Source: Acidobacteriota bacterium
GTDB lineage: Bacteria > Acidobacteriota > Holophagae > Holophagales > Holophagaceae
Direction: 5' to 3'
DNA length: 41,525 nt
Assembly: GCA_018269025.1 (NCBI GenBank)
Contig: JAFDVN010000110.1
Span: 1-41,525, forward strand
Shown here: positions 1 to 41,525 of the stretch, piece after piece
Numbering within the stretch: position 1 is the first letter of the stretch
How the letters are laid out: each line of letters opens with the position of its first letter
The notes under the pieces: generated by a model
What the model was told of the DNA's origin: nothing
The model's input: only the letters and a program-made list of their open reading frames with translations
Databases searched by the model: none
Made by a program: the position numbers and the translations under genes

Positions 1-1418
1 AGGTCGCGCAGGTCGCTGAGGAAGGCCGCGGACTTGCTCTTGCTCGGCGCGGAGGGAACCGCCCGGCGGCCGAATGCTTCGCGCTCCGTGAGGATGAGAA
101 GCTTCGCTTCGGGAATTGCGACGCCCGCGCTCAGGTTCAGGTGCAGCGCCGCGCAGCCCGGGCCGGTGCCTTCAGCCTCCGGCAGATCCTGCTCCAGCAT
201 CAATTCCCGCAGGCGGTCGCGCATGCCGCCCGTGGAACCAAGCAAGCGCACCCGCCAACCTTCGTTCACGCGGCGGCGCGCCTCGTCCGCCAGCTCGCGC
301 AAGCGGCCCTGGAATTCCTGCGCCTTCTGCGCGGTGAAGGCGATGCTCGCTTCGCTTTGCCATTCGGTGAGGTGCAGCGTGGCGCGGCTAGGGTCCTTCT
401 CCGCAAAGCGATCCTCGGGATCCGCGCACACGACGCCCCCACGACGGAGCGTCACGATGGCTTCGGCGATACGGGTCAGTTCGGCATCCGCCAGCGCCGC
501 TTCCCACGCCTCATCCAGCTTGATCCGCAGGCAGGGCGGCACGAAGTGGGCGAGCTGGCCCTTGGGGTGAGGCAGCATCGGATAGAAGAGCTCTTCACCC
601 GGGAAGTGGCCGTGGCTGAGGAGCCGCGCGCGGCGATAGCCGAGATCATCCTGGGGCTCGGGCGTGAGGTCGGCTTTGGCATCGAGGATCGCCCGTAGCG
701 CGTCATCCGCGTCATCGCCCTGCCCCCGCTCACCCTCAAAGCGCGGGTAGAGGAGGACGGCTTCGAGATCCTCGCCGGTGCGGTGCTGGGTTTCGGGATC
801 GAAGTAGGAAAGCCGCTCCAGTTCGTCGCCGAAGGTTTCCAGGCGCAGCGGTAGGTCCAGGTGATCGGGCCAAAGATCAATGACGAGGCCGCGCGCGCTG
901 AAATCGCCGGGCTGGGATGCCATCTCCGCGCGGCGATAGCCCAGATCCACCAGGGCTTCGAGGAGGATCTCCCGGGGCAGCTCCGCGCCTTTGCGAAGCT
1001 CCAGACGGCGTTTCTGGAACCAGGTCGGATGGGGCAGCTTCTCCCGCGCGGCGAGCGGCCCCGTGACGAGCACCTGCACCCGGCCCTCCACGAGCCCGGC
1101 GAGGGTCGCCATGCGGTCCCGCAGAATGGACCCCGGCGGGGAGCTTTCCCCGCCCGCGTAGGGGGCGAGGCCCGGAAAGTGCGCCACGCCCGCGCCCGGC
1201 ATCAATGCGGCGAGGTCGGCGGCAAGGGATTGAGCTTCCGACTCGCTGGGCGCGTCCACCCACAGCGGGCGGATGCGCCCCTCGGCGGAGACCCACCGGG
1301 CGAGCAACAACGCGAGCGCCGAGCCTTGGGTCCAGCGCAGGCGCGCGCCTTCCGCGAGCGCGGAGACATCCATGCAGCGGAGCAAATCCTGAAGGGCGGC
1401 GCGATCGCGCGAATCCAT
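1..1418 (-). CDS. mfd: Transcription-repair coupling factor Mfd, N-terminal part (cut by window edge)
   Basis: Mfd is an ATP-driven translocase that removes RNA polymerase stalled at DNA damage and recruits UvrA. The reading frame is open from ATG 1418 to the window's left edge, 472 complete codons. The start follows a GAAGGG-like ribosome site. About residues 1-350 look like the UvrB-homologous D1-D2 module: a QPGDFSARG...IDLWP segment, then LPLRLETFGDELERL and SYFDPETQ, the standard Mfd/UvrB signature. Around residue 290 there is GEELFYPML. The last residues (LILTEREAFGRR) are the usual lead-in to the RNA-polymerase-interacting domain, which would begin just outside the window, as expected from the roughly 470-residue N-terminal part in E. 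coli. The helicase motifs lie off the window. It is divergent from the acyltransferase at 1521. Family assignment is firm; completeness cannot be judged. Confidence 0.93.
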   Translation of the reverse strand, partial: MDSRDRAALQDLLRCMDVSALAEGARLRWTQGSALALLLARWVSAEGRIRPLWVDAPSESEAQSLAADLAALMPGAGVAHFPGLAPYAGGESSPPGSILRDRMATLAGLVEGRVQVLVTGPLAAREKLPHPTWFQKRRLELRKGAELPREILLEALVDLGYRRAEMASQPGDFSARGLVIDLWPDHLDLPLRLETFGDELERLSYFDPETQHRTGEDLEAVLLYPRFEGERGQGDDADDALRAILDAKADLTPEPQDDLGYRRARLLSHGHFPGEELFYPMLPHPKGQLAHFVPPCLRIKLDEAWEAALADAELTRIAEAIVTLRRGGVVCADPEDRFAEKDPSRATLHLTEWQSEASIAFTAQKAQEFQGRLRELADEARRRVNEGWRVRLLGSTGGMRDRLRELMLEQDLPEAEGTGPGCAALHLNLSAGVAIPEAKLLILTEREAFGRRAVPSAPSKSKSAAFLSDLRD

Positions 1419-1520
1419 AGCCCTTCAGTGTGCCGGAAGCCTGACGATTCTTGATCAGCTTGGCGTTGACATCGCGCAAGGCGCAATGTTGACTAATGTG
1501 GTCAGCATTGGAGCCCGACC

Positions 1521-2309
1521 GTGGCGAACCGCCCTCTCGATTTGCACAATCCCGCCAAAGCCAAGTTCGACGATTGGATCGCGGGCGTGGACGCGCGCAT
1601 CCGCGATCCCAAGACGGATCGCAACGCGCTCTGCGTCGAGCTGTGTCGCAGCTTCTATGGCGTGCCCGAGACGCCGCGCTCGGTGCACGACGAGGTGATG
1701 GCGCTCAATTTCGATCCGCGGAACGCGACGCTGGAAGCCGAGTACTACAGCGAGCTGATCCCGGAGAAGTGGGATCCCATCAAGCCGCTCATCTGGTTGT
1801 GGCAGATGTTCGACAATTCGCCCCTCAACGCCAATGTGTGGCTGGGCCTGAAATTCCGCGCCATGCTCGCGAGGCACATCTTCAAGAGCTGCGGGACCGG
1901 CGTGAAATTCTTCACGGGCATCGAGTGGAGCTTCGGCTACAACATCGCCATCGGCGACCACGCCACCATCCACCGCTTCGTGCTGCTGGATGACCGCGGC
2001 AGCATCACCATCAAGAAGGGCGCGAGCATCAGCGACTACGCCAATGTCTACAGCCACTGGCACGACCTCGTGGATCCGAGCATCGTGAACCTCGGCGACA
2101 CCGTCATCGGCGAAGGCGCCCGCGTCACCTATCACGCGACCGTCCTGAGCGGCACGAAGGTCGGCGACCACGCCATGGTGGGCACCGGCGGCCTCGTGAC
2201 GAAGGACATCGGCGATTTCGAAGTGGCCATCGGCGCGCCCGCAAAATCCCGCAGGCTCAAGCCCGACGCGCCCTCGGAGTTCGAGGCGAAGACCGGGCTA
2301 AAACGGTAA
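1521..2309 (+). CDS. Hexapeptide-repeat (left-handed beta-helix) acyltransferase
   Basis: The 262-aa product has about 120 N-terminal residues of no recognised fold. These are followed by a left-handed beta-helix region (about residues 125-240) with the spaced small/hydrophobic triplets of hexapeptide transferases (IAIGDHATI, ITIKKGASI, VNLGDTVIGEGA, VLSGTKVGDHAMVGTGGLV) and the typical closing AIGAPAK. Enzymes of this family move acetyl or other acyl groups from CoA to sugars or small acceptors; the acceptor here is unknown. The start is GTG 1521, chosen because GGAG at 1510-1513 lies 7 nt upstream. The gene stands alone, divergent from mfd and convergent with the ABC permease, from which it is separated by a perfect 25-bp hairpin. 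The fold is confident, the substrate is not. Confidence 0.85.
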   Translation: MANRPLDLHNPAKAKFDDWIAGVDARIRDPKTDRNALCVELCRSFYGVPETPRSVHDEVMALNFDPRNATLEAEYYSELIPEKWDPIKPLIWLWQMFDNSPLNANVWLGLKFRAMLARHIFKSCGTGVKFFTGIEWSFGYNIAIGDHATIHRFVLLDDRGSITIKKGASISDYANVYSHWHDLVDPSIVNLGDTVIGEGARVTYHATVLSGTKVGDHAMVGTGGLVTKDIGDFEVAIGAPAKSRRLKPDAPSEFEAKTGLKR

Positions 2310-2315
2310 AGCAAA

Positions 2316-2379
2316 TCACCACGAAGACCACAAAGACCACGAGGAATTACCTTGGTGGTCTTTGTGGTCTTCGTGGTGA
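2316..2379. repeat. Nonamer hairpin, CCACGAAGA type, probable two-way terminator
   Basis: Positions 2316-2340 pair perfectly with 2355-2379 (25 bp) around a 14-nt loop. Each arm is three tandem 9-nt words: CCACGAAGA, CCACAAAGA, CCAC. It fills the whole gap between two convergent genes (stops at 2309 and 2383), so it could end transcription in both directions. It is a member of the NCRCRRAKN hairpin family described in the findings. Confidence 0.9.
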
Positions 2380-2382
2380 GTA

Positions 2383-3528
2383 TCAGTCCAGCGTCTTGCG
2401 ATAGAACTTCACCGCCACGGTCATGACGATCGCCGCGAAGAGGAGCATGGGCCAGGATTCGGTCCAGAGGTCGCCCCAGCCGTTGCCTTTGAGCAGGATG
2501 CCGCGGATAAGGCGGTTGAAGTGGGTGAGCGGCAGCGCGCTGCCTATGGCCTGGGCCCAGCCGGGCATGCCCCGGAAGGGGAACATGAAGCCCGAAAGCA
2601 GGATGTTGGGCAGGAAATAGAAGAAGGCGAGCTGCACCGCTTGAAGCTGGTTCTGGGCGAGGGACGACAGCGTGATCCCCACCGAGAGATTCGCGGCGAT
2701 GAAGATGAGCGCCGCCGCGTAGAGCGCCGTCAGACTCCCATGCACGGGCACGGAGAAGATCAGCAGCGCCGCCACGAGGATGAGGGTCGCCTGGATCAGT
2801 CCGATGGCGATGTAGGGCACGATCTTGCCGGTCATCACCTCGATGGGCTTCACCGGCGTCGCCAGCAGGTTCTCCATCGTGCCCCGCTCCCGCTCCCGGG
2901 TGATGGCGAGCCCCGTCATCATCACCATCGTCATCGTGAGGATCACGCCCATGAGGCCCGGCACGATGTTCACCTGGGTGAGGCCTTCGGGGTTGTAGAG
3001 GCGCTGGGGCAGGATGTCGAAGGGCGCCTGCCCCCCGGCGAGCGCCGCGTAGGGGCCTTTCAGATCCCGCACCGCCACCTGTTGGACCAGCGAGGGCACG
3101 GCCGCGAGGGAGTTGCCCGTGGCCGAGGGATCCGAGGCATCCGCTTCCAGCAGCACGGCGGGACGATGGCCGCGCAGCACTTCTCGCGTGAAATCGGCTG
3201 GGATGTTCAGGACAAACTGCACCTCGCCCCGCCGCAGAGCTTCCTTCGCCGAAGCCTCGTCCGGCATCGTGCGCGTGATCTGGAAGTAGCCCGTCTGCTC
3301 CATCACGGAGACGAGGCTGCGGGTGAGATCGCTGTCATCCGCCATCACGACGGCGGTGGGCAGGTGCTTGGGATCCGTGTTGATGGCGTAGCCGAAGAGG
3401 ATGAGCTGCATGATCGGCAGGCCGACGATCATGGCGAAGGTGACGCGGTCCCGGCGGAGCTGGAGGAACTCCTTCCGAACCATGCTCCACCAGCGGGAGA
3501 AGCAAAAGCCGTCAATAGCCGCCTTCAT
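2383..3528 (-). CDS. ABC-2 type transporter permease (YbhS/YbhR-like)
   Basis: This is a 381-aa inner-membrane subunit of an ABC exporter. One membrane segment lies near the N-terminus (about 31-49) after an RKEFLQLRRD amphipathic stretch. A soluble periplasmic domain of about 135 residues follows, and then a cluster of about five segments in the C-terminal half. The cytoplasmic motif RERERGTMENLLATPVKP between the first two clustered segments is the hallmark of the YhhJ/YbhS/YbhR group. Start ATG 3528 overlaps the stop of the ATPase gene by 4 nt (ATGA), so the two are translationally coupled. A longer in-frame opening upstream only shadows the ATPase. Only one permease is present, so the transporter would be a homodimer rather than the YbhS-YbhR heterodimer of E. 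coli. The cargo is unknown. Confidence 0.92.
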   Translation of the reverse strand: MKAAIDGFCFSRWWSMVRKEFLQLRRDRVTFAMIVGLPIMQLILFGYAINTDPKHLPTAVVMADDSDLTRSLVSVMEQTGYFQITRTMPDEASAKEALRRGEVQFVLNIPADFTREVLRGHRPAVLLEADASDPSATGNSLAAVPSLVQQVAVRDLKGPYAALAGGQAPFDILPQRLYNPEGLTQVNIVPGLMGVILTMTMVMMTGLAITRERERGTMENLLATPVKPIEVMTGKIVPYIAIGLIQATLILVAALLIFSVPVHGSLTALYAAALIFIAANLSVGITLSSLAQNQLQAVQLAFFYFLPNILLSGFMFPFRGMPGWAQAIGSALPLTHFNRLIRGILLKGNGWGDLWTESWPMLLFAAIVMTVAVKFYRKTLD

Positions 3529-4454
3529 GCCGCGCCTCCGAAGTTGTCCTCGGAGCGGTTCATCAGGTAGATGAAGACATCCTCCAAGCCCGTCTCGATG
3601 GGTTCGATCTGGAAGCCGGAGGCCGCTTCCCGAAGGCTGCGCTCCAACAGCGCTTCGTCCTTCCCGCTCGCGTGGATGGCGCTGCCAAAGGCGACGGTTT
3701 GCTCCACGCCGGGCTTGGCGCGGAGGGCTTCCGTCAGCCCGCCCAGATTCGCGCCTCGGACCGCCCAGGTGTGGAGGCCCTGGGCCGCGACGATCTCCTC
3801 CGCCGTGCCATTGGCGAGGAGCTTGCCGTAGGCGATGTAGGCGAGCTTGTGGCAGCGCTCGGCTTCGTCCATGTAGTGGGTGCTGACGAGGACGGAGATG
3901 CCCGTCGCCGCGAGGCGGTGCAACTCTTCCCAGAAATCCCGCCGCGCCGTCGGGTCCACGCCGGCGGTGGGCTCGTCCAGCAACAGCAATTTCGGACGAT
4001 GAAGCAAGCACGCCGCGAGGGCGAGGCGCTGCTTCCATCCGCCCGAGAGCGAACCCGTGAGCTGGTTGGCTCTGGCGGAGAGGCCCAGATCTTCCAGGGC
4101 GCGGTCCACCGCTTCGCGACGGTCATTCATGCCATAGACCCGGGCGATGAAATCGAGGTTCTCGCGGATCGTGAGGTCCTCCCAGTAGGAGAACTTCTGG
4201 GTCATGTAGCCCACCTGGCGCTTGATGAGCGCGGCTTCCTTCACGATGTCGTACCCGAGACAGGTTCCTTCGCCCGAATCGGGCGTGAGCAGGCCGCACA
4301 TCATGCGGATGGAGGTGGTCTTGCCACTGCCGTTGGGGCCGAGGAAACCGAAGATCTCGCCGGGCCGCACCTGGAGCGCCACATCCTTCACGACGCGGCG
4401 GCCGTGGAAACTCTTGTTGAGCCCGCGAACATCAATCGCGAAGTCGGAACTCAC
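3525..4454 (-). CDS. ABC transporter ATP-binding protein (YbhF-like, single domain)
   Basis: The 309-aa ATPase powers the adjacent permease. Walker A GPNGSGKT is at 39-46, the signature LSGGWKQR at 136-143, Walker B LLLLDEPTAGVD at 156-167 and the switch histidine in STHYMDEAERC at about 193. The STHYMDEAE-C form is typical of the YbhF/CcmA-like export ATPases. E. coli YbhF carries two such domains in tandem; this one has a single domain. The start is taken as GTG 4454, which overlaps the stop of the membrane-fusion gene in a GTGA. Upstream in-frame sequence is only a shadow of that gene. It sits between the fusion protein and the permease. Confidence 0.93.
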   Translation of the reverse strand: MSSDFAIDVRGLNKSFHGRRVVKDVALQVRPGEIFGFLGPNGSGKTTSIRMMCGLLTPDSGEGTCLGYDIVKEAALIKRQVGYMTQKFSYWEDLTIRENLDFIARVYGMNDRREAVDRALEDLGLSARANQLTGSLSGGWKQRLALAACLLHRPKLLLLDEPTAGVDPTARRDFWEELHRLAATGISVLVSTHYMDEAERCHKLAYIAYGKLLANGTAEEIVAAQGLHTWAVRGANLGGLTEALRAKPGVEQTVAFGSAIHASGKDEALLERSLREAASGFQIEPIETGLEDVFIYLMNRSEDNFGGAA

Positions 4455-5392
4455 TTCAGCACCACGCTCACCGGCTGGCCGGGGTGGAGCTTCAGGCCGT
4501 CCTCCAGCGCGGGCCGCGCCTCGACCATGAAGACGAGCTTCGTCCGGGTCGTCTCGCTGTAGATGATGGGCGGCGTGAATTCCGCCTGGGTCGCGATGAA
4601 GGTGATGCGCGCGGGCACCTCGGGAACCCCATCCGCACGGAGCGAGACGGCCTCGCCTGGGCGCAGCTTCGCAAGGGCCGTCTCCGGCACGAAAAACCGC
4701 ACCTTCACATTCGCCGGGGGCAGCAGGCGCAGCACGGGCGCGCCCGACGCGACCCATTCCCCTTCGCGGTAGAGCGTGTCTTCCACAAGGCCCGCCTTGG
4801 GCGCCGTCACGCTCTTCTGGGCGAGCTTCCATTCGGCTTGGGCGAGCGCGGCCTTCGCTGACGCGACCTGAGCTTCCTGAGCGCGGATCTGATCCACGCG
4901 GCTGGGCAGCAGCGCCACCGCGAGCTGGCTCTTCAGTTGCCGCACCAGCGCCGCTTGGCTTTGGGCCGCGGCGCGGCTCTGGTCCATCTGGGATTGGGAG
5001 ATGAGTTGGAGCTTGAACTGGGCCTCGTCCCGGGCGAGTTGGGAGGCGAGGTTCCGGGCTTGGGCCTCGGCCTGCGCGACCTGGGCCCGGGCGGCGTCCA
5101 CCTCCGCCGGGCGCTTGCCCTGCTTGAGGTCGGCGAGGGCGGATTCGGCGGCCTTCACCTGATCCGACGCCTGCTGTCGCGCCGCCGTCTCATTGGCGGC
5201 TTCCAGCGCAAAGAGCGGCGCGCCCGAGGTCACGGTGTCGCCCCGGGACACGGAGAGGCGATCCAGCCGTCCCGACTGGGAGGTGGCGACGCTCACGAAT
5301 TCGCCTTCCACATAGCCCTGGTAGGTGGGCGCGGCGTGGTCGCAGGCGAGAAGGGCCAGCAACGGGAAGGACATGAGGACGCGCAGTTTCAT
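4451..5392 (-). CDS. HlyD-family membrane-fusion lipoprotein (YbhG-like)
   Basis: This 313-aa protein is the periplasmic adaptor of the efflux system and links the ABC pair to an outer-membrane channel. The N-terminus is a lipoprotein signal with lipobox LLAC and Cys17. It is followed by a biotinyl-lipoyl-like half (YVEGEFVSVATSQSGRL), a long Ala/Gln-rich helical hairpin (about 75-185) with heptad character, the returning lipoyl half (VTAPKAGLVEDTLYREGEWV) and a beta-barrel ending PGQPVSVVLK. Start ATG 5392 overlaps the TetR stop by 4 nt. No outer-membrane factor gene lies in the window. Architecture and order (regulator, fusion protein, ATPase, permease) match the CecR-YbhG-F-S-R locus of E. 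coli. Lipidation is inferred from the motif only. Confidence 0.9.
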   Translation of the reverse strand: MKLRVLMSFPLLALLACDHAAPTYQGYVEGEFVSVATSQSGRLDRLSVSRGDTVTSGAPLFALEAANETAARQQASDQVKAAESALADLKQGKRPAEVDAARAQVAQAEAQARNLASQLARDEAQFKLQLISQSQMDQSRAAAQSQAALVRQLKSQLAVALLPSRVDQIRAQEAQVASAKAALAQAEWKLAQKSVTAPKAGLVEDTLYREGEWVASGAPVLRLLPPANVKVRFFVPETALAKLRPGEAVSLRADGVPEVPARITFIATQAEFTPPIIYSETTRTKLVFMVEARPALEDGLKLHPGQPVSVVLK

Positions 5393-6057
5393 CGGGACCT
5401 CCGGGAAGGACGAAGCCCAGCAGAAAGCAGGGCAAGGGCGTGGCGGGAAACGGCGGACGCATCGAGCCCGGCGGTGCCGGGCAGGCGTCCCCACACTCGG
5501 GCCGTGGCGAGGGGCAGCATGGTGAGGCCGAGGATGGAGAGGACGAAAAGGCGCGGCTCCAGATCCGGGTTCACCTCGCCCCGGGTCTGGGCCTTCGCGA
5601 GGGCGGTGCCGAGGGCCTCCACCTTTGCCATGGGCAATCGCGCGAGCACCCGCTCCCGCAACTGGCCGCCTTCGCTGAGCACCTCCCGAACCCACAGCGG
5701 CGGCAGCCAGGGCTGGGACCCTGGCCCTTCCAGCAAGCGTTGGACGAGCCCTTCCACGAGACGCGGGATGGGTTCGGAGGCGTCCATCGGCCCCCACACG
5801 AAGGCCATCAGGGGCCCGATCCGCTCCTCCACCAGCGCGTCCAGCAACGCCTCGCGGCCCTTGAAGTGGTAGTGGACCATCGCCGCCGTCACCCCCGCCC
5901 GCGCGGCGATCTGCGCCGTGGTCGTGCCCGCGACCCCCCGCTCCCCAAAGAGCGACGCCGCCGCGTCCAGCAGCGCGTCCCGGGAGGCCCCCGGCGCACT
6001 GGCGAGAGGACGGCCTTGGGGACGGGCTTGAGAACGGGGACGGCGGGAAGCGGCCAT
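5389..6057 (-). CDS. TetR/AcrR-family regulator of the efflux operon (CecR-like)
   Basis: This 222-aa repressor carries an N-terminal helix-turn-helix at about residues 24-70 (ALLDAAASLFGERGV, TTAQIAARAGVTAAMVHYHF), which is the TetR DNA-binding signature, then an all-helical ligand domain. It is the first gene of the four-gene efflux operon and overlaps the next by 4 nt, so autoregulation of the whole operon is likely. No ribosome site precedes ATG 6057, and the -10 box predicted just upstream puts the transcript start at or within 1-2 nt of the ATG, suggesting a leaderless message. No other in-frame ATG, GTG or TTG lies before the helix-turn-helix. The ligand is unknown; CecR-type regulators respond to antibiotics or chloramphenicol-like compounds. 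Confidence 0.9.
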   Translation of the reverse strand: MAASRRPRSQARPQGRPLASAPGASRDALLDAAASLFGERGVAGTTTAQIAARAGVTAAMVHYHFKGREALLDALVEERIGPLMAFVWGPMDASEPIPRLVEGLVQRLLEGPGSQPWLPPLWVREVLSEGGQLRERVLARLPMAKVEALGTALAKAQTRGEVNPDLEPRLFVLSILGLTMLPLATARVWGRLPGTAGLDASAVSRHALALLSAGLRPSRRSR

Positions 6058-6063
6058 GGATTG

Positions 6064-6092
6064 AATTTAATTAAGTGATTAATTAATTTCAA
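6064..6092 (-). promoter_or_regulatory. Promoter plus palindromic operator of the tetR-efflux operon
   Basis: On the minus strand, TTGAAA (6092-6087), a 17-nt spacer and TAAATT (6069-6064) form a near-consensus sigma-70 promoter. The spacer is mostly an inverted repeat, TTAATTAA-TCAC-TTAATTAA (6086-6067), the form expected for a TetR-dimer operator that would block polymerase. The AT-only arms stand out strongly in a GC-rich chromosome. Confidence 0.75.
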
Positions 6093-6128
6093 GAGGTCCT
6101 TTCAGCCCTCCGTGCGAAACGCGTCCCC

Positions 6129-6728
6129 TTATTGCAGGGGAAGGTGCTCCCACTGATCGTGGGTCATCTTCATTCCGGTGGTGGGTGAGTCAAAATCAAG
6201 TGGCCATGCATCCGAGGCGAAATTCACCATGTTGCCCACCTCCACGGTGTCCGGTGCATTCTCGGATTCACAGATGCGAACGGTCGCGACTGGAATGGTC
6301 TGGGAATAGTCAACAGTGGTGGTCATGGACCTGACTGGCTCGGCGGACTTCGCGGTTGGAGCAGATTGGGCGACCTTCACGGGCTGTTTCGGCGCGCAGG
6401 CGAGATTGGCCGCCAAGGATGCCACCACCAAGGCCGCCGCTTTCGAAACGGGGAGCCAGAGCCTGCGCTTAACGCGCTTCACTCCCACCGGGCAATCCGC
6501 CGTGATCACCGTGCCATCCGCGCGACGCCAGAGCCTGCCGCAAACCTTTCCTTCCTTCTCTCTGATGAGGGCGACGCCCTGCTCCGCGGTCATCTTGGAG
6601 AAATCGTAGACATGCTTTTCGCAACTCGCGCAGAATCGTGCGCGATCATCGCCCGTCATGTCCGCCCAGGAAGCGGAACACGGCGAGGCGATCCTCATGC
6701 GGTTCAGGAAGTCTTGCGCGATGGACAT
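6129..6728 (-). CDS. Membrane-anchored protein with conserved Cys-rich N-terminal module, function unknown
   Basis: This 199-aa protein is of unknown function. The first about 80 residues form a recognisable but unnamed module: C17-x-x-SW-x-x-M-x-GD, then RFCASCEKHVYDFSKMT (C33, C36), a VCGRLWRRADGT segment (C63) and DCP (C79). The pattern resembles a cytoplasmic metal-binding or redox domain seen in large Gram-negative genomes. One membrane segment follows (about 91-111, WLPVSKAAALVVASLAANL). The rest, about 85 residues, would be outside the cytoplasm. The start ATG 6728 was preferred to a TTG 30 nt upstream. Base composition is lower in GC than that of the neighbours. It is on the same strand as, and upstream of, the tetR promoter but is probably its own unit. 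Confidence 0.7.
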   Translation of the reverse strand: MSIAQDFLNRMRIASPCSASWADMTGDDRARFCASCEKHVYDFSKMTAEQGVALIREKEGKVCGRLWRRADGTVITADCPVGVKRVKRRLWLPVSKAAALVVASLAANLACAPKQPVKVAQSAPTAKSAEPVRSMTTTVDYSQTIPVATVRICESENAPDTVEVGNMVNFASDAWPLDFDSPTTGMKMTHDQWEHLPLQ

Positions 6729-6871
6729 GGATGCAGTGTCGGGAGCTTCCGCGCCCAAGGCAAGTCAGACCTGCGGCAGCGCGACGATGATGTTTAAAAA
6801 TAGTTCATCGCGGATTCGCGGGGAGATGATCGCCTCCAGGTACGCCACGACCAATCCGCCCGTAACGACCT

Positions 6872-7076
6872 GGAACACGGAGCTCACAGAGAGCCGCAGA
6901 GGACACAGAGGGGGTTCGGCGGCTCGAACATGGAAGCCGCCCGCCAAAGGCGGGCTTGCCGCTTCGCGGCAAGGTTGAGGGCGCGAGGGTGGGAGGCCCT
7001 CAACCAATGGCTTCCGCTGGCAGTTCAGAGGTGGACCTCTGTGCCCTCTGTGTTTTCTCTGTGGCCTCTGCGTTCC
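6872..7076. repeat. Nested nonamer hairpin, ACACAGAGG type, enclosing a cloverleaf
   Basis: Left arm 6872-6912 (words such as TCACAGAGA, CCGCAGAGG, ACACAGAGG) pairs imperfectly, with a one-base bulge, with right arm 7035-7076, the reverse complement of CAGAGG/CACAGAG words. The central 120 nt contain the cloverleaf annotated separately. The interval 6759-7167 between two minus-strand genes has no convincing gene; this element is its main content. Confidence 0.75.
6932..7015. other. Three-armed cloverleaf-forming sequence (RNA or cruciform), unknown function
   Basis: The closing stem GGAAGCC (6932-6938) pairs with GGCTTCC (7009-7015). Inside are three contiguous perfect hairpins: GCCCGCC/GGCGGGC (6939-6945, 6949-6955; loop AAA), TTGCCGC/GCGGCAA (6956-6962, 6966-6972; loop TTC) and GGTTGAGGG/CCCTCAACC (6973-6981, 6997-7005; 15-nt loop). 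Only three nucleotides at the junction are unpaired. It is not a tRNA: there is no anticodon arm, T-loop or CCA. Strand and expression are unknown. Confidence 0.7.
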
Positions 7077-7167
7077 TGCTTTGGTCGCCCTTGGTGTGAT
7101 CTGAGGTACCTCACATGGGGTCTGAAATCGGCGATTCTTCCTGGAATTACGCGAAAAGCCTTAAAAA

Positions 7168-8079
7168 TCAGTACCCCCAGGCCCTCAACCTCGGCTCCGC
7201 CCAGGCTCGCCATCCACCTGGATAATCCCGCCCCGCATCCAGGTGTCCCGCGCCAGGCATGACGGAGAGCGGGGCTGCGCACGCGGCAGCGATGGCCTGC
7301 ACTCCCGGCAAGGGGGTTATGGTATCGGCGCTTCCCGTCAGTAACGCGATGGGCGTGTGGAGGCCCCGAGCAGCCTTAAGGGGTGAGACCGCATCCGGGT
7401 CGAAGCTCGCGATGCGCCCGGCGCGCCACAGCGCCACACGCTCCGCCGGGCGCGCGAGGAGTTCGAGGCTTCCGAGCGTGCCGCGCAGATCATTGCGCGC
7501 AGCGTCCCTCAAGTCCTTAAAGGGCGACTCCAGAAGCGCGCCACCGAGGGGTCCGCCTTCCGCTTCGAGATCGCGCAAGGCGAGCAGCGCCACGCCCGCA
7601 CCCTGGCTGGCGGCGACAAGGACGATGCGGTTTCGCGGAACGCCGCTCGCTTCGAGGAAGCGCACGACGCTCACCACATCCCACTGCTCGTGGGCTCCCA
7701 GGGTACAGGGCAGGTCGGGATGCTGGTCGCGCCCCCGGAAGGTGAAGATCGCGCCATCCCAATCCGGCAAATCCAAGAGCCGCCCCGCCGCTCCCCAAGC
7801 ATCGTCGCCGAAGCCGTGAAGAGTTATGACGACCCCCTTGGCGTGAGGACGATGGAGCCAAAACAGGTTCAGCGGCACCCCGCCACCACCGATCAGCACA
7901 TGCTCCGTCCAGCGCCCGTCCTTCCCAGCCAACCGCGCGAGGAACGCATCGCGATTAGTAAGGGTCCGCGTCGGCGCGGGCGGGTGCAGCAGAAGGGATG
8001 GCAGCAGGAAACCCGCCACCATCGAAGTCGCAGCGTAGAAGATCGCGGTCGCAAACAGGGTGGAAAGGAGACGGCGCAT
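7168..8079 (-). CDS. Membrane-anchored alpha/beta hydrolase
   Basis: This 303-aa serine hydrolase has an N-terminal membrane segment or uncleaved signal (about 5-32), so it likely acts facing the periplasm. The oxyanion-loop HGFG is at about 88-91, the nucleophile elbow AASQG places Ser158, Asp252 lies in LLTGSADTITP and His279 in GAGHLD, giving a complete catalytic triad. The elbow is AxSxG rather than GxSxG, as in several prolyl-oligopeptidase-like and YfhR/BEM46-like hydrolases. The start ATG 8079 precedes the hydrophobic segment; no strong ribosome site is seen. It lies 37 nt downstream of the 96-aa gene and may be cotranscribed with the E1 gene. Substrate unknown. Confidence 0.85.
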   Translation of the reverse strand: MRRLLSTLFATAIFYAATSMVAGFLLPSLLLHPPAPTRTLTNRDAFLARLAGKDGRWTEHVLIGGGGVPLNLFWLHRPHAKGVVITLHGFGDDAWGAAGRLLDLPDWDGAIFTFRGRDQHPDLPCTLGAHEQWDVVSVVRFLEASGVPRNRIVLVAASQGAGVALLALRDLEAEGGPLGGALLESPFKDLRDAARNDLRGTLGSLELLARPAERVALWRAGRIASFDPDAVSPLKAARGLHTPIALLTGSADTITPLPGVQAIAAACAAPLSVMPGAGHLDAGRDYPGGWRAWAEPRLRAWGY

Positions 8080-8116
8080 GGAAAGGCTACGAACGAACTT
8101 CCCGGTCGTTGATCCG

Positions 8117-8407
8117 TCAGACCTTCGGCAACGCAACAATGGCTTTCGCCGTCTCCCATGCCTCGGCCATGCGCCTCGCATCGCCTTCGGTGCCGCCGGC
8201 GTGGGAGGCGAGGAGGGCCTTGGCATCCGCTTCACGGTCTTCGGCGGCGAAGGCTTCCACTTGAGCGGCGGCCAAGGGGCCGAGGGCGAGGGCGCGCAGG
8301 AGGTCTTCGAGCCGCTTGCGCAGGTCCGCGCGTTCGGCCTCGACTCGCGCCCGGAGTTCGCGCTTGCCCGGCTTCTTCTTCGGCTGTTGAGTCGTCACGC
8401 CGCTCAT
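8117..8407 (-). CDS. Small helical protein translationally coupled to the E1 gene, unknown
   Basis: This 96-aa protein matches no family that I recognise. It begins with a Lys-rich tail ([17 protein letters not shown]), continues as a predicted charged helix rich in Arg, Glu, Ala and Leu to about residue 60, and ends in a second helix ([17 protein letters not shown]). There are no cysteines, membrane segments or signal peptide. ATG 8407 overlaps the stop of the E1 gene in an ATGA, so it is almost certainly made together with the dehydrogenase. That coupling hints at a partner, chaperone or regulator of the E1 enzyme, but this is inference from position only. Confidence 0.75.
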
Positions 8408-10536
8408 ACCTTCATGATCGAACGGTAGGCTTCAAGGAAGTGCGCGGGCTGGGGCAGGATCTCGTCTTCCAGCTTGGGCTGGTAGGCGATCCAGGTGTCC
8501 TTGGCGGCCACGCGCCGCACGGGGGCGTCGAGGTGGAAGAAGAGCTCGTCGGCGATGCGCGCGGCGATCTCGGAGCCGTAGCCCCAGGACAGGGTGTCCT
8601 CGTGGGCGACGATGACGCGGTGGGTCTTCTTCACCGTGCGCTCGATGGCAGACCAGTCATAGGGATTCAGCGAACGGAGGTCAATGATCTCGACGCTGAG
8701 GCCTTCCTTCTCGGCTTCGCGGGCGGCCTGCACGGCGCGGATGACGGTGCAGCCGTAGGTGATGACGGACAGGTCCGTGCCCTCGCGCACGGTGCGGGCC
8801 TTGCCGAAGGGCACCATGAAGTCCTCGGGGACTTCGGGGCCCTTGTTATGGGTCTGGCGGTAGAGGTGCTTGGGTTCCAGGAAGAGCACGGGGTCGTCGC
8901 AGCGGATGGCCGTGCGGAGCAGACCGGCCGCGTCCAGCGCGTTGCTGGGATAGACGACGCGCAGGCCGGGCACATGGGTGAAGGTGCTTTCGCCACACTG
9001 GCTGTGGTAGACGCTGCCGCCCATGAGGTAGCCGGCGATGGGCACGCGCACCACCATCGGAGACTTGAAGTTGCCAGCGGAGCGCCAGCGCACATTGGCG
9101 AGCTCATCCCGGAGCTGCTGCATGGCGGGCCAGATGTAGTCGAAGAACTGGATCTCAACGACGGGCTTGAACCCACGCGCGGCGAGGCCCACGGCGCGGC
9201 CAACGATGGTGGCCTCCGCCAGGGGCGAGTTGTAGACCCGGTGGTCACCGAAGGCCTTCTGCAGGCCGGAAGTCGCCTTGAACACGCCGCCCTTGCCCTT
9301 CACCTCGCCCAGCACGGAACTGCGGGAGGCATCCGCCACATCCTCACCGAAGACGACGATCTTGTCGTTCTTCGCCATCTCCTGCTTCATCACCTGATTG
9401 ATGGCGTCAATCATCGTCTTGCCGCCTTCGCGGCTCTCGACGGAGGCCTCGGTGTCGAAGGCGGCGGAGGTGGGGTCCACATCCGGACTGTAGAGGTGGT
9501 CGTAGTAGGAGCCGCTTTCGGGGATGGGCGCGGCTTCAGCCCTGTCCCAAGCCTCGTCCACCTCGCGCTGGACGCCATCCTTCAAGGCTTGGAGCTGGGC
9601 CTCGCTGAGATCGCCCTCCCTCACGAGCTTCGCGGCGAAGGTGGTGACGGGATCGCGCTTGGCCTCGGCCTCCCGCTCGGCGTGGGTCTTGTAGAGCTGC
9701 TCGTCGTCGGAAAGGGAATGGCTGTAGGGGCGGATGACCTTGGCGCGAACGAGGGCGGGGCCCTTGCGGGCGCGGGCGTGGTCCACGGCCTTCTTGAGCG
9801 CGTCGTAGGAGGCGACCGGATCGCAGCCGTCCACCTCGTCCACGATGAGGAGGCCGTGGGGCTCGAAGCCCTTGAGCAGCGCGGCCACATTGCCGCCGGG
9901 GTACTGGACTTCGCTGGGCACCGAGATGGCGTAGCCGTTGTCCTGGATGAGGAAGACGACGGGCACCTTGAGGTTCACCGCGTTGCTGATGGCTTCCCAA
10001 AATTCACCTTCGCTGCACTGACCATCGCCGCCGGTGGCGAGCACGATCTCGTCGCCACGGAAGCCCATCTCCTTCGCGATGCCGCCCTGCTCCGCCCGTA
10101 GCACGGCCTCGGCGGCGCCCACGGCCTGGAGAAAGTGCGATCCCGTGGGGCTGCTGGTGGTGAAGATGTTCAAGCCCTTGTGGCCCCAGTGGCTGGGCAT
10201 CTGGCGCCCGCCGCTGGCAGGATCCTCCAGGGCGCCCACCGAGCCGAGGAACTGCTCGTAGGCCGTGTAGCCAAGGCCGTAGCAGAGAGCGCGGTCCCGG
10301 TAGTAGAAGAAGAACCAGTCGTAGCTGGGCTTGAAGAGCATCGCGGCGGCGGCCTGGACGGCCTCGTGGCCCACGCCGTTGATCTGGAAGTAGACCTTGT
10401 TCTGGCGCTTGCCCGTGATTTCCTTGTCGTCAATGCGGCGGGCGGCGTAGATCGTCCGGTAGAGGGCGATCCGCTGCTCCTTCGTGAGGGCGGACGGGGC
10501 TTGGGTCGAGGTCGCAGTGGCCACGGAGCCTCCCAT
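8404..10536 (-). CDS. Fused 2-oxoacid (branched-chain/pyruvate) dehydrogenase E1, alpha and beta in one chain
   Basis: The 710-aa enzyme decarboxylates a 2-oxoacid with thiamine diphosphate and passes the acyl group to lipoyl-E2. Residues about 20-340 are the alpha subunit: the ThDP/Mg motif starts GDG at 170-172 and ends QDNGYAIS at 198-205, and a YSHSLSDDE phosphorylation-type loop lies near 275. Residues about 372-710 are the beta subunit ([14 protein letters not shown], the HSQ region, VITYG, DLRSLNP). Separate genes are the common arrangement; fused forms occur in several phyla. The alpha half looks most like 2-oxoisovalerate dehydrogenase, but pyruvate cannot be excluded. The start may instead be GTG 10524, which has GGGAGG four nt upstream, whereas ATG 10536 has no clear site. 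No E2 or E3 gene is nearby. Confidence 0.93.
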
Positions 10537-10747
10537 GTGCAGGTGGATTCACCGTAGCACGGAGAGGGGCACGGAAGGGGCGATTGGACAGACCACCGTA
10601 GACCTATCGAAGCACGGGCTCCCGGCTACGGGCTACGGGGTTGGAACCGACCCATTTCCACATCCGTTCCGAACCTGAGCGGCGGATCCAAATCGGGCCT
10701 CGATCAACCGCGCAGCCTGAAGCCTGGAGCCCACTGAAAGCCCACGC

Positions 10748-10753
10748 TAGACT
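10748..10753 (+). promoter_or_regulatory. Candidate -10 box (TAGACT) of bioB
   Basis: TAGACT lies 20 nt before the bioB start. The same hexamer recurs before the tRNA-Val, ald and acyl-CoA dehydrogenase genes in this window. No good -35 box is seen at the right distance. Confidence 0.4.
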
Positions 10754-10772
10754 GGATGATTCCGAGGTTCCC

Positions 10773-11714
10773 ATGCGCACCGTTGAAGAAATCCGCGCCA
10801 TCCACGACCAGCCCTTCCCGGAACTCGTGTTCCAGGCGGCCAGCGTGCACCGGGCGAATTGGGATCCCAGCGACATCCAGTTCTGCACTCTCGACAGCAT
10901 CAAGACCGGCGCCTGCACCGAGGATTGCGCCTACTGCCCCCAGAGCGCGCGCTACGCGACGGATCTGAAGGTCGAGCCGCTCAAGGAAGTGAGCCGCGTG
11001 CTGGAAGGCGCGAAGGCCGCCAAGGCGAAAGGCTCCACCCGCTACTGCATGGGTGCCGCCTGGCGCGAGGTGAAGGACGACGCCAACTTCGACGCCGTGC
11101 TGGACATGGTTAAGGGCGTGAAGGCCGAAGGCATGGAGGTCTGCGTCACGCTCGGCCTCCTCAACGAGGACCAGGCCGTGCGTCTCAAGGACGCGGGCTG
11201 CGATGTGTACAACCACAACCTGGACAGCAGCCGCGAGTTCTACGAAAAGATCATCCACACCCGCACCTTCGACGATCGCCTGCGCACCCTGGCCAATGTC
11301 CGCAAGGCCGGGCTCGAAGTCTGCTCCGGCGGCATCCTGGGCATGGGCGAAAGCGGCGAGGACCGCATGCATTTCCTCCATGAACTGACGAAGCTCGAAC
11401 CCGCCCCTGAAAGCGTGCCCATCAACCAGCTTGTGCCGGTGGCGGGAACCCCCATGGCCGACGCCGAGCCCCTGCCCCCGCTGGACCTGGTGCGCATGAT
11501 CGCCACGGCCCGCATCCTCTTCCCGAAGAGCCGCGTGCGCCTCAGCGCTGGCCGCACCTCCATGAGCGACGAGTTGCAGGCCCTCTGCTTCCTCGCGGGC
11601 GCCAACTCCCTCTTCACCGGCGAGAAGCTCCTCACCACGCCGAATCCCGGCGACAGCCACGACCACAAGCTCGTCGAGGCGCTCGGGATGAAGATCGAGA
11701 CGGCGGCTGTATAA
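10773..11714 (+). CDS. bioB: Biotin synthase
   Basis: Biotin synthase is a radical-SAM enzyme that inserts sulfur into dethiobiotin, the last step of biotin synthesis. The 313-aa product has the SAM-cluster motif C48-x3-C52-x2-C55 (CTEDCAYCPQSARY). The second, sacrificial [2Fe-2S] cluster ligands are in TRYCMGAAWR, MEVCVTLG and LEVCSGG, and the arginine ligand is in RLSAGR. The YNHNLDS and NQLVPVAGTP segments are also diagnostic. Start ATG 10773 follows GAGG at 10764-10767. The rest of the bio pathway is not in the window; biotin would serve acyl-CoA carboxylases. It is followed by a perfect 23-bp hairpin and then valS. Confidence 0.97.
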   Translation: MRTVEEIRAIHDQPFPELVFQAASVHRANWDPSDIQFCTLDSIKTGACTEDCAYCPQSARYATDLKVEPLKEVSRVLEGAKAAKAKGSTRYCMGAAWREVKDDANFDAVLDMVKGVKAEGMEVCVTLGLLNEDQAVRLKDAGCDVYNHNLDSSREFYEKIIHTRTFDDRLRTLANVRKAGLEVCSGGILGMGESGEDRMHFLHELTKLEPAPESVPINQLVPVAGTPMADAEPLPPLDLVRMIATARILFPKSRVRLSAGRTSMSDELQALCFLAGANSLFTGEKLLTTPNPGDSHDHKLVEALGMKIETAAV

Positions 11715-11721
11715 AGAATTC

Positions 11722-11801
11722 ACCGCGAAGACGCGAAGAACGCGAAGAATTATTTTTATTTATCCTCCGCGTTCTTCGCGTCTTCGCGGTTCATCTTTTT
11801 T
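11722..11801 (+). terminator. Nonamer hairpin, ACGCGAAGA type, with T-tract; terminator after bioB
   Basis: Positions 11722-11744 pair perfectly with 11768-11790 (23 bp). The arm is built from ACGCGAAGA words. The loop (11745-11767) is AT-rich, and a T-run (TCTTTTTT, 11794-11801) follows, so the element can act as an intrinsic terminator. valS starts only 10 nt later, so either valS is read through or its promoter lies in the loop. Confidence 0.8.
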
Positions 11802-11811
11802 CGGAACTCCC

Positions 11812-14424
11812 ATGCGCGAGATGGACAAAGCCTTCGACTTCCGAACCGCCCAGGCGCGATGGTACGCGGTGTGGGAGGAGGCCAAGGTCTTCGAGGCGAA
11901 GCCGGAGAGCGGCAAGGCGCCCTGGTCCATCGTGATTCCGCCGCCGAACATCACGGGCAATCTGCACATGGGCCACGCGCTCGTGAACACGCTGCACGAC
12001 ATCCTCACGCGCTTCAAGCGGGCCCAAGGGTTCGACGCGCTGTGGGTGCCGGGCACGGACCATGCGGGCATCGCGACCCAGATGATGGTGGAGCGCCAGC
12101 TCAAGGCCGAGGGCAAGACCCGCCACGATCTCACCCGCGCGGAATTCGAACAGCGCTTGTGGGCCTGGAAGGAGCAGAACCAGGGCGCCATCGAGCACCA
12201 GCTCAAGCGCCTGGGCTCCGGCGTGGACTGGACTCGCAACCGCTTCACGCTCGATCCGGCCCTCAACCGCGCCGTGCGCCATGTGTTCGTGGAAGCCTAC
12301 AAGCAGGGCCGCATCTACCGCGGTCCCCGCATGATCCAGTGGGACCCGGCCCTTCAGACCGCCCTCTCTGATCTCGAAGTGAAACACGAGGAGCGCCGGG
12401 GCAAGCTCTGGCACCTGCGCTATCCACTCGTGGATGGGAGCGGCGACATCGTCGTCGCCACCACGCGCCCCGAGACCATGCTGGGCGACACCGCCGTGGC
12501 CGTGCACCCGGACGATGAGCGCTACGTCCACCTCGTCGGCAAGCTCATGCAGCATCCCATCACGGGCCGGCAGATCCCGCTCGTCGCCGACAGCTTCGTG
12601 GACCCCGCCTTCGGAACCGGATGCGTGAAGCTCACCCCCGCCCACGACCCCAACGACTTCGCCGCGGGCCAGCGCCTCAAATTGCCGAGCATCACCGTCA
12701 TCGGCTTCGACGCGAAGATGACGAAGGAGGCGGGCGTCTACGCGGGGTTGGACCGCTTTGAAGCCCGCAAGCGCATCGTGGCCGACTTGGAAGAGCAAGG
12801 CTTCCTCGTGAAGGTCGAGGACCACACCAACAAGATCGCCCTCAGCGACCGCAGTGGCGCGGTGCTGGAACCGCTCGTGAGCGAGCAGTGGTTCATGGAT
12901 GTGAAGGAAGCCGCCGCCCAGGCGCTGGCGGCCGTGAAGGATGGCCGCATCGAATTCACTCCCGAGCATCATGTGGCCGTCTGGGAACACTGGCTCACCA
13001 ACATCCAAGACTGGTGCATCAGCCGCCAGCTCGTGTGGGGCCATCGCATCCCCGCCTGGACCTGCGCCAAGTGCGGCCACCTCCTCGTGGAGATGGAAAC
13101 GCCCGCGGCCTGCACGAATTGCGGTTCCGCCGAACTCACCCAGGATCCGGACACGCTGGATACCTGGTTCAGTTCCGCGCTGTGGCCCTTCAGCGTCTTC
13201 GGCTGGCCCGATGAGAGGCCGGACCTCACGCGCTACTACCCGACGAGCGTGCTCATCACGGGCTACGACATCCTCTTCTTCTGGGTGGCACGCATGGCCA
13301 TGGCGGGCCTCACCTGGATGGGCGAAGTGCCATTTAGGAAGGTCTATTTCAACTCCCTCGTCCGCGACGCGAGCGGACAGAAGATGTCCAAGACCAAGGG
13401 CAATGTCATTGATCCGCTGGAAGTGATGGATGAGTTCGGGACGGATGCCTTGCGCTTCTCCCTCGCCATCATGGCCGCGCCGGGCACGGACATCGCGATG
13501 AGCCCCGCGCGGCTCGAAGCCAGCCGCAACTTCTGCAACAAGCTCTGGAACGCCGCGCGCTTCGTGCAGATGAACCTGAACGACGAGGTGACGCTCGCGG
13601 TGGAGCCCGAACTGAGCGAGGCCGAATTCTGGATGATCGGACGCCTCCGGGACGAGCTGGGCGCCGTGGACGAGGCCCTAGAAGCCTTCCGCTTCCACGA
13701 CGCGGCGGACCGCCTCTACCACCTCGTCTACGACGATTTCTGCGGCACCTACATCGAACTGGCGAAGGTGCAGCTCACGAGCGGGACGCCCGCGCAGAAG
13801 GCCTCCATTCTCCACTTCCTGGACATCCTGTTGCGGGCCCTGCACCCCTTCGTGCCCTTCCTCACCGAAGAGATCCACGAAGCCGTGATGGCAGGACGCC
13901 TCGCCGCGACCGAACCCAGCCTGCTCGCGGAGCGGAGCTGGCCGGTGAAGGATGCCCTGCTCCAGCGCCGGGGCGGGGACGCGAGCCTCATCCCCGCCTT
14001 CCAGGAAGCGCTGTCCACGGTGCTGCGCCTCAAAGCCGAGAATGGCGTGGACCCCGCCAAGCGGGTCGCGGCCCTCTGCACCGTGAAGACGCTCGCGCCC
14101 TTCGCTGAAGCGCTGAAGTCCATCGCCCGCCTCGAAAGCGTCGCCTTCGTGGAGGGCGACTTGGCTTCGTCCACCCGCGCCGTGGCCGTCGTCTCCGGCG
14201 GTGCGGTCGCCCTGGAGCTGGCGGGGCTCAAGGATCCCGCCGCCGAAAAGGCCAAGCTGGAGAAGGAGCGCGACAAGCTCCAGCAGGAACTCCAGGCCCT
14301 CCAAGGCCGCCTCGGCAACCCCCGCTACCTCGAAAAGGCCCCCGCCGAGGAAGTGGAGAAGGCCAAGGCCCTGGCCGAGGAGAAGTCCGCGCGGCTTTCT
14401 CAAGTCGTGGCCTTGTTGGGATGA
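11812..14424 (+). CDS. valS: Valyl-tRNA synthetase
   Basis: This class I synthetase charges tRNA-Val and edits threonine. At 870 aa it is of normal bacterial length. The HIGH motif is HMGH at 52-55 in PPPNITGNLHMGHAL, and the KMSKS motif is KMSKT at about 524-528. The editing domain carries TTRPETMLGDTAVAVHP. A four-cysteine zinc knuckle (CAKC...CTNC, about 422-440) interrupts the catalytic region, as in many ValRS. The C-terminal coiled coil (about 805-870; EKERDKLQQELQAL) is the tRNA-binding arm. ATG 11812 is used, and ATG 11821 is a possible alternative. A tRNA-Val(GAC) gene lies 12 kb downstream but is not linked. Confidence 0.97.
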   Translation: MREMDKAFDFRTAQARWYAVWEEAKVFEAKPESGKAPWSIVIPPPNITGNLHMGHALVNTLHDILTRFKRAQGFDALWVPGTDHAGIATQMMVERQLKAEGKTRHDLTRAEFEQRLWAWKEQNQGAIEHQLKRLGSGVDWTRNRFTLDPALNRAVRHVFVEAYKQGRIYRGPRMIQWDPALQTALSDLEVKHEERRGKLWHLRYPLVDGSGDIVVATTRPETMLGDTAVAVHPDDERYVHLVGKLMQHPITGRQIPLVADSFVDPAFGTGCVKLTPAHDPNDFAAGQRLKLPSITVIGFDAKMTKEAGVYAGLDRFEARKRIVADLEEQGFLVKVEDHTNKIALSDRSGAVLEPLVSEQWFMDVKEAAAQALAAVKDGRIEFTPEHHVAVWEHWLTNIQDWCISRQLVWGHRIPAWTCAKCGHLLVEMETPAACTNCGSAELTQDPDTLDTWFSSALWPFSVFGWPDERPDLTRYYPTSVLITGYDILFFWVARMAMAGLTWMGEVPFRKVYFNSLVRDASGQKMSKTKGNVIDPLEVMDEFGTDALRFSLAIMAAPGTDIAMSPARLEASRNFCNKLWNAARFVQMNLNDEVTLAVEPELSEAEFWMIGRLRDELGAVDEALEAFRFHDAADRLYHLVYDDFCGTYIELAKVQLTSGTPAQKASILHFLDILLRALHPFVPFLTEEIHEAVMAGRLAATEPSLLAERSWPVKDALLQRRGGDASLIPAFQEALSTVLRLKAENGVDPAKRVAALCTVKTLAPFAEALKSIARLESVAFVEGDLASSTRAVAVVSGGAVALELAGLKDPAAEKAKLEKERDKLQQELQALQGRLGNPRYLEKAPAEEVEKAKALAEEKSARLSQVVALLG

Positions 14425-14436
14425 AAAGAATAGTTG

Positions 14437-14505
14437 TCCGCAGATTACGCAGATGACGCCGATTCAAAACCCAAATCAATCTGCGTCATCGGCGTAATCT
14501 GCGGA
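14437..14505. repeat. Nonamer hairpin, CCGCAGATT type, after valS
   Basis: Arm 14437-14464 (CCGCAGATT, ACGCAGATG, ACGCCGATT) pairs with 14478-14505 with two mismatches around a 13-nt loop. Both mismatches are CGCAGAT versus CGCCGAT word variants placed in opposite order on the two arms. It lies 12 nt after the valS stop. Confidence 0.85.
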
Positions 14506-14521
14506 TAAACCCCTGTCTTTC

Positions 14522-14552
14522 CCTTTGCGTCCTTCGCGTCTTCGCGGTGAAC
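14522..14552 (+). repeat. Solo right arm of an ACGCGAAGA-type nonamer hairpin
   Basis: The reverse complement reads CACCGCGAAG, ACGCGAAGG, ACGCAAAGG, which is the same wording as one arm of the 11722-11790 hairpin. No matching left arm is found nearby. It ends 8 nt before the start codon at 14561 and would form that gene's 5' leader. Confidence 0.7.
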
Positions 14553-14560
14553 TGGTGGTT

Positions 14561-14971
14561 ATGACGAAGTCCTACTACGCCGGCATGGATCTGGACGCGC
14601 CCTGCGGGCGCTGCAAGCAGGAGACGCGGCACCGCGTCGTGACGATCACGGATGGCGTGCCGCTGGATCTCATCTGCATGAGCTGCAACTCCAAGCACAA
14701 GTTCCGGGCGGAGAAGCCACTCTCCCTCGCCACGCCCCGTGCCCCGCGCCTCGCCGCGCCCAAGGCCGCGAGCGGCGGCAGCCAGTTCCAGCGCCTCATG
14801 ATCGAGGAGCAAGGCGGCGCCCACTCCCGTCCCTACGCCGTCGCCACCCGCTTCGAGGAAGGCCAATGGCTGGACCACCCCAGCTTCGGCCTCGGCCGCG
14901 TCATGAAGCGCCTCGGCAAGAAGGTGGATGTCCTCTTCAAGGACGGATTGAAGACGCTGGTGAACGGGTAA
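14561..14971 (+). CDS. Zinc-ribbon protein with C-terminal Tudor/UvrD-C-like domain, unknown
   Basis: The 136-aa protein has an N-terminal zinc ribbon (C15-x2-C18 ... C39-x2-C42; PCGRC, CMSC), a basic Pro/Ala linker (about 50-75), and a small C-terminal beta domain at 97-136 (GQWLDHPSFGLGRVMKRLGKK, VLFKDGLKTL). That G-x-W-x-x-H-P-x-FG-x-G-x-V pattern is the one seen in the C-terminal domain of UvrD/PcrA helicases, which binds RNA polymerase. A role in transcription or repair is therefore possible but is inference. The start ATG 14561 follows GGTGG. It is flanked on both sides by nonamer hairpins. Confidence 0.75.
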   Translation: MTKSYYAGMDLDAPCGRCKQETRHRVVTITDGVPLDLICMSCNSKHKFRAEKPLSLATPRAPRLAAPKAASGGSQFQRLMIEEQGGAHSRPYAVATRFEEGQWLDHPSFGLGRVMKRLGKKVDVLFKDGLKTLVNG

Positions 14972-14975
14972 AACC

Positions 14976-15066
14976 TCCCGCGAAGGGCCGCGAAGTAGAA
15001 AGGCAAAGGACCGCGAAGGATTTCTTTCGCGGCCCTTCCTGCTTTTGTTCGCGGCCCTTCGCGGGA
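14976..15066. repeat. Nested nonamer hairpin, CCGCGAAGG type, between convergent genes
   Basis: The outer stem 14976-14994 pairs perfectly with 15048-15066 (19 bp). Inside, AAAGGACCGCGAA (15005-15017) pairs with TTCGCGGCCCTTCCT (15026-15040) as a second hairpin. It separates the convergent zinc-ribbon gene (stop 14971) and the DUF4386 gene (stop 15073), filling the gap. Confidence 0.85.
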
Positions 15067-15072
15067 ATCAGT

Positions 15073-15756
15073 TCATTCAGCCGGTTCCTTCGCGCCGCGG
15101 ATGAGGAGCCAGAGCGTGAAGGCGACCTCGCCGAGGAAGACGGGAAAGAGGAGGTCGTCCACGCGGTCGAAGTGTTGGGGCGCCAGGAAGGCGAGAGCCC
15201 ATACGGCCACATAAGCGAGGCCATTGAGATTCAGCCACCATCCGAGAAAGCGCGGCACATAGCGGGAGCGAAGCACGAGCGCCGCGAGGGGGAAGAGCCA
15301 GAGGCCCCACAGGAGCTGGGAGGCCATCGTCCCGTGGTGGTCCATGCGGAGGAAGAGCATGGTCAGCGCCTCGCGCTGAGGCCCCGCGAAAGCGCCCCCG
15401 ACCACGCCGCCCTTGGCCACTTCCAGGGCCATGCCTTGGGCCACGGCCACCATCCAGGCGCAGGGGATCTGGATGATCACGAGCGCCACCATGAGCCGCG
15501 ACATCTTCCGGTCCACATCCCGGAACAACTCGTGAAGGGCCAGGACGAGCATGAGGAAGAGCAAGGACGAGACGAGGCTCACGGCCATGTAGGAGCGGAA
15601 GAGCATCTCCGAGCCGAGGATGCGCTGAACCGTGGCCGCCGCGTCTCCATGCACGAAGAGCTTCGACGGCGCGATCATGAGCGTCCAGATGCCCGTGAGC
15701 GTGACGGACAGGTACCACAGCCCGGCAATCCTCGCCTTCCGCTGGATAGGGGTCAT
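15073..15756 (-). CDS. DUF4386-family integral membrane protein
   Basis: This 227-aa protein of unknown function has about six predicted membrane segments (for example IAGLWYLSVTLTGIWTLMI, YMAVSLVSSLLFLMLVLAL, LMVALVIIQIPCAWMVAVA, LLWGLWLFPLAALVL, LAYVAVWALAFLAP). The start region (RKARIAGLWYL), the LHELFRDVDR loop, and WGLWLFPLAALVLRSRYVPRFLGWWL match the DUF4386 pattern. ATG 15756 has AGGAG at 15767-15763, 6 nt upstream. It lies between two nonamer hairpins with no obvious operon partner. Family call is by memory of the pattern; no function is claimed. Confidence 0.85.
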   Translation of the reverse strand: MTPIQRKARIAGLWYLSVTLTGIWTLMIAPSKLFVHGDAAATVQRILGSEMLFRSYMAVSLVSSLLFLMLVLALHELFRDVDRKMSRLMVALVIIQIPCAWMVAVAQGMALEVAKGGVVGGAFAGPQREALTMLFLRMDHHGTMASQLLWGLWLFPLAALVLRSRYVPRFLGWWLNLNGLAYVAVWALAFLAPQHFDRVDDLLFPVFLGEVAFTLWLLIRGAKEPAE

Positions 15757-15804
15757 GGCGACTCCTGGTGAGAATCCAAAGATTACCGGGATCCAAGCTC
15801 AGGG

Positions 15805-15881
15805 TTTATCCGCAGATTACGCCGATGACGCCGATTTCAAGCGGGACCTAATCTGCGTCATCGGCGAAATCTGCGGATAAA
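15805..15881. repeat. Nonamer hairpin, CCGCAGATT type, before the oxidoreductase gene
   Basis: Arm 15805-15836 (TTTATCCGCAGATT, ACGCCGATG, ACGCCGATT) pairs with 15850-15881 with three mismatches around a 13-nt loop. The wording is the same as the hairpin at 14437-14505. It lies between divergent genes, so a terminator role is hard to explain here; it forms part of the leader of the gene at 15898. Confidence 0.85.
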
Positions 15882-15897
15882 GCTTTAAACTCTTCCC

Positions 15898-18057
15898 ATG
15901 GCCACTCCCCGTGTCTCCGCCGCTGGCGGCTTTGCCGCGCTTCGCTATGTGCTGAGGAAGGGCCAGCGCGTGGGCCTCTGGAAGCTGTGGAAGCGCATGC
16001 GGTCGAAGAACGCGTGCAAGACCTGCGCGGTGGGCATGGGCGGCGCGCGGGGCGGCATGGTGAACGAGGCGGGCCACTTTCCCGAAGTCTGCAAGAAGAG
16101 CGTTCAAGCCCAAGCGGGCGATATGCAGGCGGCGATCCCCGAGGCCTTCTTCCGAACGAATTCCATCGCGGCGCTGTCGCGCCTGAGCCCGCGGGAGCTG
16201 GAGGAATTGGGTCGCCTCGCGTTTCCGATCTTGGCGGAACCGGGCGACACCCACTTCCGTCGAGTCACCTGGGACGAGGCCATGGCGGCGACCGCCACGG
16301 CCTTTCAGACGACGAAACCGGAAGAGGCCTTCGTCTACAGCTCGGGCCGCAGCAGCAACGAGGCGGCCTTCCTGCTCCAACTCATGGCACGCGCCTACGG
16401 CACGGCGAACATCCACAACTGTTCCTTCTACTGCCATCAGGCCAGCGGAGTCGCACTCCAGCAGGTCTACGGCAGCGGCACGGCGAGCATCACGCTGGAC
16501 GATCTCGACAAGGCCGACTTCGCCCTCGTCATCGGCGCGAACCCCGCGAGCAACCACCCGCGCCTCATCACCCAGCTCGTGAAGCTGCGGCGGCGGGGCG
16601 GAAAGGTGATGGTCATCAATCCGCTCAAAGAGCTTGGGCTCGTGCGCTTCCGGGTGCCGTCCCTCGTGAAGAGCCTCGTCTTCGGATCGAAGATCAGCGA
16701 CCTCTACCTTCAGCCCCACATCGGCGGCGACATCGCCCTCCTGAAGGGATTACTCAAAGGTCTGATCGAACAAGGTGGCGTGGATGAAGCCTTCGTCGAG
16801 GCCCACACGAGCGGATGGGAGGCGGTGCGCGCAGATATCGAAGCCACGCCCTGGGCCATGGTCGTCGGTGCCTCCGGCCTGAGCCGCGCTCAACTCAACG
16901 AAGCCGTCGCGATGCTGATGACGGCCAAGCGCGGCATCCTCATGTGGGCCATGGGCCTCACCCACCATGTGCATGGCGTGGACAACATCCTCGCGCTCTC
17001 GAATGTCGCGCTCGCGAAGGGCTGGTTGGGGCACGAAGGCTCGGGCCTTCTGCCCATCCGCGGCCATTCCAATGTGCAGGGCGTGGGTTCCGTGGGCGTC
17101 GCGCCGGGGTTGAAGAAGGCCTTCGCGGACAAGCTCGACGCGCTCTATGGCATCAAGGCGGCGGCGGGCCAGGACACCTACGCCTCCATGGAGGCCGCGC
17201 ACAAAGGCCGCATCCAGGCGTCGCTCCAGTTCGGCGGCAACCTCTTCGGATCGAACCCGGATCGCGCGTGGGCGGCGGAGGCCTTGCAGCGCATTCCCTT
17301 CACGGCCATGGTGAGCACCAAGCTCAACGAAGGGCACCTTCACGGCCGCGGGCAGACGACGGTGATCCTGCCCGCCCTCGCCCGAGATGAGGAACCTGAG
17401 ACGACGAGCCAGGAATCCATGTTCAACCTCGTGCGGCTTTCGGAAGGTGGCGTGCCTTTCCCCAGCGGCGAGCTGCGAAGCGAGGTGGCGATCCTCGCGG
17501 AACTGGCCGAGCGCATCCTGCCCCCCGGGCGCTTCGATTGGAAACGGCTGCGGAGCCATCAGGCCCTTCGCGAGGAGATCGCCAAGGCCGTGCCTGGCTA
17601 CGCGGAGGCCGCAGGTGGCAAAGAGTTCCAGGTGGAGGGCCGCACCTTCCACACGCCAGTCTTCGCCACGGGCGATGGGAAGGCCCACTTCGCGCCGACG
17701 CCGATGCCCGAGCCCCTGCGGGGCGACGAACTGCGCCTCATGACGATCCGAAGCGAGGGCCAGTTCAACACCGTCGTCTACGAAGAAGAAGATCTCTACC
17801 GCGGCGTGCGACGACGGGATGTGGTGCTCATGGCTTCGGAAGACGGGGCGCGGCTCGGCATCCGGGAAGGCCAGGAGGTGCGCGTCAGCTCCGAGCGCGG
17901 TGCCATGACCGTGCGCGCCGCCTTCGTGGACATCCGCCCCGGCAACTGCGCCATGTACTACCCCGAAGCCAACGCCCTCGTCCCCGCGCGCCTCGATCCC
18001 CGCTCCAAGACGCCCGCCTTCAAGGCCGTGCCGGTGCGGATCGAAGCGAAAAGCTGA
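15898..18057 (+). CDS. Molybdopterin-dependent oxidoreductase, FdhF/YdeP family
   Basis: This 719-aa formate-dehydrogenase-alpha-like enzyme binds a bis-molybdopterin cofactor. The N-terminus has C40-x2-C43 and C65 as candidate iron-sulfur ligands (ACKTC, EVCKK). A metal-ligand region CSFYCHQASG (C179-H180) follows, then the MGD-binding blocks (GANPASNHPR, GLTHHVHGVDN, GHEGSGLLPIRGHSNVQG, GGNLFG). The C-terminal molydopterin-dinucleotide-binding domain begins near 610 (MTIRSEGQFNT). Length and layout match the YdeP group (about 760 aa), which has an acid-resistance link in E. coli but no settled reaction. The start ATG 15898 was chosen because the conserved basic N-terminus follows. No fdhD, electron-transfer subunit or Tat signal is seen, so it is likely cytoplasmic. 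Confidence 0.9.
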   Translation: MATPRVSAAGGFAALRYVLRKGQRVGLWKLWKRMRSKNACKTCAVGMGGARGGMVNEAGHFPEVCKKSVQAQAGDMQAAIPEAFFRTNSIAALSRLSPRELEELGRLAFPILAEPGDTHFRRVTWDEAMAATATAFQTTKPEEAFVYSSGRSSNEAAFLLQLMARAYGTANIHNCSFYCHQASGVALQQVYGSGTASITLDDLDKADFALVIGANPASNHPRLITQLVKLRRRGGKVMVINPLKELGLVRFRVPSLVKSLVFGSKISDLYLQPHIGGDIALLKGLLKGLIEQGGVDEAFVEAHTSGWEAVRADIEATPWAMVVGASGLSRAQLNEAVAMLMTAKRGILMWAMGLTHHVHGVDNILALSNVALAKGWLGHEGSGLLPIRGHSNVQGVGSVGVAPGLKKAFADKLDALYGIKAAAGQDTYASMEAAHKGRIQASLQFGGNLFGSNPDRAWAAEALQRIPFTAMVSTKLNEGHLHGRGQTTVILPALARDEEPETTSQESMFNLVRLSEGGVPFPSGELRSEVAILAELAERILPPGRFDWKRLRSHQALREEIAKAVPGYAEAAGGKEFQVEGRTFHTPVFATGDGKAHFAPTPMPEPLRGDELRLMTIRSEGQFNTVVYEEEDLYRGVRRRDVVLMASEDGARLGIREGQEVRVSSERGAMTVRAAFVDIRPGNCAMYYPEANALVPARLDPRSKTPAFKAVPVRIEAKS

Positions 18058-18162
18058 TCCACAGATTTCACAGATTTCACAGATTTCACAGATTTCACAG
18101 ATTCCTATGAGGAGGGTTCGATTGGCTGTTTCTAATCTGTGGAATCTGTGAAATCTGTGGAT
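18057..18162. repeat. Nonamer hairpin, TCACAGATT type, five tandem words
   Basis: The left arm holds five tandem 9-mers, CCACAGATT followed by four TCACAGATT (18059-18103). The right arm 18134-18162 holds three complementary words. A 29-nt stem with one mismatch forms between 18057-18085 and 18134-18162. It starts inside the oxidoreductase stop codon (18055-18057) and is followed by a 12-bp perfect palindrome GGATGATCATCC (18159-18170). The unequal word number on the two arms shows that arms gain or lose words. Confidence 0.85.
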
Positions 18163-18175
18163 GATCATCCACTAG

Positions 18176-18808
18176 ATGACCGCACTCCTCCCCGAGCCAC
18201 CGCTTCCCATTCGCGACCTGCGCTTCGCGGTTATTGATCTGGAAACGAGCGGGGGCACGCCGAAGGCGTTCTGGGATCGGCAGGACCGCTTTCACACCGC
18301 AGCGGAGATCACGGAGGTGGGCATCGTCACCCTGACCGGGCCGGTGGTGGAAGGCCGCTTCAATCGCCTCTGCGCCATCGAAGGCCCGCTGCCCCGGGCG
18401 ATCCAGTCGCTCACGGGGATCACGCCGCGTCTTCTCCGCGACGCGCCCGCCTGGGAGCGCGTGGCCTTCGAGATGGCCCTCATCCTGGAAGGCCGCATCT
18501 GGGTCGCGCACCACGCGCCCTTTGACGGTGGCTTTCTCAAAGCCTACCTGCCCGAAGGCCTGTGGCACCGTCACCATCTGGTCTGCACGCGACTGCTCAC
18601 GAAAGCCCTCGCGCCGGAACTGCCGAGGCGCAGCCTCGCCGAATGCTGCGCCCACTTCGGCATTGTCAATACCCGCGCCCACCGCGCGCTCTCCGATGCC
18701 GAGGCCACCGCCGAGCTGCTTCAAAAGCTCATGGAACGCGCCGAAGAAGGCGGATGGGACGCCAAGGGCTTCATCGCCCTGGGGGAGGTGAGTTGGAAGA
18801 AGCTGTGA
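18176..18808 (+). CDS. DnaQ-like DEDDh 3'-5' exonuclease
   Basis: This 210-aa protein contains the three exonuclease motifs of the epsilon/RNase T superfamily: ExoI IDLETSG (D21, E23), ExoII AHHAPFDGGF (D117) and ExoIII HRALSDAEAT (H169, D174). All four acidic ligands and the catalytic His are present. The domain fills the whole protein, as in stand-alone proofreading or repair nucleases rather than a polymerase fusion. The start ATG 18176 has no good ribosome site; it follows directly on a nonamer hairpin and a palindrome. Its last 38 nt overlap the 3' end of the minus-strand gene at 18771. Whether it proofreads for Pol III or acts elsewhere is not resolvable. Confidence 0.88.
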   Translation: MTALLPEPPLPIRDLRFAVIDLETSGGTPKAFWDRQDRFHTAAEITEVGIVTLTGPVVEGRFNRLCAIEGPLPRAIQSLTGITPRLLRDAPAWERVAFEMALILEGRIWVAHHAPFDGGFLKAYLPEGLWHRHHLVCTRLLTKALAPELPRRSLAECCAHFGIVNTRAHRALSDAEATAELLQKLMERAEEGGWDAKGFIALGEVSWKKL

Positions 18809-21062
18809 GGCGCTTGGCCAGGGCGGGGTCGAGGTCACTCACCTCCTGAAGAAGGGCCTTGAGACGAGCGGCCTGACCCAGGCGCTGAAGCGCCTCCTCG
18901 TAGGGAAGAAGCAGGTCTCGCGTATAGCGTTCCTTCTTCTCGCCTCGCCCTTTCCGTTGATCCTCGTCCAGAAGGGGCGCCGAAAGGGCGAGGCGCGCGA
19001 GATCCTCGCGAACGCCGCCTTCCCAGAAGGCCTGGCACCAGTCCTCGAGGTCCGCCCAGCGCCCCTCGTCCTTCAGGCGTGCGGCCACGAAGGAGAGCAC
19101 CGCGTCCGACAAAGGGCCCGCGCCGCCATCGAGCCGCGTCTTCCAGATGGCGAGACCTTCCATCAGGCGCGTGGGGCTCCGTGGATGGCCGGACACCTTT
19201 ACCCAATCCATCCAGGCCCGCCACAGGTTGACCCGTTCCGGCCAGCGCGCGAGCTGGCTTTCCAACTCGGTCATCACCTTCACGGCGGCGGGAGCCCAAA
19301 GGTCTTTTCGAGGCGTCCAATCTTTCCTCAGGCCCCCCTCCGCGCCTTCAAGGAAGGGGCTGAAGGTGGCCCGGGCATCTTCCAGGAGCGTTGCTTCCAG
19401 GCGCGCGTTGGGCATTCGCGTGCACAGCAGATGAAGGCGTGTTTCACGCGCTTCGAGGTGGTCGGGGTGGACGCGGATGAAGGCGTCGAGCTGTTCCAGG
19501 TAGGGCAGGCCCTCGGCCCTCATGCGGTCGGCGAGGAAGGCGGGCCTTGGCAAGGTTGCGCCCGTGGCGAGGACTTCCCCACCCCGCATCAGCACCCAGC
19601 GCGGACCCTTCCCCCAGCCTCGGCGGGCGCGGAGCGACATCTCCTCCTGGGCGTTGAGGGAACGCCACACCAGCTCTCCTCCGGGCTCCCACGCATCGAA
19701 GGCGGGAAGCTCGGCCAAGGAGGACCAGCCCTGCTCCCAGTCGGGATGCCCGAGCAGGGCGAGGCGGAAGGGCGGCGGCGGATCGGGCTGAGGCGCGTCC
19801 AGAGGCGCCTGGTCGTCCTTCGCCGCGACGAGCGCCTTGACGAGCGCGTCGTCCTTGCCGAGATAGAACTCCAGCGAAGGCGCGAGGGAGGAACTGGCGT
19901 ATTCCGGCCAACGCCGTCCCACGGCGGCGCGGAGCTCCTTCACGAAGGCCAGGGCCTCGGTTTCGCGGCCCTCTGCGGCCAAGGCGTGGAGCCGGGAGAA
20001 GCCCCAGTGGCTCACCACCTCCGCCGCGAAGCTCTTGCTTTGGTAGGCACGGATCGAAGGACTCATCGCGTCGGCGTAGGCCCGGCCCGCGAGGGCTTCC
20101 AGGCCGATCCAGTCTTTGCGCTGGGAAAAGGCATAGTCCAGGTAGGGCGCGGCGGCGAGGGGTGGCCAGGGTGCGCGGGGCATGGCGGCCAGGTCATCCA
20201 CGAGCGGCTGAGGGTCCGACCCAGCGCCGAGGTAATCGGCCGTGCCCCAGGCCTCCCAGAGGTGGGGGTCGGATGGTCTCGCCTGGAGCGAGGCTTCAAG
20301 GCCCGCCTGGAACCGGCGAATCGGCCCTTTCAGGATTCCAGAATTCTTCGCGCCTCCCACCTGGAGCGCGGCCTGCATGAGGAGGAGGTGCGGGTACTCC
20401 TGCCAGCCCTCGACATTCATGAAGGCATCCATCGCCTCCACCGCGGGCCCCCACTGGGCTTGGTCCTGGTCGGGCGGCGTGAGGCGCTTGTCCACCCATT
20501 CTGCATCCAGACCCTTATCCTTCTCTGGATCCGGCGCGGAGAGCCGGTGCTCCACCACGGCGCGATGGGACGCGAAGCGGCCCGCCTGGTAAAGATCCTC
20601 GGCCCTCGCGTCCCCTTGGTCGGGATGCTCCCGGAGGAAGGACGCGCGCCGTTCAAAGCGCGGTCGCCATCCCGTGCCGCGCATGGCGTCCAGTAGGCTG
20701 CCTGATTCGGGCGTGCGCATTCCGCTGAGAAGGGCTTCGCCATCCGGTGACAGGAGCAACCAATGGGGTCCGGGCGTCCACCCGAGCCGCGAGGCCCAAG
20801 CCTGGGCTTCGCCGTCCTCGAAATCCGTGCCGACCAGTTCCCGGGCCATCGCGACCCGGCTGTAGTCCGGGTCCAGCTCCCAGGCGCCATGGAAGCGATG
20901 CTCCCTCGGACGGAGCAAGGTGAAAAAGGGAACGGCCGAATCCTGGAGGGCCTTCACCCAGGCAATTCGGGTCTCCGCGGGGTCGGATGGGGCATGGGCG
21001 AACAGGGCCGGGGCCAGCAGAAGCGGCAGGATGGGGCGCGGGAGAACCAGGCGAAGCGGCAT
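18771..21062 (-). CDS. Large secreted protein with internal duplication, function unknown
   Basis: This 763-aa protein has an N-terminal signal peptide (RPILPLLLAPALFAHA, cleavage near 24). I do not recognise a named family. It is rich in Trp, Leu and Ala helices like TPR-type scaffolds. A segment at about 98-156 (GPHWLLLSPDGEALLSG ... LLDAMRGTGW ... REHPDQGDAR) is repeated at about 484-545 (GPRWVLMRGGEVLATG ... LADRMRAEGL ... RVHPDHLEAR), so the protein looks like two copies of a thioredoxin-like plus helical-repeat unit that lack a CxxC. Start ATG 21062 follows AGAGG. It is divergent from the gene at 21084 by only 21 nt and convergent, with a 38-nt overlap, with the exonuclease gene. Confidence 0.75.
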   Translation of the reverse strand: MPLRLVLPRPILPLLLAPALFAHAPSDPAETRIAWVKALQDSAVPFFTLLRPREHRFHGAWELDPDYSRVAMARELVGTDFEDGEAQAWASRLGWTPGPHWLLLSPDGEALLSGMRTPESGSLLDAMRGTGWRPRFERRASFLREHPDQGDARAEDLYQAGRFASHRAVVEHRLSAPDPEKDKGLDAEWVDKRLTPPDQDQAQWGPAVEAMDAFMNVEGWQEYPHLLLMQAALQVGGAKNSGILKGPIRRFQAGLEASLQARPSDPHLWEAWGTADYLGAGSDPQPLVDDLAAMPRAPWPPLAAAPYLDYAFSQRKDWIGLEALAGRAYADAMSPSIRAYQSKSFAAEVVSHWGFSRLHALAAEGRETEALAFVKELRAAVGRRWPEYASSSLAPSLEFYLGKDDALVKALVAAKDDQAPLDAPQPDPPPPFRLALLGHPDWEQGWSSLAELPAFDAWEPGGELVWRSLNAQEEMSLRARRGWGKGPRWVLMRGGEVLATGATLPRPAFLADRMRAEGLPYLEQLDAFIRVHPDHLEARETRLHLLCTRMPNARLEATLLEDARATFSPFLEGAEGGLRKDWTPRKDLWAPAAVKVMTELESQLARWPERVNLWRAWMDWVKVSGHPRSPTRLMEGLAIWKTRLDGGAGPLSDAVLSFVAARLKDEGRWADLEDWCQAFWEGGVREDLARLALSAPLLDEDQRKGRGEKKERYTRDLLLPYEEALQRLGQAARLKALLQEVSDLDPALAKRLTASSNSPPPGR

Positions 21063-21083
21063 GGGAACCTCTATGCTACTTCC

Positions 21084-21653
21084 ATGGATCTCTCCCGTTT
21101 CCTCGACCTCGTCCGCTCGGCCGGATGGCAGGGCATGGCGCTGTGGCTCGTGCTGGCGGCTCAAGCGGTCATGTGGGTGCTGCTGGTGCGGCTCCACTTC
21201 GCCCTCCGTCGCGAGGACGCGCCCTGGGAGGAATGCGTCGGCAAGATCCGCAGCGCCTTCTTGCGGAAACTGAATGGCGAGGAGGAGATCGCGGAGCTGA
21301 AGGTCCACCACTACGCGCCGTTGGTGGACAAGGTCATCGCGCTCCACTTCCAGGAGCAGAAGAGCGAGGCCTTCGCGCGGTGGCTGCTCACCCGCTGGAA
21401 GATCAAGGAGGGCCTCCGTCCCTACTGGATCCGCTGGGGACACCTGCTCATCGGATTCGGCGTTGTCGTGTGGTTCCTCTATGGGCTCCAGATCGATCTC
21501 GGCAGCGCGGTGCTGAAGCGCACGCCCTGCGACCCGCGCCTGCTGTGGGTGTGGCTCGGCTACGCCATGGTGATTGCCTGGAAGCTCGTGCGGCTCCAGG
21601 GGAATCTGGAACGGGTGCAGCGCAGCCTGCTCTTTCCGAGGAAGGACGAGTGA
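21084..21653 (+). CDS. Membrane protein of unknown function
   Basis: This 189-aa protein is not recognised. It has one membrane segment near the N-terminus (about 18-37), a soluble, charged middle (about 40-115, including FLRKLNGEEEIAELKVHHYAPLVDKVIALHF), and two further segments (about 117-136 and 153-170), followed by a basic tail. It is the first gene of a tightly packed set with GNAT and UPF0102; its stop overlaps the next start (GTGA). No ribosome site is visible upstream of ATG 21084, and a TATGCT box at 21072-21077 would start the transcript at the ATG, so the message may be leaderless. The start is therefore less certain than the gene. Confidence 0.7.
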   Translation: MDLSRFLDLVRSAGWQGMALWLVLAAQAVMWVLLVRLHFALRREDAPWEECVGKIRSAFLRKLNGEEEIAELKVHHYAPLVDKVIALHFQEQKSEAFARWLLTRWKIKEGLRPYWIRWGHLLIGFGVVVWFLYGLQIDLGSAVLKRTPCDPRLLWVWLGYAMVIAWKLVRLQGNLERVQRSLLFPRKDE

Positions 21654-22129
21654 GCTTCCTCGTTACGCCGTTTTCGCCCGGGCAAGAAGAGCAGATTCTT
21701 GGCCTCATCCTGCCCATCCAGCAGCAGGAGTTCCGCGTCCCCATCACGGCGGCGGATCAGCCGGATCTGGCGGCGATCCCGGCGGTCTACCAGAAGGGAC
21801 GCGGCGGCTTCTGGGTTGGGATGCAGGGTGATGAAGTCGTCGGAACGATCGGCCTCATTGATTTCGGCCCGGGCGGCGCGATCCGCAAGATGTTCCTCCG
21901 GTCGGACCAGCGGGGATCGGGACTGGCCCAAGCGCTGCTCGATACCCTACAGGCCCACGCGAGAGAAGGAGGCCTGCCCCTCCTCGCCCTCGGCACCCTG
22001 CCTCAGATGGCGGCGGCCCACCGCTTCTACGAGCGCAACGGCTTTACGCGGGTGGACCCGGAATCCCTGCCGCCGGCCTTCCCCCGCATGGCCGTGGACA
22101 CGGTGTTCTACCGGAAAGACCTGGCGTGA
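21650..22129 (+). CDS. GNAT-family N-acetyltransferase
   Basis: This 159-aa GNAT enzyme has beta4 and the acetyl-CoA pyrophosphate loop in IRKMFLRSDQRGSGLAQALL (consensus Q/RxxGxG/A at about 83-90) and the C-terminal AAHRFYERNGFTRV signature at about 123-136. Start GTG 21650 overlaps the previous stop by 4 nt and is preceded by an AGGAAGGA ribosome site. Its own stop overlaps the UPF0102 start in the same way. The acceptor (small molecule or protein) is unknown. Confidence 0.9.
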   Translation: MSFLVTPFSPGQEEQILGLILPIQQQEFRVPITAADQPDLAAIPAVYQKGRGGFWVGMQGDEVVGTIGLIDFGPGGAIRKMFLRSDQRGSGLAQALLDTLQAHAREGGLPLLALGTLPQMAAAHRFYERNGFTRVDPESLPPAFPRMAVDTVFYRKDLA

Positions 22130-22524
22130 AGGCGGCCTCGCGTCGCGGCCAGCGGGCCGCGCGGTACGGGCGATGGTGCGAGCGGCTCACGATCTGGCTG
22201 TTGTGGCTGCGCGGTTTCGACCTGGTCGCCTGGCGCTTGAAGGTCGGGCGCGGCGAACTGGACCTCCTCATGGCCCGGGGCGCGGAGCTTCGCATTCTGG
22301 AGGTGAAGGCCCGCCGCGCGGGCGCTTGGGTGGCGGGCGACACGGCGCTGACAGTGGAGCAGCGGGCGCGGCTTCAGCGCGCCGCGCGGGCCTGGCTGAA
22401 CCGGACCCCCTGGCCCAGCACGATCCGCTTCCAGCGGGTGAGTTGGTCCGGCTGGCGCTGCCGGTTCCATGACCCCGAACGGTGGGACGGCCTGGCCCTC
22501 CCGAGGTCACACCCCGACGCCTGA
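22126..22524 (+). CDS. UPF0102 (YraN) family endonuclease-like protein
   Basis: The 132-aa protein has the YraN/PD-(D/E)xK core: GRGELDLLMA (E44, D46) and LEVKARR (E59, K61), spaced as in the family, after an N-terminal helix with a conserved Gly-Arg stretch (RRGQRAARYGR). UPF0102 proteins are predicted nucleases, often next to rnhB or rsmI, which are absent here. Start is GTG 22126, overlapping the GNAT stop in a GTGA. The activity is unproven for most of the family. Confidence 0.85.
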   Translation: MKAASRRGQRAARYGRWCERLTIWLLWLRGFDLVAWRLKVGRGELDLLMARGAELRILEVKARRAGAWVAGDTALTVEQRARLQRAARAWLNRTPWPSTIRFQRVSWSGWRCRFHDPERWDGLALPRSHPDA

Positions 22525-22619
22525 CGCCTGACGCCCCTTCCTGGCACCTTCCTCGCCTCATCTACCGATGGTGTCGGCCCCATGACCCTTCCCAACCTAT
22601 GCCTCCCGGAGCCGGGCGC

Positions 22620-23477
22620 ATGATCGCCCAGGTCCCGCCCACGAGCCTGCTGGCCCGCGCCCTCCGCGCGCCGGCGGAAGGGCTCTTCCGCAACCGGGTG
22701 ATGGCCATCAGCTCGGGCAAGGGGGGCGTGGGCAAGACCAATGTGGTGGCGGGCCTCGCCCTGGCACTCGCCAAGCAGGGCCAACGGGTCGTCATCGTGG
22801 ACGCGGATTTCGGACTCGCGAACCTGGACATCCTCTTGGGACTGTCGCCCCAGAACACCTTGGAGCAGGTGCTTCGGGGGGAGAAGGTGCTGGAGGAGAT
22901 CCTCGTCGAGGGTCCCCACGGCATCCGCATCGTGCCCGCTTCCAGCGGCGTGCAGGAACTCACGCGCTTGGATGGCGCGGCCGAGCTGCGGCTCGTTCAG
23001 GGCCTCCAGCGCGTAGCGGAAGACGCCGACTGGATGCTCGTGGACACCGCCGCGGGCGTCCATGATTCCGTCGTGAAACTGCTCATGGCCGCCCAGCAGG
23101 TGCTCCTGGTGGCGACCCCCGAGCCGGCGAGTCTCGTGGATGCCTACGCCGTGCTGAAGGTGCTGCACCTGCGGGACGCGGAGAAGCCGGTTCGCCTCGT
23201 GGTGAACAACGCGCAGACCGCGGAGGAAGCCGGCGAGACCATCCAGCAATTGGACCTCGCCACCCGGCGTTTCCTGGGCCGGGGCGTGGAGGCGCTCGGC
23301 GCGATTCCCCACGATCCCTGGCTGCTCCAGGCGGTGCGCGAACAGCGCTCGGTGGTGGACCGCTTCCCTGACAGTCCTTCGGCCCGGGCCTTCGAATCGC
23401 TGGCGCGAACCCTCATCGAAGGCGGAGAATGGGATCCTGCTTCGCTCCCAGCCCTCTGGGAAACGCCCCAGCATTGA
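22620..23477 (+). CDS. flhG: FlhG/YlxH (MinD-like) flagellar number regulator
   Basis: FlhG is a MinD-type ATPase that limits flagellar number and position with the GTPase FlhF. The 285-aa product has the deviant Walker A SSGKGGVGKT (31-40), switch I-like DADFGLANLDILLG (64-77), and DTAAGVHDSV (Walker B region). The DxGLxNLD form is the flagellar rather than division MinD type. The N-terminus lacks the DQAxxLR activation helix known for FlhF partners. The start ATG 22620 was chosen because GGAG 22608-22611 lies 8 nt upstream. fliA follows 35 nt later; no flhF is in the window. Confidence 0.9.
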   Translation: MIAQVPPTSLLARALRAPAEGLFRNRVMAISSGKGGVGKTNVVAGLALALAKQGQRVVIVDADFGLANLDILLGLSPQNTLEQVLRGEKVLEEILVEGPHGIRIVPASSGVQELTRLDGAAELRLVQGLQRVAEDADWMLVDTAAGVHDSVVKLLMAAQQVLLVATPEPASLVDAYAVLKVLHLRDAEKPVRLVVNNAQTAEEAGETIQQLDLATRRFLGRGVEALGAIPHDPWLLQAVREQRSVVDRFPDSPSARAFESLARTLIEGGEWDPASLPALWETPQH

Positions 23478-23512
23478 TGCTTCCAAGATGATGGCCCCAT
23501 GACGATGGCCCT

Positions 23513-24274
23513 ATGACGATGACGAAGGAACCCAAGCCCAAGGCCCTCGGCCCCGCCTCGAACCTGCGGGCGGAGGACCGGCTCGACCAGGACCAGCTCG
23601 TCCAGGATCACCTCCGCCTCGTGCAGATGGTCGCGCGGCGCATGGCGAGCCGCCTGCCCGCCCATGTGGAACTGGATGACCTCGTCCACTTCGGCGTCCT
23701 TGGCCTCCTGGACGCGGCGCGAAAGTACCAGCCGGATCGAGAGGTCCAGTTCAAGACCTACGCCGAGCTGCGCATCAAGGGCGCCATCGTGGATGGCCTG
23801 CGGGAACTGGATTGGATGCCCCGCAGCCTCCGCCGCCGCAAGCGCGACATCGCCCAGGCCCAGGCCAAGCTCGAGCAGCGCCTTGGACGGAGCGCGAGCC
23901 GGGAAGAGTTGGCGGCGGACCTCGGCATGCCCATCGAGGATCTTCAGCGCATGATGGACGAGCTGGAAGGTCCAGGGGATCCGCTCTCCGAGCCGGGGCT
24001 CGATGAATCGGCGGAAGGTCTCGCAGGGCTGCTCCCGGACCTGGACACGGAAGACGCCCAGAGCCAGATGGAGACGAAGGAACGCGAGCAGCTCGTCCAA
24101 CAGGCCGTCGAGGCCCTGCCCCGCAAGGAGCGCTTCGTCATTCAGCTCTACAGTTTCGCAGACCTCACCATGAAGGAGATCGGCACGCTGCTGAACCTCA
24201 CGGAAAGCCGCGTCTCCCAGCTCCATGCCCAGGCCATGGAGAACCTGCGGAAGGAATTGAAGGACCAGGCCTGA
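23513..24274 (+). CDS. fliA: RNA polymerase sigma-28 factor, flagellar (FliA/WhiG family)
   Basis: The 253-aa sigma factor directs late flagellar genes. Region 2 is clear (ELDDLVHFGVLGLLDAARKY, FKTYAELRIKGAIVDGLRELDWMP), and region 3 (SLRRRKRDIAQAQAKLEQRLGRSASREELA) and region 4 (ALPRKERFVIQLYSFADLTMKEIGTLLNLTESRVSQLH) follow. The RELDWMPRSLRRR signature is that of the FliA group. ATG 23513 and ATG 23519 are both possible; the sequence before them is a short repeated GACGATGGCCC and has no clear ribosome site, so translation may be coupled to flhG. It would act on flagellar promoters elsewhere in the genome. Confidence 0.95.
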   Translation: MTMTKEPKPKALGPASNLRAEDRLDQDQLVQDHLRLVQMVARRMASRLPAHVELDDLVHFGVLGLLDAARKYQPDREVQFKTYAELRIKGAIVDGLRELDWMPRSLRRRKRDIAQAQAKLEQRLGRSASREELAADLGMPIEDLQRMMDELEGPGDPLSEPGLDESAEGLAGLLPDLDTEDAQSQMETKEREQLVQQAVEALPRKERFVIQLYSFADLTMKEIGTLLNLTESRVSQLHAQAMENLRKELKDQA

Positions 24275-24371
24275 ATCGGGCGCTTCGGCGCTCCGGGCCA
24301 CACCCTGTGGCGGCGTTGCCACCTTGGCGTCATCCTGGGCATCCCGCATCGTGGAATCCAGGAGGTCCGGC

Positions 24372-26203
<1,832 letters not shown>

Positions 26204-26207
<4 letters not shown>

Positions 26208-26710
26208 GCGCCCGCGCGGAAGGGCTCCGTCGGAAGATCCTCAGCCCCTGGAAGCTGAAGCTCTTCATGCTCGGCAAGCTGCCCATGGGCCTGCTGGCGG
26301 GCCTGCGGGTGGTCGAGTTTGACGAGAAGCACGCCGCGGTTTCCATCCGCCTCGGCTACCTGACCAAGAACCCCTTCCGAAGCATCTATTTCGCCTGCCT
26401 CGCCATGGCCGCCGAGCTCGCCAGCGGCGTCCAGGGCATCGTCGGAACCACGGATGGCACCCCGGTGTCCATGCTCGTCGTGGGTCTGGAAGGCACCTTC
26501 ACCAAGAAGGCCACCGGCCGGGTCGTCTTCACCTGCGAAGACGGTGAAGCCATCGCCGCCGCCATCGCGGGAACCCGCGCCGATGGCGAAGGTCGCACCG
26601 TGCCCTGCCTCAGCACCGGCCGGGACGAGAATGGCGACGAGGTGGCCTCCTTCACCCTCACCTGGTCCTTCAAGGCAAAGCCGAACAAGCCTGGGTCCGG
26701 CAAGGTCTGA
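26204..26710 (+). CDS. DUF4442 hotdog-fold protein (possible thioesterase)
   Basis: The 168-aa product has the DUF4442 signature in its middle (LTKNPFRSIYFACLAMAAELASG, about 56-78), typical of PaaI/YiiD-type hotdog folds. It has no membrane segments beyond a hydrophobic N-terminal helix (LKLFMLGKLPMGLLAGL). The fold suggests acyl-CoA thioester binding or hydrolysis, but no catalytic residue can be assigned. Start ATG 26204 overlaps the glmS stop in an ATGA, so it is translationally coupled to glmS. A functional link to amino-sugar synthesis is not known. Confidence 0.82.
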
Positions 26711-26738
26711 TGGACAAACCCAGCGTTTCGGCTAGACT
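26711..26738 (+). promoter_or_regulatory. Promoter of tRNA-Val
   Basis: TGGACA (26711-26716), a 16-nt spacer and TAGACT (26733-26738) lie 12 nt before the mature tRNA 5' end. TAGACT recurs before other genes in this window. Confidence 0.65.
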
Positions 26739-26750
26739 ATTTCTTCCCGT

Positions 26751-26825
26751 TGGCGCGTAGCTCAGGGGTAGAGCACCACCTTGACACGGTGGGGGTCGGT
26801 GGTTCGAGACCACTCGCGCCAACCA
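26751..26825 (+). tRNA. tRNA-Val, anticodon GAC
   Basis: This 75-nt gene folds fully. The acceptor stem is TGGCGCG/CGCGCCA, the D stem GCTC/GAGC, the anticodon stem CCACC/GGTGG with loop TTGACAC (anticodon GAC at 26783-26785), and the T stem GGTGG/CCACT with TTCGAGA. The discriminator is A, and CCA is encoded at the 3' end. It decodes GUC/GUU valine codons. A terminator follows 11 nt later. Confidence 0.96.
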
Positions 26826-26834
26826 ATTTTTGAA

Positions 26835-27002
26835 TCAGAGACCGCCTTCGCGGTCTCTTTTCGTTTCGGCGAAGACCCCACCTCCATCGCCCGGCCAGGC
26901 GCAGATCTCGTCGGCGCTGCGGTGGCATCCGAGGCAGAGTCCGGTGTGCGCGTTCAACTCACACACATGGATGCAGGCGGTGGGTTCGGGGCGAGGCTCC
27001 AT
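26835..27002 (-). CDS. DUF1289 small cysteine-rich protein
   Basis: This 55-aa protein is too short for usual gene cut-offs. It reads MEPRPEPTACIHVCELNA, then HTGLCLGCHRSADEICAW. The pattern C10-x3-C14-x8-C23-x2-C26-x-R-x3-EI-x2-W is the DUF1289 signature, a likely metal-binding or Fe-S module of unknown role. Its ATG (27002) overlaps the stop of the diguanylate cyclase gene by one nt (TGATG), so it is the last gene of the ald operon. Its last eight codons lie in the hairpin that terminates the oppositely directed tRNA-Val gene, and its stop falls on the hairpin's outer edge. Confidence 0.85.
   Translation of the reverse strand: MEPRPEPTACIHVCELNAHTGLCLGCHRSADEICAWPGDGGGVFAETKRDREGGL
26837..26862. 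terminator. Intrinsic terminator of tRNA-Val (also coding on the minus strand)
   Basis: AGAGACCGC (26837-26845) pairs with GCGGTCTCT (26850-26858) around loop CTTC and is followed by TTTT. On the minus strand the hairpin, which starts with an A-run, encodes the end of the DUF1289 protein. Confidence 0.85.
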
Positions 27003-30000
27003 CAGTGGCCTTCACGCCAATCGAGGGCGTGGCCTTCGGGGAAGGAGGTCCGGAGCGTGAGCGCGCCTTCCTGGACGAGGGCGGAAAGTTCGTGGAGGAG
27101 GCGAGGCTTGATGGGCCCGGAAGGCACGGGCTCCTCGAGGTACACGCCGACGAAGGCGTCACGCCCGGAGCGTTTGGCCGCGTAGAGGCATTGGTCCGCC
27201 AGCTCGACGGCCTCTTCCCAGCCGAAGGCACCGGGTTCGTCGAGGAGGACGGGGAAGGCGCTGTAGCCCACCGAACAGGTGAGTTTCAACTCCTGCCCTT
27301 CACCAAAGGCGTAGGAACGATGGCGGACCTCCTCCAGTACCTTGCGAGCGATAACATCCGCCGTCTTGCGATCGGCGCGCCTCGCGATGATGAGGAACTC
27401 CTCGCCGCCCCATCGCGCCACGGTATCGGTCTCGCGGGCGGCGGCGCGGATCGCCTCGGAAGCGAGCTTGAGCACGGCGTCCCCCGCGGCGTGACCATGG
27501 GTGTCATTCACGGTTTTGAAGTGATCAAGATCCACCAGCAGAAAGACGAGGTCTTCCCCGATGGGGGGCTTGCCGGAGGCCTGGAGGGTCCGGAACGCGC
27601 GGAGGACGCGGCCCTCCTCTTCCGGCAGGTTCATGCCCAGGTAGCGGCGATTCTTCAGCCCCGTGAGGGCATCCAACATGCTGGATTCCTGAAGCTGCTC
27701 GTTGGCGCGTTCAAGATCCAGCGTGCGGGCGCGGATGAGCGCCTCCAGATCCCGGTTGCGCTTCTCGAGGACAGCGGTGCGCCATCGCACGGAGGCGAGC
27801 ACCAACACACCCGCCAAGATCAGGCAGAGCCCGTAGAACCACCAAGTGCGCCACCACGGCGCGAGGATGCGGAAGGAGACGCTGTCGGGGTTGCCGAAGA
27901 CGCCCGTGCCCAGGGCCGCGCGCACCTCGAACCGATAGTCGCCCGGGGGGAGCGCGGTGTACCTCGCCTCCCGGAGTTTGGTGTCGCGCCACTCGTTTTC
28001 GAAGCCCTGGAGCCGGACCTGAAGGCGGACGATGCCTTCATTCAGGTAGCTGGGAACCGCATAGTCGAAGTCCATGGTGCGGAAGGCGTAGGGCACGCGA
28101 AGCAGGCTTCCGTCGCCGGAGAGGGCGTGCCCTCCACCATCGAGCACGCGCATCAGGCGCGTGGTGGGCGGCGGCACCAAGGGCACGCCTCCCCGGGAGT
28201 CGAACCGCGCGAGGCCATTGCTCAGGCCGAACCAGATCCCATCCGGATCCACCCAGACCGCGTTGCCATCCGCGTCCTCGCCCGGAAGGCCATCCCCTCG
28301 CCCGAAGCGGCGGCACGCCTGCCCATCCCACCGCTTCACGCCCCGGCTGGTGCCGAGCCACAGCGCGCCCGTGGCATCGAAGGCCATGGAGACGATGCTG
28401 TCCTCGATGAGCGCGGGCACGGCGACCTGGGCGCTCACGACCCACCGTCCGCCCTCCTGCCGAAGGATGGTGAGGCCGTGGTGGTCACCATAAGAGAGCC
28501 ACAGTTCGCCGCTTTCGGTCATGGCGAACGCCTGGATGTTCGCGCTCGTCAGCCCGTCCTTCACACCCAAAGTCCGCCACGACGCGCCGTCGTAGATGAA
28601 GAGTCCATGGTCTGTGGCCAGGAAAACGGCCCCTTTCCGCGCGAGAATCGCGGAGGCCGTGACGCGTCCCTCAAGCCCGGGAATCGGAACGGCGATGGGC
28701 GAGCTCCCAGGTGGGATGCGCCAGGCGGAACCGAACTGGGACACGGCCCAGACCGTGCCGTCTTTGGCTTGTGAGAAGGCCTGGAGGGTGTCGTCCTCCT
28801 GGGCTCCTGGCAAGGACACCCACACCCCGCCACCGCCATTCAGCACATGATAGGCAGCGGCCTTTGAACTTCCTGGCGCCGCCGCCGAGACCCAGAGCCC
28901 TCCCGAGGCATCGGCGAGAACCGCGCTCACGGCCTGGCCTCGGATCTCTGGAACGGCCTTCCATCCGGATGCGGTTCCGACCGCGAGGCCAGCTTGGGTC
29001 CCGGCCCAGAGACGGCCATCCTTCGCCCGCGCGATGGACCAGATGGTGTCGCTGGGCAAACCTTGACGGCGGGTCGCGGCGGTCCAGCGGAGCCGCCCGA
29101 GCACGCGGTGGACGCCTTCGCTTCCAACCCAGAGATTGCCTTCCCTGTCCACGAGCACGCACCCGGCCCAACTTCCAGGCAATCCCCAGGAATCGTCCAG
29201 CAGGTAGGCACCGCCCTCCTGGAAACAGGCGAGCCCGTTCTGGGTCGGCACCCATACGCGGCCTTCTCGATCCGCGAAGAGGGACGAGAGGCCGAGCGCC
29301 GTCAGGGGCAGCGTCTTGGAGAGGTCCGTCGCCTGCTTCCAGTCCGCATCAAAGCGCACGAGGAACGACACGCCACGGACCCAGGTTCGGCCTTGCGGAT
29401 CCTGCACCGTCGCCATCGCCGCTTCCTTCTCGAAAGGAGCAGGGAGTTTGGTGAGGGCCCACCCTCCATCTTCGGATCGGTGATAAATCCCCCCTAAAAG
29501 CGTGACGATCACCGACCCGTTGGCGGGATTGATCCAAACGCTGGTCGCCACCCCCTTCGGCAGGCCAGGCACGGGCCAAAAGCCGCTAGGCCCACCCTGG
29601 TACAGCCCCTTCCAGGTGGCGATCCAGAGGCGACTCTGGGCATCGCAGGCCATGGAAGTCGCGGTCTGAATCAGCTCGTCCGCCCTGGGCAGGCCCGAGG
29701 CCGCGGGCATGACGGTGAAATGCCCGCCTTCCCGGTGGGCGAGCCCCTTCTTGGTGAGCACCCACAGGCTTCCATCCGGCGCGGGAGCGATGGCGAGGAT
29801 GTAGGCATCCGGCAACCCGTCGCGCGCGTCGAAGCGATGAAAGGATTCGCCGTCGTAGCGAAAGAGCCCATCCTCGGTGCCCACCCACAGGAAGCCGACT
29901 TCATCCTGGGCCATGACCGTCACGGAAAGGCTCGTCAGGCCCTGGTCGCCGCCATAGGACTTGAAGGTGTAGCTACCCCAGTCCCGGAGGGGGCTCTGGA

Positions 30001-30073
30001 CCGGGGCGCCCGCGGCCAGGGGCAGCCCGAGAACCACGGCGAGGATCACCTGTTTGAAGGCGCGGAGAAGCAC
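27002..30073 (-). CDS. Membrane sensor diguanylate cyclase with beta-propeller input
   Basis: This 1023-aa protein makes c-di-GMP in response to an extracytoplasmic signal. A signal peptide (about 1-22) is followed by many two-component-regulator propeller repeats (about 30-640; recurring GLWVGT/GRLWAGTQAGL/DGLP motifs), a Y_Y_Y-type beta domain (about 650-735; RLQGFENEW, YTALPPGDYRFEV) and one membrane helix (about 740-765). A short coiled coil and a GGDEF domain follow, with an intact GGEEF at 889-893 and an inhibitory RETD I-site five residues before it. This is the hybrid-sensor layout, with GGDEF in place of a kinase. The start is GTG 30073, without a clear ribosome site. It lies 41 nt after the SDR gene. 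The ligand may be a carbohydrate or degradation product, which is inference. Confidence 0.92.
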   Translation of the reverse strand: MLLRAFKQVILAVVLGLPLAAGAPVQSPLRDWGSYTFKSYGGDQGLTSLSVTVMAQDEVGFLWVGTEDGLFRYDGESFHRFDARDGLPDAYILAIAPAPDGSLWVLTKKGLAHREGGHFTVMPAASGLPRADELIQTATSMACDAQSRLWIATWKGLYQGGPSGFWPVPGLPKGVATSVWINPANGSVIVTLLGGIYHRSEDGGWALTKLPAPFEKEAAMATVQDPQGRTWVRGVSFLVRFDADWKQATDLSKTLPLTALGLSSLFADREGRVWVPTQNGLACFQEGGAYLLDDSWGLPGSWAGCVLVDREGNLWVGSEGVHRVLGRLRWTAATRRQGLPSDTIWSIARAKDGRLWAGTQAGLAVGTASGWKAVPEIRGQAVSAVLADASGGLWVSAAAPGSSKAAAYHVLNGGGGVWVSLPGAQEDDTLQAFSQAKDGTVWAVSQFGSAWRIPPGSSPIAVPIPGLEGRVTASAILARKGAVFLATDHGLFIYDGASWRTLGVKDGLTSANIQAFAMTESGELWLSYGDHHGLTILRQEGGRWVVSAQVAVPALIEDSIVSMAFDATGALWLGTSRGVKRWDGQACRRFGRGDGLPGEDADGNAVWVDPDGIWFGLSNGLARFDSRGGVPLVPPPTTRLMRVLDGGGHALSGDGSLLRVPYAFRTMDFDYAVPSYLNEGIVRLQVRLQGFENEWRDTKLREARYTALPPGDYRFEVRAALGTGVFGNPDSVSFRILAPWWRTWWFYGLCLILAGVLVLASVRWRTAVLEKRNRDLEALIRARTLDLERANEQLQESSMLDALTGLKNRRYLGMNLPEEEGRVLRAFRTLQASGKPPIGEDLVFLLVDLDHFKTVNDTHGHAAGDAVLKLASEAIRAAARETDTVARWGGEEFLIIARRADRKTADVIARKVLEEVRHRSYAFGEGQELKLTCSVGYSAFPVLLDEPGAFGWEEAVELADQCLYAAKRSGRDAFVGVYLEEPVPSGPIKPRLLHELSALVQEGALTLRTSFPEGHALDWREGH

Positions 30074-30114
30074 GGGATCAGGCTTCCAGCTTCGCCGGAT
30101 TTTGGGAAGCGCCC

Positions 30115-30885
30115 TCAGGCCTTTCGGGCCACCTTGGCGCCGGTGTGGGAGGCCTGGTCCTTTGGCTTGACGATGACCTCATCCACATTCACGCGCTCCG
30201 GCAGCATCACACTCCATCGGACGCATTCGGCCACATCTGAAGCCCTGAGAGGTTCCATGCCCGCGTAGACGGCCGTGGCCCGGTCCGCGTCCTTCAGGCG
30301 CACCAGGCTGAACTCCGTGTCCACCATGCCCGGGTCCACGCTCGTCACGCGGATGGGCTCGCCGCACAGCTCCAGTCGAAGGGCGTGGGCCAGCGCCTTG
30401 ATGCCGTGCTTGGAGGCGCAGTAGACGCCGCCGCCCTCGTAGGACTGATGCCCGGCGGTGGATCCGATGAAGATGATGTGGCCCCAGCCGGCCTTCCTGA
30501 CTTCGGGTAGGGCGTAGCGGATCGTCTTCACCACGCCTTCCACATTGGTACGGAGCATCGCTTCCAGATCTGCGTCCGGGATCTCCCACACCTTGTCGAG
30601 GCCGCGGGCGAGCCCGGCGTTGGCGACGATCACATGGAGAGCGCCCAGCGCGGAAGCCGCCGCCGCCACGAAGGCCTCGATGCTCGCCGTCTCCCGGGTG
30701 TCCACCTTCGCTGCGAAAACCCGCGCGCCCTTGGCCCGCAGCTCCGAGGCCAAGGCCTCCACGCGATCCACGCGACGGGCACCCAGGGCGAGGTCAAAGC
30801 CCGCCTCGGCCAGCGTTCGCGCCACCGCTTCCCCAATGCCGCTGCTGGCGCCGGTGATGAGAGCAACGGGACGGTCAGGGCGCAT
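30115..30885 (-). CDS. Short-chain dehydrogenase/reductase
   Basis: This 256-aa classical SDR has the NAD(P) motif TGASSGIG at 11-18, ANAG after beta4, a catalytic serine in IGSTAG, and YCASK supplying Tyr and Lys. The R-R pair after beta2 (GARRVDR) favours NADP(H). It resembles YdfG/serine-3-dehydrogenase-type enzymes that oxidise 3-hydroxy amino acids (ending in NVDEVIVKP, as in that group), which would suit the amino-acid context, but the substrate is not certain. ATG 30885 lies 2 nt after the aminotransferase stop. Confidence 0.9.
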   Translation of the reverse strand: MRPDRPVALITGASSGIGEAVARTLAEAGFDLALGARRVDRVEALASELRAKGARVFAAKVDTRETASIEAFVAAAASALGALHVIVANAGLARGLDKVWEIPDADLEAMLRTNVEGVVKTIRYALPEVRKAGWGHIIFIGSTAGHQSYEGGGVYCASKHGIKALAHALRLELCGEPIRVTSVDPGMVDTEFSLVRLKDADRATAVYAGMEPLRASDVAECVRWSVMLPERVNVDEVIVKPKDQASHTGAKVARKA

Positions 30886-30887
30886 GC

Positions 30888-32081
30888 TCACACCTTCACA
30901 GCCTGGAACTGGAGGACGGCCGCTTTCATCAATTCGGCGGCGCGCCTCAGGCGACCTTCCTCGATGACATAGGCGAGGCGGAGCTGGTTCAGGCCAAGGC
31001 CCGGCGTGGCGTAGAAACCGGGTCCGGGGGCGGCCATGAAGGTCTCGCCTTCCAACTCGAAATCCGTGAGCGCCCATTTCGCGAAGGCTTCGGCGTCCAC
31101 GGGCACCGTCGCCATGAGGTAGAAGGCACCGTTCGGCTTCTCGCAGCGCAGGCCGGGGACGGCGGCAAGGCCTTCCACGAGGGCGTCGCGGCGCTTTCGG
31201 TACTGATCGCGGATCGGCGTGAAGAAATCTTGGGCCAGCTCGGCGATCATCGCGGCGGCGGCGCGTTGCTCCGGCACGGGCGGGCAGAGGCGGCCCATGG
31301 CCATGCGACCGGCGGCGGCGTGGGCTTCCTTGTTCTTCGTGGCGAGACAGCCGAGCCTCGCGCCGCACAACGAGTAGCGCTTGGAAAGGCTGTCCACCAG
31401 CAGCACGCGATCTTCGATGCCTGGCACCGAGAGCGCCGACACATGGGCACCGTCGTAGACGAATTCCCGGTAGACCTCGTCGCTGATGAGGAAGAGGTCG
31501 TGCTTCACGGCCAGCCGTGCGAGGCGACCCAGCTCCTCCACGGACAGGGCCGCGCCCGTGGGGTTGTTGGGCGAGCAGAGGAGGATTGCCCGGGTTTTCG
31601 GCCCCAGGGCAGCCTCCAGGGCGGCGTCGTCCGGAAGCCGGAAGCCGGAAGCCGGATCCGCGGGAAGCCCTCGCAACGCCACGCCGCTCATACGGGCAAA
31701 GGCGGCGTAGTTCGTGTAGAAGGGCTCGATGACGAGGGCGTCATCACCGGGATCGCAGGCTATCTGGAGCGCGAAGAGGAGGGCTTCGCTTCCCCCCACG
31801 GTGACCACCAGATCCTCCGACTCCAATCCCAGCCCTAGGCCCTGGTAATAGCCCGCGAGGGCTTCCCGCAACTCCGGCTCGCCCTCGGAACGACCATAGG
31901 CGACGACGGAGTCGCGGTAATGGTGGAGGCCTTCGAGAAAGGCCGGAGGCGTGGGGATATCCGGCTGGCCGATGTTGAGCGGGATGACCCTCCGCCCCCG
32001 CGCGCGGGCGCGATCAGCCAACGGCCCCAGCTTGCGGATGGGACTATCGGGGAAGCCTTCGGCGCGCTGGGACAGGCGCAT
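30888..32081 (-). CDS. Class I PLP-dependent aminotransferase
   Basis: The 397-aa enzyme is of aspartate-aminotransferase fold. NIGQPDIPTPP opens the domain, NNPTG is at 172-176, the PLP-contacting Asp201 lies in ISDEVYREFVYDG, the Schiff-base Lys234 in DSLSKRYSLCG and an arginine in GARLG. The sequence resembles the AspC/AlaA-like group of pyridoxal enzymes in acidobacterial and thermophile lineages. Directly following ald by 3 nt, it may work with alanine/pyruvate or glutamate. The amino-acid specificity cannot be read from the sequence. Confidence 0.9.
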   Translation of the reverse strand: MRLSQRAEGFPDSPIRKLGPLADRARARGRRVIPLNIGQPDIPTPPAFLEGLHHYRDSVVAYGRSEGEPELREALAGYYQGLGLGLESEDLVVTVGGSEALLFALQIACDPGDDALVIEPFYTNYAAFARMSGVALRGLPADPASGFRLPDDAALEAALGPKTRAILLCSPNNPTGAALSVEELGRLARLAVKHDLFLISDEVYREFVYDGAHVSALSVPGIEDRVLLVDSLSKRYSLCGARLGCLATKNKEAHAAAGRMAMGRLCPPVPEQRAAAAMIAELAQDFFTPIRDQYRKRRDALVEGLAAVPGLRCEKPNGAFYLMATVPVDAEAFAKWALTDFELEGETFMAAPGPGFYATPGLGLNQLRLAYVIEEGRLRRAAELMKAAVLQFQAVKV

Positions 32082-32084
32082 GGA

Positions 32085-33197
32085 TTAAATCAAGGAAACG
32101 GGGTCGGTGAAGGCCAGCTTCTGATCGTCGGCGACGGGCTTGCAGGTGAGCTTGCCCTCGTGGGTGTTCAGTCCGGCGAGGAAGCCCTTGTCGCTGGCGA
32201 GCGCGGCCTTCCAGCCCATGTTGGCCAATTTGAGAGCGTAGGGCAGCGTCGCGTTGGTGAGAGCCATGGTGGAGGTGCGGGGCACCGCGCCCGGCATGTT
32301 CGCCACGCCGTAGTGCAGCACACCATCCACGAAGTAGGTGGGGTCCGCATGGGTGGTGGCGCGAGTGGTCTCCACGCAACCGCCCTGGTCCACCGCCACA
32401 TCCACGATGACGCTGCCCTGCTTCATGAGCTTGAGCATGTCCTTGCGGATGAGCTTGGGCGCGGCGGCGCCAGGGACGAGCACGGCTCCAATGACGAGAT
32501 CCACGGAGGGCAGGATCTCTTCCACATGGGCATCCGAGCTCCACACCGTCTCGATGCGGTTGCCGAAGATATCGTCCAGGTAGCGCAAGGTGGGCAGGCT
32601 GCGGTCCAGCACCGTCACACGCGCGCCCATGCCCACGGCCATCTTGATGGCGTTGAGGCCGACGACGCCCGCGCCGAGCACGACCACATGGGCCGGGGGC
32701 ACGCCGGGGACGCCGCCCATCAACATGCCGCGCCCGCCGTTGGTCTTCTGGAGGTAATAAGCGCCGATCTGCACGGCCATGCGCCCGGCAACCTCGCTCA
32801 TAGGCGTGAGCAGGGGCAGCTTGCCGCTCGCGTCGGTGATGGTTTCGTAGGCGATGGCGGTGGCGCCGCTTTCAAGAAGGCCCTTGGTCTGCTCCGGATC
32901 CGGAGCGAGATGCAGGTAGGTGAAGAGGATCTGACCCTTCTTCAGCATGGCGATCTCGCCCTTCTGGGGCTCCTTCACCTTGATGACCATGTCGGAGGCA
33001 TCGAAGACTTCCTTCGCCGTGGGGAGGAGCTTCGCCCCGGCGCTCGCGTATTCCGCGTCGGTGAATCCGCTGCCAAGCCCCGCGCCCGCCTCGATGAACA
33101 CCTCGTGCCCAGAGCCCGTGAAGGCCTTGGCTCCGGCGGGCGTGAGCCCCACCCGGTTTTCGTTGTTCTTGATCTCTTTCGGGCAGCCAACGCGCAT
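32085..33197 (-). CDS. ald: Alanine dehydrogenase
   Basis: This enzyme interconverts L-alanine and pyruvate plus ammonia with NAD. The 370-aa length matches the family. The four catalytic residues fall at their classical positions: Arg15 (NENRVGLTP), Lys75 (IKVKEP), His96 (TYLHLAPD) and Asp270 (VDVAVDQGG). The NAD motif is VVLGAGVVG (172-180). Start ATG 33197 has GGAG upstream. It heads the operon ald, aminotransferase, SDR, sensor cyclase, DUF1289. The promoter on this strand has TAGACT (33226-33221), and the acyl-CoA dehydrogenase is divergent. Confidence 0.97.
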
Positions 33198-33220
33198 GGG
33201 ATCTCCAGGCAATTCGTCAC

Positions 33221-33277
33221 AGTCTACCCAAGGTTTGATGATTTGGCATTTAGTAACGAGGCATCGAACGGTAGACT
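33221..33277. promoter_or_regulatory. Divergent promoter region of ald and the acyl-CoA dehydrogenase
   Basis: Both directions carry GGTAGACT: on the minus strand (TAGACT 33226-33221) for ald and on the plus strand (33272-33277) for the acyl-CoA dehydrogenase. The two copies are about 45 nt apart in back-to-back orientation. No clear -35 boxes are seen, suggesting activator help. Confidence 0.5.
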
Positions 33278-33303
33278 GGGGGTCTTTTGGAGCGAGGCCG
33301 CCC

Positions 33304-34449
33304 ATGCTGGATTTCACCCTGACCCCCGAGCAGCAGGCCATCAAGGATCAGGCCCATGACTTCGCCATCAATGTCATGCGCCCGGTAGCGCGGCACTACG
33401 ACGACACCGGCGAATGGGCCACACCCGTCTACCAGAAGGCCTGGGATCTGGGCTACCTCCAGGCCCTCGTGCCGAAGTTCTGCGGCGGCCCCGGCAAGAC
33501 CCAGGTGGAAGAAGCCCTCGTCTGCGAGGAGCTGGCCTGGGGCTGCGGCGGTCTCTACACCTCCATCATGGCCAACGGCCTCGCCATCACACCCATCCTC
33601 ATCGCGGGCAGTGATGACCAGAAGAAGAAGTGGCTGGGCAAGCTGGTCGAAGCTCCCGTCTTCGCGGCCTTCTCCTTGTCCGAGCCCAACGCGGGCAGCG
33701 ACGCCGGCGCCATGACCTGCCGGGCGGAGCGCAAGGGCGACAAGTACATCATCAACGGCACCAAGTGCTACTGCACCAACGGCGGCTACGCGGACTTCTA
33801 TACGCTCTTCGCCAGCACCGATCCCACCAAGGGCGCCCGCGGCACGAGCTGCATCGTCGTGCCCCGGGACACGCCCGGCCTCAAGGTGGGCAAGGCCCTG
33901 GACAAGATGGGCCAGCGCGCGTCCAACCAGGTGGAAGTGCATTACGAGAACGCCGAAGTCCCGGTTGAGAATGTGCTGGGCAAGGAGGGCATGGGCTTCA
34001 TCATCGCCATGAAGACCCTGGACCAGACCCGCGCGGCGGTGGCCGCTGGCGGCGTCGGCGTGGCCCGGGCGGCCTATGAGATCGCCCTCGACTACGCCAA
34101 GAACCGGATCCAGTTCGGCCAGCCCATCTTCAGCAACCAGGGCATCAGCTTCATGCTCGCGGATATGGCGAAGAAGATCGAGGCCAGCCGCCTGCTCACC
34201 TGGCAGGCCGCGTGGATGACCGACAACAACATCAAGAACTCCAAGCAGTCCGCCATTGCCAAGACCTTCGCCACCGACACCGCCATGGAAGTCAGCACCG
34301 ACGCCGTGCAAATCCTCGGCGGCAACGGGTACAGCCGCGACTATCTGGTGGAAAAGTGCATGCGTGACGCGAAGCTCTTGCAGATCTACGAGGGCACCAA
34401 CCAGATCCAGCGCCTCGTCATCGCCAAGGAAATCCAGCAGGGGAACTAG
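33304..34449 (+). CDS. Acyl-CoA dehydrogenase
   Basis: This 381-aa FAD flavoenzyme introduces a trans-2 double bond into acyl-CoA. The first family signature is at [14 protein letters not shown], then [19 protein letters not shown] (the FAD region). The C-terminal [12 protein letters not shown] and [10 protein letters not shown] contain the catalytic Glu364, in the position used by short/medium-chain and glutaryl/branched-chain types. Start ATG 33304 follows GCGAGG. It is divergent from ald and ends in a strong terminator. With the fused E1 at 8404 it could serve branched-chain degradation, but the chain length is undetermined. Confidence 0.93.
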
Positions 34450-34468
34450 GTCACCATCCTCATTCGAA

Positions 34469-34499
34469 AAGGCCCCGCCCCGGCGGGGCCTTCCATTTA
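34469..34499 (+). terminator. Intrinsic terminator after the acyl-CoA dehydrogenase
   Basis: AAGGCCCCGC (34469-34478) pairs with GCGGGGCCTT (34483-34492) around a 4-nt loop, followed by a short T-rich tail, 19 nt after the stop. Confidence 0.85.
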
Positions 34500-34515
34500 G
34501 CCCATACTGGATGGG

Positions 34516-36168
34516 ATGCGAATGCGCGCCTTCCGTCCCCTCCTGGGCCTGATCCTTTCCTACGCCTTGATCGCGTGCGCCACCACCGCCTTGGTGCTCG
34601 ACCTGGGCATCTGGGGCTTGGCGGTGGCGTTCGGGGCCATGGCGCTTGGGGCCTGGGTTCGCGTCGCGCTCGTCACCCGCCCCCGGCTTCGGAAAGCGGA
34701 CGCCGCCTGGGCCAACGGCTCGCCAGCCTCCGAGGTGCTGGAGGCCCTTCCCCACGGGGGCGGCGGCGAGTTGGAGCGACAGGTCAGCCTGCTCCGGGGC
34801 CGGGCCAATTTCGCCTTGGGGTTCCGGGATGCGGCCTGGACCGCCTTCCGCGAAGCGGATCTGGCCCGGATCGGGTGGCCTCTTCGCGCCTTCGCGCGCC
34901 TGCCTTTCCGGTCCTTGCCGGATGCGCCCTCTTCGTTCCGGGTTCGCGCCGTGCGCGGCCTGCTCCGGCTCGCGCCCCACTCCGCGCGCCTGCACCACCT
35001 CCTGGGACTGATCCACCTTCGCCGCCAGGAGCCGGACTTGGCCTGGGCCCAGTTCGAGGCCGCCCTACCCCATGCCTTCGAGGACACGCTGCTACTCGAA
35101 GACCTGATGCGGGCGGGATTCAGCCTAGGCCGCGAAGCCCTGGGCGAACGAGCCCTCTCCCAGCTCATGGCGCGGCATGGTGACCCGCGCCTTCCCTGGG
35201 ACCGACCCGCCGCGCTGCACTTCCTCCTTTCCAAGGGGCGGATGCTCGACGCCCTCGCCCTCGCGCGACCCGTGCCCGCAGAGCTGCGGGGCAATCCGCT
35301 CCACTGGATCGGCGAAGCGATTCCCCTCAAGGCCCTCGGCAACCTGGAAGCCGCCTGGGGCTCCCTGGACGCAGGGCTCAAGCGCCTGCCCAACGCGTTC
35401 CCCCTATGGATGGAGCGCTCGAAACTGGCCCTGGAGCTTCAGAAGGACGACGAGGCCCTGGCCGCCCTGGGCAAGGCGGAACAATGCCTGCCTGAAGGAG
35501 CCGAGGATCTCCGCCAGGAGTGGGCCCTTCGTCGCGCGGAGGCCGCCTGGTGGATCGAAGGGGATGCCGAGACCGCCTGGACCCTCCTGGCGGATCTGCC
35601 GGATACGGTCCAGGGGGACCAGCATCCGCCCCTGCGCCTTCAACTCCTCACGGCGCTGGGACGCCACGAGGAAGCCATGGCCTCGGTGAAGACCCTGTTG
35701 AAGAGCCGTCCCAAGGATCCCGCCCTGCTCCTCCTTCAGGCGGATTGCATGGCTGGGATGGAAGCCTGGGGCGACCTGCTTCCCTTCCTGGACACCCTGC
35801 CCTTGCGCGCGCGGGAACAAGCCGCGTATTGGCACCTGCGCGGCCTCGCCCTCGCCCACCTCAACGATCACTTGGGCGCGCGCATGGAGTTGGAGCGCGC
35901 CGCGCGCATGGATCCTTCCAGAATCCGGCACCTCCTGGACGCGGGCCACGCCTGCGCCGAGTTGGGCGAATGGGCCCGCGCCGAAGCCCACTGGCGGCAG
36001 GCGCTGGAGTTGGAATCCGATAGCGAGGAAGCCCTCATCCAGCTTTCCGACGCCCGCCGCGAGCTCCACGACATGGAAGGCTCCCGCCGCTACTTGCGGG
36101 AATGCCTCGTCCACTACCCCGACAGCGCCGACGCCCAGGACCGCCTCGCGGAACTGGAAACGAACTGA
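34516..36168 (+). CDS. Membrane-anchored tetratricopeptide-repeat protein
   Basis: The 550-aa product has two hydrophobic segments at the N-terminus (about 8-27 and 31-50; GLILSYALIACATTALVLDL, GIWGLAVAFGAMALGAW). The rest is a stack of helical repeats with TPR-type spacing (about 140-545; for example HHLLGLIHLRRQEPDLAWAQFEAALP, WHLRGLALAHLNDHLGARMELERAARMDP, DAGHACAELGEWARAEAHWRQALELE). TPR arrays bind partner proteins; the partner is not known. ATG 34516 is used, and ATG 34522 is an alternative. A CATACT box lies about 10 nt upstream of the start, so leader length is short. It ends 4 nt before the end of the oppositely directed transglutaminase gene. Confidence 0.85.
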   Translation: MRMRAFRPLLGLILSYALIACATTALVLDLGIWGLAVAFGAMALGAWVRVALVTRPRLRKADAAWANGSPASEVLEALPHGGGGELERQVSLLRGRANFALGFRDAAWTAFREADLARIGWPLRAFARLPFRSLPDAPSSFRVRAVRGLLRLAPHSARLHHLLGLIHLRRQEPDLAWAQFEAALPHAFEDTLLLEDLMRAGFSLGREALGERALSQLMARHGDPRLPWDRPAALHFLLSKGRMLDALALARPVPAELRGNPLHWIGEAIPLKALGNLEAAWGSLDAGLKRLPNAFPLWMERSKLALELQKDDEALAALGKAEQCLPEGAEDLRQEWALRRAEAAWWIEGDAETAWTLLADLPDTVQGDQHPPLRLQLLTALGRHEEAMASVKTLLKSRPKDPALLLLQADCMAGMEAWGDLLPFLDTLPLRAREQAAYWHLRGLALAHLNDHLGARMELERAARMDPSRIRHLLDAGHACAELGEWARAEAHWRQALELESDSEEALIQLSDARRELHDMEGSRRYLRECLVHYPDSADAQDRLAELETN

Positions 36169-36172
36169 GCCC

Positions 36173-37282
36173 TCAGGACTCCTGGGCCTTGATCAGGTCC
36201 AGCTTGGATTCCATGCGCTTGCGCTGACTGGGAAGACTCCAGCGGATGGCATTCTCGACAGCCTTCTTCGCCTCGTCCCGTTCCCCGCGATTTAACTCGG
36301 CCTGGGCGAGGATGAGGTAGAAGTCCGGTTCCTGTCGCTGAAGCTTGAGGGCGCGACGGACATGGGAAATGGCCTCGTCCAATCGCCCATCCGCAAGCGC
36401 CTCTCGTGCCAGGAAGGCCTGGAAGTAGGGATCTTTGCTTCGAATCTTGAGTCCAAGCTCTCGGAACGAGTTCGCCTCCTGCAATCGGCCGTCCTCTTTC
36501 AATAGGGCCTCCAGGTTTCCGCAAGCAGGCCCATTGTCCGAGTCCACCGAGAGGGCTGTCCTGAAGGCAAGCTCTGCATCCGCCCTTCTTCCATCCAGCT
36601 TTGCGACCGCTCCGAGAGCGTTCCATGCAACACCGCAATGGGGGTCTTCCTGGGTCGCGATCTTCCCCTCGGTCTCCGCAGAAACCCTATCGCCCGCCAA
36701 CAAATATTCCACGGCGCGATTGCTATGGAACAAGGCTTTGAATCGCGCCTCCGAGATCGGCACAATCGCGAGCTGGCCTGAATGGGGTCTACCACTAAAA
36801 TCCGCCACCATCCGAGTCATCAGGTTAATCGGAACATAGGCGACCACATGGTGCTCGTTCAGGATGAGATTCCCATTCCGAGTCCATAAATTGATGGTGG
36901 GGGCTTCTGCGAATCGGGCAGGTATCCCAATGGAACGAAAAGCCGCGACATAAAATGCCGTAAGGGACATGCAATTGGCCTTCCTATCCCTCCAAACCTC
37001 GGACACGGTCCGAGTTCTGTCGTTGGAATAGGTGATGCCCAACCCGCCATCTTCCGCTTTCCCCATGGCCATGGCGATAAGGTTTTGGGTTTTGATGGTG
37101 TAAGAGTCCGATCCGATGGTCGCCTTTGTGACAAAGGTTTTGAATTCCTTGGGCGCATCAAAGATGTCCACATCCATCACGGTTGAAGCAGCGCCTGCAG
37201 GTTCGGGCGCTGGGCTCTGACCCTGGACAAGAAGGGAAGAGCCCAGGAAGGTCATCAAGCAAAGCACTCGGAGAGTTCGCAT
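36173..37282 (-). CDS. Secreted transglutaminase-like protein with TPR repeats
   Basis: This 369-aa exported protein has a signal peptide (about 1-20, ending VQGQ). The N-terminal half is a transglutaminase-like cysteine-protease fold: Cys104 in KANCMSLTAF, His144/145 in LNEHHVVAYV and Asp161 in VADFSG, the expected C-H-D order and spacing. The second half (about 210-360) is TPR repeats (VAWNALGAVAKLDGRRADAELAFRTAL, DEAISHVRRALKLQ). Start ATG 37282 follows TAGGTGG. GC is visibly lower and codon use more mixed than in the neighbours, hinting at recent acquisition. It may process a cell-envelope peptide, which is inference. Confidence 0.82.
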   Translation of the reverse strand: MRTLRVLCLMTFLGSSLLVQGQSPAPEPAGAASTVMDVDIFDAPKEFKTFVTKATIGSDSYTIKTQNLIAMAMGKAEDGGLGITYSNDRTRTVSEVWRDRKANCMSLTAFYVAAFRSIGIPARFAEAPTINLWTRNGNLILNEHHVVAYVPINLMTRMVADFSGRPHSGQLAIVPISEARFKALFHSNRAVEYLLAGDRVSAETEGKIATQEDPHCGVAWNALGAVAKLDGRRADAELAFRTALSVDSDNGPACGNLEALLKEDGRLQEANSFRELGLKIRSKDPYFQAFLAREALADGRLDEAISHVRRALKLQRQEPDFYLILAQAELNRGERDEAKKAVENAIRWSLPSQRKRMESKLDLIKAQES

Positions 37283-37311
37283 GGTGCACCACCTAAAATC
37301 TGCCTGAGGCC

Positions 37312-37339
37312 ACAATAACCCCCATTCAATGGGGTGCAA
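37312..37339 (-). promoter_or_regulatory. Promoter of the transglutaminase-like gene
   Basis: TTGCAC (37339-37334), a 16-nt spacer and TATTGT (37317-37312) lie about 30 nt before the start codon on the minus strand. Confidence 0.6.
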
Positions 37340-37381
37340 GGCACGCGCAAATCCGTGACAAATCTAGGGTAGGGTGGAGAA

Positions 37382-38302
37382 ATGGCAGCAACGGCGGTGG
37401 TATGCGCGTACAGTCCGGTCGGTCGGGCGGCCCTGGAAGGGGTGATCGGGACTGGAATCGGGGTGAAAGCGCTCTTCACCTACCCCCAGGCCACGGACGA
37501 GGAGTGGTTCGAGGCACCGGCCGCGCTAGCCGAACGCCAGGGCATTCCGATCTTCATGGAGCCCACCTTCAACACGGACGCGGTGTATGAACGCATCCGC
37601 GCCCTCGCGCCGGACTTCCTGCTCAGCTTCTATTTCCGGGAGATGATCCAGGCCCGGTTCCTGGAGATCCCAAAGCTCGGCGCCTACAACCTGCATGGCA
37701 GCCTCCTTCCCAAGTACCGCGGCCGCGCGCCCATCAATTGGGTTCTGGTGAAGGGCGAGACGGAAACCGGCATCACCCTCCACGCGATGACACCCAAGCC
37801 CGATGATGGCGTCATCGTCGGGCAGACCCGCATCCCCATCGCCTGGGACGACACCGCCCTGTCGCTGACACTCCGCAGCGCCGAAGCGGGCCGCGACTTG
37901 GTGCGAGAGGTTCTTCCCAAATTGGTGGATGGCACGGCCACACGGCTGGATCAGAAGACCCTCGGACCGTCCTCCTACTTCGGCGGCCGCAAGCCCGAGG
38001 ACAGCCGACTGGATGTCGCGATGACCGCCTCGGAGGCCTTCAACCAGATCCGGGCCGTGGCGGATCCCTGGCTCAATGCCTTTCTTCGAACGGACCTCGG
38101 CGAGGTGCGCGTGCCCTGGGCCCTGCCTTCGCCGGAACCGTGCCCCAAGGGCCATTTCCGCGTGACACCCGAAGGCGTCCTTCTCGGGTTCCACGACGGG
38201 GCGCTTCGGGTCGCATCGTTGAGGAAGTCCGGCCATCGGAGTGAGAACACCGGGACCCACGCGGACTGGTTGCGAGACCTGGGGCTTCCCGAAGCGCGAT
38301 AG
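37382..38302 (+). CDS. ArnA-like formyltransferase (stand-alone)
   Basis: This 306-aa N10-formyltetrahydrofolate-dependent transferase has a core LHGSLLPKYRGRAPINW and GETETGITLHAM that match the N-terminal formyltransferase domain of ArnA (polymyxin-resistance sugar pathway) far better than methionyl-tRNA formyltransferase. The catalytic Asn103, His105 and Asp141 are in place. The second-half SSYFGGRKPEDSRLD and RAVADPW are also ArnA-like. ArnA normally carries a second decarboxylase domain, absent here. It may formylate another amino-sugar nucleotide, for example in LPS or capsule synthesis. Start ATG 37382 has GGAG upstream. The gene is divergent from the transglutaminase gene. Confidence 0.85.
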   Translation: MAATAVVCAYSPVGRAALEGVIGTGIGVKALFTYPQATDEEWFEAPAALAERQGIPIFMEPTFNTDAVYERIRALAPDFLLSFYFREMIQARFLEIPKLGAYNLHGSLLPKYRGRAPINWVLVKGETETGITLHAMTPKPDDGVIVGQTRIPIAWDDTALSLTLRSAEAGRDLVREVLPKLVDGTATRLDQKTLGPSSYFGGRKPEDSRLDVAMTASEAFNQIRAVADPWLNAFLRTDLGEVRVPWALPSPEPCPKGHFRVTPEGVLLGFHDGALRVASLRKSGHRSENTGTHADWLRDLGLPEAR

Positions 38303-38329
38303 ACTTCGGGACCTCTTCCCGGAGATCCC

Positions 38330-38644
38330 ATGAACGCCCGCTTGGCCGCCCTGCTTCTCGCCCCGGCGATGATCCTTTGCGCGGGAGGGCGTGGGCATCA
38401 CCGCGGGCCTCTGGTCAGCGAGCACGATGCCAAGGCCATCGCCGCCCGGGACACGGGCGGCACGGCCGTCAGTGCCCGCGAGATCCCCCTGAACGGCGCC
38501 AGCGGCGGATGGGAAGTGGATGTGCGCATGAAGGACGAGTCCCGGGGTTGGCGCTGCACCATTGACGACGACACCCGCACGGTGCGCTCGAAGACCCGCA
38601 TTCCCAATCCGCCACCTCCCCCGACGAAGCGGAGGCGCAAGTGA
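38330..38644 (+). CDS. Small secreted PepSY-like protein
   Basis: The 104-aa product has a signal peptide (about 1-19; LAALLLAPAMILCAGG) that could be a lipoprotein signal with Cys17. A PepSY-like domain follows (SEHDAKAIAARDTGG ... WEVDVRMKDE ... WRCTIDDDTRTV), the form seen in inhibitors of secreted peptidases. The tail is a Pro-rich and basic PNPPPPPTKRRRK. Start ATG 38330 has GGAG in CCCGGAGATCCC. Its stop overlaps the M28 peptidase start in a GTGA, so it may be the inhibitor or chaperone of that peptidase. Confidence 0.75.
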   Translation: MNARLAALLLAPAMILCAGGRGHHRGPLVSEHDAKAIAARDTGGTAVSAREIPLNGASGGWEVDVRMKDESRGWRCTIDDDTRTVRSKTRIPNPPPPPTKRRRK

Positions 38645-40065
38645 TCCGCGCCGCCGCGGCCTTTGCCGCGACATCCCTTCTCCTCGCCCAAGCCCCGATC
38701 CTTGCCCCCGATGCCACCCGCCTCAAGGCGGATGTCTACACCCTCGCGAGCCCGGCCTTCGAAGGTCGCCTCACCGGCGCGCCGGGCCAGATCAAGGCCG
38801 CCCACCTCGTCGCGGATCGCTTCAAGGCCCTCGGGCTCCAGCCCCTTGGGAAGAGCCCGGAGCCTTACTTCCTGCCTTACGGACTCGAGCTCCGCACCGC
38901 CACCGTAGCCGGTTCCACCTTCACACTGGGAAGCCGCAGCATTCCCTTCGGCCCCGGCGCGGCGACCTACCGGCTCACGCCGCTGGAGACGAAGCTTCTC
39001 TTCGTGCCGGAGGGCGTGGACCCCGGCCCTGCCGCGAAGGGTCAGTGGATCGCGCGCTTCGCGCCCGCGAGCGGAGAGCCGGACTTCGCGGCCCTGCTCC
39101 AGGCCACGGCCGCATCCGGTGCCACGGGGCTCCTGCTCCTCGCCCGGCCAGAGAAGGACACCCTCGCGCCTTTGCGGGAGCGGGCGCTCCGCTTTCTCCA
39201 GCGGGGTCGCTATGGCTTCCCGGGTGATGGGGCCTCGCCATCCGGGCCACCCCTCGCAGCCTTGGATGGGGCGTCGTGCCACGCGCTCGGGTTGGATCTC
39301 TCCGCCCTGCATAAGGCCGCCGCTCCCATCGAGCTCGGAGCCTTCCGCATCGCGCCGAAGATGGAAGTGACCCCCCTGACTCCCGTGAATGTGGCGGGGC
39401 TTCTTCCCGGATCGGATCCGAAGTTGAAGGACGAGATCGTCGTCCTCAGCGCCCACGAGGACCACCTCGGCATCGTCAACGGCCAGTTGCACCCTGGGGC
39501 GGATGACAACGCCAGTGGCACCGCCGTGTTGATGGAAGTCGCGCGCCTGCTGAAGGAGGCGAAACCCCGCCGCTCCATTCTGTTCCTGAGCGTGAGCGGC
39601 GAGGAGCTGGGTCTCTTCGGCTCCCGCGCCTTCGTGGCGAATCCGCCCGTTCCGCTGAAAGCCATCGTGGCCGATCTCAACACGGACATGGTGGGCCGCA
39701 ATGGGGTAAAGACCATCGCCGTCACGCCGGCGCGCATCCCGGATGCCACGGGCACGCTCACCCGCGACACTCGCGAGATCGCGGCGGAACTCGGCTTCAC
39801 TCTCACCGACGAGGCGGACGAGTACTGGAAGCGCTCCGACCACTACACCTTCGCCAAGGCGGGTATCCCCGCCATCTTCTTCTTCGGTGGCATGGAACCG
39901 GACTACCACCAGGCGACGGATACCCCGGACAAGGTGGAGCCCGAGAAGCTCGCGAATGTGGCCGAGCTCCTGCGCCGCCTCACGCTCAAGGTCGCGGATT
40001 CGGACACCAGGCCGAGTGCGCTCCCCGAATCTGCTTGGAAAGCCTGGAAATGGCCCTCCCGCTAA
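38641..40065 (+). CDS. Secreted M28-family zinc aminopeptidase
   Basis: This 474-aa exported metallopeptidase has a signal peptide (about 1-16; AAAFAATSLLLAQA). An inserted PA-like region (about 90-245) follows, and then the M28 catalytic domain: His272 (SAHEDHLG), bridging Asp288 (GADDNASGT), catalytic Glu321 and ligand Glu322 (SGEELGLFG), Asp349 (LNTDMVG) and His423 (DYHQATDTPDK). All five metal ligands and the base are present. Start GTG 38641 overlaps the PepSY-like gene's stop. It likely trims peptides in the periplasm or outside the cell. Confidence 0.93.
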   Translation: MIRAAAAFAATSLLLAQAPILAPDATRLKADVYTLASPAFEGRLTGAPGQIKAAHLVADRFKALGLQPLGKSPEPYFLPYGLELRTATVAGSTFTLGSRSIPFGPGAATYRLTPLETKLLFVPEGVDPGPAAKGQWIARFAPASGEPDFAALLQATAASGATGLLLLARPEKDTLAPLRERALRFLQRGRYGFPGDGASPSGPPLAALDGASCHALGLDLSALHKAAAPIELGAFRIAPKMEVTPLTPVNVAGLLPGSDPKLKDEIVVLSAHEDHLGIVNGQLHPGADDNASGTAVLMEVARLLKEAKPRRSILFLSVSGEELGLFGSRAFVANPPVPLKAIVADLNTDMVGRNGVKTIAVTPARIPDATGTLTRDTREIAAELGFTLTDEADEYWKRSDHYTFAKAGIPAIFFFGGMEPDYHQATDTPDKVEPEKLANVAELLRRLTLKVADSDTRPSALPESAWKAWKWPSR

Positions 40066-40127
40066 GCCCAGCTTGCGGCGAGTCGTAAAATAGAGTTCTG
40101 CGGCCAATGCCGCGAGGAGAAAACCAA

Positions 40128-41177
40128 ATGAGCCTGATGGACTGGGGCAAGGCCCAATTCATCGAGATCATCGAGTGGCTCGATGACTCCAACGACACCC
40201 TGGCCTGGCGCTTCCCGGTGCGCGAGCAGGAGATCAAGAACGGCGCGAAGCTCGTCGTGCGCGAAGGCCAGGAAGCGGTCTTCGTCAACGAGGGTCAGCT
40301 CGCGGATGTGCTGAAGCCCGGCACCCACACCCTCACCACCCAGAACCTGCCCATCCTCGCCACCCTGAAGGGCTGGAAATACGGCTTCGAAAGTCCCTTC
40401 AAGGCCGAGGTCTACTTCACGAGCACGCGCCTCTTCAATGACCAGAAGTGGGGCACCTCGAACCCGATCATGATGCGGGACGCCGATTTCGGCATGCTGC
40501 GCATCCGCGCCTTTGGCATCTACTCCATCAAGGTCGCCGACAGCGGCAAGTTCCTCAAGCAACTCGTGGGCACCAATGGCGTCTACACTCTGGACGACAT
40601 CACCGAGCAGCTCCGCAAGTCCATCATGAGCCGCTTCACCGATGTGCTCGGCGAAGCCAAGATCCCCGCCCTGGACCTCGCGGCGAAATACGACGAGCTG
40701 AGCGACCTGGCCAAGCAGAAACTCGGCGAGGAATTCGCCACCATGGGCCTGGAACTGTCCAAGTTCTTCGTGGAGAACATCAGCCTCCCCGAAGAGGTCG
40801 AGAAGATGATGGACAAGCGCACCGGCGTCGGGATGATGGCCCCGGTCATGGGCGCCTACACCCAGATGCAGGTGGCGGATTCCATTCCGCTCGCGGCCCA
40901 GAATCCCAATGGCATCGCGGGCATGGGCATGGGTGTCGGACTTGGGTTCGGCATGGGCAACATGATGGGCGGGCAGATGGGCCAGGCGATGCAGGGCATG
41001 CAGGGCATGGCTCCCATGGGTGCCCCCGCCGCTTCGGCCGCGGCTCCGGCCGCCCCCGCGAAATCGCTGAAGGATGAACTTTCGGAGCTGAAGGATCTCT
41101 TCGACTCCCAACTCATCTCCCAAGCCGAATTCGACAAGCAACGCTCGGCCATCATGGCCAAGCACGGCATGGCCTAG
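40128..41177 (+). CDS. SPFH-domain protein with Met/Gly-rich linker and C-terminal SHOCT (YdjI-like)
   Basis: This 349-aa protein starts with a YdjI/virion-core-type SPFH domain (about 20-250; RFPVREQEIKNGAKLVVREGQEAVFVNEG, GTHTLTTQNLP). A Gly/Met-rich linker (about 262-300, many repeats of GM, MGG and MQGM) and an Ala/Pro segment follow, then a SHOCT helical pair (about 313-349; LKDELSELKDLFDSQLISQAEFDKQ). SPFH proteins scaffold membrane microdomains or damage-response complexes; the YdjI group goes with PspA-like stress systems. The start ATG 40128 has AGGAG 8 nt upstream and was preferred to ATG 40107. A TAAAAT box is at 40086-40091. Confidence 0.88.
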   Translation: MSLMDWGKAQFIEIIEWLDDSNDTLAWRFPVREQEIKNGAKLVVREGQEAVFVNEGQLADVLKPGTHTLTTQNLPILATLKGWKYGFESPFKAEVYFTSTRLFNDQKWGTSNPIMMRDADFGMLRIRAFGIYSIKVADSGKFLKQLVGTNGVYTLDDITEQLRKSIMSRFTDVLGEAKIPALDLAAKYDELSDLAKQKLGEEFATMGLELSKFFVENISLPEEVEKMMDKRTGVGMMAPVMGAYTQMQVADSIPLAAQNPNGIAGMGMGVGLGFGMGNMMGGQMGQAMQGMQGMAPMGAPAASAAAPAAPAKSLKDELSELKDLFDSQLISQAEFDKQRSAIMAKHGMA

Positions 41178-41194
41178 GAAAGCTCAATCCCAAG

Positions 41195-41224
41195 AGAGGG
41201 CGCCGCGTGAGCGGCGCCTTCTTT
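41195..41224. terminator. Intrinsic terminator between convergent genes
   Basis: GGCGCCGC (41199-41206) pairs with GCGGCGCC (41211-41218) around GTGA, extended by an AGAG/TTCT stem and a T-rich tail. It overlaps the last base pairs of the minus-strand gene's stop at 41223-41225. Confidence 0.85.
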
Positions 41225-41525
41225 ATTCGAGCGGCAGGAGAATCTCCGCCACGACCGAGTTCCCTTTGCCCTGGTACTCCAGCCGGTCAAAGCAGTTGGA
41301 GGCCATGTAGACGCCGCGGCCGTGGGTGTCGAAGGCTCGCTCGGCGCTCAGCTCCAGGAAGCGCTTCCAATCGAATCCGGGCCCCTCATCCTGCACCGTG
41401 ATGCGGAAGCGGTCCTCCAGCCGTTCGAATTTGACCTCGACGGCCCTTCCTCCGAATCGGTCGTCTTCCAGCCGACTGCGGATCAACTCCGCGCGGTTGC
41501 GCCGGGCGATCGCCTCGCTGGTCTC
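41223..41525 (-). CDS. C-terminal part of a SpoIIE/RsbW-type ATPase-domain protein (cut by window edge)
   Basis: This is the last 100 residues of a protein that enters from the right edge; the frame is open across the whole segment. It carries the GHKL ATPase G-box region VQDEGPGFDW and then THGRGVYMASNCFDRLEYQGKGNSV, the G2/G3 pattern of the serine-kinase domain in RsbW and in SpoIIE-type response-regulator phosphatases. An upstream helix ETSEAIARRNRAEL is the linker seen in the latter group. It likely acts in a partner-switching (anti-sigma) pathway. The N-terminal architecture is off the window; a TTG near 41486 is not the real start. Confidence 0.82.
   Translation of the reverse strand, partial: ETSEAIARRNRAELIRSRLEDDRFGGRAVEVKFERLEDRFRITVQDEGPGFDWKRFLELSAERAFDTHGRGVYMASNCFDRLEYQGKGNSVVAEILLPLE

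Follow-up and report, generated by a model that had tools for sequence, protein, structure and literature searches.

Our analysis shows that the three-armed cloverleaf detected in the window (the whole 41,525-nucleotide stretch of Holophagaceae DNA that was analysed) belongs to an interspersed repeat, of which it forms the centre, and does not stand alone as an RNA gene. It makes up the tip of a long palindrome in the DNA, non-autonomous and dispersed in Holophagaceae, and the searched unit, which we have referred to as the module, comprises three abutting hairpins on a closing stem, which is itself carried by a stem of nonamer repeats. This module is very probably kept at the DNA level, not at the RNA level. 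For the whole, we lean slightly towards a palindromic DNA element whose tip is a junction offered to a structure-specific enzyme. The features of the window copy are listed in Table 1.

Table 1. Position and basis of the features of the window copy.
Feature	Position	Strand	Basis or remark
Target-site duplication, left copy TTAAAAAT	6794–6801		perfect direct repeat of 8 bp on both sides of the element
Whole 359-bp ISL3-type MITE	6802–7160	+	conservation begins and stops here among own-genome copies
Left terminal inverted repeat AGTTCATCGCGGATTCGCGGGGA (consensus GGTTCATCGCGGA...)	6802–6824	+	end common to own-genome copies
Left nonamer array, CACAGAGNN type	6872–6911	+	inverted repeats I1, I4, I5, I6
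Cloverleaf	6932–7015	+	closing stem 6932–6938/7009–7015 plus three hairpins; fold and covariation
Closing stem GGAAGCC/GGCTTCC, 7 bp	6932–6938/7009–7015	+	fold
Hairpin 1, GCCCGCC-AAA-GGCGGGC	6939–6955	+	7 bp, 3-nt loop
Hairpin 2, TTGCCGC-TTC-GCGGCAA	6956–6972	+	7 bp, 3-nt loop
Hairpin 3, 10 bp, 13-nt loop (stem 6973–6982/6996–7005)	6973–7005	+	inverted repeats; shortened compared to full copies
Unpaired junction bases AAT	7006–7008	+	fold
Right nonamer array, CTCTGTGNN type	7036–7076	+	direct-repeat family D1 and inverted pairs
Right terminal inverted repeat (reverse complement GGCTTTTCGCGTAATTCCAGGA)	7139–7160	−	inverted match to left end
Target-site duplication, right copy TTAAAAAT	7161–7168		exact 8-bp repeat

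Folded as RNA, the 84-nt core had a minimum free energy of −57.5 kcal/mol, compared to a mean of −37.4 (sd 3.5) for shuffled sequences (z −5.8), and none of the 200 shuffles was as stable. The original prediction of a closing stem around three abutting hairpins was recovered as described, including the closing stem, the first two hairpins and the three unpaired junction bases; only the third hairpin, given there as 9 bp with a 15-nt loop, had to be corrected to the dimensions in Table 1. When the nonamer arms were included and DNA parameters applied, both strands adopted the same four-way junction (z −6.7 and −7.2). Full copies have a long third arm, and that of the window copy is short because 25 nt have been deleted between CCCTCAA repeats in hairpin 3. 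In a Geothrix paludis copy (L185, 7785–7899) this hairpin is instead a long poly-G/poly-C, which may be an assembly artefact. The cloverleaf had been judged not to be a tRNA, in agreement with the lack of any ARAGORN match, and Rfam, at E-values up to 1, found no RNA family covering it.

As had been described, the cloverleaf lies inside an inverted nonamer array (6872–7076), and the gene-free region of some 400 nt noted around it is a gap of ca. 409 nt (6759–7167) that coincides almost exactly with a 359-bp element plus its target duplication. Searching the genome of origin revealed copies along the whole nonamer-cloverleaf-nonamer stretch, the similarity reaching window positions 6803–7162, with about eight further copies or fragments (contigs C91, C27, C155, C16, C93, C125, C2 and C193). 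At its ends the element has imperfect inverted repeats (GGTTCATCGCGG... and the reverse complement of ...CGCGAAGAGCC). Three copies have an exact 8-bp duplication (window, TTAAAAAT; C91, CATTCTTG; C2, AGAAAATC), that of C27 matches at 7 of 8 bases, and in the remaining copies the duplication has decayed or is lacking. ISL3 elements duplicate 8 bp of their target. The left end of the C91 copy (GGTTCATCGCGGATCTGCGGGG) is identical at 21 of 23 bases to the end of an ISL3 insertion sequence in locus L055 (GGTTCTTCGCGGATCTGCGGGG), and ISL3 transposase genes of Holophagaceae in L054 and L058 have near-identical ends and exact 8-bp duplications. The terminal inverted repeats (TIRs), the 8-bp duplications and the same ends on ISL3 transposase genes in the family therefore identify the window element, with near certainty, as an ISL3-type MITE. 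Such transposase genes were found in 22 of the 61 family genomes, including one of the same genus (G010), and none was found in the genome of origin (76% complete). No protein-coding gene was recognized inside the element, the ORFs overlapping it being without significant Pfam match. It shares with bacterial ISL3-type MITEs its non-coding nature, imperfect TIRs starting with GG, the 8-bp duplication and a matching ISL3 insertion sequence in relatives; however, its interior is not the remnant of an insertion sequence but a nonamer hairpin, the core of which, a conserved four-way junction, also occurs outside the MITE.

The copies on C91, C27 and apparently also C93 occupy loops that belong to other nonamer hairpins. 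A shortened copy of 176 bp (L006, on C2 of the genome of origin, G000) has a left end that begins inside hairpin 3 (GGTTCCTCGCG...) and an exact 8-bp duplication; here a hairpin strand may have replaced the TIR. Contig C193 stops within a MITE copy (L031), and more copies are thus probably absent from the assembly.

The covariance search proposed in the original prediction found module copies across Holophagaceae, many of them in Geothrix. With a first covariance model, built on six copies from the genome of origin, 16 of 77 Holophagaceae genomes were found to contain the fold, and with a second, 14 of 41 genomes of the class. Among the matches listed for the second model there were at least 26–30 in each of four Geothrix genomes (G031, G038, G040 and G042), counts that include a few reverse-strand duplicates and are otherwise probably incomplete. 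The named contigs with matches came from Geothrix species and Holophagaceae MAGs. A phylum-wide search, in which 10 candidates per genome were scored, suggests at most tentatively that the module is absent outside Holophagaceae, and blastn detected no plasmid match.

Most copies in the genome of origin ride inside the ISL3-type MITE. The module is not tied to it, since we found at least three settings, i.e., this MITE, a second MITE type and copies without outer TIR. The second MITE, in G019, has the ends CCTGATTATCGGC...CTCAGCC and exact 8-bp duplications in L103, L107, L109 and L110; its end motif occurs 68 times in that genome and a reversed-pattern control 0 times. Four copies of the genome of origin (C36, C170, C197 and C166) have neither kind of TIR and only nonamer arms of other units, for example CTTCGTGNN and CTTGGTGNN. 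Two Geothrix genomes carry the core at one orthologous site in opposite orientations. Orthologous-site copies in two Geothrix genomes, at ca. 90% identity, look old and not freshly moved, which counts against the reading preferred below.

Across copies, the letters of the stems change almost completely while the pairing stays. The original prediction would have been refuted by a lack of other copies, or by copies whose changes break the pairing without compensation; we found many copies, with two-sided changes at 46 of 49 pairs (94% of cells paired) in a smaller alignment of 29 copies and compensatory changes at 47 of 49 pairs (93.5% of cells) in a larger one (A8, 81 best-strand copies plus 14 weaker, mostly reverse-strand rows), figures that lean upward because the copies were chosen by the structural model and the alignments fitted to it. 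The larger alignment contained 1157 compensatory cells compared to 367 in shuffles, and covarying pairs were far above both shuffles and slid controls. Folded one by one with DNA parameters, 76 of the 81 copies gave exactly three branches on a closing stem; of 405 mononucleotide shuffles, 42 yielded a junction of this kind with no more than five bases unpaired, the criteria behind the two counts being non-identical.

The mismatches bear on which nucleic acid is constrained. An RNA constraint is expected to favour G–T over A–C, while a DNA palindrome or neutral decay is not. In the 81 copies both were equally frequent (85 G–T and 80 A–C cells), and therefore any constraint that exists acts on DNA, not RNA. 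A structured RNA transcribed from the repeat (a small RNA, riboswitch-like or ribozyme-like), one of the options first considered, would account for the very stable fold and the strong covariation, but the lack of a G–T excess, the negative Rfam search, the absence of promoter (sigma-70-type) and terminator patterns and the inverted core at an orthologous site make it very improbable.

Template switching at quasi-palindromes is an established process that can perfect palindromes in the absence of function. The main rival to our reading is accordingly a functionless palindrome, a passive hitch-hiker whose hairpins are made and kept perfect by intrastrand template switching in replication and which spreads only as MITE cargo. 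It would fit the presence of the module in two different MITE types, the slippage-type deletions in hairpin 3 of the window copy and of C93, and the apparent poly-G/C replacement in L185. However, the topology (two short hairpins and a long one, a closing stem and few junction bases) persists across genera despite the change of stem sequence, four separate stems in register are not expected from hairpin correction alone, and there are copies without TIRs. We regard this rival as possible, with the chances clearly against it.

The position of the elements relative to genes was compared with what a transcription terminator, an insulator or an mRNA-stabilising hairpin located after genes would show. 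Some elements are directly downstream of stop codons and, in a crude gene-context analysis, convergent neighbours outnumbered divergent ones (13 and 6), as such a role would predict; however, the same analysis placed 24 of 43 elements between tandem genes, there is no T-tract terminator pattern, and a simple hairpin would suffice where here there is a three-hairpin junction. A role of this kind is improbable. The clusters in Geothrix were also considered as integron cassettes, a reading that was dropped because the intervening genes are ordinary (panB, panC, panD, RNase E/G and capsule genes) and the elements have mixed orientations.

Palindromic intergenic DNA dispersed in tens of copies per genome is also typical of REP/BIME/REPIN repeats, and RAYT (Y1 tyrosine) transposases, the enzymes that would move such a repeat, are present in some Acidobacteria (PMC3733652). 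The module is much larger, though, with nonamer arms and a three-hairpin core, and the 359-bp length and 8-bp duplications of the element are unlike REPs, which are palindromes of 20–40 bp and carry a GTAG or CGTC tag. No Y1_Tnp or RAYT gene was found in the genome of origin (76% complete), and we consider a REP/REPIN-type repeat moved by a RAYT extremely improbable.

The outer arms of the module are inverted 9-nt arrays, with a periodicity peak at lag 9, and the nonamer pattern was found 12 times in the window where 0.27 were expected. Arrays of the same kind, among them the CTCTGTGNN type seen in the window, surround genes of the GxxExxY family (TIGR04256/PF13366), with a gene of the PD-(D/E)XK superfamily, as classified by Pfam, in place of the cloverleaf. 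By threshold score, nonamer arrays bracketed 12 of 21 GxxExxY genes in Holophagaceae and 14 of 21 in other Acidobacteriota families, while in both sets none of the 59 control windows passed, and when upstream and downstream flanks were scored against each other 13 of 18 genes matched their own partner best. Many of the genes outside Holophagaceae have CTCTGTG arms resembling those of the window, and the inverted 9-nt arrays around GxxExxY genes across Acidobacteriota (loci L293–L317) are mostly CTCTGTGNN-like. Within the genus of the window genome, inverted nonamer arrays directly enclose GxxExxY genes at the place that a cloverleaf could occupy, and in Geothrix one such gene is flanked on both sides by cloverleaf elements. 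One site, between thiolase and 3-hydroxyacyl-CoA dehydrogenase genes, was compared among different genera (L221 and the orthologous L284–L286 and L288, with G003, G014 and G008 left out): the genome of origin has a nonamer hairpin with a GxxExxY gene, G010 and G011 lack the gene and have a hairpin built of another unit, G004 has apparently one arm and G017 nothing. No publication on this association was found in the limited set of literature searched.

Holliday-junction resolvases are included in the PD-(D/E)XK superfamily. The AlphaFold model of GxxExxY was of low confidence (pLDDT 61), too weak for a claim about its fold, and the Foldseek matches of this model, some of them to Hjc Holliday-junction resolvases, were not significant. 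GxxExxY had no match among PDB sequences, and none was detected on viral contigs.

Taken as a palindromic element with a junction tip, the module would act as follows. The two inverted 9-nt arrays form a stem ending in the four-way junction of the closing stem and the three hairpins, and the palindrome, single-stranded or extruded, would offer a structure resembling a Holliday junction; a structure-specific nuclease or recombinase might then copy, invert or move it, and pairing would be kept because only foldable copies get processed. The original prediction had offered both a composite of repeats, which it proved to be (a cloverleaf in a nonamer hairpin within an ISL3-type MITE), and a folded single-stranded DNA recognised by an enzyme; the latter is compatible with our data and is the reading we prefer, although a search of the incomplete genome revealed no Y1/RAYT transposase gene. 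That the module functions through a putative structure-specific enzyme seems to us evenly balanced. The best candidate for this enzyme would be GxxExxY, whose genes sit in similar nonamer hairpins, an identification that from sequence evidence we put forward only tentatively. More speculative still, the inverted nonamer arrays could form the ends of selfish or mobile DNA belonging to a so far undescribed class, with a gene form holding the GxxExxY nuclease and, in Holophagaceae, a non-autonomous form holding the four-way junction as candidate substrate.

Integron attC sites are single imperfect hairpins with core sites of the GTTRRRY/RYYYAAC type and go together with an IntI integrase; they share with the module the proposed action as a folded single strand and differ from its four perfect stems. 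AAV-type inverted terminal repeats, which serve viruses as replication origins and have two internal arms, are similar in having a multi-arm junction on top of a repeat-array stem, although nothing points to a Rep gene or a role in replication for the module. The limited literature searched, on repeats of nine nucleotides, on those of Geothrix and on GxxExxY, contained no description of the module. It represents a family of naturally covarying junctions made of DNA, not RNA, in which selection on folded DNA becomes testable, and some of the Geothrix with at least 26–30 copies per genome are cultured strains. The multi-copy GxxExxY nuclease genes, of unassigned function, are now linked to 9-nt repeat arrays, and if this link were causal, arrays and genes would be explained as one mobile system.

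The window contains three other nonamer hairpins. The one at 14434–14511 (TCCGCAGATTACGCAGATGACG.../...AATCTGCGGATAA) is without cloverleaf and has nearly the arms that bracket a GxxExxY gene on contig C187. The one at 15805–15883 is built of the same unit, ATCTGCGGA, with a short loop, and that at 18056–18166, also without cloverleaf, consists of ATCTGTGAA units around a loop of ca. 30 nt.
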